This document shows positions 1 to 38,981 of a stretch of DNA of 38,981 nt, one piece after another. Within the stretch, counting starts at the first letter, position 1. The number at the start of each line of letters is the position of its first letter. The DNA comes from a virus. A program made the translations under genes and the position numbers. The notes under the pieces were generated by a model, which was not told the origin of the DNA, did not search any database, and saw only the letters and a list, made by a program, of their open reading frames with translations. The stretch is from positions 1 to 38,981 of IMG/VR virus record IMGVR_UViG_3300044716_000161. The stretch is one strand, 5' to 3'.

Positions 1-57
1 TGGCTTGTGATTCTTTGCCCACCACGTGGTAGGTTATATCCAAGCCAGCAAGAATAG
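1..57 (-). promoter_or_regulatory. Intergenic leader of an early gene lying beyond the left edge
   Basis: This is the sequence after the stop of the 210-aa early gene. It holds a perfect 10-bp palindrome, ACCACGTGGT, at 21-30. Bases 1-13 (TGGCTTGTGATTC) repeat with one mismatch at 723-735, inside the leader between the first two complete early genes. The likely reading is that another gene with the same kind of A/C-rich leader starts just left of the window. Confidence 0.4.
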
Positions 58-690
58 CTATTCATATCCAAGCATCCGGCGATATGTGACCCACGTAACA
101 GCCTGAACTTCGGCAGGAGTTAAGACACATCCGCAGGCATCAAACGACCGCTCACTTGCAAGGATATAAGAGCGGGTGATAGCAGCGTATAAGGCCTTAC
201 CAATGTTTGGGGTTTTAGTTGTGGGGATGCGTTCGCCCATAAATATTGCAAAGGCGTGGCCATCGACACAAACAGTATCCTTAAAGCCGCTAATGCAGCG
301 GTAAAAGGCAACTACCTTCTGACCCGAGAGGATGTCTTGAATAGCCTCACTGTCTGGTGATTCTAGTTCAAGAATGCGCGCCGCCTTGTCTTTGTTGGTG
401 TTGTATGTGCAGACCTTTGTTCCTCTAGAGTCCATGCCCTGATGCCACAGCTTAATCATGCTCTCAGCATCAGCGCAGTTCCTCTCCCATTTGTTGTTTG
501 GAGATAGTGCTGCGATCACACCGATAGCCTGACCTAACGTAAGGCCCTGGTACGTATGAACAAAGGAGAGAGCAAGGGTATGGGCTCGCTGATACCAATC
601 CTTCCCTTGCTGAATGTCAGCAGCAGATGCCAGACCTAGCATCCCGATAATGTGCCGAGCGTTAGCCCGTGGTTGAACCCGTTTAGTCAT
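58..690 (-). CDS. Early conserved phage protein, possible HhH/glycosylase-like fold
   Basis: A 210-aa protein of unknown function. It resembles a conserved phage family of hypothetical proteins with the pattern AALSPNNKWERN near residue 60, a K-V-x-x-F-Y stretch near residue 125 and VDGHAFAIFMG near residue 143. The lysine/phenylalanine stretch followed by an invariant-looking V-D-x-H-A recalls the catalytic-Asp region of helix-hairpin-helix DNA glycosylases, but this is only a pattern resemblance. The ATG at 690 is preceded by GGAG with a 6-nt spacer. It is the last of three small genes behind a sigma70-like promoter, so it is probably made early by host RNA polymerase. A role in host takeover or DNA modification is speculative. 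Confidence 0.75.
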   Translation of the reverse strand: MTKRVQPRANARHIIGMLGLASAADIQQGKDWYQRAHTLALSFVHTYQGLTLGQAIGVIAALSPNNKWERNCADAESMIKLWHQGMDSRGTKVCTYNTNKDKAARILELESPDSEAIQDILSGQKVVAFYRCISGFKDTVCVDGHAFAIFMGERIPTTKTPNIGKALYAAITRSYILASERSFDACGCVLTPAEVQAVTWVTYRRMLGYE

Positions 691-700
691 GGTGTGCTCC

Positions 701-735
701 GTGGTTGGTGTTGTGGTTGGTTGTGGCTTGTGAAT
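701..735. repeat. Early leader repeat, copy 1
   Basis: A GT-rich segment on the + strand, so an A/C-rich unstructured leader in the mRNA of the minus-strand genes. Bases 701-716 (GTGGTTGGTGTTGTGG) are identical to 950-965, and 723-735 matches 1-13 with one mismatch. It sits between two early genes just upstream of the ribosome binding site of the 210-aa gene. Unstructured A/C-rich leaders are expected to help translation initiation; spread by duplication is equally possible. Confidence 0.7.
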
Positions 736-932
736 CAGTAACCTAGAAACTCTAGCAGTGTTTCAGCGTGGCAGGCCTGCATCCGCGGCCAATGGGTAAA
801 CCCGAACACGTCGTCGTAAGCTTTGGCCCAGTCGGTGCCATGATCCTTTAGCAGTCGGGTTGCGTCAGCATAGCTTAGGTTGCCGTGCTCGTCAGCAGCT
901 GCCAGTACCGAATCCTCATAACTGGTGAACAT
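735..932 (-). CDS. Small early hypothetical protein
   Basis: A 65-aa protein of unknown function, acidic and rich in aromatic residues (DDVFGFTHWP near residue 42). The ATG at 932 has a good Shine-Dalgarno sequence, AGGAGA, with an 8-nt spacer, which supports the start. It begins M-F-T like the 86-aa protein upstream, and the two genes share the start context GACCAATGTTCACC, so they may be old paralogues or share a duplicated leader. It lies in the early block behind the promoter at 1288-1317. Small phage early proteins often inhibit host enzymes, but nothing here identifies a target. Confidence 0.65.
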   Translation of the reverse strand: MFTSYEDSVLAAADEHGNLSYADATRLLKDHGTDWAKAYDDVFGFTHWPRMQACHAETLLEFLGY

Positions 933-945
933 TGGTCGTGTCTCC

Positions 946-965
946 TGTTGTGGTTGGTGTTGTGG
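946..965. repeat. Early leader repeat, copy 2
   Basis: Bases 950-965 are an exact 16-base copy of 701-716. Like copy 1 it lies upstream of an early gene, between the 86-aa and 65-aa genes, and reads as A/C-rich on the coding strand. A weaker relative (CCACAACCAAACCACC) precedes the scaffold gene at 27644-27659. Confidence 0.7.
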
Positions 966-1002
966 GCAGCTTTTTAGACGGCTGCCACGGATAGTGTGAG
1001 GA

Positions 1003-1263
1003 TCAGACAGCCCCCGCCACTAGCTGCTCAATCTCGGCCAGCTGCTCAGCCGCTCCAATGATACAGAAGCGTTGATCGGACCAGCTGAGATCCTCCCATG
1101 CTTGAAATAATTCTTCATCAGCACCCATAAAGAGATCATCAGAAGGTGTGGCATAAACAGTCACACCCAGCCGGTTGAGCCAGCGTAGATTTTCAAGGCA
1201 AGCAGAGGCAACCAGCCAATCAATGAAGCGGTAGGAGTCGCGGATCTCTTTGAAGGTGAACAT
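1003..1263 (-). CDS. Small early hypothetical protein
   Basis: An 86-aa protein of unknown function, rich in Trp, Leu and acidic residues (for example WEDLSWSDQRF in the second half). No membrane segment or known motif is seen. It is the first gene after the sigma70-like promoter at 1288-1317, with a leader of about 20 nt. No clear Shine-Dalgarno sequence precedes the ATG at 1263. Its position suggests an early-expressed phage factor acting on the host, which is inference from location only. Confidence 0.6.
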   Translation of the reverse strand: MFTFKEIRDSYRFIDWLVASACLENLRWLNRLGVTVYATPSDDLFMGADEELFQAWEDLSWSDQRFCIIGAAEQLAEIEQLVAGAV

Positions 1264-1287
1264 TGGTCTGTTGATTGAACTGCGCTA

Positions 1288-1317
1288 AGTATGTCCCATC
1301 GGTAGGGCAAGTGTCAA
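1288..1317 (-). promoter_or_regulatory. Sigma70-type early promoter
   Basis: Reading the minus strand, a perfect -35 hexamer TTGACA (1312-1317) is followed after 18 bases by CATACT (1288-1293), which matches 4 of 6 of TATAAT. The first early gene starts 25 bases downstream, at 1263. The decamer ATACTTAGCG at this -10 recurs as ATACTTATCG at 1327-1336, which may mark a second, weaker promoter. A host-type promoter ahead of small genes is typical of the early region of T7-like phages. Confidence 0.55.
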
Positions 1318-1599
1318 CCCCTCTAACGATAAGTATTGCTTATGGAATGGATAAACTTACCTTATCGGGGACAGATTTTTTATATAAAGTATGCGCGTAC
1401 ATGCATAAACGCACACCCACGCGCGTTACCTGCCACCCTTGCCTGCCCCTGCTGGCCAACCCCTGCGCACCTGCCTATGCCACAGGTACGCGAACATCCC
1501 ACATCCATTGCTATCACTGGGCTCTCACCCTGGCCAGCACCCCGTTTGGACACGGATTGGACACGATCTACCCCCACCCCCACGCTCAGAGGCGCCCAG

Positions 1600-1617
1600 A
1601 CCCCCCGGCATGGGGGT
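1600..1617. other. GC-rich hairpin
   Basis: A perfect 6-bp stem ACCCCC (1600-1605) and GGGGGT (1612-1617) with loop CGGCAT. No U-tract follows on either strand, so it is more likely a structural or end-associated element than a simple intrinsic terminator. Confidence 0.4.
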
Positions 1618-1700
1618 AGCCGCCGGCCGCAGCCTACGTTCGAGGTTTCACATTTTTGTGTCAAAATTCATGGGTGACGCCTGGAAGCCCAGGGAGAGGG

Positions 1701-1746
1701 CCTCAAGGGAGTCGGAGGTGTATCGACACCTACGAGGAGCTTGAGG
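1701..1746 (-). terminator. Two-tier hairpin downstream of thyX
   Basis: An inner hairpin AGGTGT-ATCG-ACACCT (1716-1731) extends across one mismatch by TCG/CGA (1712-1714 and 1732-1734). It is enclosed by an outer stem CCTCAAG (1701-1707) and CTTGAGG (1740-1746). A further ACACCTC at 1767-1773 could compete for the GAGGTGT arm. It sits 38 bases past the thyX stop, so transcription end or 3' protection of the late transcript is likely. There is no T-run, so the exact mechanism is unclear. Confidence 0.5.
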
Positions 1747-1783
1747 GGCCTTCCTGAGGCTTCTAGACACCTCTCACGCTCTT

Positions 1784-2425
1784 CTACCAATCAAGCGCCT
1801 TACCAACTGTCGGAAGTTCCCTTAGAAGGATCTGCTTTGCCTGCTCAGCAATTTGTCGATGCTCCAGCTGTGTTCCCTCCGTAGTCCGAAGTTGGATGTA
1901 ATGAATCCAGCTCCTCACCGTCCCGTTCATGTAAAGCCGAGTAGGCGATGAAAGGGGAAGTACTTCTCTGGCACACTCCTTGGCAACGCCTTTGCTAAGC
2001 ATCTCTTGGTAGAGGTCTTCTGCTTCTGCGTAGTGTTGAGCAATACGGCGATAGAAGAGCTGGGTAGACTCAGGAGAAAGATCATCATGGCTTGCCTGAC
2101 GATTGTTGTGATCCTGTCTACGAAGGTGTGGAAGATCAATACCCCCCAGCCCCTCTAACGTACTTGCATAACGCTGAGAGAATTCTTGAAAGGAAAAGGA
2201 TCTATGCCGCAGTATCTGTGGACTAATGGCCCGAGTGGTGTTAATTTCAAGAACAATATTGGCCATCTCAAACACTGACCAATGCCCATGCTTAACGCAA
2301 TAACCAAGCAGCCGATCCACGGTCTTGTGGTTCTCTTGGTTAGAAGGATTAGATACCCTAGCACAATAGGCAATAGTTTCTTCAGCGTTTGGTGTGATGC
2401 TGATGAGTTTAACAGACGGATTCAT
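1784..2425 (-). CDS. thyX: Flavin-dependent thymidylate synthase ThyX
   Basis: A 213-aa enzyme that makes dTMP from dUMP using methylenetetrahydrofolate, FAD and NADPH. The ThyX signature R-H-R-x7-S-x-R is present as RHRSFSFQEFSQR at residues 73-85, and the length is normal for the family. ThyX is a common auxiliary metabolic gene in cyanophages. Here it complements the RNR, MazG and DUF3310 genes that supply dNTPs. It is isolated from that block, lying after the large terminase between two gene-poor gaps, with its own possible promoter (2482-2510) and 3' hairpins (1701-1746). It may therefore be a later insertion or a separately controlled unit. No clear Shine-Dalgarno sequence precedes the ATG at 2425. 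Confidence 0.95.
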   Translation of the reverse strand: MNPSVKLISITPNAEETIAYCARVSNPSNQENHKTVDRLLGYCVKHGHWSVFEMANIVLEINTTRAISPQILRHRSFSFQEFSQRYASTLEGLGGIDLPHLRRQDHNNRQASHDDLSPESTQLFYRRIAQHYAEAEDLYQEMLSKGVAKECAREVLPLSSPTRLYMNGTVRSWIHYIQLRTTEGTQLEHRQIAEQAKQILLRELPTVGKALDW

Positions 2426-2481
2426 TGAAAGGTAAGAAGGAAGGTGGAGTGGATATATAGATATAGATAGATATAATAACT

Positions 2482-2510
2482 ATAATAGTAACTACTATAG
2501 AAACGGTTAA
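2482..2510 (-). promoter_or_regulatory. Candidate sigma70-like promoter of thyX
   Basis: On the minus strand TTAACC (2505-2510, 4 of 6 of TTGACA) is followed after 17 bases by TATTAT (2482-2487, 5 of 6 of TATAAT), about 60 bases ahead of the thyX start. The tract is very AT-rich, so chance matches are likely. The same bases read on the plus strand as a T7-like promoter (see 2483-2500). Confidence 0.35.
2483..2500 (+). promoter_or_regulatory. T7-promoter-like palindromic element
   Basis: TAATAGTAACTACTATAG on the plus strand matches 13 of 18 bases of the T7 class III promoter core from TAATA to the +1 G, including the whole ACTATAG end. It is also an imperfect palindrome (CTATA, TAGTA, AC, TACTA, TAG), so it could be an operator or origin-like site. 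Its direction is opposite to all genes. Either it drives an antisense transcript or the likeness is accidental. Confidence 0.3.
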
Positions 2511-2649
2511 TAGTAATTATGGTCGGGTTGACTATTGGCTTACCTCCAGATTCTTCTTCGCTCCGCTCCGAAGACTCTTACGGACGCCACTTTGGTGTCA
2601 ACCTACCGCTGCGGGTCTACGACCCTCCGCTAACCATAGAGAACTATAG

Positions 2650-2874
2650 CTATTGTGTCAGCTCCGCGTCAGCCCCATCCTTGCGGATGTGTCTAACTTG
2701 GTCTTCATTATCAGTCGCTGTCGTTCCTTCTAATTCAGAGCCCCGGCCCCCGATTTTGTGTCGTAATTTCCTTCCGCTGTCGGCCCCAAAACAAGGGAAG
2801 GGAAGGGTAGTTATGTCCTTCAGGTCGATCGTTCGCGTACACAGAAACCCCAAAGAGGAATTACTCTGTCTCAT
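2650..2874 (-). CDS. Doubtful small hypothetical protein
   Basis: A 74-aa frame with a charged C-terminal half (for example NEDQVRHIRKDGADAELTQ) that looks more protein-like than the overlapping plus-strand frame. It starts two bases after a CTATAG motif (2876-2881) and has no Shine-Dalgarno sequence. It could be a real small late gene after the terminase, like T7 gene 19.5 in position only, or non-coding. I do not recognise the product. Confidence 0.3.
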   Translation of the reverse strand: MRQSNSSLGFLCTRTIDLKDITTLPFPCFGADSGRKLRHKIGGRGSELEGTTATDNEDQVRHIRKDGADAELTQ

Positions 2875-3002
2875 GCTATAGTTGTTGTCTATTCCTTCTA
2901 CTTACCGCCACCGACCCATTCAAAGAACGCAAGCGTTAACAAGAAAGAATGTGTGTCTGTTGGTGCAATACTGGAATAGACGTGAAAAGAAGATGATGGA
3001 AA

Positions 3003-3027
3003 TGGGGACGAAAATGGTCGGTCCCCA
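3003..3027 (-). terminator. Hairpin downstream of large terminase (distal)
   Basis: A 7-bp stem TGGGGAC (3003-3009) and GTCCCCA (3021-3027) with an 11-base loop. The minus strand past it is pyrimidine-rich (CATCTTCTTTTC). The core GGGGAC/GTCCCC is the same as in the terminator after the capsid gene, which supports a terminator reading. Confidence 0.45.
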
Positions 3028-3048
3028 AATCAAAATCCGCTGTTCCAC

Positions 3049-3074
3049 ACCAGGAAGGCACCACTCCTCCTGGT
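3049..3074 (-). terminator. Hairpin downstream of large terminase (proximal)
   Basis: A perfect 7-bp stem ACCAGGA (3049-3055) and TCCTGGT (3068-3074), 20 bases past the terminase stop. There is no U-tract. With the next hairpin at 3003-3027 it may form a tandem end of the late transcript or protect its 3' end. Confidence 0.4.
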
Positions 3075-3094
3075 AATAGTGCGTCCCTTCTCCC

Positions 3095-4828
3095 TTAGAT
3101 CCAGCTGGCTATGGCCTCAGAACCCTCTTGGATACTGGAAAAATCCCTTCCAAGCACGAGGCAATCTGTGGCCGCCTGAGGGGTGTCTATGAAGGCGGTG
3201 AGCATCTGATTCCACTGCTGTCGTTTGGCCTCAATGGTGGCTTCTTTTGCGGAGATAGCAAGGGCATCTTGGAAGTACTTAATCCCAAGGGCTAGGGCAT
3301 CGACCCTATCGTCGTGCTTTACCGCACCTTTTTCGCGACACATACGTGTGAGCTGATACATAAGCATCCTGGGAAGGCGTTCTTCAGGTGCCATGTCGTT
3401 GTTGGATTGGTAGTCCCAGGTGATAAGGCGCTGGTCAATGACAAGACGGTGCTGGTTAAGGACGGGCTCCAATGTGTCGATGATTCGATCTTCTTTCCTT
3501 GTCGTAGCTCGTACCTCTTCAAAGGAAAGACCAACCTTCATCTCCACGGCGTGTTTCTTCATGAGTTCCATGATGGCACCATCGCCAAAGTTAGACTCAA
3601 TCAAACAAGTAGATGCCTCGAACTGCTTTGCCCGCCTAAGGATTTCTCTAAGGGTCTTGTCGGAGTAACCATCCTGTGTGGCAAAGATGTCCCTTAAAAA
3701 GAGGAAGCCATTGATCTGTGAAAGGATTATGGAAACGGTTTCGTCTTTTCCTCGTCCGGACGGATCAACGGCAACAATAGTTTCCCCGTATGGGATAAAT
3801 TCCGAAACAGTCTTAGGCCGGTGCCATCGATCGCCAGGGAGAGCGACAGCAGGGAGATCCAACAGAGTCTCTTTATCGGCGCCCCACACCACGTCAGATG
3901 GACCTTTCTTAGCATCAAGCGGTAGTACTGAAAAGTCGCTGAGCTTGAGAGGAAATTTAAGGGCGTCACTTAGGCTGGTATCCAACATAAACTGCAGCAT
4001 AAAGTTGCTGCGACTCATACTCTGTTCCCTTTCGAGAAGGTTGATTTCAGAGAAGCGAGTGTCTGTTGGTGTCCATGATAATTTGTCCAGGCCGCTCTTG
4101 TTGATGTCCTGTTGAAGGTCCTCGGCAAGGATGTCCTCGTATCCGATAAGACTTTTTGGATAACGAGCGGGCCAGACAAAGGGTCGATAGTTACGTTCCC
4201 TTAGGGTTCGGTAGATAGTAAAGGTTGTTTGTGGGGTCCCCAAAAAGATAATTCTGCTATCGTCTTTAGGGGTAAGAACTGACTCACCCTCCGTCACCAA
4301 TTGCAATAACTTCTCTCTCATGAGATCAGTCGCTGAGTTACTCGGAACTTCAACGTCATCAAAAATGATCACGTCCGCACGAGAACCAGTTAGCTGTCCC
4401 GTAATGCCAACACTTTTAACGGAGGGGCTTTGAGCAGGGCGACATCCATAAACATCAAAGGATACGCGGGACCAGCGTTGGTCGTCGTCCTTTGGGGTGA
4501 GGTGGTTAAGCCACGAGATCTCAATAAGGCACTTCTGACAGAATATGGTAAAGTCATCGGCCCGCTGCTTACTAGCAGACACAACCATGATCTTCTTGTC
4601 TCGATCACAAAAGAGAATCCAAAGCGTAAAGGCAGCCGCAATCCACGACTTACCTAGTCCTCGAAAGGCTTGAATCTGAAGACGCTTTGGACCGTTTTGA
4701 AGATACCGAGCAATGGCAAGCTGTGCTCTTGTTGGAGGAGGCAGGTCGAGCGACTTCCATACAAGAGAAAGGAACAAAGGAAAACTGGCCGCTAATCGGG
4801 CCTCTGGGGTGCCCTTAGGGTGGGTCAT
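3095..4828 (-). CDS. Large terminase subunit (T7 gp19-like)
   Basis: A 577-aa packaging motor that pumps DNA into the prohead through the portal and cuts concatemers. Seen in order: Walker A-like FRGLGKS at residues 55-61, a Walker B stretch ADVIIFDDVEVP near residue 155, and a C-terminal RNase H-like nuclease with IVAVDPSGRGKDE, CLIESNFGDG and a late acidic HDDRVDAL. The length is close to T7 gp19 (586 aa). I chose the ATG at 4828 (MTHPKG). An upstream extension would have to start at TTG and run through the hairpin at 4857-4883. It follows that terminator-like hairpin, so its expression may be limited by read-through. It works with the 76-aa small subunit (6807-7037). Confidence 0.95.
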   Translation of the reverse strand: MTHPKGTPEARLAASFPLFLSLVWKSLDLPPPTRAQLAIARYLQNGPKRLQIQAFRGLGKSWIAAAFTLWILFCDRDKKIMVVSASKQRADDFTIFCQKCLIEISWLNHLTPKDDDQRWSRVSFDVYGCRPAQSPSVKSVGITGQLTGSRADVIIFDDVEVPSNSATDLMREKLLQLVTEGESVLTPKDDSRIIFLGTPQTTFTIYRTLRERNYRPFVWPARYPKSLIGYEDILAEDLQQDINKSGLDKLSWTPTDTRFSEINLLEREQSMSRSNFMLQFMLDTSLSDALKFPLKLSDFSVLPLDAKKGPSDVVWGADKETLLDLPAVALPGDRWHRPKTVSEFIPYGETIVAVDPSGRGKDETVSIILSQINGFLFLRDIFATQDGYSDKTLREILRRAKQFEASTCLIESNFGDGAIMELMKKHAVEMKVGLSFEEVRATTRKEDRIIDTLEPVLNQHRLVIDQRLITWDYQSNNDMAPEERLPRMLMYQLTRMCREKGAVKHDDRVDALALGIKYFQDALAISAKEATIEAKRQQWNQMLTAFIDTPQAATDCLVLGRDFSSIQEGSEAIASWI

Positions 4829-4845
4829 AGGGGGAACATACGTAA

Positions 4846-4884
4846 AAGGGAAAAGAGGGGGCCTACAGGGCCGTAGAACCCCCA
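4846..4884 (-). terminator. Intrinsic terminator/attenuator ahead of large terminase
   Basis: On the minus strand a stem GGGGG/CCCCC (paired segments 4857-4861 and 4879-4883) encloses CTAC/GTAG (4863-4866 and 4873-4876) and is followed by TCTTTTCCCTTTT. It lies in the 63-base gap between the basic-protein gene and the terminase start. This suggests partial termination that lowers terminase expression relative to the genes before it. Confidence 0.6.
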
Positions 4885-4891
4885 ATGGTGG

Positions 4892-5647
4892 CTATTTCAT
4901 CTTGGTGGTGTATTTCTTACCACGCCAGGTGAACTGACTAGCACCAGAAGAACGTGCGGCCTTAAAGGCCTGATCAAACGTCTTTTTGTTAAAGGAACCC
5001 GTGGTAGTAGACGGCTTGGGACCTTGCTTGGGCTTATAGTCGCCTCGCTTAAGAGCAGCCTTGAGGGTGCCATCGGCAGCAGGACGAGCCTGAAGCGCAG
5101 CGGCTGCCACACCACCACGAGCAAGACCCTTAAGACCACCCACCACAGCACGAGCGGTACGAGCAGCCTTCAGGGTTCCTTCCATGGCCTTCATGGCACC
5201 ACGAGCACCACGACGAGCCTCGGCCCCTTTACGGATCTCTTGACCACGTTGTTGGGCAGCCCGCACCTGACCGGAATCACCGATGGTACGCAGTTTCTTA
5301 GCACCTTCGCGGATTTTAGGTGCCCGCTGGGACATCAAACGCTGTGCTTCCACCGGCTTAACCAGGGGACGACCAGAAGCAGCCTTACGGGCCTGGGCAG
5401 CCTTACGCACCAGCTTTTGCATTACGGGCTTGCCCGCATTCACCATTCGAGGGGTGCCACTAGGCTTGGTCACACCACCGCCGCCACCACGACCAGTTGT
5501 CACTTTTGCAGATCCAGGAGTACCACCCCCTGATTGTGACACACGAGCTTTGGAAACGGATTGACGGTTGGCCCGACCCTTAGAAGTGGTAACGGGTTTC
5601 TTTGTGGACCGCTTGGAGCGATTAGAAGAAGAAGTAATCTTTGCCAT
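4892..5647 (-). CDS. Highly basic, Ala/Gly/Lys/Arg-rich histone-like protein
   Basis: A 251-aa protein almost wholly of low complexity. The N-terminal 60 residues are Ser/Lys/Thr/Gly-rich with a GRGGGGG run, residues 75-180 are Ala/Arg/Lys-rich with repeated KAA, RKA and RGA steps, and the tail (FTWRGKKYTTKMK) looks folded. The composition is like histone H1 or bacterial Hc1/KfrA-type DNA-coating proteins. No enzyme motif is present. It lies between small virion-like genes and the large terminase, so binding DNA during packaging or inside the head is plausible, but this is inferred from composition and place. The ATG at 5647 is 5 bases past the upstream stop. An intrinsic terminator follows at 4846-4884. 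Confidence 0.85.
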   Translation of the reverse strand: MAKITSSSNRSKRSTKKPVTTSKGRANRQSVSKARVSQSGGGTPGSAKVTTGRGGGGGVTKPSGTPRMVNAGKPVMQKLVRKAAQARKAASGRPLVKPVEAQRLMSQRAPKIREGAKKLRTIGDSGQVRAAQQRGQEIRKGAEARRGARGAMKAMEGTLKAARTARAVVGGLKGLARGGVAAAALQARPAADGTLKAALKRGDYKPKQGPKPSTTTGSFNKKTFDQAFKAARSSGASQFTWRGKKYTTKMK

Positions 5648-5652
5648 AACAA

Positions 5653-5877
5653 TCAGACCCGACGCACACGACCGGTTTTGTTAGCAACGTTGGAGGAGGG
5701 CACACGATCGGCCTTACGCACGTTCTGAATAGCAGTGGTAGCAGCCACAACGGTAGCGTTCAGGGCCACGGTAGTAGCAGAAGTAGCAATCGTGTTATTC
5801 AGTTCGTGCTTGTCGATCTGACCAGGGGCGGTAGAAATCGAACCGTAGGCGGAACCGCCAGCAGGAAGAGTAGCCAT
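5653..5877 (-). CDS. Small hypothetical protein, possible structural protein
   Basis: A 74-aa protein. The first two thirds are Ala/Thr/Val-rich (ATSATTVALNATVVAATTAI, no charged residues) and the last third is basic (VRKADRVP, NKTGRVRRV). A small virion or DNA-associated protein is possible; I do not recognise a family. It sits in a tight late cluster, 5 bases before the histone-like gene. Confidence 0.65.
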   Translation of the reverse strand: MATLPAGGSAYGSISTAPGQIDKHELNNTIATSATTVALNATVVAATTAIQNVRKADRVPSSNVANKTGRVRRV

Positions 5878-5895
5878 CTTTTTAAGAGATTGGGT

Positions 5896-6213
5896 TTACG
5901 TAGTTGTCCAAGAAAGAACCTTGGAAAAGTTTGAAAGGTCAAAGGAGTCCTGACTGACCCACCAAGAAAGCCAATGGGAACTACCTTTTGATTGATTACA
6001 GGACCTACAAGCAGGGACCACGTTATGCGTTGTGTCATGACCACCGCGCATCTTTGGGTGAACGTGATCCAAGGTAAGATTATCGGAGGAGCCACAATAA
6101 GCACACTGGTTTTGCCAATGGTCTTTAATGGCTTGTCTCCACATCTTCTTTGCTTCGCTGCTTGTCATGGCCCTTAGGAGGAAGAGGTATTCAGAAGGAT
6201 CTTTGAGAGGCAT
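5896..6213 (-). CDS. HNH endonuclease
   Basis: A 105-aa HNH nuclease. The zinc knuckle CAYC (37-40) and CRSC (69-72), the D-H pair LDHVHP (49-50) and N-V-V-P-A-C-R-S-C-N (64-73) give the full HNH signature. It could be a free-standing homing endonuclease. HNH proteins coded beside terminases also help genome cutting in cos-type phages, although there the partner is a different terminase class. The start could be the ATG at 6213 or the internal Met at residue 16; both leave the domain complete. It lies in the late cluster between small basic proteins and the terminase. Confidence 0.9.
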   Translation of the reverse strand: MPLKDPSEYLFLLRAMTSSEAKKMWRQAIKDHWQNQCAYCGSSDNLTLDHVHPKMRGGHDTTHNVVPACRSCNQSKGSSHWLSWWVSQDSFDLSNFSKVLSWTTT

Positions 6214-6229
6214 GAGCCGCTACAGTGGT

Positions 6230-6382
6230 TTACTTCTTCTTTTTCTTAGGGAATCCGGCCTTCATGTTAGCGTAGGCCTTTGGAGAAATCGTGCTATTCT
6301 TTTTGGTTCGACTGGTACCTGCTGCTTTACGCTTGTTGATATTAGCGTAGAGACCTGAGGGTTTGGAATTGCCCTTATTCAT
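6230..6382 (-). CDS. Small basic protein (50 aa)
   Basis: A 50-aa Lys/Ser-rich protein ending in KKKKK. It contains the paired motifs LYANINKRKAAGTSR and SPKAYANMKAGFP, which I recognise as a recurring small protein in phages of unknown function. Its ATG overlaps the stop of the 88-aa gene upstream (ATGA at 6379-6382), strongly implying translational coupling. It is probably nucleic-acid binding given its charge; that is inference. Confidence 0.75.
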   Translation of the reverse strand: MNKGNSKPSGLYANINKRKAAGTSRTKKNSTISPKAYANMKAGFPKKKKK

Positions 6383-6645
6383 TTCTTTGTGGATTTACCA
6401 TTGTGACCATTTCTAGCACGGTTCCGAGAAGGGCTTTCAAGAACCATGGTCCCCTTGCGTGTATGGGAAAGATCGGGGCCTCCCTTTCCCGCTAGGCCAC
6501 GGCGCCTACGCTCTGACCACCGTTCTTCGGAGGCATTCTTGACCGTGGGCTTTTTATTCAGTTTGCGTTGATAGGCCGCCTTCTTGGCCGCTGCCTTTGG
6601 GTTGGCTGCGTAGTACTTAGCGGACTTGCTCTTTGCCTGGGCCAT
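6379..6645 (-). CDS. Basic phage protein (88 aa)
   Basis: An 88-aa very basic protein of a family common in marine and T7-like phages. It starts MAQAKSKSAKYYAANPKAA, continues with a Lys/Arg core (ERWSERRRRGLAGKGG) and has the D-x-S-H-T stretch and an R-N-R-A-R-N-G end typical of the family. The function is not established; a virion or DNA-binding role is inferred. I chose the internal ATG at 6645 because it matches the family start; a longer frame would begin inside the membrane-protein gene. It overlaps that gene by 29 bases and the next by 4. Confidence 0.8.
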   Translation of the reverse strand: MAQAKSKSAKYYAANPKAAAKKAAYQRKLNKKPTVKNASEERWSERRRRGLAGKGGPDLSHTRKGTMVLESPSRNRARNGHNGKSTKK

Positions 6646-6820
6646 CTTTAAAATAAACGAAGTTTTCCAGGCGTTCGATGCGCTGATTGCTGAGTCCAAC
6701 CTGAGTAACGAGTACATCAACTGACTTAGCAATGTTATGAAGCGTTAAAAGGTGCCAACCAAACAAACCAAGAATGGCTGCTGCTACCGCGTTACGGATA
6801 GTTTCATTATCGGATGACAC
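6617..6820 (-). CDS. Single-span membrane protein, holin or Rz-like candidate
   Basis: A 67-aa protein (from GTG at 6820) with one hydrophobic segment (AVAAAILGLFGWHLLTL, residues 11-27) followed by a short helical, charged tail (NQRIERLENF). T7 holin is also 67 aa and T7 Rz (18.5) sits between the small and large terminases, which is this location. The sequence is too short to decide between holin, spanin and another membrane factor. The GTG has GAGGA upstream with an 8-10 nt spacer; a TTG at 6835 is the alternative. It overlaps the end of the small terminase gene by 14 bases. Confidence 0.65.
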   Translation of the reverse strand: MSSDNETIRNAVAAAILGLFGWHLLTLHNIAKSVDVLVTQVGLSNQRIERLENFVYFKDGPGKEQVR

Positions 6821-7037
6821 GTTCCACGTCCTCAAGTTCTAGGTCAGGAAGGCTGGCAAATAGTTCAGCAAGAGGCGAACCAGAAATGGGAACACCAGTG
6901 ATGTTATTCTTGGCAAGCCAATCACAAGCCGCCTTAAGATCTTGAGTGGTAGCAAGGCCGCTTTCAATGCGACCAATCAGTTCCTTTGTAACGAGACCAT
7001 GAAGCTCGTTGAACTGATCCTCAGTAGCTCTGGCCAT
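6807..7037 (-). CDS. Small terminase subunit (T7 gp18-like)
   Basis: A 76-aa protein that should recognise phage DNA and regulate the large terminase. It starts MARATEDQFNELHGLV, then TTQDLKAACDWLAKNNITGV, a pattern seen in small terminases of cyanopodophages, and ends with acidic residues. The length is close to T7 gp18 (89 aa). Its position just after the lysis genes agrees with the T7 order 17.5-18-18.5-19. No DNA-binding motif is obvious, so the call rests on pattern and synteny. Confidence 0.75.
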   Translation of the reverse strand: MARATEDQFNELHGLVTKELIGRIESGLATTQDLKAACDWLAKNNITGVPISGSPLAELFASLPDLELEDVERVIR

Positions 7038-7039
7038 AA

Positions 7040-7216
7040 TTACGGTTTATCCTCAACAAGAAGGCCTTCATAAATGGGGTAATCAGAGGTGAGAACCACA
7101 ACTGTTTTGACCCAGCCGATGCTGGAGTATGTCCAGGTAGCACCGTTAGCCGTAAAGGTTTGACCAATCGTAGGCGCAGGGCTGGTAGGAAAGGTTGGAT
7201 AAACAGGGTGTGACAC
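7040..7216 (-). CDS. Small virion-like protein with GTG start
   Basis: A 58-aa protein that starts at GTG (7214-7216), overlapping the endolysin stop by one base (TAGTG), and ends 2 bases before the small terminase start. The sequence has the pattern PTIGQTFTANGATWTYSS followed by GWV, a short beta-rich motif met repeatedly in tail and neck proteins of cyanophages. A small structural or host-binding role is likely but unproven. It has no ATG, so it is easily missed by automatic gene finding. Confidence 0.65.
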   Translation of the reverse strand: MSHPVYPTFPTSPAPTIGQTFTANGATWTYSSIGWVKTVVVLTSDYPIYEGLLVEDKP

Positions 7217-8181
7217 TATGTGTTCTCCTTAATAAGATTGATAAGCTTTTGCGGGTAGCTTGGATCTGTAGCATACCCTTCTTGTTGAAGCAATCGACAG
7301 CATTCCTCAGCAGAAGTGGCACGATTGACACCCTCATACCCTTTGTAATCGTCGTACCAAAGGGAAATCAGGTGTTGAATGCACTCTTCAGGGGTATTAT
7401 AGTCCTTAAACGTGTCTTTAATGGTGACCCATTTGCCGTTAAGGAACTCTTTTGTTTCTGTTGTGGTACCAGGACTGCCTTTAATGCCAAAGAAGTTGTT
7501 TTTTCCAGAAGTATGTTTACCGTAACCGGACTCAAGGGCCCATTGAGCAGCAACAACCTCGGGAAACTTAACACCTTTTGCCTTGGCAACGGCCATGACA
7601 CCCTTCCAAGAGTTATCAAAGGCTGATTTAGGTTTAACAGAGCGGAAGGTCATGTACCATCCACTGCCACTGCCCTCCACCATCCACCGTTTTGACCAGT
7701 TTTTCCAGGTATAGGCCACATTTTTACCCCCAACACCTGGCTGTGGATAGCCTCCATTGGCGTTATCCATCTCACCATAGGGGTCGTGGCAGAGCACGTG
7801 CGTATCGGTAATGCCAATCACCAGAACCCAGTGTCCTCCTCCCTTTGGAGCATAGGCTGGGCCCTTATGAAGCACACCACAGGCAACAGGATAGCCTGCT
7901 TCAAGCTCCTTTTCAATGGTTGTGCGGGTTCCATTCTTAAAGAAGGAAGCACGTACTCCATACTCAAGTGCTGCCCTTGTGTGGGAAGTGAATTGGGTGG
8001 TATCTCCGTACCTAAGAACAGTACGGAGGTAATCATCGTCTGCGTTAGAACCCTGAAGGGCTTCAGGAAGCAGATATTTGATGGCCATCGCACATGTTGA
8101 TGAAAAACACATGCGATCGCCGTGGGTGGTCTGGCTATCAAGCTGAGGGTAGTACTGCTTTACTGGCAGTAGGATGTTCAC
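7216..8181 (-). CDS. Two-domain endolysin: C39-like peptidase plus glucosaminidase
   Basis: A 321-aa cell wall hydrolase. The N-terminal half looks like a C39-type cysteine peptidase, with Cys25 in RMCFSSTCAM, His117 in GGGHWVLVIGI and Asp133 in CHDPYGE as the likely triad. The C-terminal half (190-321) is a GH73-type glucosaminidase with AQWALESGYGKHTSG (catalytic Glu217) and NNFFGIKG. It would cut both peptide and glycan bonds. No signal peptide is seen, so it needs a holin; the 74-aa membrane protein immediately upstream is the natural partner. The start is GTG at 8181 in a GTGA overlap with that gene. T7 uses an amidase placed elsewhere, so this lysin is a replacement. Confidence 0.88.
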   Translation of the reverse strand: MNILLPVKQYYPQLDSQTTHGDRMCFSSTCAMAIKYLLPEALQGSNADDDYLRTVLRYGDTTQFTSHTRAALEYGVRASFFKNGTRTTIEKELEAGYPVACGVLHKGPAYAPKGGGHWVLVIGITDTHVLCHDPYGEMDNANGGYPQPGVGGKNVAYTWKNWSKRWMVEGSGSGWYMTFRSVKPKSAFDNSWKGVMAVAKAKGVKFPEVVAAQWALESGYGKHTSGKNNFFGIKGSPGTTTETKEFLNGKWVTIKDTFKDYNTPEECIQHLISLWYDDYKGYEGVNRATSAEECCRLLQQEGYATDPSYPQKLINLIKENT

Positions 8182-8402
8182 AGCCGATCAATCTCCTTTT
8201 GGATTTCCTGAATTTTACCCTTAAGAGCGCGAATGGTGTCGTCTTCTTTGCGAAAGATTTTTACCTGCTGAATGATACCCTGAATCACTTGGACAATGTT
8301 GTTGCCCTTGATTGGAAGATAGGGAACAAGCTCGTCAAAGATAAACAGTACCAAAAAGGAAGCTGCCTCATAGGACAGCTTAATGCCAAAGAGAGTAATC
8401 AT
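8178..8402 (-). CDS. Probable holin-like membrane protein
   Basis: A 74-aa protein with a hydrophobic N-terminal region (YEAASFLVLFIFDELVPYLP) and a long charged helical C-terminal half that may form a coiled coil (KEDDTIRALKGKIQEIQKE). Size, one likely membrane segment and coupling to the endolysin (GTGA overlap) fit a holin. A virion protein is the alternative, since the acidic residues in the hydrophobic stretch are unusual. It also overlaps the 51-aa gene upstream by ATGA. Confidence 0.65.
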   Translation of the reverse strand: MITLFGIKLSYEAASFLVLFIFDELVPYLPIKGNNIVQVIQGIIQQVKIFRKEDDTIRALKGKIQEIQKEIDRL

Positions 8403-8554
8403 TTCTTTGATTTGCGATTGGAACGACGCTGCTCAGACATAGCAATGGCCGTAGCCTGAGCGCGAGAAGTTACCTTAGGACCCTTTTTGGATCCGCTGTG
8501 AAGGGTGCCTCGTTTAAATTCACCCATCACTTTTTTAACTTTGTTTGTTTTCAT
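8399..8554 (-). CDS. DUF6496-like small basic protein
   Basis: A 51-aa Lys/Arg-rich protein matching the DUF6496 pattern: V-M-x-E-F-K-x-G-x-L-x-S-G, then GPKVTSRAQATAIAMSE. The family is widespread in phages and bacteria and has no known function. It is coupled on both sides, with ATGA overlaps at 8551-8554 and 8399-8402, inside the cluster from tail spike to lysis. Its strong charge suggests nucleic acid or virion binding. Confidence 0.8.
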   Translation of the reverse strand: MKTNKVKKVMGEFKRGTLHSGSKKGPKVTSRAQATAIAMSEQRRSNRKSKK

Positions 8555-8682
8555 CGGCCTTGGCCACGGGTTTGTTTCCTGCCATGGTTAGCAAGGGACC
8601 GTTTGCCCTGGCCCTGCCGAGTAAGTTTCGGAGGACCGGGAACGTGGGTCACCTTATTCATGGCGCCTTTTGGTTTAGCCAT
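8551..8682 (-). CDS. Tiny basic protein (43 aa)
   Basis: A 43-aa protein of unknown function, net strongly positive, rich in Gly, Gln, Arg and Lys, with repeated QGQGKR and RGQGR motifs at the end. The ATG at 8682 overlaps the preceding stop (TAATG), and its own stop overlaps the next start, so it is embedded in a translationally coupled string. Such coupling supports a real gene despite the small size. Confidence 0.6.
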   Translation of the reverse strand: MAKPKGAMNKVTHVPGPPKLTRQGQGKRSLANHGRKQTRGQGR

Positions 8683-8933
8683 TAGCAGTCCACAGCATCA
8701 GCAAATTCGGGCAGGGACTTGAGGTGCTCGTATGCCTGTTTGATTGGGTTCGGACCATCAAGTTGATATTTAAAAGCAAAAACGTGGTCTGCAAATGGAG
8801 GTTTTTGTGTGTCCGCGTAAAAACGCGCACTGGCTACGACGCGTTGTTTTGTCATGGAAACATCATCAACGCGAACATAAGCCGCTGGAATGGTGACGCC
8901 ATATTCAGTTGTAATGTCCTTGAAAAGTGCCAT
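8682..8933 (-). CDS. Spike-linked small protein, copy 2
   Basis: An 83-aa protein of unknown function, paralogous to the 81-aa protein at 10659-10904. Both start M-A-L, have G-V-T near residue 12 and Y-x-R-V near residue 20, and end almost identically (IKQAYEHLKSLPEFADAVDC here). Each follows a tail fibre or spike gene, so it may be a spike chaperone, an adaptor or a small tail protein. The start is 2 bases past the spike stop. The C-terminal Asp-Cys is shared by both copies. Confidence 0.8.
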   Translation of the reverse strand: MALFKDITTEYGVTIPAAYVRVDDVSMTKQRVVASARFYADTQKPPFADHVFAFKYQLDGPNPIKQAYEHLKSLPEFADAVDC

Positions 8934-8935
8934 AG

Positions 8936-10636
8936 TTAGTCGGTCCAGTAAATACCTTCAAGTGTAAAGGTTACGTCAGTCAAGACAACGCCAGCAGCAA
9001 TGGTCGCCCCGTCATACCTAAGCAGGCCTGGTGTAAAAAGAGTGCCAAAATTTCCAGTCATCATGTAAGCACGGGTGGTTAAGGTTGGCTGATCTAGCGT
9101 GACTCTAGATCTGGAAATAATGGTTCCTACCACATCAGGCAGACGACGGAAGCTAGATGCCCTGCTTCCCATACTTTCGAAAGAGGCACCTCCTGTCGTT
9201 GTATAATTAAATTTGATTGTTTCCTGTTCTAGTTTCCAAGATAAATCTGGATAGTTGTTGTTAACGGCACCAGTGGAGCGGAGACGCGCAACCGATGGCA
9301 TGGTGTAGATCCTGTTGGCATCCATGACCAGCTGCGTGGTGGCGCTACCGTCATACAAAATGCCAAAGTCTGGCGTATAACCAGTAATGCCTGTTGTATT
9401 TAGCATTCTATTCCGTGCCACGGATACAGCGGTAAGAGAACCCAATGCAAAGTACATGTAGGAAGCCGAAGCAGCACCCGCCATAACACCATTAACCTTA
9501 TTATCGGCAATGGTTACATACCGGCTGGCGCCGGTGACGCTGATCCCAATTCGAATAGCTTTATCAATGACGTTGTTAAAGACTTCTGCGTGGTCGGTAA
9601 AGGTTATATGTATAGCTCCAATTGCTGTACCATAACCGCCAGAGTTCTCGACAATATTATCGGTAATCTTTATCCGTTGATTGATGAGACCAGAAGCGCC
9701 AAGACTTGCAATTCCGATGAAGGAATCAGATGCTAACTCTGGTCCTTCCACAATGTTTCCACTGATAATGACATCTTGGGCATTTGCCGGAAAAGGGTCG
9801 CCTGGGTCGTCATATTGTGCATAGATGCCATTTCTGCAATAATAAACTCGGTTATTGGTGACAATCCAGTTGCTAGGAGCATGGCCATCAATGCCAGTCC
9901 ACTTAGGAACATTTGAAACAATATTATTGCTAACAATGCAGTTAGTGCTGCGGGCTGAGTTGGCCAGCGTCTTAGTTGGGTCTCTGGTAACAAATATGCC
10001 GTAGTAGTTGCTGCCTGTGGATGCCGTAATATTGTGGACTCGGTTGCTAATGATGTGCCCTTCAATTACGGAAAGAAAACCAATTCCGCAGTAGCCACAG
10101 TTGACGACACGGTTGTCGTTGACCAAGACATCTTTAGCGTAATTTACAAAAATGCCAAATCCAGCAAAACCATCAATCCTACAGTTACGGAAAGTGATGT
10201 TAGAAAGAGGCGATACCGAACTGGTGCCAGAAACTAGGATGGCGCTGTCGGGCGTATTTTGAGTTGAAACGGTAGACCCTTCGGAGCCGCCAGCAAAGAC
10301 AACGCTATCAATAATTACATTTGATGCTGTGATTGTGATTATTGCATTGCTTGGACTTGTTGCTCGTTTAAGCTTGCCTGGACCAGTCATAACTAGTGCC
10401 GATGAGATCGACAATGATGTGACTAGAAAAGTTCCACCAGGGATGATGACTTGGCTGGCACCACTATTTAAAGCGGCTTGAATCGCAGCCGTATCATCAG
10501 CAACCCCGTCCCCAACAGCCCCAAAGTCCTTAACGGATACAACGTCCCTGAGCTTATTCTCAACGGTCCTCTGGACACCTCCAGCCCCCGAAGGGGTGAA
10601 GGCGCCAAGGTCGGAGATGTTTCGTGTTTTAGTCAT
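8936..10636 (-). CDS. Tail spike with pectate lyase-like beta-helix
   Basis: A 566-aa likely receptor-binding or polysaccharide-degrading spike. After a short N-terminal segment, DFGAVGDGVADDTAAIQAAL (residues 37-56) marks the start of a right-handed parallel beta-helix of the pectate lyase/GH28 superfamily, with repeated N-N-x-V and I-x-N-N turns up to about residue 430. It lacks the T7 fibre head-binding domain found in the 903-aa protein, so it must attach to the virion another way, perhaps through that fibre or via the small protein coded next. The linker (GAG-x-V-x-RT ... KL-x-D-x-VS) is shared with the 903-aa fibre, suggesting duplication. Cell-surface polysaccharide is the probable target. 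Confidence 0.85.
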   Translation of the reverse strand: MTKTRNISDLGAFTPSGAGGVQRTVENKLRDVVSVKDFGAVGDGVADDTAAIQAALNSGASQVIIPGGTFLVTSLSISSALVMTGPGKLKRATSPSNAIITITASNVIIDSVVFAGGSEGSTVSTQNTPDSAILVSGTSSVSPLSNITFRNCRIDGFAGFGIFVNYAKDVLVNDNRVVNCGYCGIGFLSVIEGHIISNRVHNITASTGSNYYGIFVTRDPTKTLANSARSTNCIVSNNIVSNVPKWTGIDGHAPSNWIVTNNRVYYCRNGIYAQYDDPGDPFPANAQDVIISGNIVEGPELASDSFIGIASLGASGLINQRIKITDNIVENSGGYGTAIGAIHITFTDHAEVFNNVIDKAIRIGISVTGASRYVTIADNKVNGVMAGAASASYMYFALGSLTAVSVARNRMLNTTGITGYTPDFGILYDGSATTQLVMDANRIYTMPSVARLRSTGAVNNNYPDLSWKLEQETIKFNYTTTGGASFESMGSRASSFRRLPDVVGTIISRSRVTLDQPTLTTRAYMMTGNFGTLFTPGLLRYDGATIAAGVVLTDVTFTLEGIYWTD

Positions 10637-10658
10637 AAGTTCTTACGAATTAAAAGGA

Positions 10659-10904
10659 TCAGCAGTCCTCGGCATCCGAGAACTCAGGGAGAGTTTTTAG
10701 ATATAAATAAGCTTGCTTGATAAAATTGTCATCCATTTCTGGTGCAAAAGAAAACTCTTTTGTGGTCAGGGGAATTTCTCCTGTTGCTGCTTGGTACGCA
10801 AGGATGAATCCAAGTTCCTCCTTGGTTCCAAAGACGTTAGAGACGCGCAGGTAGCCATCGGAAACGGTGACACCAGCGTAAGAAAATGTTTGAGTCAGGG
10901 CCAT
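10659..10904 (-). CDS. Spike-linked small protein, copy 1
   Basis: An 81-aa protein of unknown function, paralogous to the 83-aa protein at 8682-8933: the C-terminus NFIKQAYLYLKTLPEFSDAE parallels NPIKQAYEHLKSLPEFADAV, and both end D-C. I chose the ATG at 10904 because it gives the same M-A-L start as the paralogue; a TTG 24 bases upstream is the alternative. It lies between the two spike genes and belongs with the first. A chaperone or accessory tail role is inferred from its place. Confidence 0.8.
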   Translation of the reverse strand: MALTQTFSYAGVTVSDGYLRVSNVFGTKEELGFILAYQAATGEIPLTTKEFSFAPEMDDNFIKQAYLYLKTLPEFSDAEDC

Positions 10905-10949
10905 TGCCTTAATGGGATAGGTGGTCAAATCAATCGGGCAAGAAGAAGG

Positions 10950-13661
10950 TCAGATCCACCTCCCCACAGCCGTGACAGAGTATTGCCTGGCTGCACTGGT
11001 TTGGCTTGTAACTGCGTTGCCAAAGAACACGCAACTTGCCGTAGTTTTTGAGCTAATTGTGGCGGCAAACGCAGAGCCATTGGCTGGGGTGACTGTTATC
11101 TCCGGCGTCGCCGTGAACGCCTGCGGGTAAGTCCAGGTAATGCCTCCGGTTCGAAAGCCCCCTAAGAACGCCGTGCTAATTGCAGCGGTGTCTGCAACGA
11201 GATGCCTGGAGACCATTGTTCCATCGGCCAGGATGGCCCACGACCCGTTGGCGTTGCTGCCTGCTTGAGGTGGGACGATGTATCGAGTTGCCGCCAGCGT
11301 TGTCCCAGATTTGGTGACAAGCGAGTACGGCGACGTGTTAAACTTGGGATTGCGGATGTAGATGTAGGACGCATCCGTCCCAGGCGCCACCAAGGAATAG
11401 GCGATTAACCTAGTAAGGCCGCTAAGGGTGCCCCTGATTGCAAGACCGTCCAGCACCCAAGCGTTGGGGCGGCTGGAGTTTTCAAATGCGTTGACAATAG
11501 TTGTGACGTTACTGTTTAGCGTTGCGTCAAGTCCGTCAACAACAATCTGGTAGGCCCTGGCAATGTTCGCGGTTAGCGCGGATGAAAGGTTGGAGACTAT
11601 TGAAGGGGCTGTTGAACCATCGCCAACGATGACGCGGCAATCCTTGAATAAGCATTCCCCTCCTACTAACTCGTGATAACCAAGGGGCGCTGTTGTAGAG
11701 CTTGGCCAGCTATGGACATCGCACCCGATTGCTGCAATCCGTTCCCCTGCGAGGCCAATTCGACCGTAAATTGTGCAATTTTTATAATGCGAGTCCAGGG
11801 TGTTGCCGTGAAAATCGGCGTTATAGACAGCAGACGCTGGGTCGTTGGACAGTACAGAGTCTTCAACATAAACGTAGCGGCAAGGCGCGGCACCATTATC
11901 CGCATCGCCCCCGGTCGTCACGGCATGACGCCCGCCATAAGCATCCACATTGCGAATGGTGATGTATTGGCTGTTAGAAACTGAGATGCCGTAGTTTCCA
12001 CCTACTCCAGTGTAGGGCGTATAGTAAAAACCAGATTCAACTAAAACGTTGTAGCACTTGTTGATAACTAAAGCCGCTTGATTGCCTGTAGTGCGTACTC
12101 GCCTTGGCTTGATCAAGACATTGTCTGCATATTGCACTCGCAGCGCGAAGACGCCAGCGCCAGTGAACGACGGGCCATCTATGACAACGCGGATGCCGCT
12201 GGACTTGAACACCTTGTCAGTGGTCACGCCTGAGTAGCTAGTCAGCAGATTGGATTGCAAAGTGACGTTGCTGCCGGACACTCCAGCAACCCGCGCAAAC
12301 TCTCCGTCGTAGTAGTTGGTACGGTGGACCGAGTAGGAGGAAGTTACCGAGTTCCAAAGAATCAGTAGGTCATCAGCTGCCAATCCAGAAACGGACGACA
12401 TCGTTACTGTTGACCCTCCCGCTGTAGCCGCTGCAGAGATGTATCCCACCTCGGTCAGTGATCCAGTGACATTAACAAATGCACTGCCCGTGCCGTTTAG
12501 CGTGAAGTTGCCATACATTTCGATGGCGCCAACGTTTAGCGTCGTGCCATAGTTGTATGTTTTGCCGGAAAAGTCAACAATAGCTTTTTGGTTTGCCGAT
12601 GCGTAAGTCAACGCATCTTGCAGCTTTGTCGCTTCATCTGACCCGTCACCAACGCAGCCAAAGTCGGCAAACGAGACTGCATCCTTTAACTTACTGTCAA
12701 TCGTCCGAGCAACCGCACCAGCACCAGCCTGCGTGAACGAAGCCCCAACAACAGCTCCAGGCGCAAACTTCTGGGTACTGATCGTTCCATCTTGAATCGT
12801 CGAACCAGGCACATTGACCATGCTAAACGAGCTATAACTCAGAACCTCAACAACATCCCCTGCCTCAAGCGCAACAAGTCCGTCAATGCTGGTTCCGTTA
12901 CTGGCGGTGTAATCAACACCACGTTGGAGGAGAACACCGTTGAGGTAGACGAATTCAAGGTTGACCGTATAGGTAAGAGTGGCTGCATTATCATCGGCAC
13001 CACTGAGGCTGGTCTCACCACCAACAGCAGTCTTTCTCCACCGCAGCACGTTGGCATTGGCTGAGGAGTCTTGCCACGTAGCACCGTTCCAAACGCGCAT
13101 GACGTTGGAGGTGCTATTGAAGTACAAATCCCCTACGGAACGAGCATTGCCGTATGGATCTGTCGCAGGATCTGTTGCGTAAGCTCCGTAAAAGATGCTG
13201 CGGAACTGTACCAGTGGTGCGCTAGTTGATGTTTCTACCCAGTTTTTAGTGGCGGCATCTTGAGCGCTAACAGGATCAGCCATGTTGGTGATCCGAAACC
13301 CGCCCATATTAAGGATACCAAGAAGAGTATCCCCTAGCTTACTAATGCTACGTGCTGTAAGCTCTTGAATGGAATAAAGAAATTGAGTAAAGTTATTATT
13401 TAGATCAACTGCTTTAATTGAAGAGCCAGCAAAGAACGTAGCTTCGGTCTCTTCGTTTGCAGTTTCTCGATAGATAACGATAGCAGTGCCGTTGGCTGGA
13501 GCCGACAGGAACTGAATGGTACTGGCATTAACAAAGACAAAGGCAGTAGTAGGCGCTCCATTAAGGGTTACCTTTACGTCTGCCTCATCTAGATAAAGAA
13601 AAGACAGGGAATAGAGCGTAGTAGATCCATTCCCCGTGTAAATGTTTTGGACAATTGCCAT
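10950..13661 (-). CDS. Tail fibre with T7 gp17-like N-terminus and beta-helix body
   Basis: A 903-aa primary tail fibre. The N-terminal about 150 residues are the T7 gp17-like tail-binding domain (NIYTGNGSTTLYSLSF at the start, then FFAGSSIKAVDLNNNFTQ). A linker leads to DFGCVGDGSDEATKLQDAL near residue 335, the start of a pectate lyase-like beta-helix, and a beta-rich C-terminal domain follows. It anchors to the tail and binds or digests the host surface. The ATG overlaps the stop of the gp16-position gene (TAATG). The C-terminal two thirds (about 10950-12700) look richer in G+C than the N-terminal part and neighbours, a sign of module exchange. Confidence 0.92.
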   Translation of the reverse strand: MAIVQNIYTGNGSTTLYSLSFLYLDEADVKVTLNGAPTTAFVFVNASTIQFLSAPANGTAIVIYRETANEETEATFFAGSSIKAVDLNNNFTQFLYSIQELTARSISKLGDTLLGILNMGGFRITNMADPVSAQDAATKNWVETSTSAPLVQFRSIFYGAYATDPATDPYGNARSVGDLYFNSTSNVMRVWNGATWQDSSANANVLRWRKTAVGGETSLSGADDNAATLTYTVNLEFVYLNGVLLQRGVDYTASNGTSIDGLVALEAGDVVEVLSYSSFSMVNVPGSTIQDGTISTQKFAPGAVVGASFTQAGAGAVARTIDSKLKDAVSFADFGCVGDGSDEATKLQDALTYASANQKAIVDFSGKTYNYGTTLNVGAIEMYGNFTLNGTGSAFVNVTGSLTEVGYISAAATAGGSTVTMSSVSGLAADDLLILWNSVTSSYSVHRTNYYDGEFARVAGVSGSNVTLQSNLLTSYSGVTTDKVFKSSGIRVVIDGPSFTGAGVFALRVQYADNVLIKPRRVRTTGNQAALVINKCYNVLVESGFYYTPYTGVGGNYGISVSNSQYITIRNVDAYGGRHAVTTGGDADNGAAPCRYVYVEDSVLSNDPASAVYNADFHGNTLDSHYKNCTIYGRIGLAGERIAAIGCDVHSWPSSTTAPLGYHELVGGECLFKDCRVIVGDGSTAPSIVSNLSSALTANIARAYQIVVDGLDATLNSNVTTIVNAFENSSRPNAWVLDGLAIRGTLSGLTRLIAYSLVAPGTDASYIYIRNPKFNTSPYSLVTKSGTTLAATRYIVPPQAGSNANGSWAILADGTMVSRHLVADTAAISTAFLGGFRTGGITWTYPQAFTATPEITVTPANGSAFAATISSKTTASCVFFGNAVTSQTSAARQYSVTAVGRWI

Positions 13662-16600
13662 TAGAATTCAGCCAATTGCTTAAGGTCTTCTTTGATTGTT
13701 GACTTAGTAAAGTCTCCCCTTAGTGCCTTGATGTTGGTTTCCCTCTTTTCCATGACAAGCGCACGGTAGGACGGATCCTCATCATAAAGAACATTAAGGG
13801 CCTGTGTCTTGTATTTACTAATGATACCGCTGATCTGTTTGATGTGTGGAGGTGTGTTGTCCTCGTTAGCACCAACAATCATTTCAGCAGTAATTGGCCG
13901 ATTCTTATAGGCCTTGGCCATGTTCTGCCATTCCTTACGCCCAATCACCTGCTCCAATTTCTTGGGCAGTCCACTCTGGAAGAGCAGTTGACTCAGGCGT
14001 TCCCGATGTTCTGGAGCAAGACGAACCCCATTCTTACCGGTCTTGATGATGTCATTGGATGGGTAACCAATCTCTGATAGCGTCTTAACGAGCTTATTGT
14101 TCTCCACATCATAGATGCGGATAGGACTCAAGGCATTATAGAGCCCACCAGCATTGGAGTGAAGTTTCTTACCAGTGATCCAAGAAGTAACACTAGGAAG
14201 GTCTTTGCCGTAGCCAGGTGCTGCTGCAATGAGCATACGGTCAAGTTCGTTCCTTGTTTCCTTCATATACGGATCAAGGGAATTGGCAAATGCTCGACGA
14301 ACACCAGCATAAGGAACCATGGTATTAGCAGAGTTCAGCAGGAAGTTCAACGCACTAGGATCTTGAAGGGTCTTAGGGTTGATCAATTCACCAAGCGTAC
14401 CCAGACCAGACAGGAAACTCTTATCAGTATAACCTGCCATGATTGAATAAACAAGCTGTCGCATGACCTGACCAGCAGCATCAGCACCGCCAATCTTCAC
14501 AAGCCTAACTGCATCTGCCACAATAGACAGCATGGAGTTGACTGGTTCAAATGACGCATACGATACCCATTTGTTTCCAACGCGAATTGACATTGCAGGA
14601 CGACCTTCTTCACGCCAAGCCTTACGTTCGTTAGGATCAAACGGAAGGTTACCGGTGATGTCGGTTTGAGTGGCCATTGTAAGAAGTGCTCCTACAAGGA
14701 ATGCACCTGTGGCTTCACGTCCCTTAAGCTCTTCAACAAGCAGATAATCTCCACTCTTCTCAGCAGCTTCTAGGGTTCGGCGGAAGTTGCTCATCTGACG
14801 ATTGATCAGCGGCACGTGTTCCAGACCATACCCCAGCAGGTTAGCAGGTGTGCGAACAAAGGGAATAAACAGCTTTCCAAACGGAGCCTGATCTACAGCG
14901 TTAGCCACTGCATTCATAAAGCTGCCTGGATCTTGTTGGAATGCCACACGTTCCGCATAATCAAGCAAATCCTTATCAAGGATACGACCAGACTGAGGAT
15001 CAATGCCCTTAGAATACTCATCAATGTACTTCTTGAACAGCATATCCACATCGCCCTTTTCAGCAGCATGGACCTGGGCCAGGTACATCGCATGACTGTT
15101 CATCCGATAACGAGCAGCCAGGGTCTTAAAGAAGTCATCAGCACCAAGCAGCGCTCGACTGGGCCAACTGAACCATGGGTTATTGAGCATGGTATAGCTT
15201 TTTTCAAGCATTCCAGCTGCAATCTTTTCCGAATCAGTACGAGCGGCCATGTTAAGCTGCTCAAGAATGGCCTTGGTTTCAAAATCCTCTACAACAAACT
15301 TAGCATTGTAGTTGACAGAATCACCAGTCTTCAAGGTAGTAGCAGCCACTTCCCATGCGTCCTGGATACCCTTATACATGCTGTGGAGGCCAGCAGTAGC
15401 AGAGTTACGCAGGATAGGATCGTTCTTAATAACACCTCGCAGATAGGTGGAAAAGGGTCGTTCCAGGATGGCATAACTGTTGCCAAACATGTTCCGAAGG
15501 TGGGTAATAGGACCCGACAACATCGATTGATACATATTGGTCATGGCCTGTTTAAAGCCAATACCACGAGCAGCATCCCAGAATCGAACAGTCTTGGACG
15601 GATCACCACCGGCCAATACCATTGCTCGAATCAGAGCATCCATTTCTCCAGCAGCATTTGGATCGGAGCTGCGTTGAAGTTTCTTTACCTTAAGTGCCCA
15701 TTCCTTAACTTCACCCATACTAAGGGCAGCCTTGGCCTCGGCACCAGCTTCATCGGCAACAGACCCAACGTTTTGCTTGAAGATATTCAGACCACTACCA
15801 TAACGATAGGCGGTTTGCTTATGGAGATCCAACAGGAACACCAGACGATCCACCACTCGATCAAAGCTATTGCCGTCAAATTCACCTGCTTCACGCAGGG
15901 CAGCGGCATTGGTAGCCAGATCGTTGATTTGAAGAGCAGTGTCACGTACCAGAGCCTTGGTAACCAGCACACCCTTCTTGGAAAGGTAACGGCCGGATAC
16001 AGAATCAGGATCAATGACCTCTGCTTCCTTCATCATCTGGTAGATGGTTTGGTTGTCCAGAGGCTCACCAAGAGCATTACGGAAGTCTTCCAACTCCTGA
16101 GCAGCACTCTTAACAATACCATCAACCGAGGTCATAGCTGCCTTGGCTGCTTCTTGAAGATCCATCCGGCTAGAAAGTTTCCGAATGACATCCTCTGCTC
16201 CACCTTTGATGTTGGAGATACGGAATTGAGCATCTGTCATCATCCGTACGGATCCACCAATATTCATCGGGGCAGAACGTACTGCCTTTGGAATAGTAGG
16301 ATCACCACTGGGGGCCTTGGTGTTGTTAAGGCTTCGGTGTTGCTGACCGATTGCATCCTCAACAGGACCAGTTTTAATGGTAGCTGCTGCATCCTGAGGA
16401 AGGAGTTCCTTAGCATCGTCTGGATCATAGCCTCTTGCGATAGCTTCGTCCAGCTCTGCCATGCTCACACGCACGTCCCCAAGGGTCTCCTGAAGGGCTC
16501 TGAACTTAGGATCGGTCTCATCTATCCCTGCCTCCTTAAAAGCGGCTTCCTGGTCCAGGTACCGACGTTCCAGATCCAGCAGTTGGTTCATTTCCTCCTG

Positions 16601-17644
16601 GTGTGCCTCACCCCATCGCATCGACTCGGCTTCCACAGCCTTGACGTTATCCGCGTCCATCTGCTTCATAGCCTGTTCCGATGCCTTGAGGCCATCAGCC
16701 ATAGCTTCAGATTCAGACTTGCCAGCCTTCAATGCCGCCTGAGCAGCCTTACGGCCGAACAGCAGCCATCCAGCACCATCAATAACGGCACCAAATGCAC
16801 CGCCTTCAAGTACACCCTTGATCTTTGCTTGGAAGATGTCATCATCCTTTTCTGCTGCTAGGGCAAACAGAACCGAATCATGAAGGGGGTGGTTCTCAGG
16901 GACAAGGTTTCGGACCATGGTAGAAAAGTTACCATCTTCCGGCTTGGTGAGCATGAAGTCTGCCACAGCTCCAGGTACCAGACCAGAAGCCACAGCACCT
17001 TTGATTCCCTTTCCTTTTGTTCCCAACTGAATGAGAGCCTTAGGGGCCTTGGTTGCAACTGCTCTGGTTAGAACAATCAGTTCTGCCAGCTTAAGGGCAG
17101 CCTGACCAATCTCTGTTTTAGGCTTTTGAAGGCCAAAGGAGTAGGCAGCAGAGGTATAACGATCATTCCAAGGATCCTCGGTGGCCTTGGTTTTATTACC
17201 AATAACCTTGTTGACACCTACCTTAAGGGCATCACCAACAACATCAAAGGTATCGAGGGTAGCTTCAACAGCGCCAACACCAGCATTCATGACAACCCGT
17301 GAGGTCTCAGCCAGAACACCAGTATCTTTGTTGATAGCTGTTTCAGCTTTGGTCCGGATTTTCTTGGTTTCTTGCTTGGTTTGCTTGTATTGCTTTTGAA
17401 GATCGGTACCTAGAATGGTATCAAGCGCACCAGTAATCGGTTCTCCAAGATCTGTGCTCAGTGCTTGTTGAATAGGTTTCAGAGGATTGACCGTTTTGGG
17501 TCCCGTTTCTCCTTGTGCCTTTTGCCGCTGTTGCGTTTGTTTCTTCTTTTGTTCCTCTTCTTCTAGTTGTTGTTGTTTGTATTCAGGGTTGTGGTAATAA
17601 TCATCAACAGGCCCAAGGCCGACAGGACCATTAAGTTGAGGCAT
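13661..17644 (-). CDS. Internal virion (ejection) protein, T7 gp16 position
   Basis: A 1327-aa internal core protein, matching T7 gp16 (1318 aa) in length and place. It starts with a Gln/Glu/Lys-rich coiled segment (residues 22-45), followed by long helical Ala/Lys-rich regions and several hydrophobic stretches (for example near residue 210 and residue 1000) that could enter the membrane during ejection. I see no lytic transglycosylase motif at its N-terminus, unlike T7 gp16; that domain sits in the preceding gene instead. With gp14- and gp15-like proteins it should form the channel that carries DNA into the cell. It is followed by the fibre gene with a TAATG overlap. Confidence 0.85.
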   Translation of the reverse strand: MPQLNGPVGLGPVDDYYHNPEYKQQQLEEEEQKKKQTQQRQKAQGETGPKTVNPLKPIQQALSTDLGEPITGALDTILGTDLQKQYKQTKQETKKIRTKAETAINKDTGVLAETSRVVMNAGVGAVEATLDTFDVVGDALKVGVNKVIGNKTKATEDPWNDRYTSAAYSFGLQKPKTEIGQAALKLAELIVLTRAVATKAPKALIQLGTKGKGIKGAVASGLVPGAVADFMLTKPEDGNFSTMVRNLVPENHPLHDSVLFALAAEKDDDIFQAKIKGVLEGGAFGAVIDGAGWLLFGRKAAQAALKAGKSESEAMADGLKASEQAMKQMDADNVKAVEAESMRWGEAHQEEMNQLLDLERRYLDQEAAFKEAGIDETDPKFRALQETLGDVRVSMAELDEAIARGYDPDDAKELLPQDAAATIKTGPVEDAIGQQHRSLNNTKAPSGDPTIPKAVRSAPMNIGGSVRMMTDAQFRISNIKGGAEDVIRKLSSRMDLQEAAKAAMTSVDGIVKSAAQELEDFRNALGEPLDNQTIYQMMKEAEVIDPDSVSGRYLSKKGVLVTKALVRDTALQINDLATNAAALREAGEFDGNSFDRVVDRLVFLLDLHKQTAYRYGSGLNIFKQNVGSVADEAGAEAKAALSMGEVKEWALKVKKLQRSSDPNAAGEMDALIRAMVLAGGDPSKTVRFWDAARGIGFKQAMTNMYQSMLSGPITHLRNMFGNSYAILERPFSTYLRGVIKNDPILRNSATAGLHSMYKGIQDAWEVAATTLKTGDSVNYNAKFVVEDFETKAILEQLNMAARTDSEKIAAGMLEKSYTMLNNPWFSWPSRALLGADDFFKTLAARYRMNSHAMYLAQVHAAEKGDVDMLFKKYIDEYSKGIDPQSGRILDKDLLDYAERVAFQQDPGSFMNAVANAVDQAPFGKLFIPFVRTPANLLGYGLEHVPLINRQMSNFRRTLEAAEKSGDYLLVEELKGREATGAFLVGALLTMATQTDITGNLPFDPNERKAWREEGRPAMSIRVGNKWVSYASFEPVNSMLSIVADAVRLVKIGGADAAGQVMRQLVYSIMAGYTDKSFLSGLGTLGELINPKTLQDPSALNFLLNSANTMVPYAGVRRAFANSLDPYMKETRNELDRMLIAAAPGYGKDLPSVTSWITGKKLHSNAGGLYNALSPIRIYDVENNKLVKTLSEIGYPSNDIIKTGKNGVRLAPEHRERLSQLLFQSGLPKKLEQVIGRKEWQNMAKAYKNRPITAEMIVGANEDNTPPHIKQISGIISKYKTQALNVLYDEDPSYRALVMEKRETNIKALRGDFTKSTIKEDLKQLAEF

Positions 17645-17679
17645 TTCTAATAAGGATTGCCCGCAGGCTAAAGGTTATC

Positions 17680-17712
17680 AAAGAAAAGTGGGGAACCAGC
17701 GCACCAGTTCCC
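17680..17712 (-). terminator. Hairpin between the gp15- and gp16-position genes
   Basis: On the minus strand GGGAAC and GTTCCC (paired segments 17691-17696 and 17707-17712) form a 6-bp stem followed by the T-rich CACTTTTCTTTG. It lies in the 82-base gap between the two large ejection-protein genes, one of the few gaps in the late block. It should reduce transcription of the gp16-like gene and downstream genes relative to those upstream. Confidence 0.5.
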
Positions 17713-17726
17713 ATTAACTATGTATC

Positions 17727-20700
17727 TTATCGGAATGTTCCAGCTTCGATTTGTTGCTTAATTCGTGCTGCCAATCGCTGCCAATTACGATATGGAGTCA
17801 TGGCATTACTACCAGCAGGGGCTGGAGCAAGGAAATCAATGCTTGCAATAGTTCCGTCTACTGATCTGACCCGTCCAGAACCGCCTTGTTTACCAAGAAC
17901 AACTCCAGGACGAATGCTTTCACCTTCCCGTACATCAATACTATCAAGGTGTGCATAGAGCACATCCACAGTATCTCCAGTTGCTGGATCGGTAGATTCT
18001 ACGACAATCATATTGCCATAGTTCCCATTGTTGCGTCGGATCTCTTTGACCCTGCCTGGGAGAACAGCACCGAACTGTTTATCAGCAAACCAAAGATCCA
18101 TGCCGGGTTGGAAAGAATTGCCTGGCGTTTCAATACGGATGGACTGAACATTAGTGGGTGAGAAGTTTGCCCGCCCACCTCGGGCCGAATTAAAACCCGA
18201 TCGTTGCATCTCCGCAAATGCCCTACGTGCTTCTCCCATGTATTGAAGGTAGCGTTTATCACGATAGGCACCCCAAGCGTTCTTACCGCCTGATTTCAAG
18301 ATGCTAGACATAACCCTAGCGTTGGTTTCTGGATCCTTAAGATCATCCGCACTACTAAGACCGTAGTTACGAAGACGTTGAGGTCCAAGATCACCAATCA
18401 TATTAATTTGCCACAATCCGTAGGAATCATCTCCTGTGTTTGGGTTCAAATTACGAACACCAGACTTGCCAGTAGATTCTGCCATACCAATTGCAGCCAT
18501 GATTACTGCTTCTTCTCCGCCAAGACCTTGATCCATAGCGAGACGAATGTAATCATTAATGCCTACAACCGCACCGGGTTTCAGATCAGTAGTAGGCTCT
18601 GTCCCTTTCCCAGACACTTCCACGCGTCTCCGGGCTCGTTGTTGAGCTTCAACAATTCTTCGCAGCTGAAGTAGTTGCTGTTGGGGATTGTTTCCGGAAG
18701 TGGCATACCGCTCGGCGGCACGAGGAGCGACAGCGCTGTATTCAGCCAGACGCCTTGCTTCAGGAGTGGATAGGATAGGGCTTGGATCAATACCATAATG
18801 TTGTGCTTGATGGGTCAGCAGACGAACCGCGCCCCCATTGCTGCCTGCCAAAGCCTGGGCTTTAGAGGTCAATGGTTGGTTTGATTGAAGACGTTGGATG
18901 TTGTCTTCTACCTCACCCTTGGACATCAACATAGTGGAACCAGATGTATAGCTGCGCAATTGAATGGTGCGTGGATCAAATCCAGAGGCATCACGAACGC
19001 GGCCAGCCACAGCACTTGTGCTATAATTTCCAGCAATGTTGGGGTTTCTGCTCAGAGGCTTTGGAGTCCATCCTTTGGTGGTTGGATCCTGCCTAAAGTA
19101 TTTGCTTACCTGACTGGGTATCTTAGAAAGAACAAACTGGTTAATGTCATTATCATCAACCTGCTTGTTATTTGCAAGCCAGTAGTTGTAAGCAAGGAGT
19201 GTCAAATCATTGGAGATCTGACGAACATGAAGAGGATGCTTATCTGGATTACCAAAAGGATCCAGGGAAAGAGCACCAGCTGCTTCAAGGTGAGCCTTAA
19301 CGGCTTTGTCGATGTCTTCACCAAATTGTTTGTTAAAGCCACCCCGAGAGTCAGCTTCAGCAAAGTTCTTCAGTTCATTGAACATCTGTTCCGTCAGTTT
19401 ACCATTCTGGAAATCAGCTTCAAGCTGACGCTCAGATGGACGCATTCCTTGAGAAATGCCTTGACGATACTGTTGATACAGGGTATAGTCAACGTTAGCA
19501 GGTTCAGCAAGAAGCTGTCCTCGCATTTGGAGAGCCTTTTCACTGCCTTGATCTGCCAGGGTACCAAGAATGCTAATTGTTTCCTGACGAAGATTCTTTA
19601 ATTGATCCGCAGGTAGATTAACATCTTGACGAGCCCTCTCCAGGATATTCATTGCCTTGTCCGCATTACGGTCAAGTTCTCTATCCTGACGCGCAGCAGC
19701 CTGATCGGCCTTTGTACGTACAGACTCTAGGGTTTTATCAAAGCTGTCTGCGTATGCTGCTCCAAGCGTAATGCTGTTTGGATCGTCTGCAATCTTTCGT
19801 ACTTGAGAAAGCTTGTCAAGAAGGTCTTCAGCAATGTCTTGGGGCATGGTGGAGATGGCATTAAGCGCACCTTCCATGGCACGATCAGCAGCAGCACCAC
19901 GACTCAGACCACCCTTAACTTGGTAATCAGTTACCGAACGTTGATAGGATTCAAACAGCCCATCAACGGTTTGATCTGGATTGCTGAACTCACCTTGAAC
20001 CTCACCATCCGTATCAGATACAGCTGTTTCTCGATTTTTACGAGATACCTCTTGAATCTTATTAGCAAAGACCTGGCTACGAATGTTTTGAAGAGTTGGA
20101 GCCAGATGCTCGGCCAGGATGACAGGGTTGATGTTGGTAACACCAGATGCCTTAACAAACGAAGCCTGGGCAACCTCAAGGACAGCGTTGATTTCTGCTG
20201 GTGTAGAGGCTTGTGAAGGAGCAATGAACCGCCCATCAGGAAGTGGAATGGTTTGCTCGGTCTGCTCCATAAAGGCCAGCATAGCAGCCTGTGAATTGTT
20301 GGCGGCTCTTTTTGCCAATCCAACTGCTTGTCCATAGGCTCGCCATCCAGAAATAGAACGGCTTTCTGCCTTAAACTGTTCTGCTACTTCAACCTGACCT
20401 TGTTGTGTGAGGTTGTTAATTACCTGTCCATCAGACTCAGCAGCCTTTTGAAGCATTCCAACTTCTTGCTGATACTTATCTTTAAAGGCAGGGTTCAGTT
20501 CAACCGTACCATTAAGAACATCAGCAACACCGAGGTTGTATTCATTCTCGGCCTGGGCTTTGGTGCGTTCCTTCAGATTAGTAAACAGGGTTTCACTAAA
20601 GCTGGTAAGGGCTTCAATTTCATTCTGTTTGATCTGATTCTGAAAGTTTAACGCCCGGTTGGTTTGTTCGAGGGCTTGAGTCTGTACGGCAGCCTGGCGC

Positions 20701-20816
20701 TCGATTTTATTTGATAGGGCCTGACTTGGATCATAGGCCTGCTGTGGAGCAAAGGATGTGCCTTGCTGAGGACCTCTCAGAGCAACCTGAGGACCACGGG
20801 GTTCATAGACTGCCAT
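17727..20816 (-). CDS. Internal virion protein, gp15 position, with transglycosylase and M23-like domains
   Basis: A 1029-aa ejection protein, longer than T7 gp15 (747 aa). The first 700 residues are helical, with Gln-rich coiled segments (AQTQALEQTNRA region). Residues about 755-860 form a lysozyme/SLT-like domain with AAIGMAESTGKSG (likely catalytic Glu) and DDSYGLWQINMIGD. Residues about 885-1015 resemble an M23 (LytM) domain, with GMDLWF and YAHLD, but the usual first His ligand and the final H-x-H are absent (ASIDF), so that domain is probably inactive and used for binding. In T7 the transglycosylase is on gp16. It likely opens the peptidoglycan during DNA ejection. The gene starts 6 bases past the gp14-like stop. 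Confidence 0.85.
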   Translation of the reverse strand: MAVYEPRGPQVALRGPQQGTSFAPQQAYDPSQALSNKIERQAAVQTQALEQTNRALNFQNQIKQNEIEALTSFSETLFTNLKERTKAQAENEYNLGVADVLNGTVELNPAFKDKYQQEVGMLQKAAESDGQVINNLTQQGQVEVAEQFKAESRSISGWRAYGQAVGLAKRAANNSQAAMLAFMEQTEQTIPLPDGRFIAPSQASTPAEINAVLEVAQASFVKASGVTNINPVILAEHLAPTLQNIRSQVFANKIQEVSRKNRETAVSDTDGEVQGEFSNPDQTVDGLFESYQRSVTDYQVKGGLSRGAAADRAMEGALNAISTMPQDIAEDLLDKLSQVRKIADDPNSITLGAAYADSFDKTLESVRTKADQAAARQDRELDRNADKAMNILERARQDVNLPADQLKNLRQETISILGTLADQGSEKALQMRGQLLAEPANVDYTLYQQYRQGISQGMRPSERQLEADFQNGKLTEQMFNELKNFAEADSRGGFNKQFGEDIDKAVKAHLEAAGALSLDPFGNPDKHPLHVRQISNDLTLLAYNYWLANNKQVDDNDINQFVLSKIPSQVSKYFRQDPTTKGWTPKPLSRNPNIAGNYSTSAVAGRVRDASGFDPRTIQLRSYTSGSTMLMSKGEVEDNIQRLQSNQPLTSKAQALAGSNGGAVRLLTHQAQHYGIDPSPILSTPEARRLAEYSAVAPRAAERYATSGNNPQQQLLQLRRIVEAQQRARRRVEVSGKGTEPTTDLKPGAVVGINDYIRLAMDQGLGGEEAVIMAAIGMAESTGKSGVRNLNPNTGDDSYGLWQINMIGDLGPQRLRNYGLSSADDLKDPETNARVMSSILKSGGKNAWGAYRDKRYLQYMGEARRAFAEMQRSGFNSARGGRANFSPTNVQSIRIETPGNSFQPGMDLWFADKQFGAVLPGRVKEIRRNNGNYGNMIVVESTDPATGDTVDVLYAHLDSIDVREGESIRPGVVLGKQGGSGRVRSVDGTIASIDFLAPAPAGSNAMTPYRNWQRLAARIKQQIEAGTFR

Positions 20817-20822
20817 GAGTAG

Positions 20823-21488
20823 TTACTTAGTAGCTTTAGGTGGTTTGAGACTTGCGTACGTGCTGAGACCAGACATTGCAGATCCAGCAAGACCAGTGAG
20901 CAAACCAAGTCCACTAGGACCAGAAACCCTAGGTGTCTCCATTGGAGCAACAGGACTCAGCTGGCGACCCATAGAAGCTGTTACGTTGGCAGACTCTGCT
21001 TGACGGAAGATGTCCTGGGTGGTGGTAAGGTAATCCTCATTGGCATAGGCAAGGTTCTGTCCAAGCATTGCAAGGTCCCTACCATACTCACGTTCTGCAT
21101 CCGCTGCCAGCAGACCAATGGATTGGCCCGTACGACCAGAAGCCAATACGGTTCCTTGGCGTTGCATCGATTGAATGAGCAGCTGCTGAGCATCCTCTGA
21201 CGCCTTACGTTGCTCTGCCCTTAGCTTGTTCTGTTCAGAAACATAGGCACGGTTTGCAGCTTCACTGTTAAATTTAATTTGATCTTGATAGGCACGTTCC
21301 GACATTTCATAACTGAAACGTTGCTGCTGGAACTGCTGCTGGGCGAGCATGTCCTGGCGCATGGCCATGATGTTCTGCTGCGCAGCTGCCTGTTGTTCTT
21401 GAGAATAGGCTGCAATAGATTGAATACCGCCGCTAATTGCGGTACCAATACTGGTTACAATCGCTAGGGTTCCTAGATCAAGGCACAT
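20823..21488 (-). CDS. Internal virion protein, T7 gp14-like
   Basis: A 221-aa protein with a hydrophobic N-terminus (LGTLAIVTSIGTAISGGIQS), a Gln/Ala-rich helical core (AYSQEQQAAAQQ, QQQFQQQRF) and a Gly-rich tail (GLGLLTGLAGSAMSGLS). This layout and length are typical of gp14-type ejection proteins, which insert into the outer membrane at the start of infection. It precedes the two large internal proteins exactly as in T7. It overlaps the end of the gp13-like gene by 16 bases. Confidence 0.82.
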   Translation of the reverse strand: MCLDLGTLAIVTSIGTAISGGIQSIAAYSQEQQAAAQQNIMAMRQDMLAQQQFQQQRFSYEMSERAYQDQIKFNSEAANRAYVSEQNKLRAEQRKASEDAQQLLIQSMQRQGTVLASGRTGQSIGLLAADAEREYGRDLAMLGQNLAYANEDYLTTTQDIFRQAESANVTASMGRQLSPVAPMETPRVSGPSGLGLLTGLAGSAMSGLSTYASLKPPKATK

Positions 21489-21946
21489 GGCATTAGTTTG
21501 GCAAATTCAACATAGGTCAGGTTGGATGGACCAACAGTCACATAAGCTAGTCGTTTAAACCCAAGCATATGCAACAACTTCATGTGCATCGTGTTCCTTG
21601 GGTCTGCAATATTGTGAAGCATCTCATAGTCAGTTTGTTGACTAAGCCATTTCTTAGCTTCTCGAAAGAATAGATGTGGTATCTGGCGGACATCCGGTGT
21701 GGTCAACATCCAGACGGCTCCACTATGGGCATCTGTTCTGGATACCCCAGCAACACCACAAATCATTGCAGTATATGGATTGTAAAAGGTGATAGGGTTT
21801 TCAGACTCTAACACAGAAAGAGTAACGGCGGAGACTGGATCCATGCCTAGACCCAGAACCTCACGCCGATCATCTTCTTGAAGGTTTTCAGCCACATACA
21901 TAGCATCGTAGCGTGTGGCTCGGTGGAACAGCTGTTTACATTTCAT
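21473..21946 (-). CDS. T7 gp13-like protein with GNAT-like fold
   Basis: A 157-aa protein in the place of T7 gp13 (138 aa), which is needed for virion assembly. The end MKLLHMLGFKRLAYVTVGPS resembles the helix-strand end of GNAT acetyltransferases (a long helix, then L-G-F-x-R/K), as gp13 does. The acetyl-CoA loop is not evident, so it is probably a structural relative and not an enzyme. It overlaps the tail tube B gene by 4 bases (ATGA) and the gp14-like gene by 16. Confidence 0.75.
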   Translation of the reverse strand: MKCKQLFHRATRYDAMYVAENLQEDDRREVLGLGMDPVSAVTLSVLESENPITFYNPYTAMICGVAGVSRTDAHSGAVWMLTTPDVRQIPHLFFREAKKWLSQQTDYEMLHNIADPRNTMHMKLLHMLGFKRLAYVTVGPSNLTYVEFAKLMPCALI

Positions 21947-24879
21947 ACGGACTTGATGCCGCGATTATTGTAAGTACCTTCCCAGTTAAGAGAAGTGAAT
22001 GCAGTGGGAAATGGCGAATCAGCTGTAAGAGTAATTTCTACTTGATTACCTTTTGCCATAACAGGAACTTTGTTTTGTGCATTCCTAAGAATAGGAACGG
22101 AGTTGGCCAAGTAAAGGTTACTTGTAATTTGAGGAAGGTCCAAACTAAATGAATCTCGTCCGTCAGCATCCACTGTGATGTTAAACGGTCCAGAGTTGTA
22201 GCTATCAATCTGCATACGATTGACCATGGGAAGGTTCAAGGTATCCTTTCGCCCCTCACTATTGGTTACGAAGAAGGCAGGCATGGTAGCCTGAGCAACA
22301 TACTTGTATCCAAGAGCAAACTTAGAAAGGGTCTGATTTCCATCCACCTCTACAAAGTAACGTTGTCCAACTGGCTGAGCAAGATCCGTTTCAAGATTTA
22401 ACTCTTGGACGTAGCCTGGGTTAAGAGGATCCAAGCTGACGAGCACTGGTTGAAGATTGGCTTGATTGAACCCATCCTTGAAGCATACGTGGGTGGTGTC
22501 AGTTCCTGCGAAATAAACCTTTGTAGGGTTATAATCCATCAGGTCGAGACGAAGATCCACATAGCCACCATCAAAGAACACAGCACCGCCAGGAGTCTCT
22601 GTCAGAAGGTTGACATGGCTAACTACATAACCACCATCTTGCTTGGTAACAATGTACAGCTGGTCATGGTTGAACTCAATCATCTCTACATCACCACTCA
22701 CTACCCACTTAAACCAAGAGGCCATGCGTCGTTCAGCTCCATCATTAAAGAAGCGGAACACATAGATAGCATTAGGTTCACGATAGGTGGTAAGCATGAA
22801 GGTGGTTGCAGAGGAGGTAACCTTCAGCTCTTTAATATCAGATGGAATATAAGAAGGAACAATACGTGTCAGTTCAACAACAGCAGGCTTAGAACCAACT
22901 GCTTCACCAACAAGCATTTCAAACACCTGGGCTGCGGTATCATTCTCTTCAAGGAATACAATACTAGGACCAGTATCAATCGGAGCAATACGAGGACTCT
23001 GGTTGTAATACGACACAGAGTTGATCTCAGCAGTAGCTGCCGAGAATGCTTCGGTTGTGGTTTCTAGAATGTACTGAGCATTGTCTGCAAACAGAACCAA
23101 ACCACGAGTAGTTTGAATGGAGTGACGCAGTTCAATGGGCCTTAAACTGCCACACGAAAGATCGATTGGATCGCTGGCAACAACCGTAAGAACCGTAGAA
23201 GCAAAGAAGTTAAAGTAGTCCCCTGCTTGAGAAGTGATTACATTTTCATTTGACATGAAAACCAATCGGTTCTTAAAGAATGCAATTCCATGGATGGGGT
23301 TACCAACAAAGGAAGGCATTGGATTGGTTGTAGCATCTCCTACTTCCCTAGGCTTCCAGAATTGCTTGGCAATTGCATCAACGTTAAGAGTAACAGTGGC
23401 AACTGTCAGTACACGGAACGTATCACCTTCAAGGTTGGTTACCGTATCTAAAGCAGTGTATGATCGACCTGCTCTGCTGATCTCAACCGCATCAATAACA
23501 CCTGTGGTAGTGGTGACAATGCGCAGACCGGCCTGCTGTTTCAAAGCAATAGACGGATCGCCTGAAGCTACAGTTGTATAAGCACCGAGAACCGAATAGG
23601 TATTGTTACCAATATCAAATGCAGCGTCAGTGGAAGTGGTTTGAAATACTGTACCATTACGATACCACCGGTAGGTCTGACTGCCAGAGGTATAAATGAT
23701 ACGTTCAACGTAGTTGGTTGGACTAGGTGCCCAAGCAAAGTTAGTGGTTGTAGTATCTGTCCGAGTTGCCGTTACCTTAAGACGCAGGTTTAGGCCAGTG
23801 CCACCATAAACAGGAAAGCTTTGACCAACAGCATAACGTCCATTACCGGAACTTAGAACGGATACGGTTTGAGGAACACCACTGACCGAAGACGTTGCTG
23901 GAGTTGCCGTTGCTGATGCTTCGTCCAGCTTACGGAAAGTAAAGGTTCCATTGGCTTCACGAATGATTACGTGAGGAAGAGTTGCCTCGTTGATGGTTTC
24001 AATAACGCCACCAGCAATAGACTCTTCCCAAGAACCAGCACCACTGGCTCCACCATTGCTTGTCTTAAAGACTACCCAGTAATCATCACCATCGGAATTT
24101 TCAGAAGCCTGAACCTTAATCTTAGCTCCATTAAGGAATTGCGTGGGCAGTTCCGACACCACACTGACAACACCTTTAAAGGCTTCAATAGCAGTACCAG
24201 TCTGACCACCACGGGCCTCTAAAGAAAAGTCTGCATTGTTGGCACGACGAACATGAACGGATTTACCAACAACTGTAGCCACATAGGCCGGGTTTGCGTT
24301 AATAGCAGCAGCCAATCCATTGAGAATATCTGCAGCATTCAAAGCTGTAGCTGATGTCGCAGGTGTGCTGTAGTTAAAACTAGTACCATCAATGATGACG
24401 GTATAGGTTGTGTTATAAGAAATAACGTTAAGGCCTATGAAGCCAAACGGATTTACCGTAGGGCTCAGGTCTGCAGCATTTTCTGTTACAACAATTTTAC
24501 GGTTAAGTACAAACGTGTAATCATTGATCTGCAAGATAGCAAGATCATCTGCACTAACATGAGCTGCATAGGCAGAAGTAATGGGGTTTACCGTTTGTTC
24601 AATGCCACTATTGGCATCCCAAATACGTAAAGCGCCAACCTTGGTAAACTCAACAATGTATTTCTCTTCCTCATCGCGGAAGATGGTAAACCACGTGCCA
24701 TTTGCCGTAGCATTTGTCAGACGCCTGATACCCCGAAGGCCAGGACGTTTAGCCAAACCAAAAGTAGGATCTGGATAGTAATTGGTGCAACTTCTCAGTT
24801 GATTGTTGAGCTTGAGACTATCAGGCTGCTGAGATACCCCACCAATTAGATTAGGAATTTTCTGAGAGATGGCAGCCAT
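21943..24879 (-). CDS. Tail tubular protein B (T7 gp12-like)
   Basis: A 978-aa tail nozzle protein; T7 gp12 is 794 aa, so it is larger, with extra beta-rich sequence in residues 150-500. The N-terminus is the hallmark of the family: IPNLIGGVSQQPDSLKL at residues 9-25 and RSCTNYYPDPTFGLAKRPG soon after. The rest is Thr/Asn/Val-rich beta structure, as expected for the nozzle that holds the fibres. The start overlaps the stop of tail tube A by one base. The enlarged middle may bind the second spike. Confidence 0.93.
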   Translation of the reverse strand: MAAISQKIPNLIGGVSQQPDSLKLNNQLRSCTNYYPDPTFGLAKRPGLRGIRRLTNATANGTWFTIFRDEEEKYIVEFTKVGALRIWDANSGIEQTVNPITSAYAAHVSADDLAILQINDYTFVLNRKIVVTENAADLSPTVNPFGFIGLNVISYNTTYTVIIDGTSFNYSTPATSATALNAADILNGLAAAINANPAYVATVVGKSVHVRRANNADFSLEARGGQTGTAIEAFKGVVSVVSELPTQFLNGAKIKVQASENSDGDDYWVVFKTSNGGASGAGSWEESIAGGVIETINEATLPHVIIREANGTFTFRKLDEASATATPATSSVSGVPQTVSVLSSGNGRYAVGQSFPVYGGTGLNLRLKVTATRTDTTTTNFAWAPSPTNYVERIIYTSGSQTYRWYRNGTVFQTTSTDAAFDIGNNTYSVLGAYTTVASGDPSIALKQQAGLRIVTTTTGVIDAVEISRAGRSYTALDTVTNLEGDTFRVLTVATVTLNVDAIAKQFWKPREVGDATTNPMPSFVGNPIHGIAFFKNRLVFMSNENVITSQAGDYFNFFASTVLTVVASDPIDLSCGSLRPIELRHSIQTTRGLVLFADNAQYILETTTEAFSAATAEINSVSYYNQSPRIAPIDTGPSIVFLEENDTAAQVFEMLVGEAVGSKPAVVELTRIVPSYIPSDIKELKVTSSATTFMLTTYREPNAIYVFRFFNDGAERRMASWFKWVVSGDVEMIEFNHDQLYIVTKQDGGYVVSHVNLLTETPGGAVFFDGGYVDLRLDLMDYNPTKVYFAGTDTTHVCFKDGFNQANLQPVLVSLDPLNPGYVQELNLETDLAQPVGQRYFVEVDGNQTLSKFALGYKYVAQATMPAFFVTNSEGRKDTLNLPMVNRMQIDSYNSGPFNITVDADGRDSFSLDLPQITSNLYLANSVPILRNAQNKVPVMAKGNQVEITLTADSPFPTAFTSLNWEGTYNNRGIKSV

Positions 24880-25478
24880 TATCGTGCAATAGCTCGGTAG
24901 GGAGTATAAGAGATGTAGAAGTTCTGACCGTTTTCCTGACCAAAGACATTGGCTTCAGAAGTGTCAGTGTCATAGGCAATGCAATTCGCCCGCAACAACA
25001 CCTCATCCTGAACGTTAAAGGTTACCATCTCTTGGGAACCAAGGGCACGTCCAGCAAAGACACGAGCAGAGCGTTGCGTGATGTAATCTTTAAAGACCTG
25101 AGGAAGATCTTCAAAGTTAAAGAACCAGACAACATCACACTTAACAGTGCTGCCTGCGGTAAAGTTAAAGGTATGGTTTACCTTGTCGTAAAGCTTTCCA
25201 TCCCTCAGTACCGTTTGATACTTCTGGACATTGGAAATCTTGTTATCGGAAAGCTGCAGCACATTCTGAGGAACATAAATCTCTCCGTTGACATCAGCCG
25301 TAAACGGATAGTTCACCTCAGTATTGAAATGCCACCCCTCTCCTTGCACCTCACGATTAACCGAATCAAGTACGGTTTCAGCAAGAGCAATTTCAGGATT
25401 TGCAATATCGAGAGACACCACGGGTGCCTGCCCAATACCAGAAAGCATCTGGTTGATTGCTTGTAGTTTGGTAGTCAT
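24879..25478 (-). CDS. Tail tubular protein A (T7 gp11-like)
   Basis: A 199-aa adaptor ring protein that joins the portal to the nozzle; T7 gp11 is 196 aa. The N-terminus (LQAINQMLSGIGQAPV) and the following LDSVNREVQGEGWHFNTE match the family pattern A-V-N-x-x-L-x-x-I-G and N-R-x-x-Q-x-x-G-W-x-F-N. I chose the ATG at 25478; an in-frame start farther upstream would begin in the capsid terminator. It lies directly after that terminator, as in T7. Confidence 0.93.
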   Translation of the reverse strand: MTTKLQAINQMLSGIGQAPVVSLDIANPEIALAETVLDSVNREVQGEGWHFNTEVNYPFTADVNGEIYVPQNVLQLSDNKISNVQKYQTVLRDGKLYDKVNHTFNFTAGSTVKCDVVWFFNFEDLPQVFKDYITQRSARVFAGRALGSQEMVTFNVQDEVLLRANCIAYDTDTSEANVFGQENGQNFYISYTPYRAIAR

Positions 25479-25490
25479 TGATTGAGCAGG

Positions 25491-25526
25491 TAGAAAAAGG
25501 GAGGGGACCCCCGAAGAAGTCCCCAA
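25491..25526 (-). terminator. Intrinsic terminator after the capsid gene (Tphi equivalent)
   Basis: On the minus strand GGGGAC and GTCCCC (paired segments 25503-25508 and 25519-25524) form a 6-bp stem with a 10-base loop, followed by TCCCTTTTTCT. It starts 8 bases past the capsid stop. T7 has its main late terminator, Tphi, in the same place, where it raises capsid output relative to tail genes. Confidence 0.8.
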
Positions 25527-25531
25527 AGAAA

Positions 25532-26533
25532 TCAGGCCACGTTACGGAAGGCACCGGCGCAGGAGACGCGCACAGGGCCAGCACCGTAAGCCAGACGGCC
25601 CACGATCACATCGCCTTGATAGATCACCTTGGTGTCAGCACCGGTGGTCTGAACGGAAGGACCGATTGCCTCCACAACGCCAGCAGCGTCACGGTGGAAG
25701 ATCAGGCCGCAGCTGTTGGTGAAGTCGGTAGCGATACCGTAGTTGTTGTTCTCACCGGTCACAGCAGCCGCATCGATGGCGGTACCAGCAGCAGAGCCGT
25801 ACTTACCAAGGAAGGGGATGTTGTTGGACTTGTAGATCTTGATACCAGCGATCTCGTAGAGACCTTCACCGCTGTTCAGGTTACCCTGGGTGTTGCCGTA
25901 TTCACGGTTCAGGATGTTGGTGTCCACCTGGCTGATCAGGGCGTAGTACTGACGAGGAGCCAGCACGGCCACACGACCATCCTTAGGAGCAGCGATCTCA
26001 TCGAGGCGGGCAGCAGCTTCGAAGAAACCATCCACCAGGGCCTGAGCATCGTACTCTTTGTTGAGACCCAGGTTCACGCGGAAACCACCAGGCTCGCCGG
26101 TCACAGCAGCGGACAGGCCAGAGGCACGGTCCAGAACGCGGAACACACGACGGTCATAGAATTCAGCCAGGCTCTGGCCGATCTGACGGGCGATGGGACC
26201 ACGGACGTCGTACTGGGCCAGGGTTTCGTTCAGGTCATAAACGAACGCGCTGGCAACCAGCAGGTCATCCATTGCGATGGTGGTTTCGGCCACAGGAGGG
26301 TTGCCGCTACCAAGGATAGCAGTACCGGGGGTGTGGAAACCAGCTTGGATGCGGCCGGTGTGAATGAACTGGGCTTCTTTGCCGTTACGCAGGGTACGGT
26401 TCTGAACCAGGCCTTTTGCAATCGTAGCATTACGGAAGGCTTCATACACCTCACCCGTAAAGAGTTTCAGAAAAAGAGCTTTAGTATCGCCAGCCTTGTT
26501 AGACTGACCGAGTTGAGTAAGAGTTGCAGTCAT
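25532..26533 (-). CDS. Major capsid protein (T7 gp10A-like)
   Basis: A 333-aa capsid subunit with the HK97 fold expected; T7 gp10A is 345 aa. Recognised by place and by patterns such as FLKLFTGEVYEAFRNATIAK near residue 25, MDDLLVASAFVYDLNETLAQ near residue 90, and AVLAPRQYYALISQ near residue 190. The codons end in C or G far more often than in neighbouring genes, typical of the most highly expressed phage gene. It has a long 270-base leader with repeats and hairpins and a strong terminator after it, so it is controlled on its own. No Shine-Dalgarno sequence is visible before the ATG at 26533. Confidence 0.92.
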   Translation of the reverse strand: MTATLTQLGQSNKAGDTKALFLKLFTGEVYEAFRNATIAKGLVQNRTLRNGKEAQFIHTGRIQAGFHTPGTAILGSGNPPVAETTIAMDDLLVASAFVYDLNETLAQYDVRGPIARQIGQSLAEFYDRRVFRVLDRASGLSAAVTGEPGGFRVNLGLNKEYDAQALVDGFFEAAARLDEIAAPKDGRVAVLAPRQYYALISQVDTNILNREYGNTQGNLNSGEGLYEIAGIKIYKSNNIPFLGKYGSAAGTAIDAAAVTGENNNYGIATDFTNSCGLIFHRDAAGVVEAIGPSVQTTGADTKVIYQGDVIVGRLAYGAGPVRVSCAGAFRNVA

Positions 26534-26610
26534 TGGTTTAAGGAAAAAAGAAAGTTATCAGTTTTCCAAGTACTTGGTTTTTATCCGGATTTGAAGTATT
26601 CGGTTTTTGG

Positions 26611-26655
26611 GCAATACGTCCTTTGTATTGGGTATCCACCTCAGTGGGCCAATAC
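26611..26655 (-). promoter_or_regulatory. Mutually exclusive hairpins in the capsid leader
   Basis: On the transcribed strand GTATTGG (26649-26655) comes first, then CCAATAC (26625-26631), then GTATTGC (26611-26617). The middle segment can pair with the first (7 bp) or with the last (6 bp, 7-base loop), but not both. This is the layout of an attenuator or switch. It may also mark repeated binding sites. Confidence 0.45.
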
Positions 26656-26699
26656 TCCAGTCATGACTAGGTTTTTAACGAGGTTTGCCATCCTCAAGG

Positions 26700-26746
26700 G
26701 GAGAAGTCAGGAATCGAACCTGAGCGAAGCACACCATGCCATCTCC
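26700..26746 (-). other. tRNA-like 3' end (T-arm and acceptor), incomplete tRNA
   Basis: On the minus strand a perfect T-arm TCAGG-TTCGATT-CCTGA (26707-26723) with the canonical GGTTCGATTCC is followed by CTTCTCC (26700-26706). That segment can pair at 6 of 7 positions with GGAGATG at 26740-26746, giving a 47-base minihelix with no anticodon arm. A full tRNA cloverleaf cannot be drawn from the upstream bases. It may be a decayed tRNA, a tRNA-derived attachment-site segment, or a structural mimic. No integrase gene is in the window. Confidence 0.4.
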
Positions 26747-26803
26747 AGATGGCCCACACGTAAACATGCCTCAATGGGCAGCCAGAGGTATGGGCACTGT
26801 AAT

Positions 26804-27643
26804 TTAGAGCAGATCGCCGCTTGCAGCCAGCTTTGTTTCGATGTCCATGCGATAGGCGGGGTCATTCCGATAGCGAGGATCAGAGATGGCCCGTGCCAAT
26901 TCGGCTTGTGAACGGAAACCTTTTACGTTATTACGTACGGCCTTACCGGACACCTGCTGCCCTTCAAAGCCAACAGCATCTTTGTACCGTTGGTTGAGGG
27001 CCTGAACAGCAAAGAAGATAGCATCCTTGTTGCCACTGTTCACGACATTATCGTAGGCAGCAACCTCAGCAGGAGAAAGGTTTTCAGAGGCCCAGGCCAG
27101 GGTTTGACCATAGACCTCTTCACCACCCACCGATTTAACAATGTCCTGTGCATCAGCATCAGAGAGGGCCTTAGGAGCCACAGGAGGGGCGTTCTTTTGG
27201 AGTTCCAGGTAAGCCTCCACCAGCTTTTCAGAAGGCAGTTCCTTGAGCTTCTGGAGGGTCTCAGGGCTAAGCTGATTGTCGTTGGAGTAGTACTCTTCCG
27301 ACGCTTTCAGGATGACCTGAACTTCTTCAGACTCAGCAACCTCTTCCTCCTCTTCACCCGCTTCCTGGGTGTCTTCACCCTCTTCCTGAGTAGTTTCTTC
27401 TTTTTGGCCTAGCTTTTTCTCCAGCTCTTTGTATGCCTTTTCAAGATCTTCAGCAGACTTGAATTTACCAGCATACCGCAGCTCCGACTCAGCATCCTCT
27501 CGGGCCTGATCGTACTTGCGCTGCTCACGAGCATCCTCTTCATTTTGAAGCTTTTCTCCAAGTTCAAGGAGTCGTGCTTCGTTGGTTTGACGGGCCTCAG
27601 TAAGGTCAAGGTCGTCAGTGGAATCAAACGTAATTTCAGGCAT
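26804..27643 (-). CDS. Scaffolding (capsid assembly) protein, T7 gp9-like
   Basis: A 279-aa acidic protein. The central part (residues 80-110) is a run of Glu/Gln/Thr (KEETTQEEGEDTQEAGEEEE), flanked by helical Lys/Glu-rich coiled segments; the C-terminus has GFRSQAELARAISDPRY, typical of the capsid-binding end in T7-like scaffolds. It directs prohead assembly and is then released. It lies between portal and capsid genes as in T7. The leader is A/C-rich (CCACAACCAAACCACC) like the early leaders. Confidence 0.9.
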   Translation of the reverse strand: MPEITFDSTDDLDLTEARQTNEARLLELGEKLQNEEDAREQRKYDQAREDAESELRYAGKFKSAEDLEKAYKELEKKLGQKEETTQEEGEDTQEAGEEEEEVAESEEVQVILKASEEYYSNDNQLSPETLQKLKELPSEKLVEAYLELQKNAPPVAPKALSDADAQDIVKSVGGEEVYGQTLAWASENLSPAEVAAYDNVVNSGNKDAIFFAVQALNQRYKDAVGFEGQQVSGKAVRNNVKGFRSQAELARAISDPRYRNDPAYRMDIETKLAASGDLL

Positions 27644-27660
27644 GGTGGTTTGGTTGTGGA

Positions 27661-27909
27661 TCAGTTATACTCACCGCGAACGGTGCCGAAGGTTGGTTGG
27701 GTAATCTTAGGTCCATGGCTTCCAACCTTAGGCCGGGAAGTATTGGCACGAACCTTAGGCTTACCCGCATACTTGTTACGAGTAGTCAGTTCAATGGAAT
27801 CAGGAAGTTCAAAGTCCTCAGGATTTAGTTCCTGAAGTTCCTCTTCAAGTTCCGGCTGCGGGGACGGTTGGGAGGGAGACGTTTCCTTCTTGGAAGTTTG
27901 CTGCGACAT
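27661..27909 (-). CDS. Small hypothetical protein between portal and scaffold
   Basis: An 82-aa protein, with an N-terminal Ser/Pro/Gln/Glu-rich half (PQPELEEELQELNPEDFELP) and a basic C-terminal half (NKYAGKPKVRANTSRPKVG). It overlaps the portal gene by 65 bases in another frame, which is unusual for this genome. No family is recognised. It may be a small head protein; the acidic then basic halves suggest binding between partners. Confidence 0.6.
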   Translation of the reverse strand: MSQQTSKKETSPSQPSPQPELEEELQELNPEDFELPDSIELTTRNKYAGKPKVRANTSRPKVGSHGPKITQPTFGTVRGEYN

Positions 27910-29491
27910 TACGAATAGAATCTAGTGCTTCTGGGTTTTTGGATGGATCCAACATAGGAGCCTTGGCAAGATCACCGGCCTGGTTCATCAGCGACGCTTG
28001 CATTGCTTGCGACTGCTGCGCTTGAACATCGGCTGCCTGCTCATCAGGAGTCTTGATCAGCTTAAGTGGATCGATACCTTGACTTGCTGCAAGACGTTTG
28101 ATCGCTTCATCAGGATGAATATACTTCATCACCATTTCTGGACCAAGACTTTGAGCCACAGTAGACAGGAACATCATCAGAGATTCCCTATCTTGACCAC
28201 GACCAATGCCATCAAGGCCAGCAATTACGGTTGGGAATACTACACCCTTAGGAAGCTTTGGCAGATCTCCAGAACGTTGGAGCAGGAATAGCTTACGTTG
28301 AAGATAGGGGCGCAGCAATTCGGAGGTAAGATTACCGTAGATTCCACCCAACTGTTCATTGAGTTCTTGTTGGGTAGCGCGGATTTCTTCAGCGGTTGTT
28401 CTTTCGCTCTGACGAACAGAAAGAATAAGAAAAGCCTCCGACAACCGTTGTGTCAGGGAGGTGATCATCTGAAACGCCGAAGCAAAGTCTGCCTGCTTTT
28501 GAACTTGAACAGCAGTTACATCTTCAGCACGTCCTTGAATAATTGCACCATTTCCTGCCTTCGCCAAAACAGAAGGCTTAATGGTAGCAGAAGGAGATAC
28601 CAGAAAGACCACCTTAGCAGCAGCAGCGGAACCTTCCACCATTGCTTGCATAAGTCCTTCAAGAGACTTAAGATCTCCAAGGTATTCTTCGATTCGGCCA
28701 CGACCGTAATCTTCACCATCAACAACATTAAAGCGCAAGGGTAGCCAAGGAGTTGTTGTCTTTGGAGCCTTACCCATTGAATCGGGAATGATCATATCAT
28801 CGGCTTCTTGACGCCAACGCCATTGACCATCCTGTAGTTTAGCCCACGTATAAACAGCAACCTCATCCTCACCAACGGTTACATCAACAGAAGGTGTGGA
28901 GGTATTGTCGTCTACACGATTAATGTTCTGACTGGACTTTTGAAACTCCTTTGGAAGGAATTGACGATTGATAGATTCAACCGTAACAATCTCAGTGGGT
29001 TGACCTTCTCCATCTCGTACGACCACATAACGGTCGAGAGGATAAATCTTTACCCCTTTTGAACCCATGTATACCAGGACATTCCCGGTTACAATCAAGT
29101 GCTTCATCGCCTGGTGGAGGATCACGCGATCCTGTGATTCAGCGATGTTTTGCATGACTACCCGCTCCATTTTGGAGAGGCTCAAGTCGATCTCAGATCT
29201 GATCTTAGCGTCAAGATTTGGGTCCGAAGCCAATTTGCCATCATTGATCTGAAGCTTAAAGAATGTTGTGTTCACAGGGAACAGACTCAACATAAGCTTC
29301 GAGGCCATTACATTAACACCCTTGGCGCCCATCGACTGCCATGGGGTGGTAAGTTTCTGACCATTGACAACTCCTGTTCTGGTCAGGAGATAGGGCAGGC
29401 TCAGTTCGGCACAATCCCTGGCAGTATCAAGGAAGATCGTCCGATCACTGGCTAGCCTTGCGTAGCGAGACGCGGCGGACTGATTTTCCAT
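27845..29491 (-). CDS. Portal (head-tail connector) protein, T7 gp8-like
   Basis: A 548-aa portal forming the 12-fold DNA channel; T7 gp8 is 536 aa. The patterns AELSLPYLLTRTG near residue 29, MASKLMLSLFPVNTTFFKL near residue 60 and VRQSERTTAEEIRATQQELN near residue 360 are typical of T7-type portals. I chose the ATG at 29491 (MENQSA), 2 bases past the upstream stop; a TTG two codons earlier is the alternative. The C-terminal tail is Gln/Ala/Met-rich (QAQQSQAMQASLMNQAG). It docks the terminase and later the gp11-like adaptor. Confidence 0.94.
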   Translation of the reverse strand: MENQSAASRYARLASDRTIFLDTARDCAELSLPYLLTRTGVVNGQKLTTPWQSMGAKGVNVMASKLMLSLFPVNTTFFKLQINDGKLASDPNLDAKIRSEIDLSLSKMERVVMQNIAESQDRVILHQAMKHLIVTGNVLVYMGSKGVKIYPLDRYVVVRDGEGQPTEIVTVESINRQFLPKEFQKSSQNINRVDDNTSTPSVDVTVGEDEVAVYTWAKLQDGQWRWRQEADDMIIPDSMGKAPKTTTPWLPLRFNVVDGEDYGRGRIEEYLGDLKSLEGLMQAMVEGSAAAAKVVFLVSPSATIKPSVLAKAGNGAIIQGRAEDVTAVQVQKQADFASAFQMITSLTQRLSEAFLILSVRQSERTTAEEIRATQQELNEQLGGIYGNLTSELLRPYLQRKLFLLQRSGDLPKLPKGVVFPTVIAGLDGIGRGQDRESLMMFLSTVAQSLGPEMVMKYIHPDEAIKRLAASQGIDPLKLIKTPDEQAADVQAQQSQAMQASLMNQAGDLAKAPMLDPSKNPEALDSIRNVAANFQEGNVSLPTVPAAGT

Positions 29492-29493
29492 GA

Positions 29494-29829
29494 TCAACCA
29501 ATATTAAGTTTAACAGAACTACCAGCCGTAGCAGAAGGAGTTCCAGCTCCACCACCAGTAGAAATACCAGCAGTAGGAATACGAAGAGAAGCAGCACCCA
29601 TGGCGCCCTGACGTTGAGCGGCTCGCTTGCTACGCCTTGACGTTACACGAGCAGCTTGTTCGTTGATAGTTACCGGAGGAGGAACGGGCTTGTTCTGTTC
29701 CATTTGGGTACGAAGCATTTGAGCTTCCTGCTCGAACGTTTGCTGTTGCTGAGCAGCCTGTGCTGCGAATTCACGCTTGGCCTTTTCTTGAGCGTGCTGC
29801 GCTTGACGGCTTGCATTACCTGCGCACAT
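29494..29829 (-). CDS. T7 gp7.3-like tail/virion assembly protein
   Basis: A 111-aa protein just before the portal gene, the place of T7 gene 7.3. The N-terminal half is helical and Gln/Ala-rich (EFAAQAAQQQQTFEQEAQ); the second half has RRSKRAAQRQGAMGAASLRI and a Gly-rich end, similar in plan to the T7 gp7.3 end (KK-S-L-S-V then GGGINI). T7 gp7.3 is needed for virion assembly and adsorption. The match is one of plan and position, not a clear sequence match. The start has a strong Shine-Dalgarno sequence, AGGAG, with an 8-nt spacer. Confidence 0.7.
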   Translation of the reverse strand: MCAGNASRQAQHAQEKAKREFAAQAAQQQQTFEQEAQMLRTQMEQNKPVPPPVTINEQAARVTSRRSKRAAQRQGAMGAASLRIPTAGISTGGGAGTPSATAGSSVKLNIG

Positions 29830-29831
29830 GA

Positions 29832-30035
29832 TTAAATCTCCTTTTTAGCTTTAAGGTGTCGAATAACTTCAATACATCCAGCCATCCGGCCTGCTTCCCA
29901 AGGTGTCATCTCGTGATCAGGATAGTTGTCTGGATACATTTGATCTAGTTCAGCAATGAGCTTATTTAAATCAACATTACCCCCAACCACGCGGGTCAGG
30001 GGCAACGTTTCTTCTTCAAGAAAGGGACTAGCCAT
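29832..30035 (-). CDS. Small hypothetical protein after RNR beta
   Basis: A 67-aa acidic protein with LNKLIAELDQMYPDNYPD and TPWEAGRMAGCIEVIRHLKA. I chose the ATG at 30035 (MASPFLEEE), which overlaps the RNR beta stop by 8 bases; a longer frame would begin inside the RNR gene. No family is recognised with certainty; similar short proteins with this helical end occur near structural genes in cyanophages. It bridges the metabolism and structural blocks. Confidence 0.65.
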   Translation of the reverse strand: MASPFLEEETLPLTRVVGGNVDLNKLIAELDQMYPDNYPDHEMTPWEAGRMAGCIEVIRHLKAKKEI

Positions 30036-30759
30036 ACTGTGGAAGATCGGTGTTCGCTGCCTCAAAGAAGGCAGGCATCCGAGCACGTTGGGTATCAGCA
30101 AGGCCAGGGGCTTTACCGCGCTCATAAAGGGAATCAGATTGGCTCAGCCAGAAGTCCTTATCAAGGTATTTGTTTGAACTGGCAGACAGTCCATCCACTA
30201 CCCATCCCACAGTCGCTCTACGTAGGCGATTGAGGCTTGGTGTGGACTTGAGGCCCAGCTCTGAACAGACCATCGAGTGGATTGCCACATGGGTCTGCTC
30301 GTCCCTGGAAACGTCTGCTGCTGTGGTGCGGATTCCGATGTCTCCGTTGAATCGGTAGAAGGGAAGAAGGACGAAGAAGACACTGCGTTCAAGAATAGCG
30401 GCCTTTAGAATTGGATGCTCTGGTGCTTCCATCCACGCCTTAAGAATGTGACGGCCTTCGGTTTCAGCTTTATTATCTGAACCATGGGCAGCTACTACAT
30501 ATTCAAAGGCTTGGTCGTGACGTTCTTCATCAAGGATATTAGATTGAAGAGCTTCAATGACACCCGCAGTTTTGGGTAGTTCCTTTTCCAGGCCTTGTTT
30601 AAGGAACTCAGCAACCGGAAGTTCAAGGTGACGGAGAGCCAAGGCTCGATAGATTGATTCCTCAGAACCATCCACGAGGTTACCCTTTTGAACTGCTACC
30701 GGAGTCCACTTGCGCTTGCGGCTAATTACTTGATCATATGGACTGAGAGTTGTGTTCAT
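30028..30759 (-). CDS. nrdB: Ribonucleotide reductase beta subunit, short di-iron type
   Basis: A 243-aa ferritin-like radical-generating subunit. The metal ligands can be read as Glu46 or Glu51, Glu78-x-x-His81 (DEERHDQAF), Glu124 (LERS) and Glu154-x-x-His157 (RDEQTHVAIH), the four-helix pattern of R2 proteins. At the position four after the first His, where E. coli has radical Tyr122, there is Phe85. It is much shorter than normal NrdB (about 375 aa). From family knowledge, some cyanopodophage RNRs once called class II have been re-read as class I with such a partner; this gene pair fits that. The ATG at 30759 overlaps the nrdA stop (TAATG) with GGAG upstream, so the two are coupled. Confidence 0.8.
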   Translation of the reverse strand: MNTTLSPYDQVISRKRKWTPVAVQKGNLVDGSEESIYRALALRHLELPVAEFLKQGLEKELPKTAGVIEALQSNILDEERHDQAFEYVVAAHGSDNKAETEGRHILKAWMEAPEHPILKAAILERSVFFVLLPFYRFNGDIGIRTTAADVSRDEQTHVAIHSMVCSELGLKSTPSLNRLRRATVGWVVDGLSASSNKYLDKDFWLSQSDSLYERGKAPGLADTQRARMPAFFEAANTDLPQYG

Positions 30760-32183
30760 TATTCTCCGCAAGGAATGCAGGGTTCGTTGTTTTCTGGTTT
30801 AGGAATGGGACAGCCACAGTCAGGATCGATGTCTTGATCGAACCCAAAGAGATCACGGAAGTCTTCATCAAGAGCCGCGAGGGCATCATCCTTGGCTTGC
30901 GTATCAGGCATTACCTGAAGAGCATAGTAAAGACTTGTTTGTGGCGAGTTAAGCCACTCATACAGGAACATGTCGTCATAGGTGACCACATCACTCCAGC
31001 TGTTGTATGAATAGCCGTGGAAGAGCATGGTGCTTTGGAACAGGCGAACAACACCATCCACCACACGATTGTAATCTTCCCAACCTACTTCAGCAGCGAT
31101 CTCGATGTCGGGCGGGTAGTCATAAGACTGGACTCCAAATGTCCCACTATCACGATCGACATGACGAGAGATAGGAGGGGCCAACTCGGGGGCAGTAGTA
31201 AACCCATGAAGATCGACGTTGCTGTAAGAGCAGGAAGCCGTAGGCGCGATTGCAAAGGCACGGGACATGTTTGCAGCTCGTGCGATTTGTGCTGCGATTT
31301 CAATCGACTTAACAAGTTCAGAGACAAGAAGATAGGCAGGGGTATGCTGTGGGGTATGGTTAAAGTACTGTTGAAGGGCAAGACCAAACTCTTTGTAGGT
31401 TACCTTGTTCTGGCACAGGAAGTTAGCAAGACCAAGAACACCAAGGCCAACCTGACGATCAATCTCAGGGGCAAGGTACTCACCGGTATCACCAACACCA
31501 GTCTTAGAGTGAAGTTCGATCAGGCTGCTCATACCCTCTACGAAAGCAGGGATAAGATCTTCAAGCTTACAAGCACCCAAATTAACATGCTGGAGTAGAC
31601 AAGTGCCCCGGCTAGGCAGATAAACTTCAAGGCAGACATTTCCATAGATGCGATTGCCGTTTGAATCGTGGCGGATCTTATTGAGCCAGAGATCACCCTT
31701 TTTGATGCCGTCAAGGGTTGCTTCAATCAGCTCATCAGAAGCATACTTAAGGAAGTTCTGGTCTACATTGAGACACCGCTTAACCCAGGAAAGATCTGAA
31801 CGGGAAGCAGTAATGAATTCAATAGCATCAGGGTGCGTATAATCGAGGTGACACACTACGGCCCCATTTTTATAAACGCCCCCACGCCTTAGGGTTTCAT
31901 TAAGGGCAGAGTAGATTCGGGCAAAGGAGACGGGGCCAGATGCTGTAAGTCCTTTTCCGTTTTCATTCCCACGAGGACGGAGCTTACTAAGGTGAACAGC
32001 AACGCCAGCTCCATTACGAAGAGCGTGGGAGACGAAACGCCAGGAAGCTTCAATTCCCTCAGGCCCTTCCATAGTGTCTTCCACAACGAAGACCGTACAG
32101 CTGACTGGGAGGCGGGACTCTGGGTTATCGATCCAGTTTTGGACACGGCCGGTGCGAGCAATGAGGTTAGGGGTGGAAGACAT
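30759..32183 (-). CDS. nrdA: Ribonucleotide reductase alpha (catalytic) subunit, short form
   Basis: A 474-aa enzyme that reduces ribonucleotides to deoxyribonucleotides. Active-site residues are present: Cys29 (PVSCTVF) and Cys195 (RGTCLLQHVNLG) as the redox pair, Asn182-x-Cys184-x-Glu186 (GNVCLEVYLP) as the radical Cys and its acid/base partners, and a C-terminal CIPC (469-472) for re-reduction. The N-terminal ATP-cone is absent, so overall allosteric control is probably lost. Such proteins are often labelled class II (B12-dependent), but the di-iron partner coded immediately after argues for class I. With MazG, ThyX and endonucleases it supplies dNTPs for phage DNA. Confidence 0.92.
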   Translation of the reverse strand: MSSTPNLIARTGRVQNWIDNPESRLPVSCTVFVVEDTMEGPEGIEASWRFVSHALRNGAGVAVHLSKLRPRGNENGKGLTASGPVSFARIYSALNETLRRGGVYKNGAVVCHLDYTHPDAIEFITASRSDLSWVKRCLNVDQNFLKYASDELIEATLDGIKKGDLWLNKIRHDSNGNRIYGNVCLEVYLPSRGTCLLQHVNLGACKLEDLIPAFVEGMSSLIELHSKTGVGDTGEYLAPEIDRQVGLGVLGLANFLCQNKVTYKEFGLALQQYFNHTPQHTPAYLLVSELVKSIEIAAQIARAANMSRAFAIAPTASCSYSNVDLHGFTTAPELAPPISRHVDRDSGTFGVQSYDYPPDIEIAAEVGWEDYNRVVDGVVRLFQSTMLFHGYSYNSWSDVVTYDDMFLYEWLNSPQTSLYYALQVMPDTQAKDDALAALDEDFRDLFGFDQDIDPDCGCPIPKPENNEPCIPCGE

Positions 32184-32188
32184 TGGTG

Positions 32189-32563
32189 TCAGATGAGATC
32201 GTCGAGAATAGGAGGTTGGTAGTTTGGGCCCTTGAGTACTTTACCATCTGCTCGGCGGAGGGGCTTTCCATCGACCAGCTTTGACATATTGCTTTCAAAC
32301 ACGCGCCGCATGGCCACGTCTAGGTTCCAGCCACGAGCAGCAGCATACTGGTAGCAGACAAAAACCAGATCAGCAAGTTCTTTGAGCTGTTCTTCCTTTG
32401 TGACGCCATCCAGTTCTGTTTCAAAGGCGTCCCTCAGCTCGTGGTACTCCTCTTCAATCAACTTAAATTGGAGTTCGTAAACGGTTTCGTCGGGGGTGTT
32501 AAGTGGTTGATCCATCGCCTGTCGAAAGGTGATGGCCTGTTGGAGCAGCGAAGCGTTGTGCAT
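32189..32563 (-). CDS. mazG: MazG-like nucleotide pyrophosphohydrolase
   Basis: A 124-aa all-alpha NTP pyrophosphatase. The metal-binding pattern E-E-x-x-E (38, 39, 42 in IEEEYHELRDA) and E-x-x-D (62 and 65 in KELADLV) is complete. Cyanophage MazG proteins have been proposed to lower (p)ppGpp or to trim non-canonical dNTPs; the sequence cannot tell the substrate. It lies between DUF3310 and nrdA, with an exact 1-base junction upstream and a 5-base gap downstream, so it belongs to the nucleotide-supply set. Confidence 0.92.
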   Translation of the reverse strand: MHNASLLQQAITFRQAMDQPLNTPDETVYELQFKLIEEEYHELRDAFETELDGVTKEEQLKELADLVFVCYQYAAARGWNLDVAMRRVFESNMSKLVDGKPLRRADGKVLKGPNYQPPILDDLI

Positions 32564-32775
32564 TAGTTGCGAGACTCAGAGATGGCTTTGATCTTACGAT
32601 CTACATATGCCTTGACCTTAAGCCAGTCATCCATTTCGGACTCGTAGCTTTTGTGGCCTGCGCGGCAAATGTACTTGACGCAATTACCAGAAAGATAATC
32701 AAGACCTTGATCAACTATGAAATCCCAAACCTCAATCTTCCCGCGTTGGTAGTGACTCGGGCTGTACTTGCTCAT
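32563..32775 (-). CDS. DUF3310 protein (T7 gp1.7-related)
   Basis: A 70-aa protein that is nearly all DUF3310 domain: PSHYQRGKIEVWDFIVDQ, then L-x-G-N-C-V-K-Y-I-C-R-A-G-H-K, and DDWLKVKAYVDR. In T7 gp1.7 a related domain belongs to a nucleotide kinase acting on dTMP and dGMP. Here only the short core is present, so catalysis is uncertain. I chose the ATG at 32775 (MSKYSPSHYQ) because longer in-frame starts would lie in the upstream gene. It overlaps the membrane-protein gene by 44 bases. Confidence 0.85.
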   Translation of the reverse strand: MSKYSPSHYQRGKIEVWDFIVDQGLDYLSGNCVKYICRAGHKSYESEMDDWLKVKAYVDRKIKAISESRN

Positions 32776-33031
32776 TGAAGAATTCTTTGTAGGCTGGGTT
32801 GTTTCGAATTTGCCAGAGACAGTATTCGTTCCAGAGTTTTCCAACTGGTCCTCTTGCTCTGTCGAGTCGAAGTCTGATTCCAAGAACTGTTTGATTGTAT
32901 CGTAGTGCAATCCAGACGGGAATTCCTCTGAGGATGAGGTCAACGGCATGGAAAACGTTCCGATCAAGGACATAGATAATTGTCAGTACAAGGCCGATGT
33001 CTAATCCAATGAGGATTGCGGAGGGGTCCAT
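32732..33031 (-). CDS. Small membrane protein in the replication block
   Basis: A 99-aa protein with an N-terminal hydrophobic segment (AILIGLDIGLVLTIIYVL, residues 5-22), a second mildly hydrophobic stretch near residue 35 and a polar C-terminus (AYKEFFNEQVQPESLPTRED). A good Shine-Dalgarno sequence, AAGGAA, precedes the ATG at 33031. It overlaps the exonuclease gene by 31 bases and DUF3310 by 44. The function is unknown; membrane tethering of replication or host interference are possible. Confidence 0.7.
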   Translation of the reverse strand: MDPSAILIGLDIGLVLTIIYVLDRNVFHAVDLILRGIPVWIALRYNQTVLGIRLRLDRARGPVGKLWNEYCLWQIRNNPAYKEFFNEQVQPESLPTRED

Positions 33032-33849
33032 AGAATGGGTTCCTTGGTGGTGGAGTTGTACTCACCAGGCCGGAGGATCCGAGCAAGACGAGCATTCTTG
33101 AGGGCTTCATCGTATGTGAGGCCAGCCTTTTCATAAGAAGCCACGATGGCGTCCCATGGATCCTCAGCCTTGTCAAGGATCTTCTCAGCACCCTTGGCTC
33201 CAATACCAGGAACGCCCTTGTAGCCGTCTACGGGGTCCCCTGTGAGGCATTGCGTCCAGAACCAGTAGTCGGCCTCCTCAGGGGTCACGTTGACCTCATC
33301 TGTGCCGTTGAACAGGCGACAGGCGATCTGCTTCATATCCTTGTCTGGACTGACCAGCACAAAGTTACTTGGATCAAGATGACACTCCAGTCCAAGAGCA
33401 TCGTCAGCTTCCAGATTTGGATAGCGAACTACTTTGTAATTCTGAGCACACCACTCTAGGAGTCGCTTGTACCCCACAGGCTTGCGTTTAGTGCGCTTGC
33501 CCTTGTAGTCGGGACATACATCCTTACGGAAGTTTTTGCTGTCGGAGAAGTAGAGGGTGATGTAGTTGGTATCGAAGCGTTTCTTGAGAAGATTGATTTC
33601 CCCTTCAAAGATTTCCAGAACTTGTTTGAAGTTACTAGCGATTGTAATGAGGTCATCACCCCAGTCAAGTTCAGTTTCAGCAGATTGACAGGCACGGTAG
33701 GCATAGAAATCAGCATCGATGCGGAGGTGGGTGTCAGTGACAGTCTGCCCAGGATGATCCTTCCTTTGCTTCTGAGGCAAGGGGAACCCTGAGTTTGTAA
33801 TACTCGCCCGCTTGGACGATCGACCATTCGAGTTGGAATTTGGCGTCAT
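33001..33849 (-). CDS. 5'-3' exonuclease (T7 gp6-like)
   Basis: A FEN-like exonuclease, up to 282 aa, that degrades host DNA and removes RNA primers. Seen in order: RIDADFYAYRACQ (first acidic site), YPNLEADDALGLE (E-A-D-D core) and VDGYKGVPGIGAKGAEKIL (H3TH DNA-binding motif). The real start is unclear. The ATG at 33849 lies 116 bases inside the DNA polymerase gene, has no Shine-Dalgarno sequence and adds a Ser/Asn/Lys-rich lead unlike the family. A TTG (LPQKQRK) at residue 25, with AGGG 6 bases upstream, is possible, as is a +1 frameshift from the polymerase gene at CCCC (33781-33784). Confidence 0.88.
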   Translation of the reverse strand: MTPNSNSNGRSSKRASITNSGFPLPQKQRKDHPGQTVTDTHLRIDADFYAYRACQSAETELDWGDDLITIASNFKQVLEIFEGEINLLKKRFDTNYITLYFSDSKNFRKDVCPDYKGKRTKRKPVGYKRLLEWCAQNYKVVRYPNLEADDALGLECHLDPSNFVLVSPDKDMKQIACRLFNGTDEVNVTPEEADYWFWTQCLTGDPVDGYKGVPGIGAKGAEKILDKAEDPWDAIVASYEKAGLTYDEALKNARLARILRPGEYNSTTKEPILWTPPQSSLD

Positions 33850-35521
33850 TGACTAGGTGCGGTTGAACAGCGAGTTGTATTTCGTCATGGATCCAGCCAA
33901 GCCATTGGTAATCAATGCCCCAAGCCCATCCAAGTTGTTGTGTTTGTTGGAAGGCAATAGCATTCCATCGCTTACAAACAATTGCTCCAGCGGATTGGAG
34001 AAGGTAGTTAAGGGCTGCGTGTCTCTTACCCTGAAGACGGATAGGGCGACCATCAAGACCCTTCAGAACATCGGAATCTGCTCGTTTGTTGACGGCTGTA
34101 AGAAGCTGATCAAGACCAGGAATAGCCTCAAGAAACTTCTTGCGGATGTCCTTACCCAGAGCAGCAGCTTTCTTGTCATCAAGAGACTTGTCAAGCGATG
34201 TGCCTATCTTCTTATCGGAAGCACCGTAGATGAAGGCATAGGTTAATGTCTTAACATCTTTTCTTGAGCATCCAACCCGATCAGCATTTTGCTGATGAAT
34301 GTCTCCATTAACGACAACATCCGCGAAAGCACAATTGTCGTAGTAAGCAAGGTAGTGGCCAAGCATACGAAGCTCGAGTCCAGAAGCATCCGCACCAACC
34401 TGACGCATCCCAGCACCAGGACCAAACAAAGCACGGCAACGAGGATCAGAAGAAGTTTGACCCAAGTTAGGACGACTGTGCGCATTCCTACCCGTGTTGG
34501 TGGCAAGCTGACACGTGTGATGGATACGACCATCTTTAGTAACTGTTTTAAGCCAAGCGTTGGCTCCGTCACTAAGTTGTCCCAAAGCCTTTTGAAGTTC
34601 AAGGATTCGTCCGAATGTGGTGGCTTCTTCGGTGTTGATGCCCTTGAGGATGCCTTCATCAATCTTTAGTCGTCCAGTGTCAGTAAAGGTTTCTGGTTTC
34701 CACCCCCTCCAGGTCATGAAGGCCCAGCCGATGTGATCTCTGCTGGTTGGGTTGAACTCCTTCAGCTTTGTAAAGGGCGCGTCTTTGATGTACCCACGTG
34801 TTGCGTTAGGACGCTTAGGTGTCATCTGCCCACCATCTACATAAGCAAAGGTGGCCCGCATCTTATCAGCAAGCTCGTCCATTTCTGTTCTGAGAACGGA
34901 CTCCAACTGCTGTGCCTTTTTAACATCAAATGGCCAACCAGCTGTTTCTTGAAGAGCCATGATCGCAGCCACGTCATGTTCAAGGCGAATGGAATCATTG
35001 AATTTGTTCAGCTTAGAAGAGAACAACTCAAATAATTTTATGCTGACATGAACATCCTGCTCACAATAGTCCTCCATTTCTTGGGACCATTCGGACCAGT
35101 CGGTAGTCTTGCCAAACTCTCCTTTATATTCCCCAAGGCGATAGCCCCAGGACTCCAAAGAGTGACGCCCATAAAGCTTACCTGGCATTCCAATAGGTTT
35201 CAGCCGATAGTCCCTGCTTAGAATGTCTGGAAAGAACATCCTACTCATGATTAACGTATCGAACGTCTCTGCCTTTGTTTGAAAGAACGGGTAAACTTCT
35301 TTGATAGCAGGAATGTCGAAGCCCACAATATTATGGCCAACAAGAACATCTGCTGAGGCGAGGAGGTTGACACCGTTAGTGATTGAGTCGGCTGAGCCTG
35401 TGTCGTTGAATCGATAGATGTCGCCATTGTCCAAGTCTTTGACCACCAGACAATGAAGATGGGTCATGCCTTGACGAGGAAGGCCGTTGGTTTCAATGTC
35501 AAAGAGAAGTCTTAAGACCAT
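33734..35521 (-). CDS. DNA polymerase, family A (T7 gp5-like)
   Basis: A 595-aa replicative polymerase, shorter than T7 gp5 (704 aa). The 3'-5' exonuclease domain starts with FDIETNGL (Asp8, Glu10) and has VGHNIVGFDIPA and DYCEQDV. The polymerase domain shows motif A VGADASGLELRML (Asp378), motif B RKDVKTLTYAFIYGA (419-433) and motif C IHDEIQ (545-549). The thumb insert that binds thioredoxin in T7 is probably reduced, judging by length. It overlaps the zinc-ribbon gene by 10 bases and the exonuclease by 116 bases. Confidence 0.96.
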   Translation of the reverse strand: MVLRLLFDIETNGLPRQGMTHLHCLVVKDLDNGDIYRFNDTGSADSITNGVNLLASADVLVGHNIVGFDIPAIKEVYPFFQTKAETFDTLIMSRMFFPDILSRDYRLKPIGMPGKLYGRHSLESWGYRLGEYKGEFGKTTDWSEWSQEMEDYCEQDVHVSIKLFELFSSKLNKFNDSIRLEHDVAAIMALQETAGWPFDVKKAQQLESVLRTEMDELADKMRATFAYVDGGQMTPKRPNATRGYIKDAPFTKLKEFNPTSRDHIGWAFMTWRGWKPETFTDTGRLKIDEGILKGINTEEATTFGRILELQKALGQLSDGANAWLKTVTKDGRIHHTCQLATNTGRNAHSRPNLGQTSSDPRCRALFGPGAGMRQVGADASGLELRMLGHYLAYYDNCAFADVVVNGDIHQQNADRVGCSRKDVKTLTYAFIYGASDKKIGTSLDKSLDDKKAAALGKDIRKKFLEAIPGLDQLLTAVNKRADSDVLKGLDGRPIRLQGKRHAALNYLLQSAGAIVCKRWNAIAFQQTQQLGWAWGIDYQWLGWIHDEIQLAVQPHLVNDAKFQLEWSIVQAGEYYKLRVPLASEAKEGSSWADCH

Positions 35522-35679
35522 GCGCCTGGCTCCTCACGGTCGAGGGTTGCTTGCGTAATAGCATCTGGACGGCCGCACTCTTCACAGAAGTAACCGCTTG
35601 GGTCCATATTTGAGAAGAAAAAGGCGTCAGAACCGCAGGCACATACAACATGTTGATGCTCAGAAGTCGGTGTAGTCAT
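35512..35679 (-). CDS. Small zinc-ribbon protein
   Basis: A 55-aa protein with two Cys pairs, C-A-C-G (13 and 15) and CEECGRPDA (32 and 35), forming a likely zinc ribbon. An N-terminal His pair (HQH) may help. No partner is known. Its place between helicase and polymerase suggests a replication or transcription accessory role. The ATG at 35679 overlaps the helicase end by 20 bases; an ATG at 35706 would add 9 residues and more overlap. Confidence 0.7.
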   Translation of the reverse strand: MTTPTSEHQHVVCACGSDAFFFSNMDPSGYFCEECGRPDAITQATLDREEPGAWS

Positions 35680-37276
35680 CAGGTGTGGAAGCGGTTGATT
35701 TATCATTGAAAGCAGCAGTGAGATCCTCCTTCATCCGTCCTGTTGCAGAATCAAATGCAATGGTACCAGCAGGGCCAGTCTGCCCATTAAATCGGTTCTT
35801 CAACACTCGGATGTTGGAATAGTTCTGACCAGAGGAAAGGTTACGCTCAAGGGCAATGACCATATCAGAAAGTTGCACAATGCTGTGACTGCCTCGAAGA
35901 TGACCGAGGCTGACCTGTGCTCCATCTTCGTGTCCCTTGTCATTGGCTGGCCGTTTGAGGTGGCTAATGAGAATCATACCAATACCAGTTTCTTCCACAA
36001 AGGAACGAAGCTTAGTCATGGTAAGGTCTATCAACTTACGCTCATCGTGCGACTCATTTCCAGACATGAGAATGGAAAGGTGATCGAGGATGATCCAGCC
36101 AACTTCTTTGGCAAGAGCCATGAATCGACAGTCGGACAGAATTGCATCAGGGTCCACAGAACCAAAACCATCTCGCAAGTATACCCTGCCAGTTCCCAGG
36201 GAGGCATCGAACGCAGCCTTGAGATCTTCTTCAGGTAGTTCATTGTTGAGATGCAAAGGTTTGTTTGCCTTGACGGACATCAAGCGAAGGGCTGTGCGCT
36301 GAAGGTTCTCCTCCAGAGCAATGTATCCAACGCTATGACCTTGATCAATCAGTTTCTGGGCTACCTCACCACAGACGGTTGATTTCCCCACGCCTGAGCC
36401 TGCGGTAACCGTGACCAGTTCTCCTTTTCTAAGACCACCAGTAATGGAATCAAGAGCATTGAAAGGCCAATCAGCATCCCTACCATGAAGGGGACGGGTT
36501 GCCAGGTCAAAAAGATCGCGTCCGTCGATGACTGTCTTCGGAGCGTACTGTTTCTTATTCCAGAGTGCCTGTCTGATGGCATCATAATCTTTGGCAATTA
36601 CTGCTTCATTAGCATCCTTGTAAGGGGCGGTGGTTGCAATGAATAGTTTATCGTGTGGAAACAAACTTGCACAGTCTTGTGCCGCTTGTTGTCCAGCTTC
36701 ATCGTTGTCAAAGAGAAGGATGATTTCATCAAACCCCAGGACCCATTTCAATTGATGTTGAAGGGCCTTGCGGGCACCAGCTGCTCCATTTGGTAGGGAG
36801 ACAACAGGCCAACTTTGACGTACCTGAAAGACGCTAAGACAATCGAGTTCACCCTCAGTAATTACAAGGGACTTACCACTACCCCACAGCTGTTGACCAA
36901 ATAGGGTGTGATCTTCATTACGACCTGTCCACTTGAATTCTTTGTCTGTGCTGCGACTCTTGAATGAGGTCAGCTGGCCAGCCTGAGAGTAATAAGGGAA
37001 CCGAAGGCTTTGACTGTCGGCGTCGTAACGAACGTTGAACTTCTTACATGTATCCTCGTGGATGTTACGTGATCGGAGAGGAACAATGTCCCCAGTGAAG
37101 TCCATAAATCGTTGCGGCTTGTGAACGTTGATGGAGGTGCCGTCACCATGTTCATAATACCGGCAGGAGAAGCAATGCCCATGACCATCGGTGTAACGGG
37201 CAAGAGCATCACTACTCCCACAGGAAGGACAAGGCTCGTGACGGACAAATTCGGAATCGTCGGTCAGTCGAACCAT
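35660..37276 (-). CDS. DNA primase/helicase (T7 gp4-like)
   Basis: A 538-aa fused primase-helicase. The N-terminal zinc finger has CPSC (16-19) and CFSC (35-38). The TOPRIM primase core has EGELDCLS (141-148) and LLFDNDEAG (188-195). The RecA-like helicase has Walker A GSGVGKST (293-300), Walker B WIILDHLSIL and an arginine-finger region near NIRVLKNRFNG. The acidic C-terminus, DDYTDF, ends in Phe, as in T7, where it contacts the polymerase. T7 gp4 is 566 aa. It overlaps endonuclease I by 13 bases. Confidence 0.96.
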   Translation of the reverse strand: MVRLTDDSEFVRHEPCPSCGSSDALARYTDGHGHCFSCRYYEHGDGTSINVHKPQRFMDFTGDIVPLRSRNIHEDTCKKFNVRYDADSQSLRFPYYSQAGQLTSFKSRSTDKEFKWTGRNEDHTLFGQQLWGSGKSLVITEGELDCLSVFQVRQSWPVVSLPNGAAGARKALQHQLKWVLGFDEIILLFDNDEAGQQAAQDCASLFPHDKLFIATTAPYKDANEAVIAKDYDAIRQALWNKKQYAPKTVIDGRDLFDLATRPLHGRDADWPFNALDSITGGLRKGELVTVTAGSGVGKSTVCGEVAQKLIDQGHSVGYIALEENLQRTALRLMSVKANKPLHLNNELPEEDLKAAFDASLGTGRVYLRDGFGSVDPDAILSDCRFMALAKEVGWIILDHLSILMSGNESHDERKLIDLTMTKLRSFVEETGIGMILISHLKRPANDKGHEDGAQVSLGHLRGSHSIVQLSDMVIALERNLSSGQNYSNIRVLKNRFNGQTGPAGTIAFDSATGRMKEDLTAAFNDKSTASTPDDYTDF

Positions 37277-37620
37277 TCTAAGGGAATGTTAGTATAAAGA
37301 GCCCAGGGAAATCCATTCTTCGTTGCCCACTCAGCATACGTCGTCTTAGATTCCTTTGACAATGTATTCTTTGGAGCTTGGAAGACAAACCGAATGTCAA
37401 GCTCTGGATGTTGCTTTTTAACGGCAAGCATCTTCCTTCGATCTTCTGGTTTGAGATAACCCTTGGCTTCGAGTATGACTCCGTTTGGAAGAACGAAGTC
37501 GGGCGTGTAGACGGCTTTAACGGTGTAGTCGAGCTTAAGAGTCTCGTACTCAAAGGACAGTTCGTTGACTTCCATCCACCGGGCCAGCCGTTCTTCCAGG
37601 CGGGACCGGTACTTTGGCAT
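37264..37620 (-). CDS. Endonuclease I, Holliday junction resolvase (T7 gp3-like)
   Basis: A 118-aa resolvase that cuts branched DNA before packaging and helps break down host DNA. The catalytic set Asp41, Glu51 and Lys53 in PDFVLPNGVILEAKG has exactly the D-x9-E-x-K spacing of T7 endonuclease I (Asp55, Glu65, Lys67). T7 gp3 is 149 aa; the N-terminus is shorter here. It abuts the SSB gene (shared base at 37620) and overlaps the primase gene. Confidence 0.94.
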   Translation of the reverse strand: MPKYRSRLEERLARWMEVNELSFEYETLKLDYTVKAVYTPDFVLPNGVILEAKGYLKPEDRRKMLAVKKQHPELDIRFVFQAPKNTLSKESKTTYAEWATKNGFPWALYTNIPLEWFD

Positions 37621-38195
37621 TAGAACGGAAGATCGTCGTCGTCATACCCAGGACCAGCTTCATCGGCTTGATCTGGCTTAAACGATGGAGCACCAGCCTT
37701 AAAACCATCCACACTTCCAAACAATCCAGCCACGTCTTCAGAACTAAGCTCACCAGAATCAGACCCGCCAGAGCTGACAAGTTTGATAACTTGAGCACCT
37801 TTAACTTTGAAGCTGCATCCAACTTTGGTTGCGTAGACATAAGGCTTCAGATCGATGATCAGGCGAACCACCGTGCCCTTCCAGACAGGGGTATCGATGT
37901 CCAGGGGAACACCATCAGTATCCACCCAGGGGAACATAGGAGCCCCCTCCTCGCCGCCGTAGGACACCTTGACGAAGCCATCCTCCTGCCACTTGGGCAG
38001 TTCCTCGGTGAAGCGCTTGCCGTTCATCTTGTTGCGGCCCCAGGCAATGCACTGCTCGTAACAGGCATCGAACTTGCCAAGGTCTTCCTCAGGAATGCGG
38101 AAACCAATGGTGCAGTTGTTGAACTTACCGGAAGGCTTCAAGGCGTTGATGTAGCCTTCAAGCGTGGTGGTGATGATAAAGCGGTTATCAGACAT
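37620..38195 (-). CDS. Single-stranded DNA-binding protein (T7 gp2.5-like)
   Basis: A 191-aa SSB with an OB-fold expected. The end GYDDDDLPF is the acidic tail with terminal Phe that recruits polymerase and helicase. The core shows EGAPMFPWVDTDG and GTVVRLIIDLKPYVY beta strands and a Ser/Gly linker. I chose the ATG at 38195 (MSDNRFIITTT); a frame from 38246 would extend into the preceding gene. The codons are C/G-rich at third positions compared with neighbours, fitting high expression. It overlaps the 59-aa gene by 8 bases. Confidence 0.9.
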   Translation of the reverse strand: MSDNRFIITTTLEGYINALKPSGKFNNCTIGFRIPEEDLGKFDACYEQCIAWGRNKMNGKRFTEELPKWQEDGFVKVSYGGEEGAPMFPWVDTDGVPLDIDTPVWKGTVVRLIIDLKPYVYATKVGCSFKVKGAQVIKLVSSGGSDSGELSSEDVAGLFGSVDGFKAGAPSFKPDQADEAGPGYDDDDLPF

Positions 38196-38367
38196 GGAGC
38201 AGTTCGGTGATAGCAGCGGTGGTGGTGATTTCGTTGTGATCAGCAATCAGTTGAAAGAGATCATCAACGTTGTCGTCAATGGACACATCAAACCAACGGC
38301 AGGCCTCAAGAACTTCTTCAGGAGAAATGCCGTAGTAGTCAGCGAAGTATGCAACGTTGTCTATCAT
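38188..38367 (-). CDS. Small acidic hypothetical protein (59 aa)
   Basis: A 59-aa acidic protein starting MIDNVAYFADYYGISPEEVL and continuing CRWFDVSIDDNVDDLFQL. The ATG overlaps the stop of the 81-aa gene (38365-38369), and its stop overlaps the SSB start, so it is coupled on both sides. No family is recognised. The helical, acidic character suggests a protein-binding factor. Confidence 0.7.
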   Translation of the reverse strand: MIDNVAYFADYYGISPEEVLEACRWFDVSIDDNVDDLFQLIADHNEITTTAAITELLHV

Positions 38368-38612
38368 CAGGCTTCCTCGGTGAGGTCGGTGTAGACCCGA
38401 TCGTAGGCTTCAAGACAATCGACAGCGTTCTCGCCGTTGATAGCCGCAGCAAGATAGGCAAAGTTTGCAAACTCCTCGACAAGGTACGAGAAGAAGTCGA
38501 TCTCAAAATCAGAGACCTCAGCTTCCGCACAGAAGTCGTCGTAGAGATTCTCAAGGACGCACTCACGTACCCCAAAGATCTCAGAATACTCAGCAAAGTC
38601 AGGTGCAGACAT
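38367..38612 (-). CDS. Small acidic hypothetical protein (81 aa)
   Basis: An 81-aa strongly acidic protein rich in Glu, Asp and aromatic residues (FAEYSEIFGVRECV, then DFEIDFFSYLVEEFANF). Its start overlaps the RNA polymerase stop (TAATG). No family is recognised. Acidic small proteins at this place in T7-like phages include inhibitors of host RNA polymerase or nucleases, but this is only analogy. Confidence 0.7.
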   Translation of the reverse strand: MSAPDFAEYSEIFGVRECVLENLYDDFCAEAEVSDFEIDFFSYLVEEFANFAYLAAAINGENAVDCLEAYDRVYTDLTEEA

Positions 38613-38981
38613 TAGCAGAAAAAGTAGGAGGAACCTTGAACATCGTTAATGTCAAGGGTGTTGATCATGACACTTTCATCAAACTCTACTCCTAACTGCT
38701 CTGCCCAATTACGAAGCACAGGCTGGGAATAGATTTCAACAAACTTGTCTCGGATTGCTTCAGCTAGATCGTTCATGTCACAGGAACGACCAAGCACACA
38801 ATCGTGGATTACGGTAAACGGTCTCTGCCATTCAGCAAAGACAAGATGTAACAGGGCTGCATCTAAAGAATGCACAAGGTTTGGACTAGCAGCAGTCTTG
38901 GCCTTACTTAGGTCAATCGTACGCTCATCCCATTCCTTAAGCATCTGTGTGTCGATGCGTTGTCCAAGCAATTTGGTTCTG
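38612..38981 (-). CDS. Phage RNA polymerase, T7-type, C-terminal part
   Basis: The last about 122 residues of a single-subunit RNA polymerase; the gene continues past the right edge. SPNLVHSLDAALLHL corresponds to T7 PNFVHSQDGSHL, and FTVIHDCVLG carries the catalytic His-Asp of T7 (His811, Asp812), with Cys where T7 has Ser. The C-terminus ends YFFC where T7 ends DFAFA; aromatic ends are needed for activity in T7. This enzyme should transcribe the middle and late genes from promoters I cannot identify with certainty. Confidence 0.93.
   Translation of the reverse strand, partial: RTKLLGQRIDTQMLKEWDERTIDLSKAKTAASPNLVHSLDAALLHLVFAEWQRPFTVIHDCVLGRSCDMNDLAEAIRDKFVEIYSQPVLRNWAEQLGVEFDESVMINTLDINDVQGSSYFFC

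Follow-up and report, generated by a model that had tools for sequence, protein, structure and literature searches.

Small proteins encoded behind two beta-helix spikes of a T7-like podovirus as probable trans-acting partners of the spikes' receptor-binding halves

Two small proteins, S1 and S2, each encoded behind a beta-helix spike of a T7-like podovirus, probably act in trans, each as a dedicated partner for the receptor-binding half of its upstream spike; with moderate confidence, we take them to be assembly chaperones and possibly transient caps. The window analyzed here, the whole stretch of DNA, covers all 38,981 bases of a complete IMG/VR record. Judged by its genes, its source is a T7-like podovirus akin to cyanophages: the primase/helicase is 64% identical to its counterpart in Synechococcus phage P60, and the matches of the internal virion protein are mainly to Synechococcus and Prochlorococcus phages. 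On the minus strand, the genes follow in the order internal virion protein, spike 1, S1, spike 2, S2, DUF6496 protein, 74-aa protein, and endolysin (Table 1). The sequence-only reading had described two beta-helix spikes, each followed by a protein of about 82 aa from one family; all four minus-strand open reading frames are indeed present, and the small proteins are homologous. An SD-like AAGG lies immediately 5' of the S1 start codon, and tandem translation of spike and small gene would make each small protein beside its own spike. A scan for promoters and terminators gave results no better than shuffles. Elsewhere in the window, the endolysin (7216-8181) combines a C39-like peptidase domain and a glucosaminidase domain in one protein, and an internal virion protein at 17727-20816 carries a lysozyme-like SLT domain plus an M23 peptidase domain.

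Table 1 Features of the spike region, in window coordinates
Feature	Position	Strand	Basis or remark
Internal virion protein	13661-17644	-	Directly before spike 1 in gene order
Spike 1, 903 aa	10950..13661	-	T7-type anchor, branching-like domain, beta-helix receptor-binding part
Spike 1 T7 gp17-type tail anchor, residues 8-147	13221..13640	-	PF03906 Phage_T7_tail, E 3.9e-24
Spike 1 T4 gp10/CBA120 TSP4-like (branching) domain, residues ~201-278	12828..13061	-	Predicted fold: AF2 model, Foldseek/VIA
S1, 81 aa	10659..10904	-	phrog_18037; ATG at 10904
S1 conserved C-terminal helix motif (..IKQAYLYLKTLPEFSDAEDC)	10662..10724	-	DNA homology with L103 returns within it
Spike 2, 566 aa	8936..10636	-	N-terminal peptide of ~30 aa, then beta-helix; own tail anchor absent
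Spike 2 N-terminal peptide MTKTRNISDLG...	10541..10636	-	Kept in sister phages with exchanged C-termini
S2, 83 aa	8682..8933	-	phrog_18037; start 2 nt past spike 2 stop
S2 conserved C-terminal helix motif (PIKQAYEHLKSLPEFADAVDC)	8685..8747	-	Homology with L165 returns at the S2 stop codon
74-aa protein, function unknown	between DUF6496 protein and endolysin	-	phrog_15106

The T7 tail-binding domain is found in spike 1 alone, as had been read from the sequence. Residues 528-687 of spike 1 give a Gp49 pectate-lyase-like match, and residues ~390-790 match the PDB tailspikes 4ru4 and 4ru5; spike 2 matches PF12708 at residues 33-271, plus PF13229. The linker with DFG-x-VGDG that the two spikes had been said to share is real (53% identity across 45 aa), but the sharing is not special, because many pectate-lyase-like folds ordinarily begin with such a core and the stretch is also matched by fungal glucanases, alginate epimerases, and the phi29 appendage. 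We therefore rejected this generic beta-helix start as a mark of special kinship between the spikes. In another phage, contig L104 (4767-6092) joins an unrelated, P22-like N-terminus to a receptor-binding part shared with spike 1 (69% identity over 278-636); this contig stops short of the small-gene position.

S1 and S2 share 43% identity (E 1e-17), and their sole profile match is phrog_18037 (S1 residues 7-80, E 2.5e-11; S2 residues 7-82, E 1.2e-9), which is matched by S1, S2, and all 74 aligned members with a best E of 7.5e-24. They are thus members of a PHROGs v4 family whose database entry carries no function, and for which the present work offers a candidate one. A Pfam search of S1 and S2 at E 0.1 returned 0 families, searches of Pfam, NCBIfam, and the PDB with the family found no relative, and a literature search, mostly outside subscription journals, found no report on phrog_18037. 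The AlphaFold2 model of S2, built on an alignment of 71 sequences from which GenBank rows were left out, predicts four strands and a C-terminal helix with a mean pLDDT of 88. Clear matches of this predicted fold in BFVD are to uncharacterised phage proteins, those of Klebsiella phages among them; a fold search of the PDB gave no match at E <= 0.001, no Z above 3.7, and no known chaperone. The C-terminal helix is highly conserved among members from phages with unrelated spikes, and a near-identical C-terminal motif occurs in members that were found via their spikes, so that the conservation is not solely an artefact of motif-based harvesting.

The family is widespread among phages with podo-, sipho-, and myovirus tails, and a spike or fibre gene almost always stands immediately upstream of the member. 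Small genes on viral contigs mostly begin no more than ~30 nt past the stop codon of an ORF of 350-920 aa; PF12708 is matched by 37 of 70 such upstream ORFs, and beta-helix and many tail-spike and tail-fibre PHROGs are matched too. The same order of spike and small gene is found in GenBank phages of several groups, again with all three tail types. One-to-one pairing of each small protein with its upstream spike, as proposed from the sequence, is therefore strongly supported by adjacency and, as described below, by co-inheritance across phages. The outcome named beforehand as refuting it, with most homologues lying apart from spike genes, did not occur. Two exceptions (L032 and L044) have the small gene between a P22-type portal gene and the spike, and two others (L055 and L063) have it near terminase and portal genes. 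Short ORFs of ~82-90 aa that lie near the portal and small gene in P22-like phages (L032 3015-3263, L044 3035-3283, L055 4087-4359) may encode GroES-type co-chaperonins. Divergent members are also found on Clostridia / Ruminococcus contigs (L101 563-880, L102 6001-6276), between a tail-fibre-like ORF and lysis-like ORFs. A place for the small gene in a lysis cassette was considered and rejected, since it lies away from lysis genes in other phages. When complete spikes were found through the spike itself, only 8 of ~85 (~9%) had a family member behind them. The statement that every Taipeivirus tailspike has a member behind it proved wrong: among the small ORFs tested, 1 of 3 in KWBSE43-6 and 2 of 3 in Bullseye_ER20 belong to the family.

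Co-inheritance was analyzed in 89 distinct complete pairs of a spike or fibre with a small gene, including the two of the window, with small-protein similarity computed without the last 24 residues and the spike C-terminus taken as the last 200 residues. Where C-termini were alike (0.78-0.95) and anchors unrelated, small-protein similarity was 0.72-0.90 in 6/6 pairs; where anchors were alike and C-termini unlike, it averaged 0.19 against a background of 0.14 and exceeded 0.5 in 1/68 pairs. Two further pairs with C-terminal similarity of ~0.4 had small proteins at background. This selected-pair contrast was used in place of an overall Mantel-type correlation between the small protein and the spike parts, which was weak throughout, highest for the N-terminus, and uninformative because most pairs are at background. 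By this contrast, what the small protein travels with is the C-terminal, receptor-binding portion of the spike and not its anchor.

Linkage alone could yield such co-inheritance, because the small gene comes immediately after the spike gene. In recent swaps, however, the downstream junction lies not between the two genes but inside the small gene, in its final 45-80 nt (window/L103, L056/L190, L027/L031, L010/L028, L020/L078), with L045/L057 as an exception; between the window and its sister phage L103, DNA homology resumes at 10702, within the C-terminal helix motif of S1. Both the linkage and these junctions would suit a passenger, that is, an unrelated short gene hitch-hiking since its 3' end is a convenient recombination joint. 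We regard this as very unlikely, since the protein sequence is conserved over distant phage groups, including Vibrio, Burkholderia, and Klebsiella phages, and the gene stands next to spikes in very different genome layouts. From 8854 onward, contig L103 runs from within spike 2 straight into the interior of the endolysin gene, so that S2 and the 74-aa gene are missing, through either a deletion or a chimeric assembly; as the contig may be a chimera, the absence of a small gene behind its spike 2 was not counted as evidence.

A natural replacement in L165, which is ~95-96% identical to the window on both flanks, bears on what the partner would do. Homology restarts at the start of spike 2, ends after ~57 codons, and returns at the S2 stop codon; the replaced segment encodes a spike C-terminus with Peptidase_S74 (PF13884, residues 487-538, E 3.9e-8, above the curated cut-off) and has no small gene. 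Peptidase_S74 is an intramolecular chaperone found in endosialidases and tailspikes. It occupies in L165 the same swap-module slot that holds the end of spike 2 and S2 in the window; it is part of the spike polypeptide there, whereas S1 and S2 are separate proteins, and a Pfam profile search found no PF13884 match in S1, S2, spike 1, or spike 2. S1 and S2 would do in trans what the C-terminal S74 does in cis. Folding is known to depend on a C-terminal chaperone domain of this kind: a KP32 spike deprived of its own was insoluble and inactive (PMC8262889). S74 was present in 5/75 spikes without a small gene versus 0/66 with one, a contrast that agrees with this but is weak (one-sided p ~0.04). 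Most comparable spikes have neither, as do spike 1 of L165 and both spikes of L172, which indicates that neither is universally required and that the small protein is not generally needed. L246 (9203-13310) has no beta-helix spike or small gene and instead encodes a 439-aa T7-type fibre and several short tail-like ORFs; the C-terminal part of its internal virion protein is identical, and its endolysin 98% identical.

That many spikes fold without such a partner would also fit an inhibitor or lysis-stage blocker, which masks the glycan site in the cell or on debris and is dispensable for folding. The same co-inheritance would be expected of it, and tail-fibre chaperones of Alteromonas phages, which are unrelated, have been suggested to act as transient caps, one of them being dispensable for fibre function (PMC10579305). 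The exact replacement by an S74 chaperone in L165 favours assembly over inhibition only, and we consider an inhibitor rather improbable. The co-inheritance is equally predicted if the small protein is a permanent virion component, staying as a tip or side accessory on the mature spike and adding receptor binding, in the manner of T4-type gp38 adhesins or Mu Tfa; Mu Tfa is reported as bound to the fibre tip in work cited in PMC10579305. Such a role appears unlikely to us, though worth keeping in view, given a C-terminal helix that is highly conserved despite unrelated spikes and Pfam and PDB searches that found no adhesin domain or fold match.

We favour the assembly partner, in which S1 and S2 would help the spike trimer to assemble and perhaps stay as transient caps; the co-inheritance and the replacement in L165 are observed, while help with folding, binding, and capping are inferred. 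A comparable system is that of Alteromonas phages V22 and A5, whose DUF4376 tail-fibre chaperones/caps are likewise encoded by a small gene downstream of the receptor-binding protein and exchanged with it across tail types (PMC10579305). Those proteins have 176-239 aa, an alpha-helical core, and tail fibres as partners, in contrast to the 81 and 83 aa of S1 and S2 and their beta-helix spike partners, and neither the Tfa/Caudo_TAP nor the DUF4376 Pfam profile matched S1 or S2 at E 0.1.

The two cassettes had been read as a duplication, which the comparison with other phages contradicts. Among 73 family members, S2 ranks 24th-32nd in similarity to S1, and S1 ranks 15th-29th in similarity to S2; each is closer to many small proteins of other phages than to its sibling, and on these ranks tandem duplication was rejected. 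Homology between the spikes is confined to the 45-residue beta-helix start. With S1 and S2 standing apart within the family and nothing but this generic start in common between the spikes, it is more likely that the two cassettes were acquired separately. By contrast with S1 and S2, two tandem family members that follow one ORF in L007 (447-1004) are mutual nearest relatives.

With no anchor of its own, spike 2 had been expected to need another route to the virion, and the gp10/TSP4-like domain of spike 1 is the likely answer. In the predicted model, residues ~201-278 match 9f4b_FA, a 607-aa baseplate chain of Klebsiella phage KP1 (VIA Z 8.6), TSP4 7rfv (8.1), 9d84, B2 Gp48/Gp49 (8.0), and T4 5iv5_AC (6.8). 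The match is to the predicted fold only, a sequence search with the domain giving no match, and T7 gp17 N-termini have the same fold (Z ~7), so that the fold match alone is no proof of branching. The domain is present in the first spike at 11/11 loci (6 distinct contigs) where it precedes a second spike with a short N-terminus, against 19/39 others, a figure that is approximate owing to contig ends. Spike 1 is anchored through its T7-type domain, and its branching domain is probably the site to which spike 2 attaches by way of its short N-terminal peptide. An anchor-branched plan of two receptor-binding proteins is known from KP32-type Klebsiella phages and from G7C gp66/gp63.1 (Latka 2019, PMC6872550). 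The window resembles it in a first protein with a T7-type anchor and gp10-like domain and an anchorless second one with a short conserved N-terminal peptide; it differs in being from a T7-like cyanophage relative and in having a separate small partner gene for each.

The anchorless spike 2 is also what would speak for the small protein as an adaptor attaching the spike to the virion. This was one of three roles, with chaperone and cap, that the sequence-only reading had offered, and the one that we find hardly credible: the small protein tracks the C-terminal half and not the anchor, L165 lacks it while retaining an identical N-terminus on spike 2, and a small protein also accompanies spike 1, which already has a T7 anchor. 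Chaperone or cap is the best supported part of that proposal.

Tailspikes determine phage host range and are produced recombinantly as capsule depolymerases. On the favoured reading, phages exchange the C-terminal half of the spike and its small gene as a single specificity module, flanked on one side by a conserved N-terminal part of the spike and on the other by the small gene's 3' end, which is likewise conserved. More tentatively, and with some doubt, phrog_18037 may consist of chaperone-caps that serve spikes in trans, a family widespread but so far unrecognised and with its own fold, the coding region of its C-terminal helix doubling as the 3' recombination joint of the module among unrelated phages. 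If many spikes need or carry a separate downstream partner, a spike expressed alone could be insoluble or uncapped, and annotation should handle the spike and the small gene as one module. An abundant family so far annotated as unknown also gains a candidate function.
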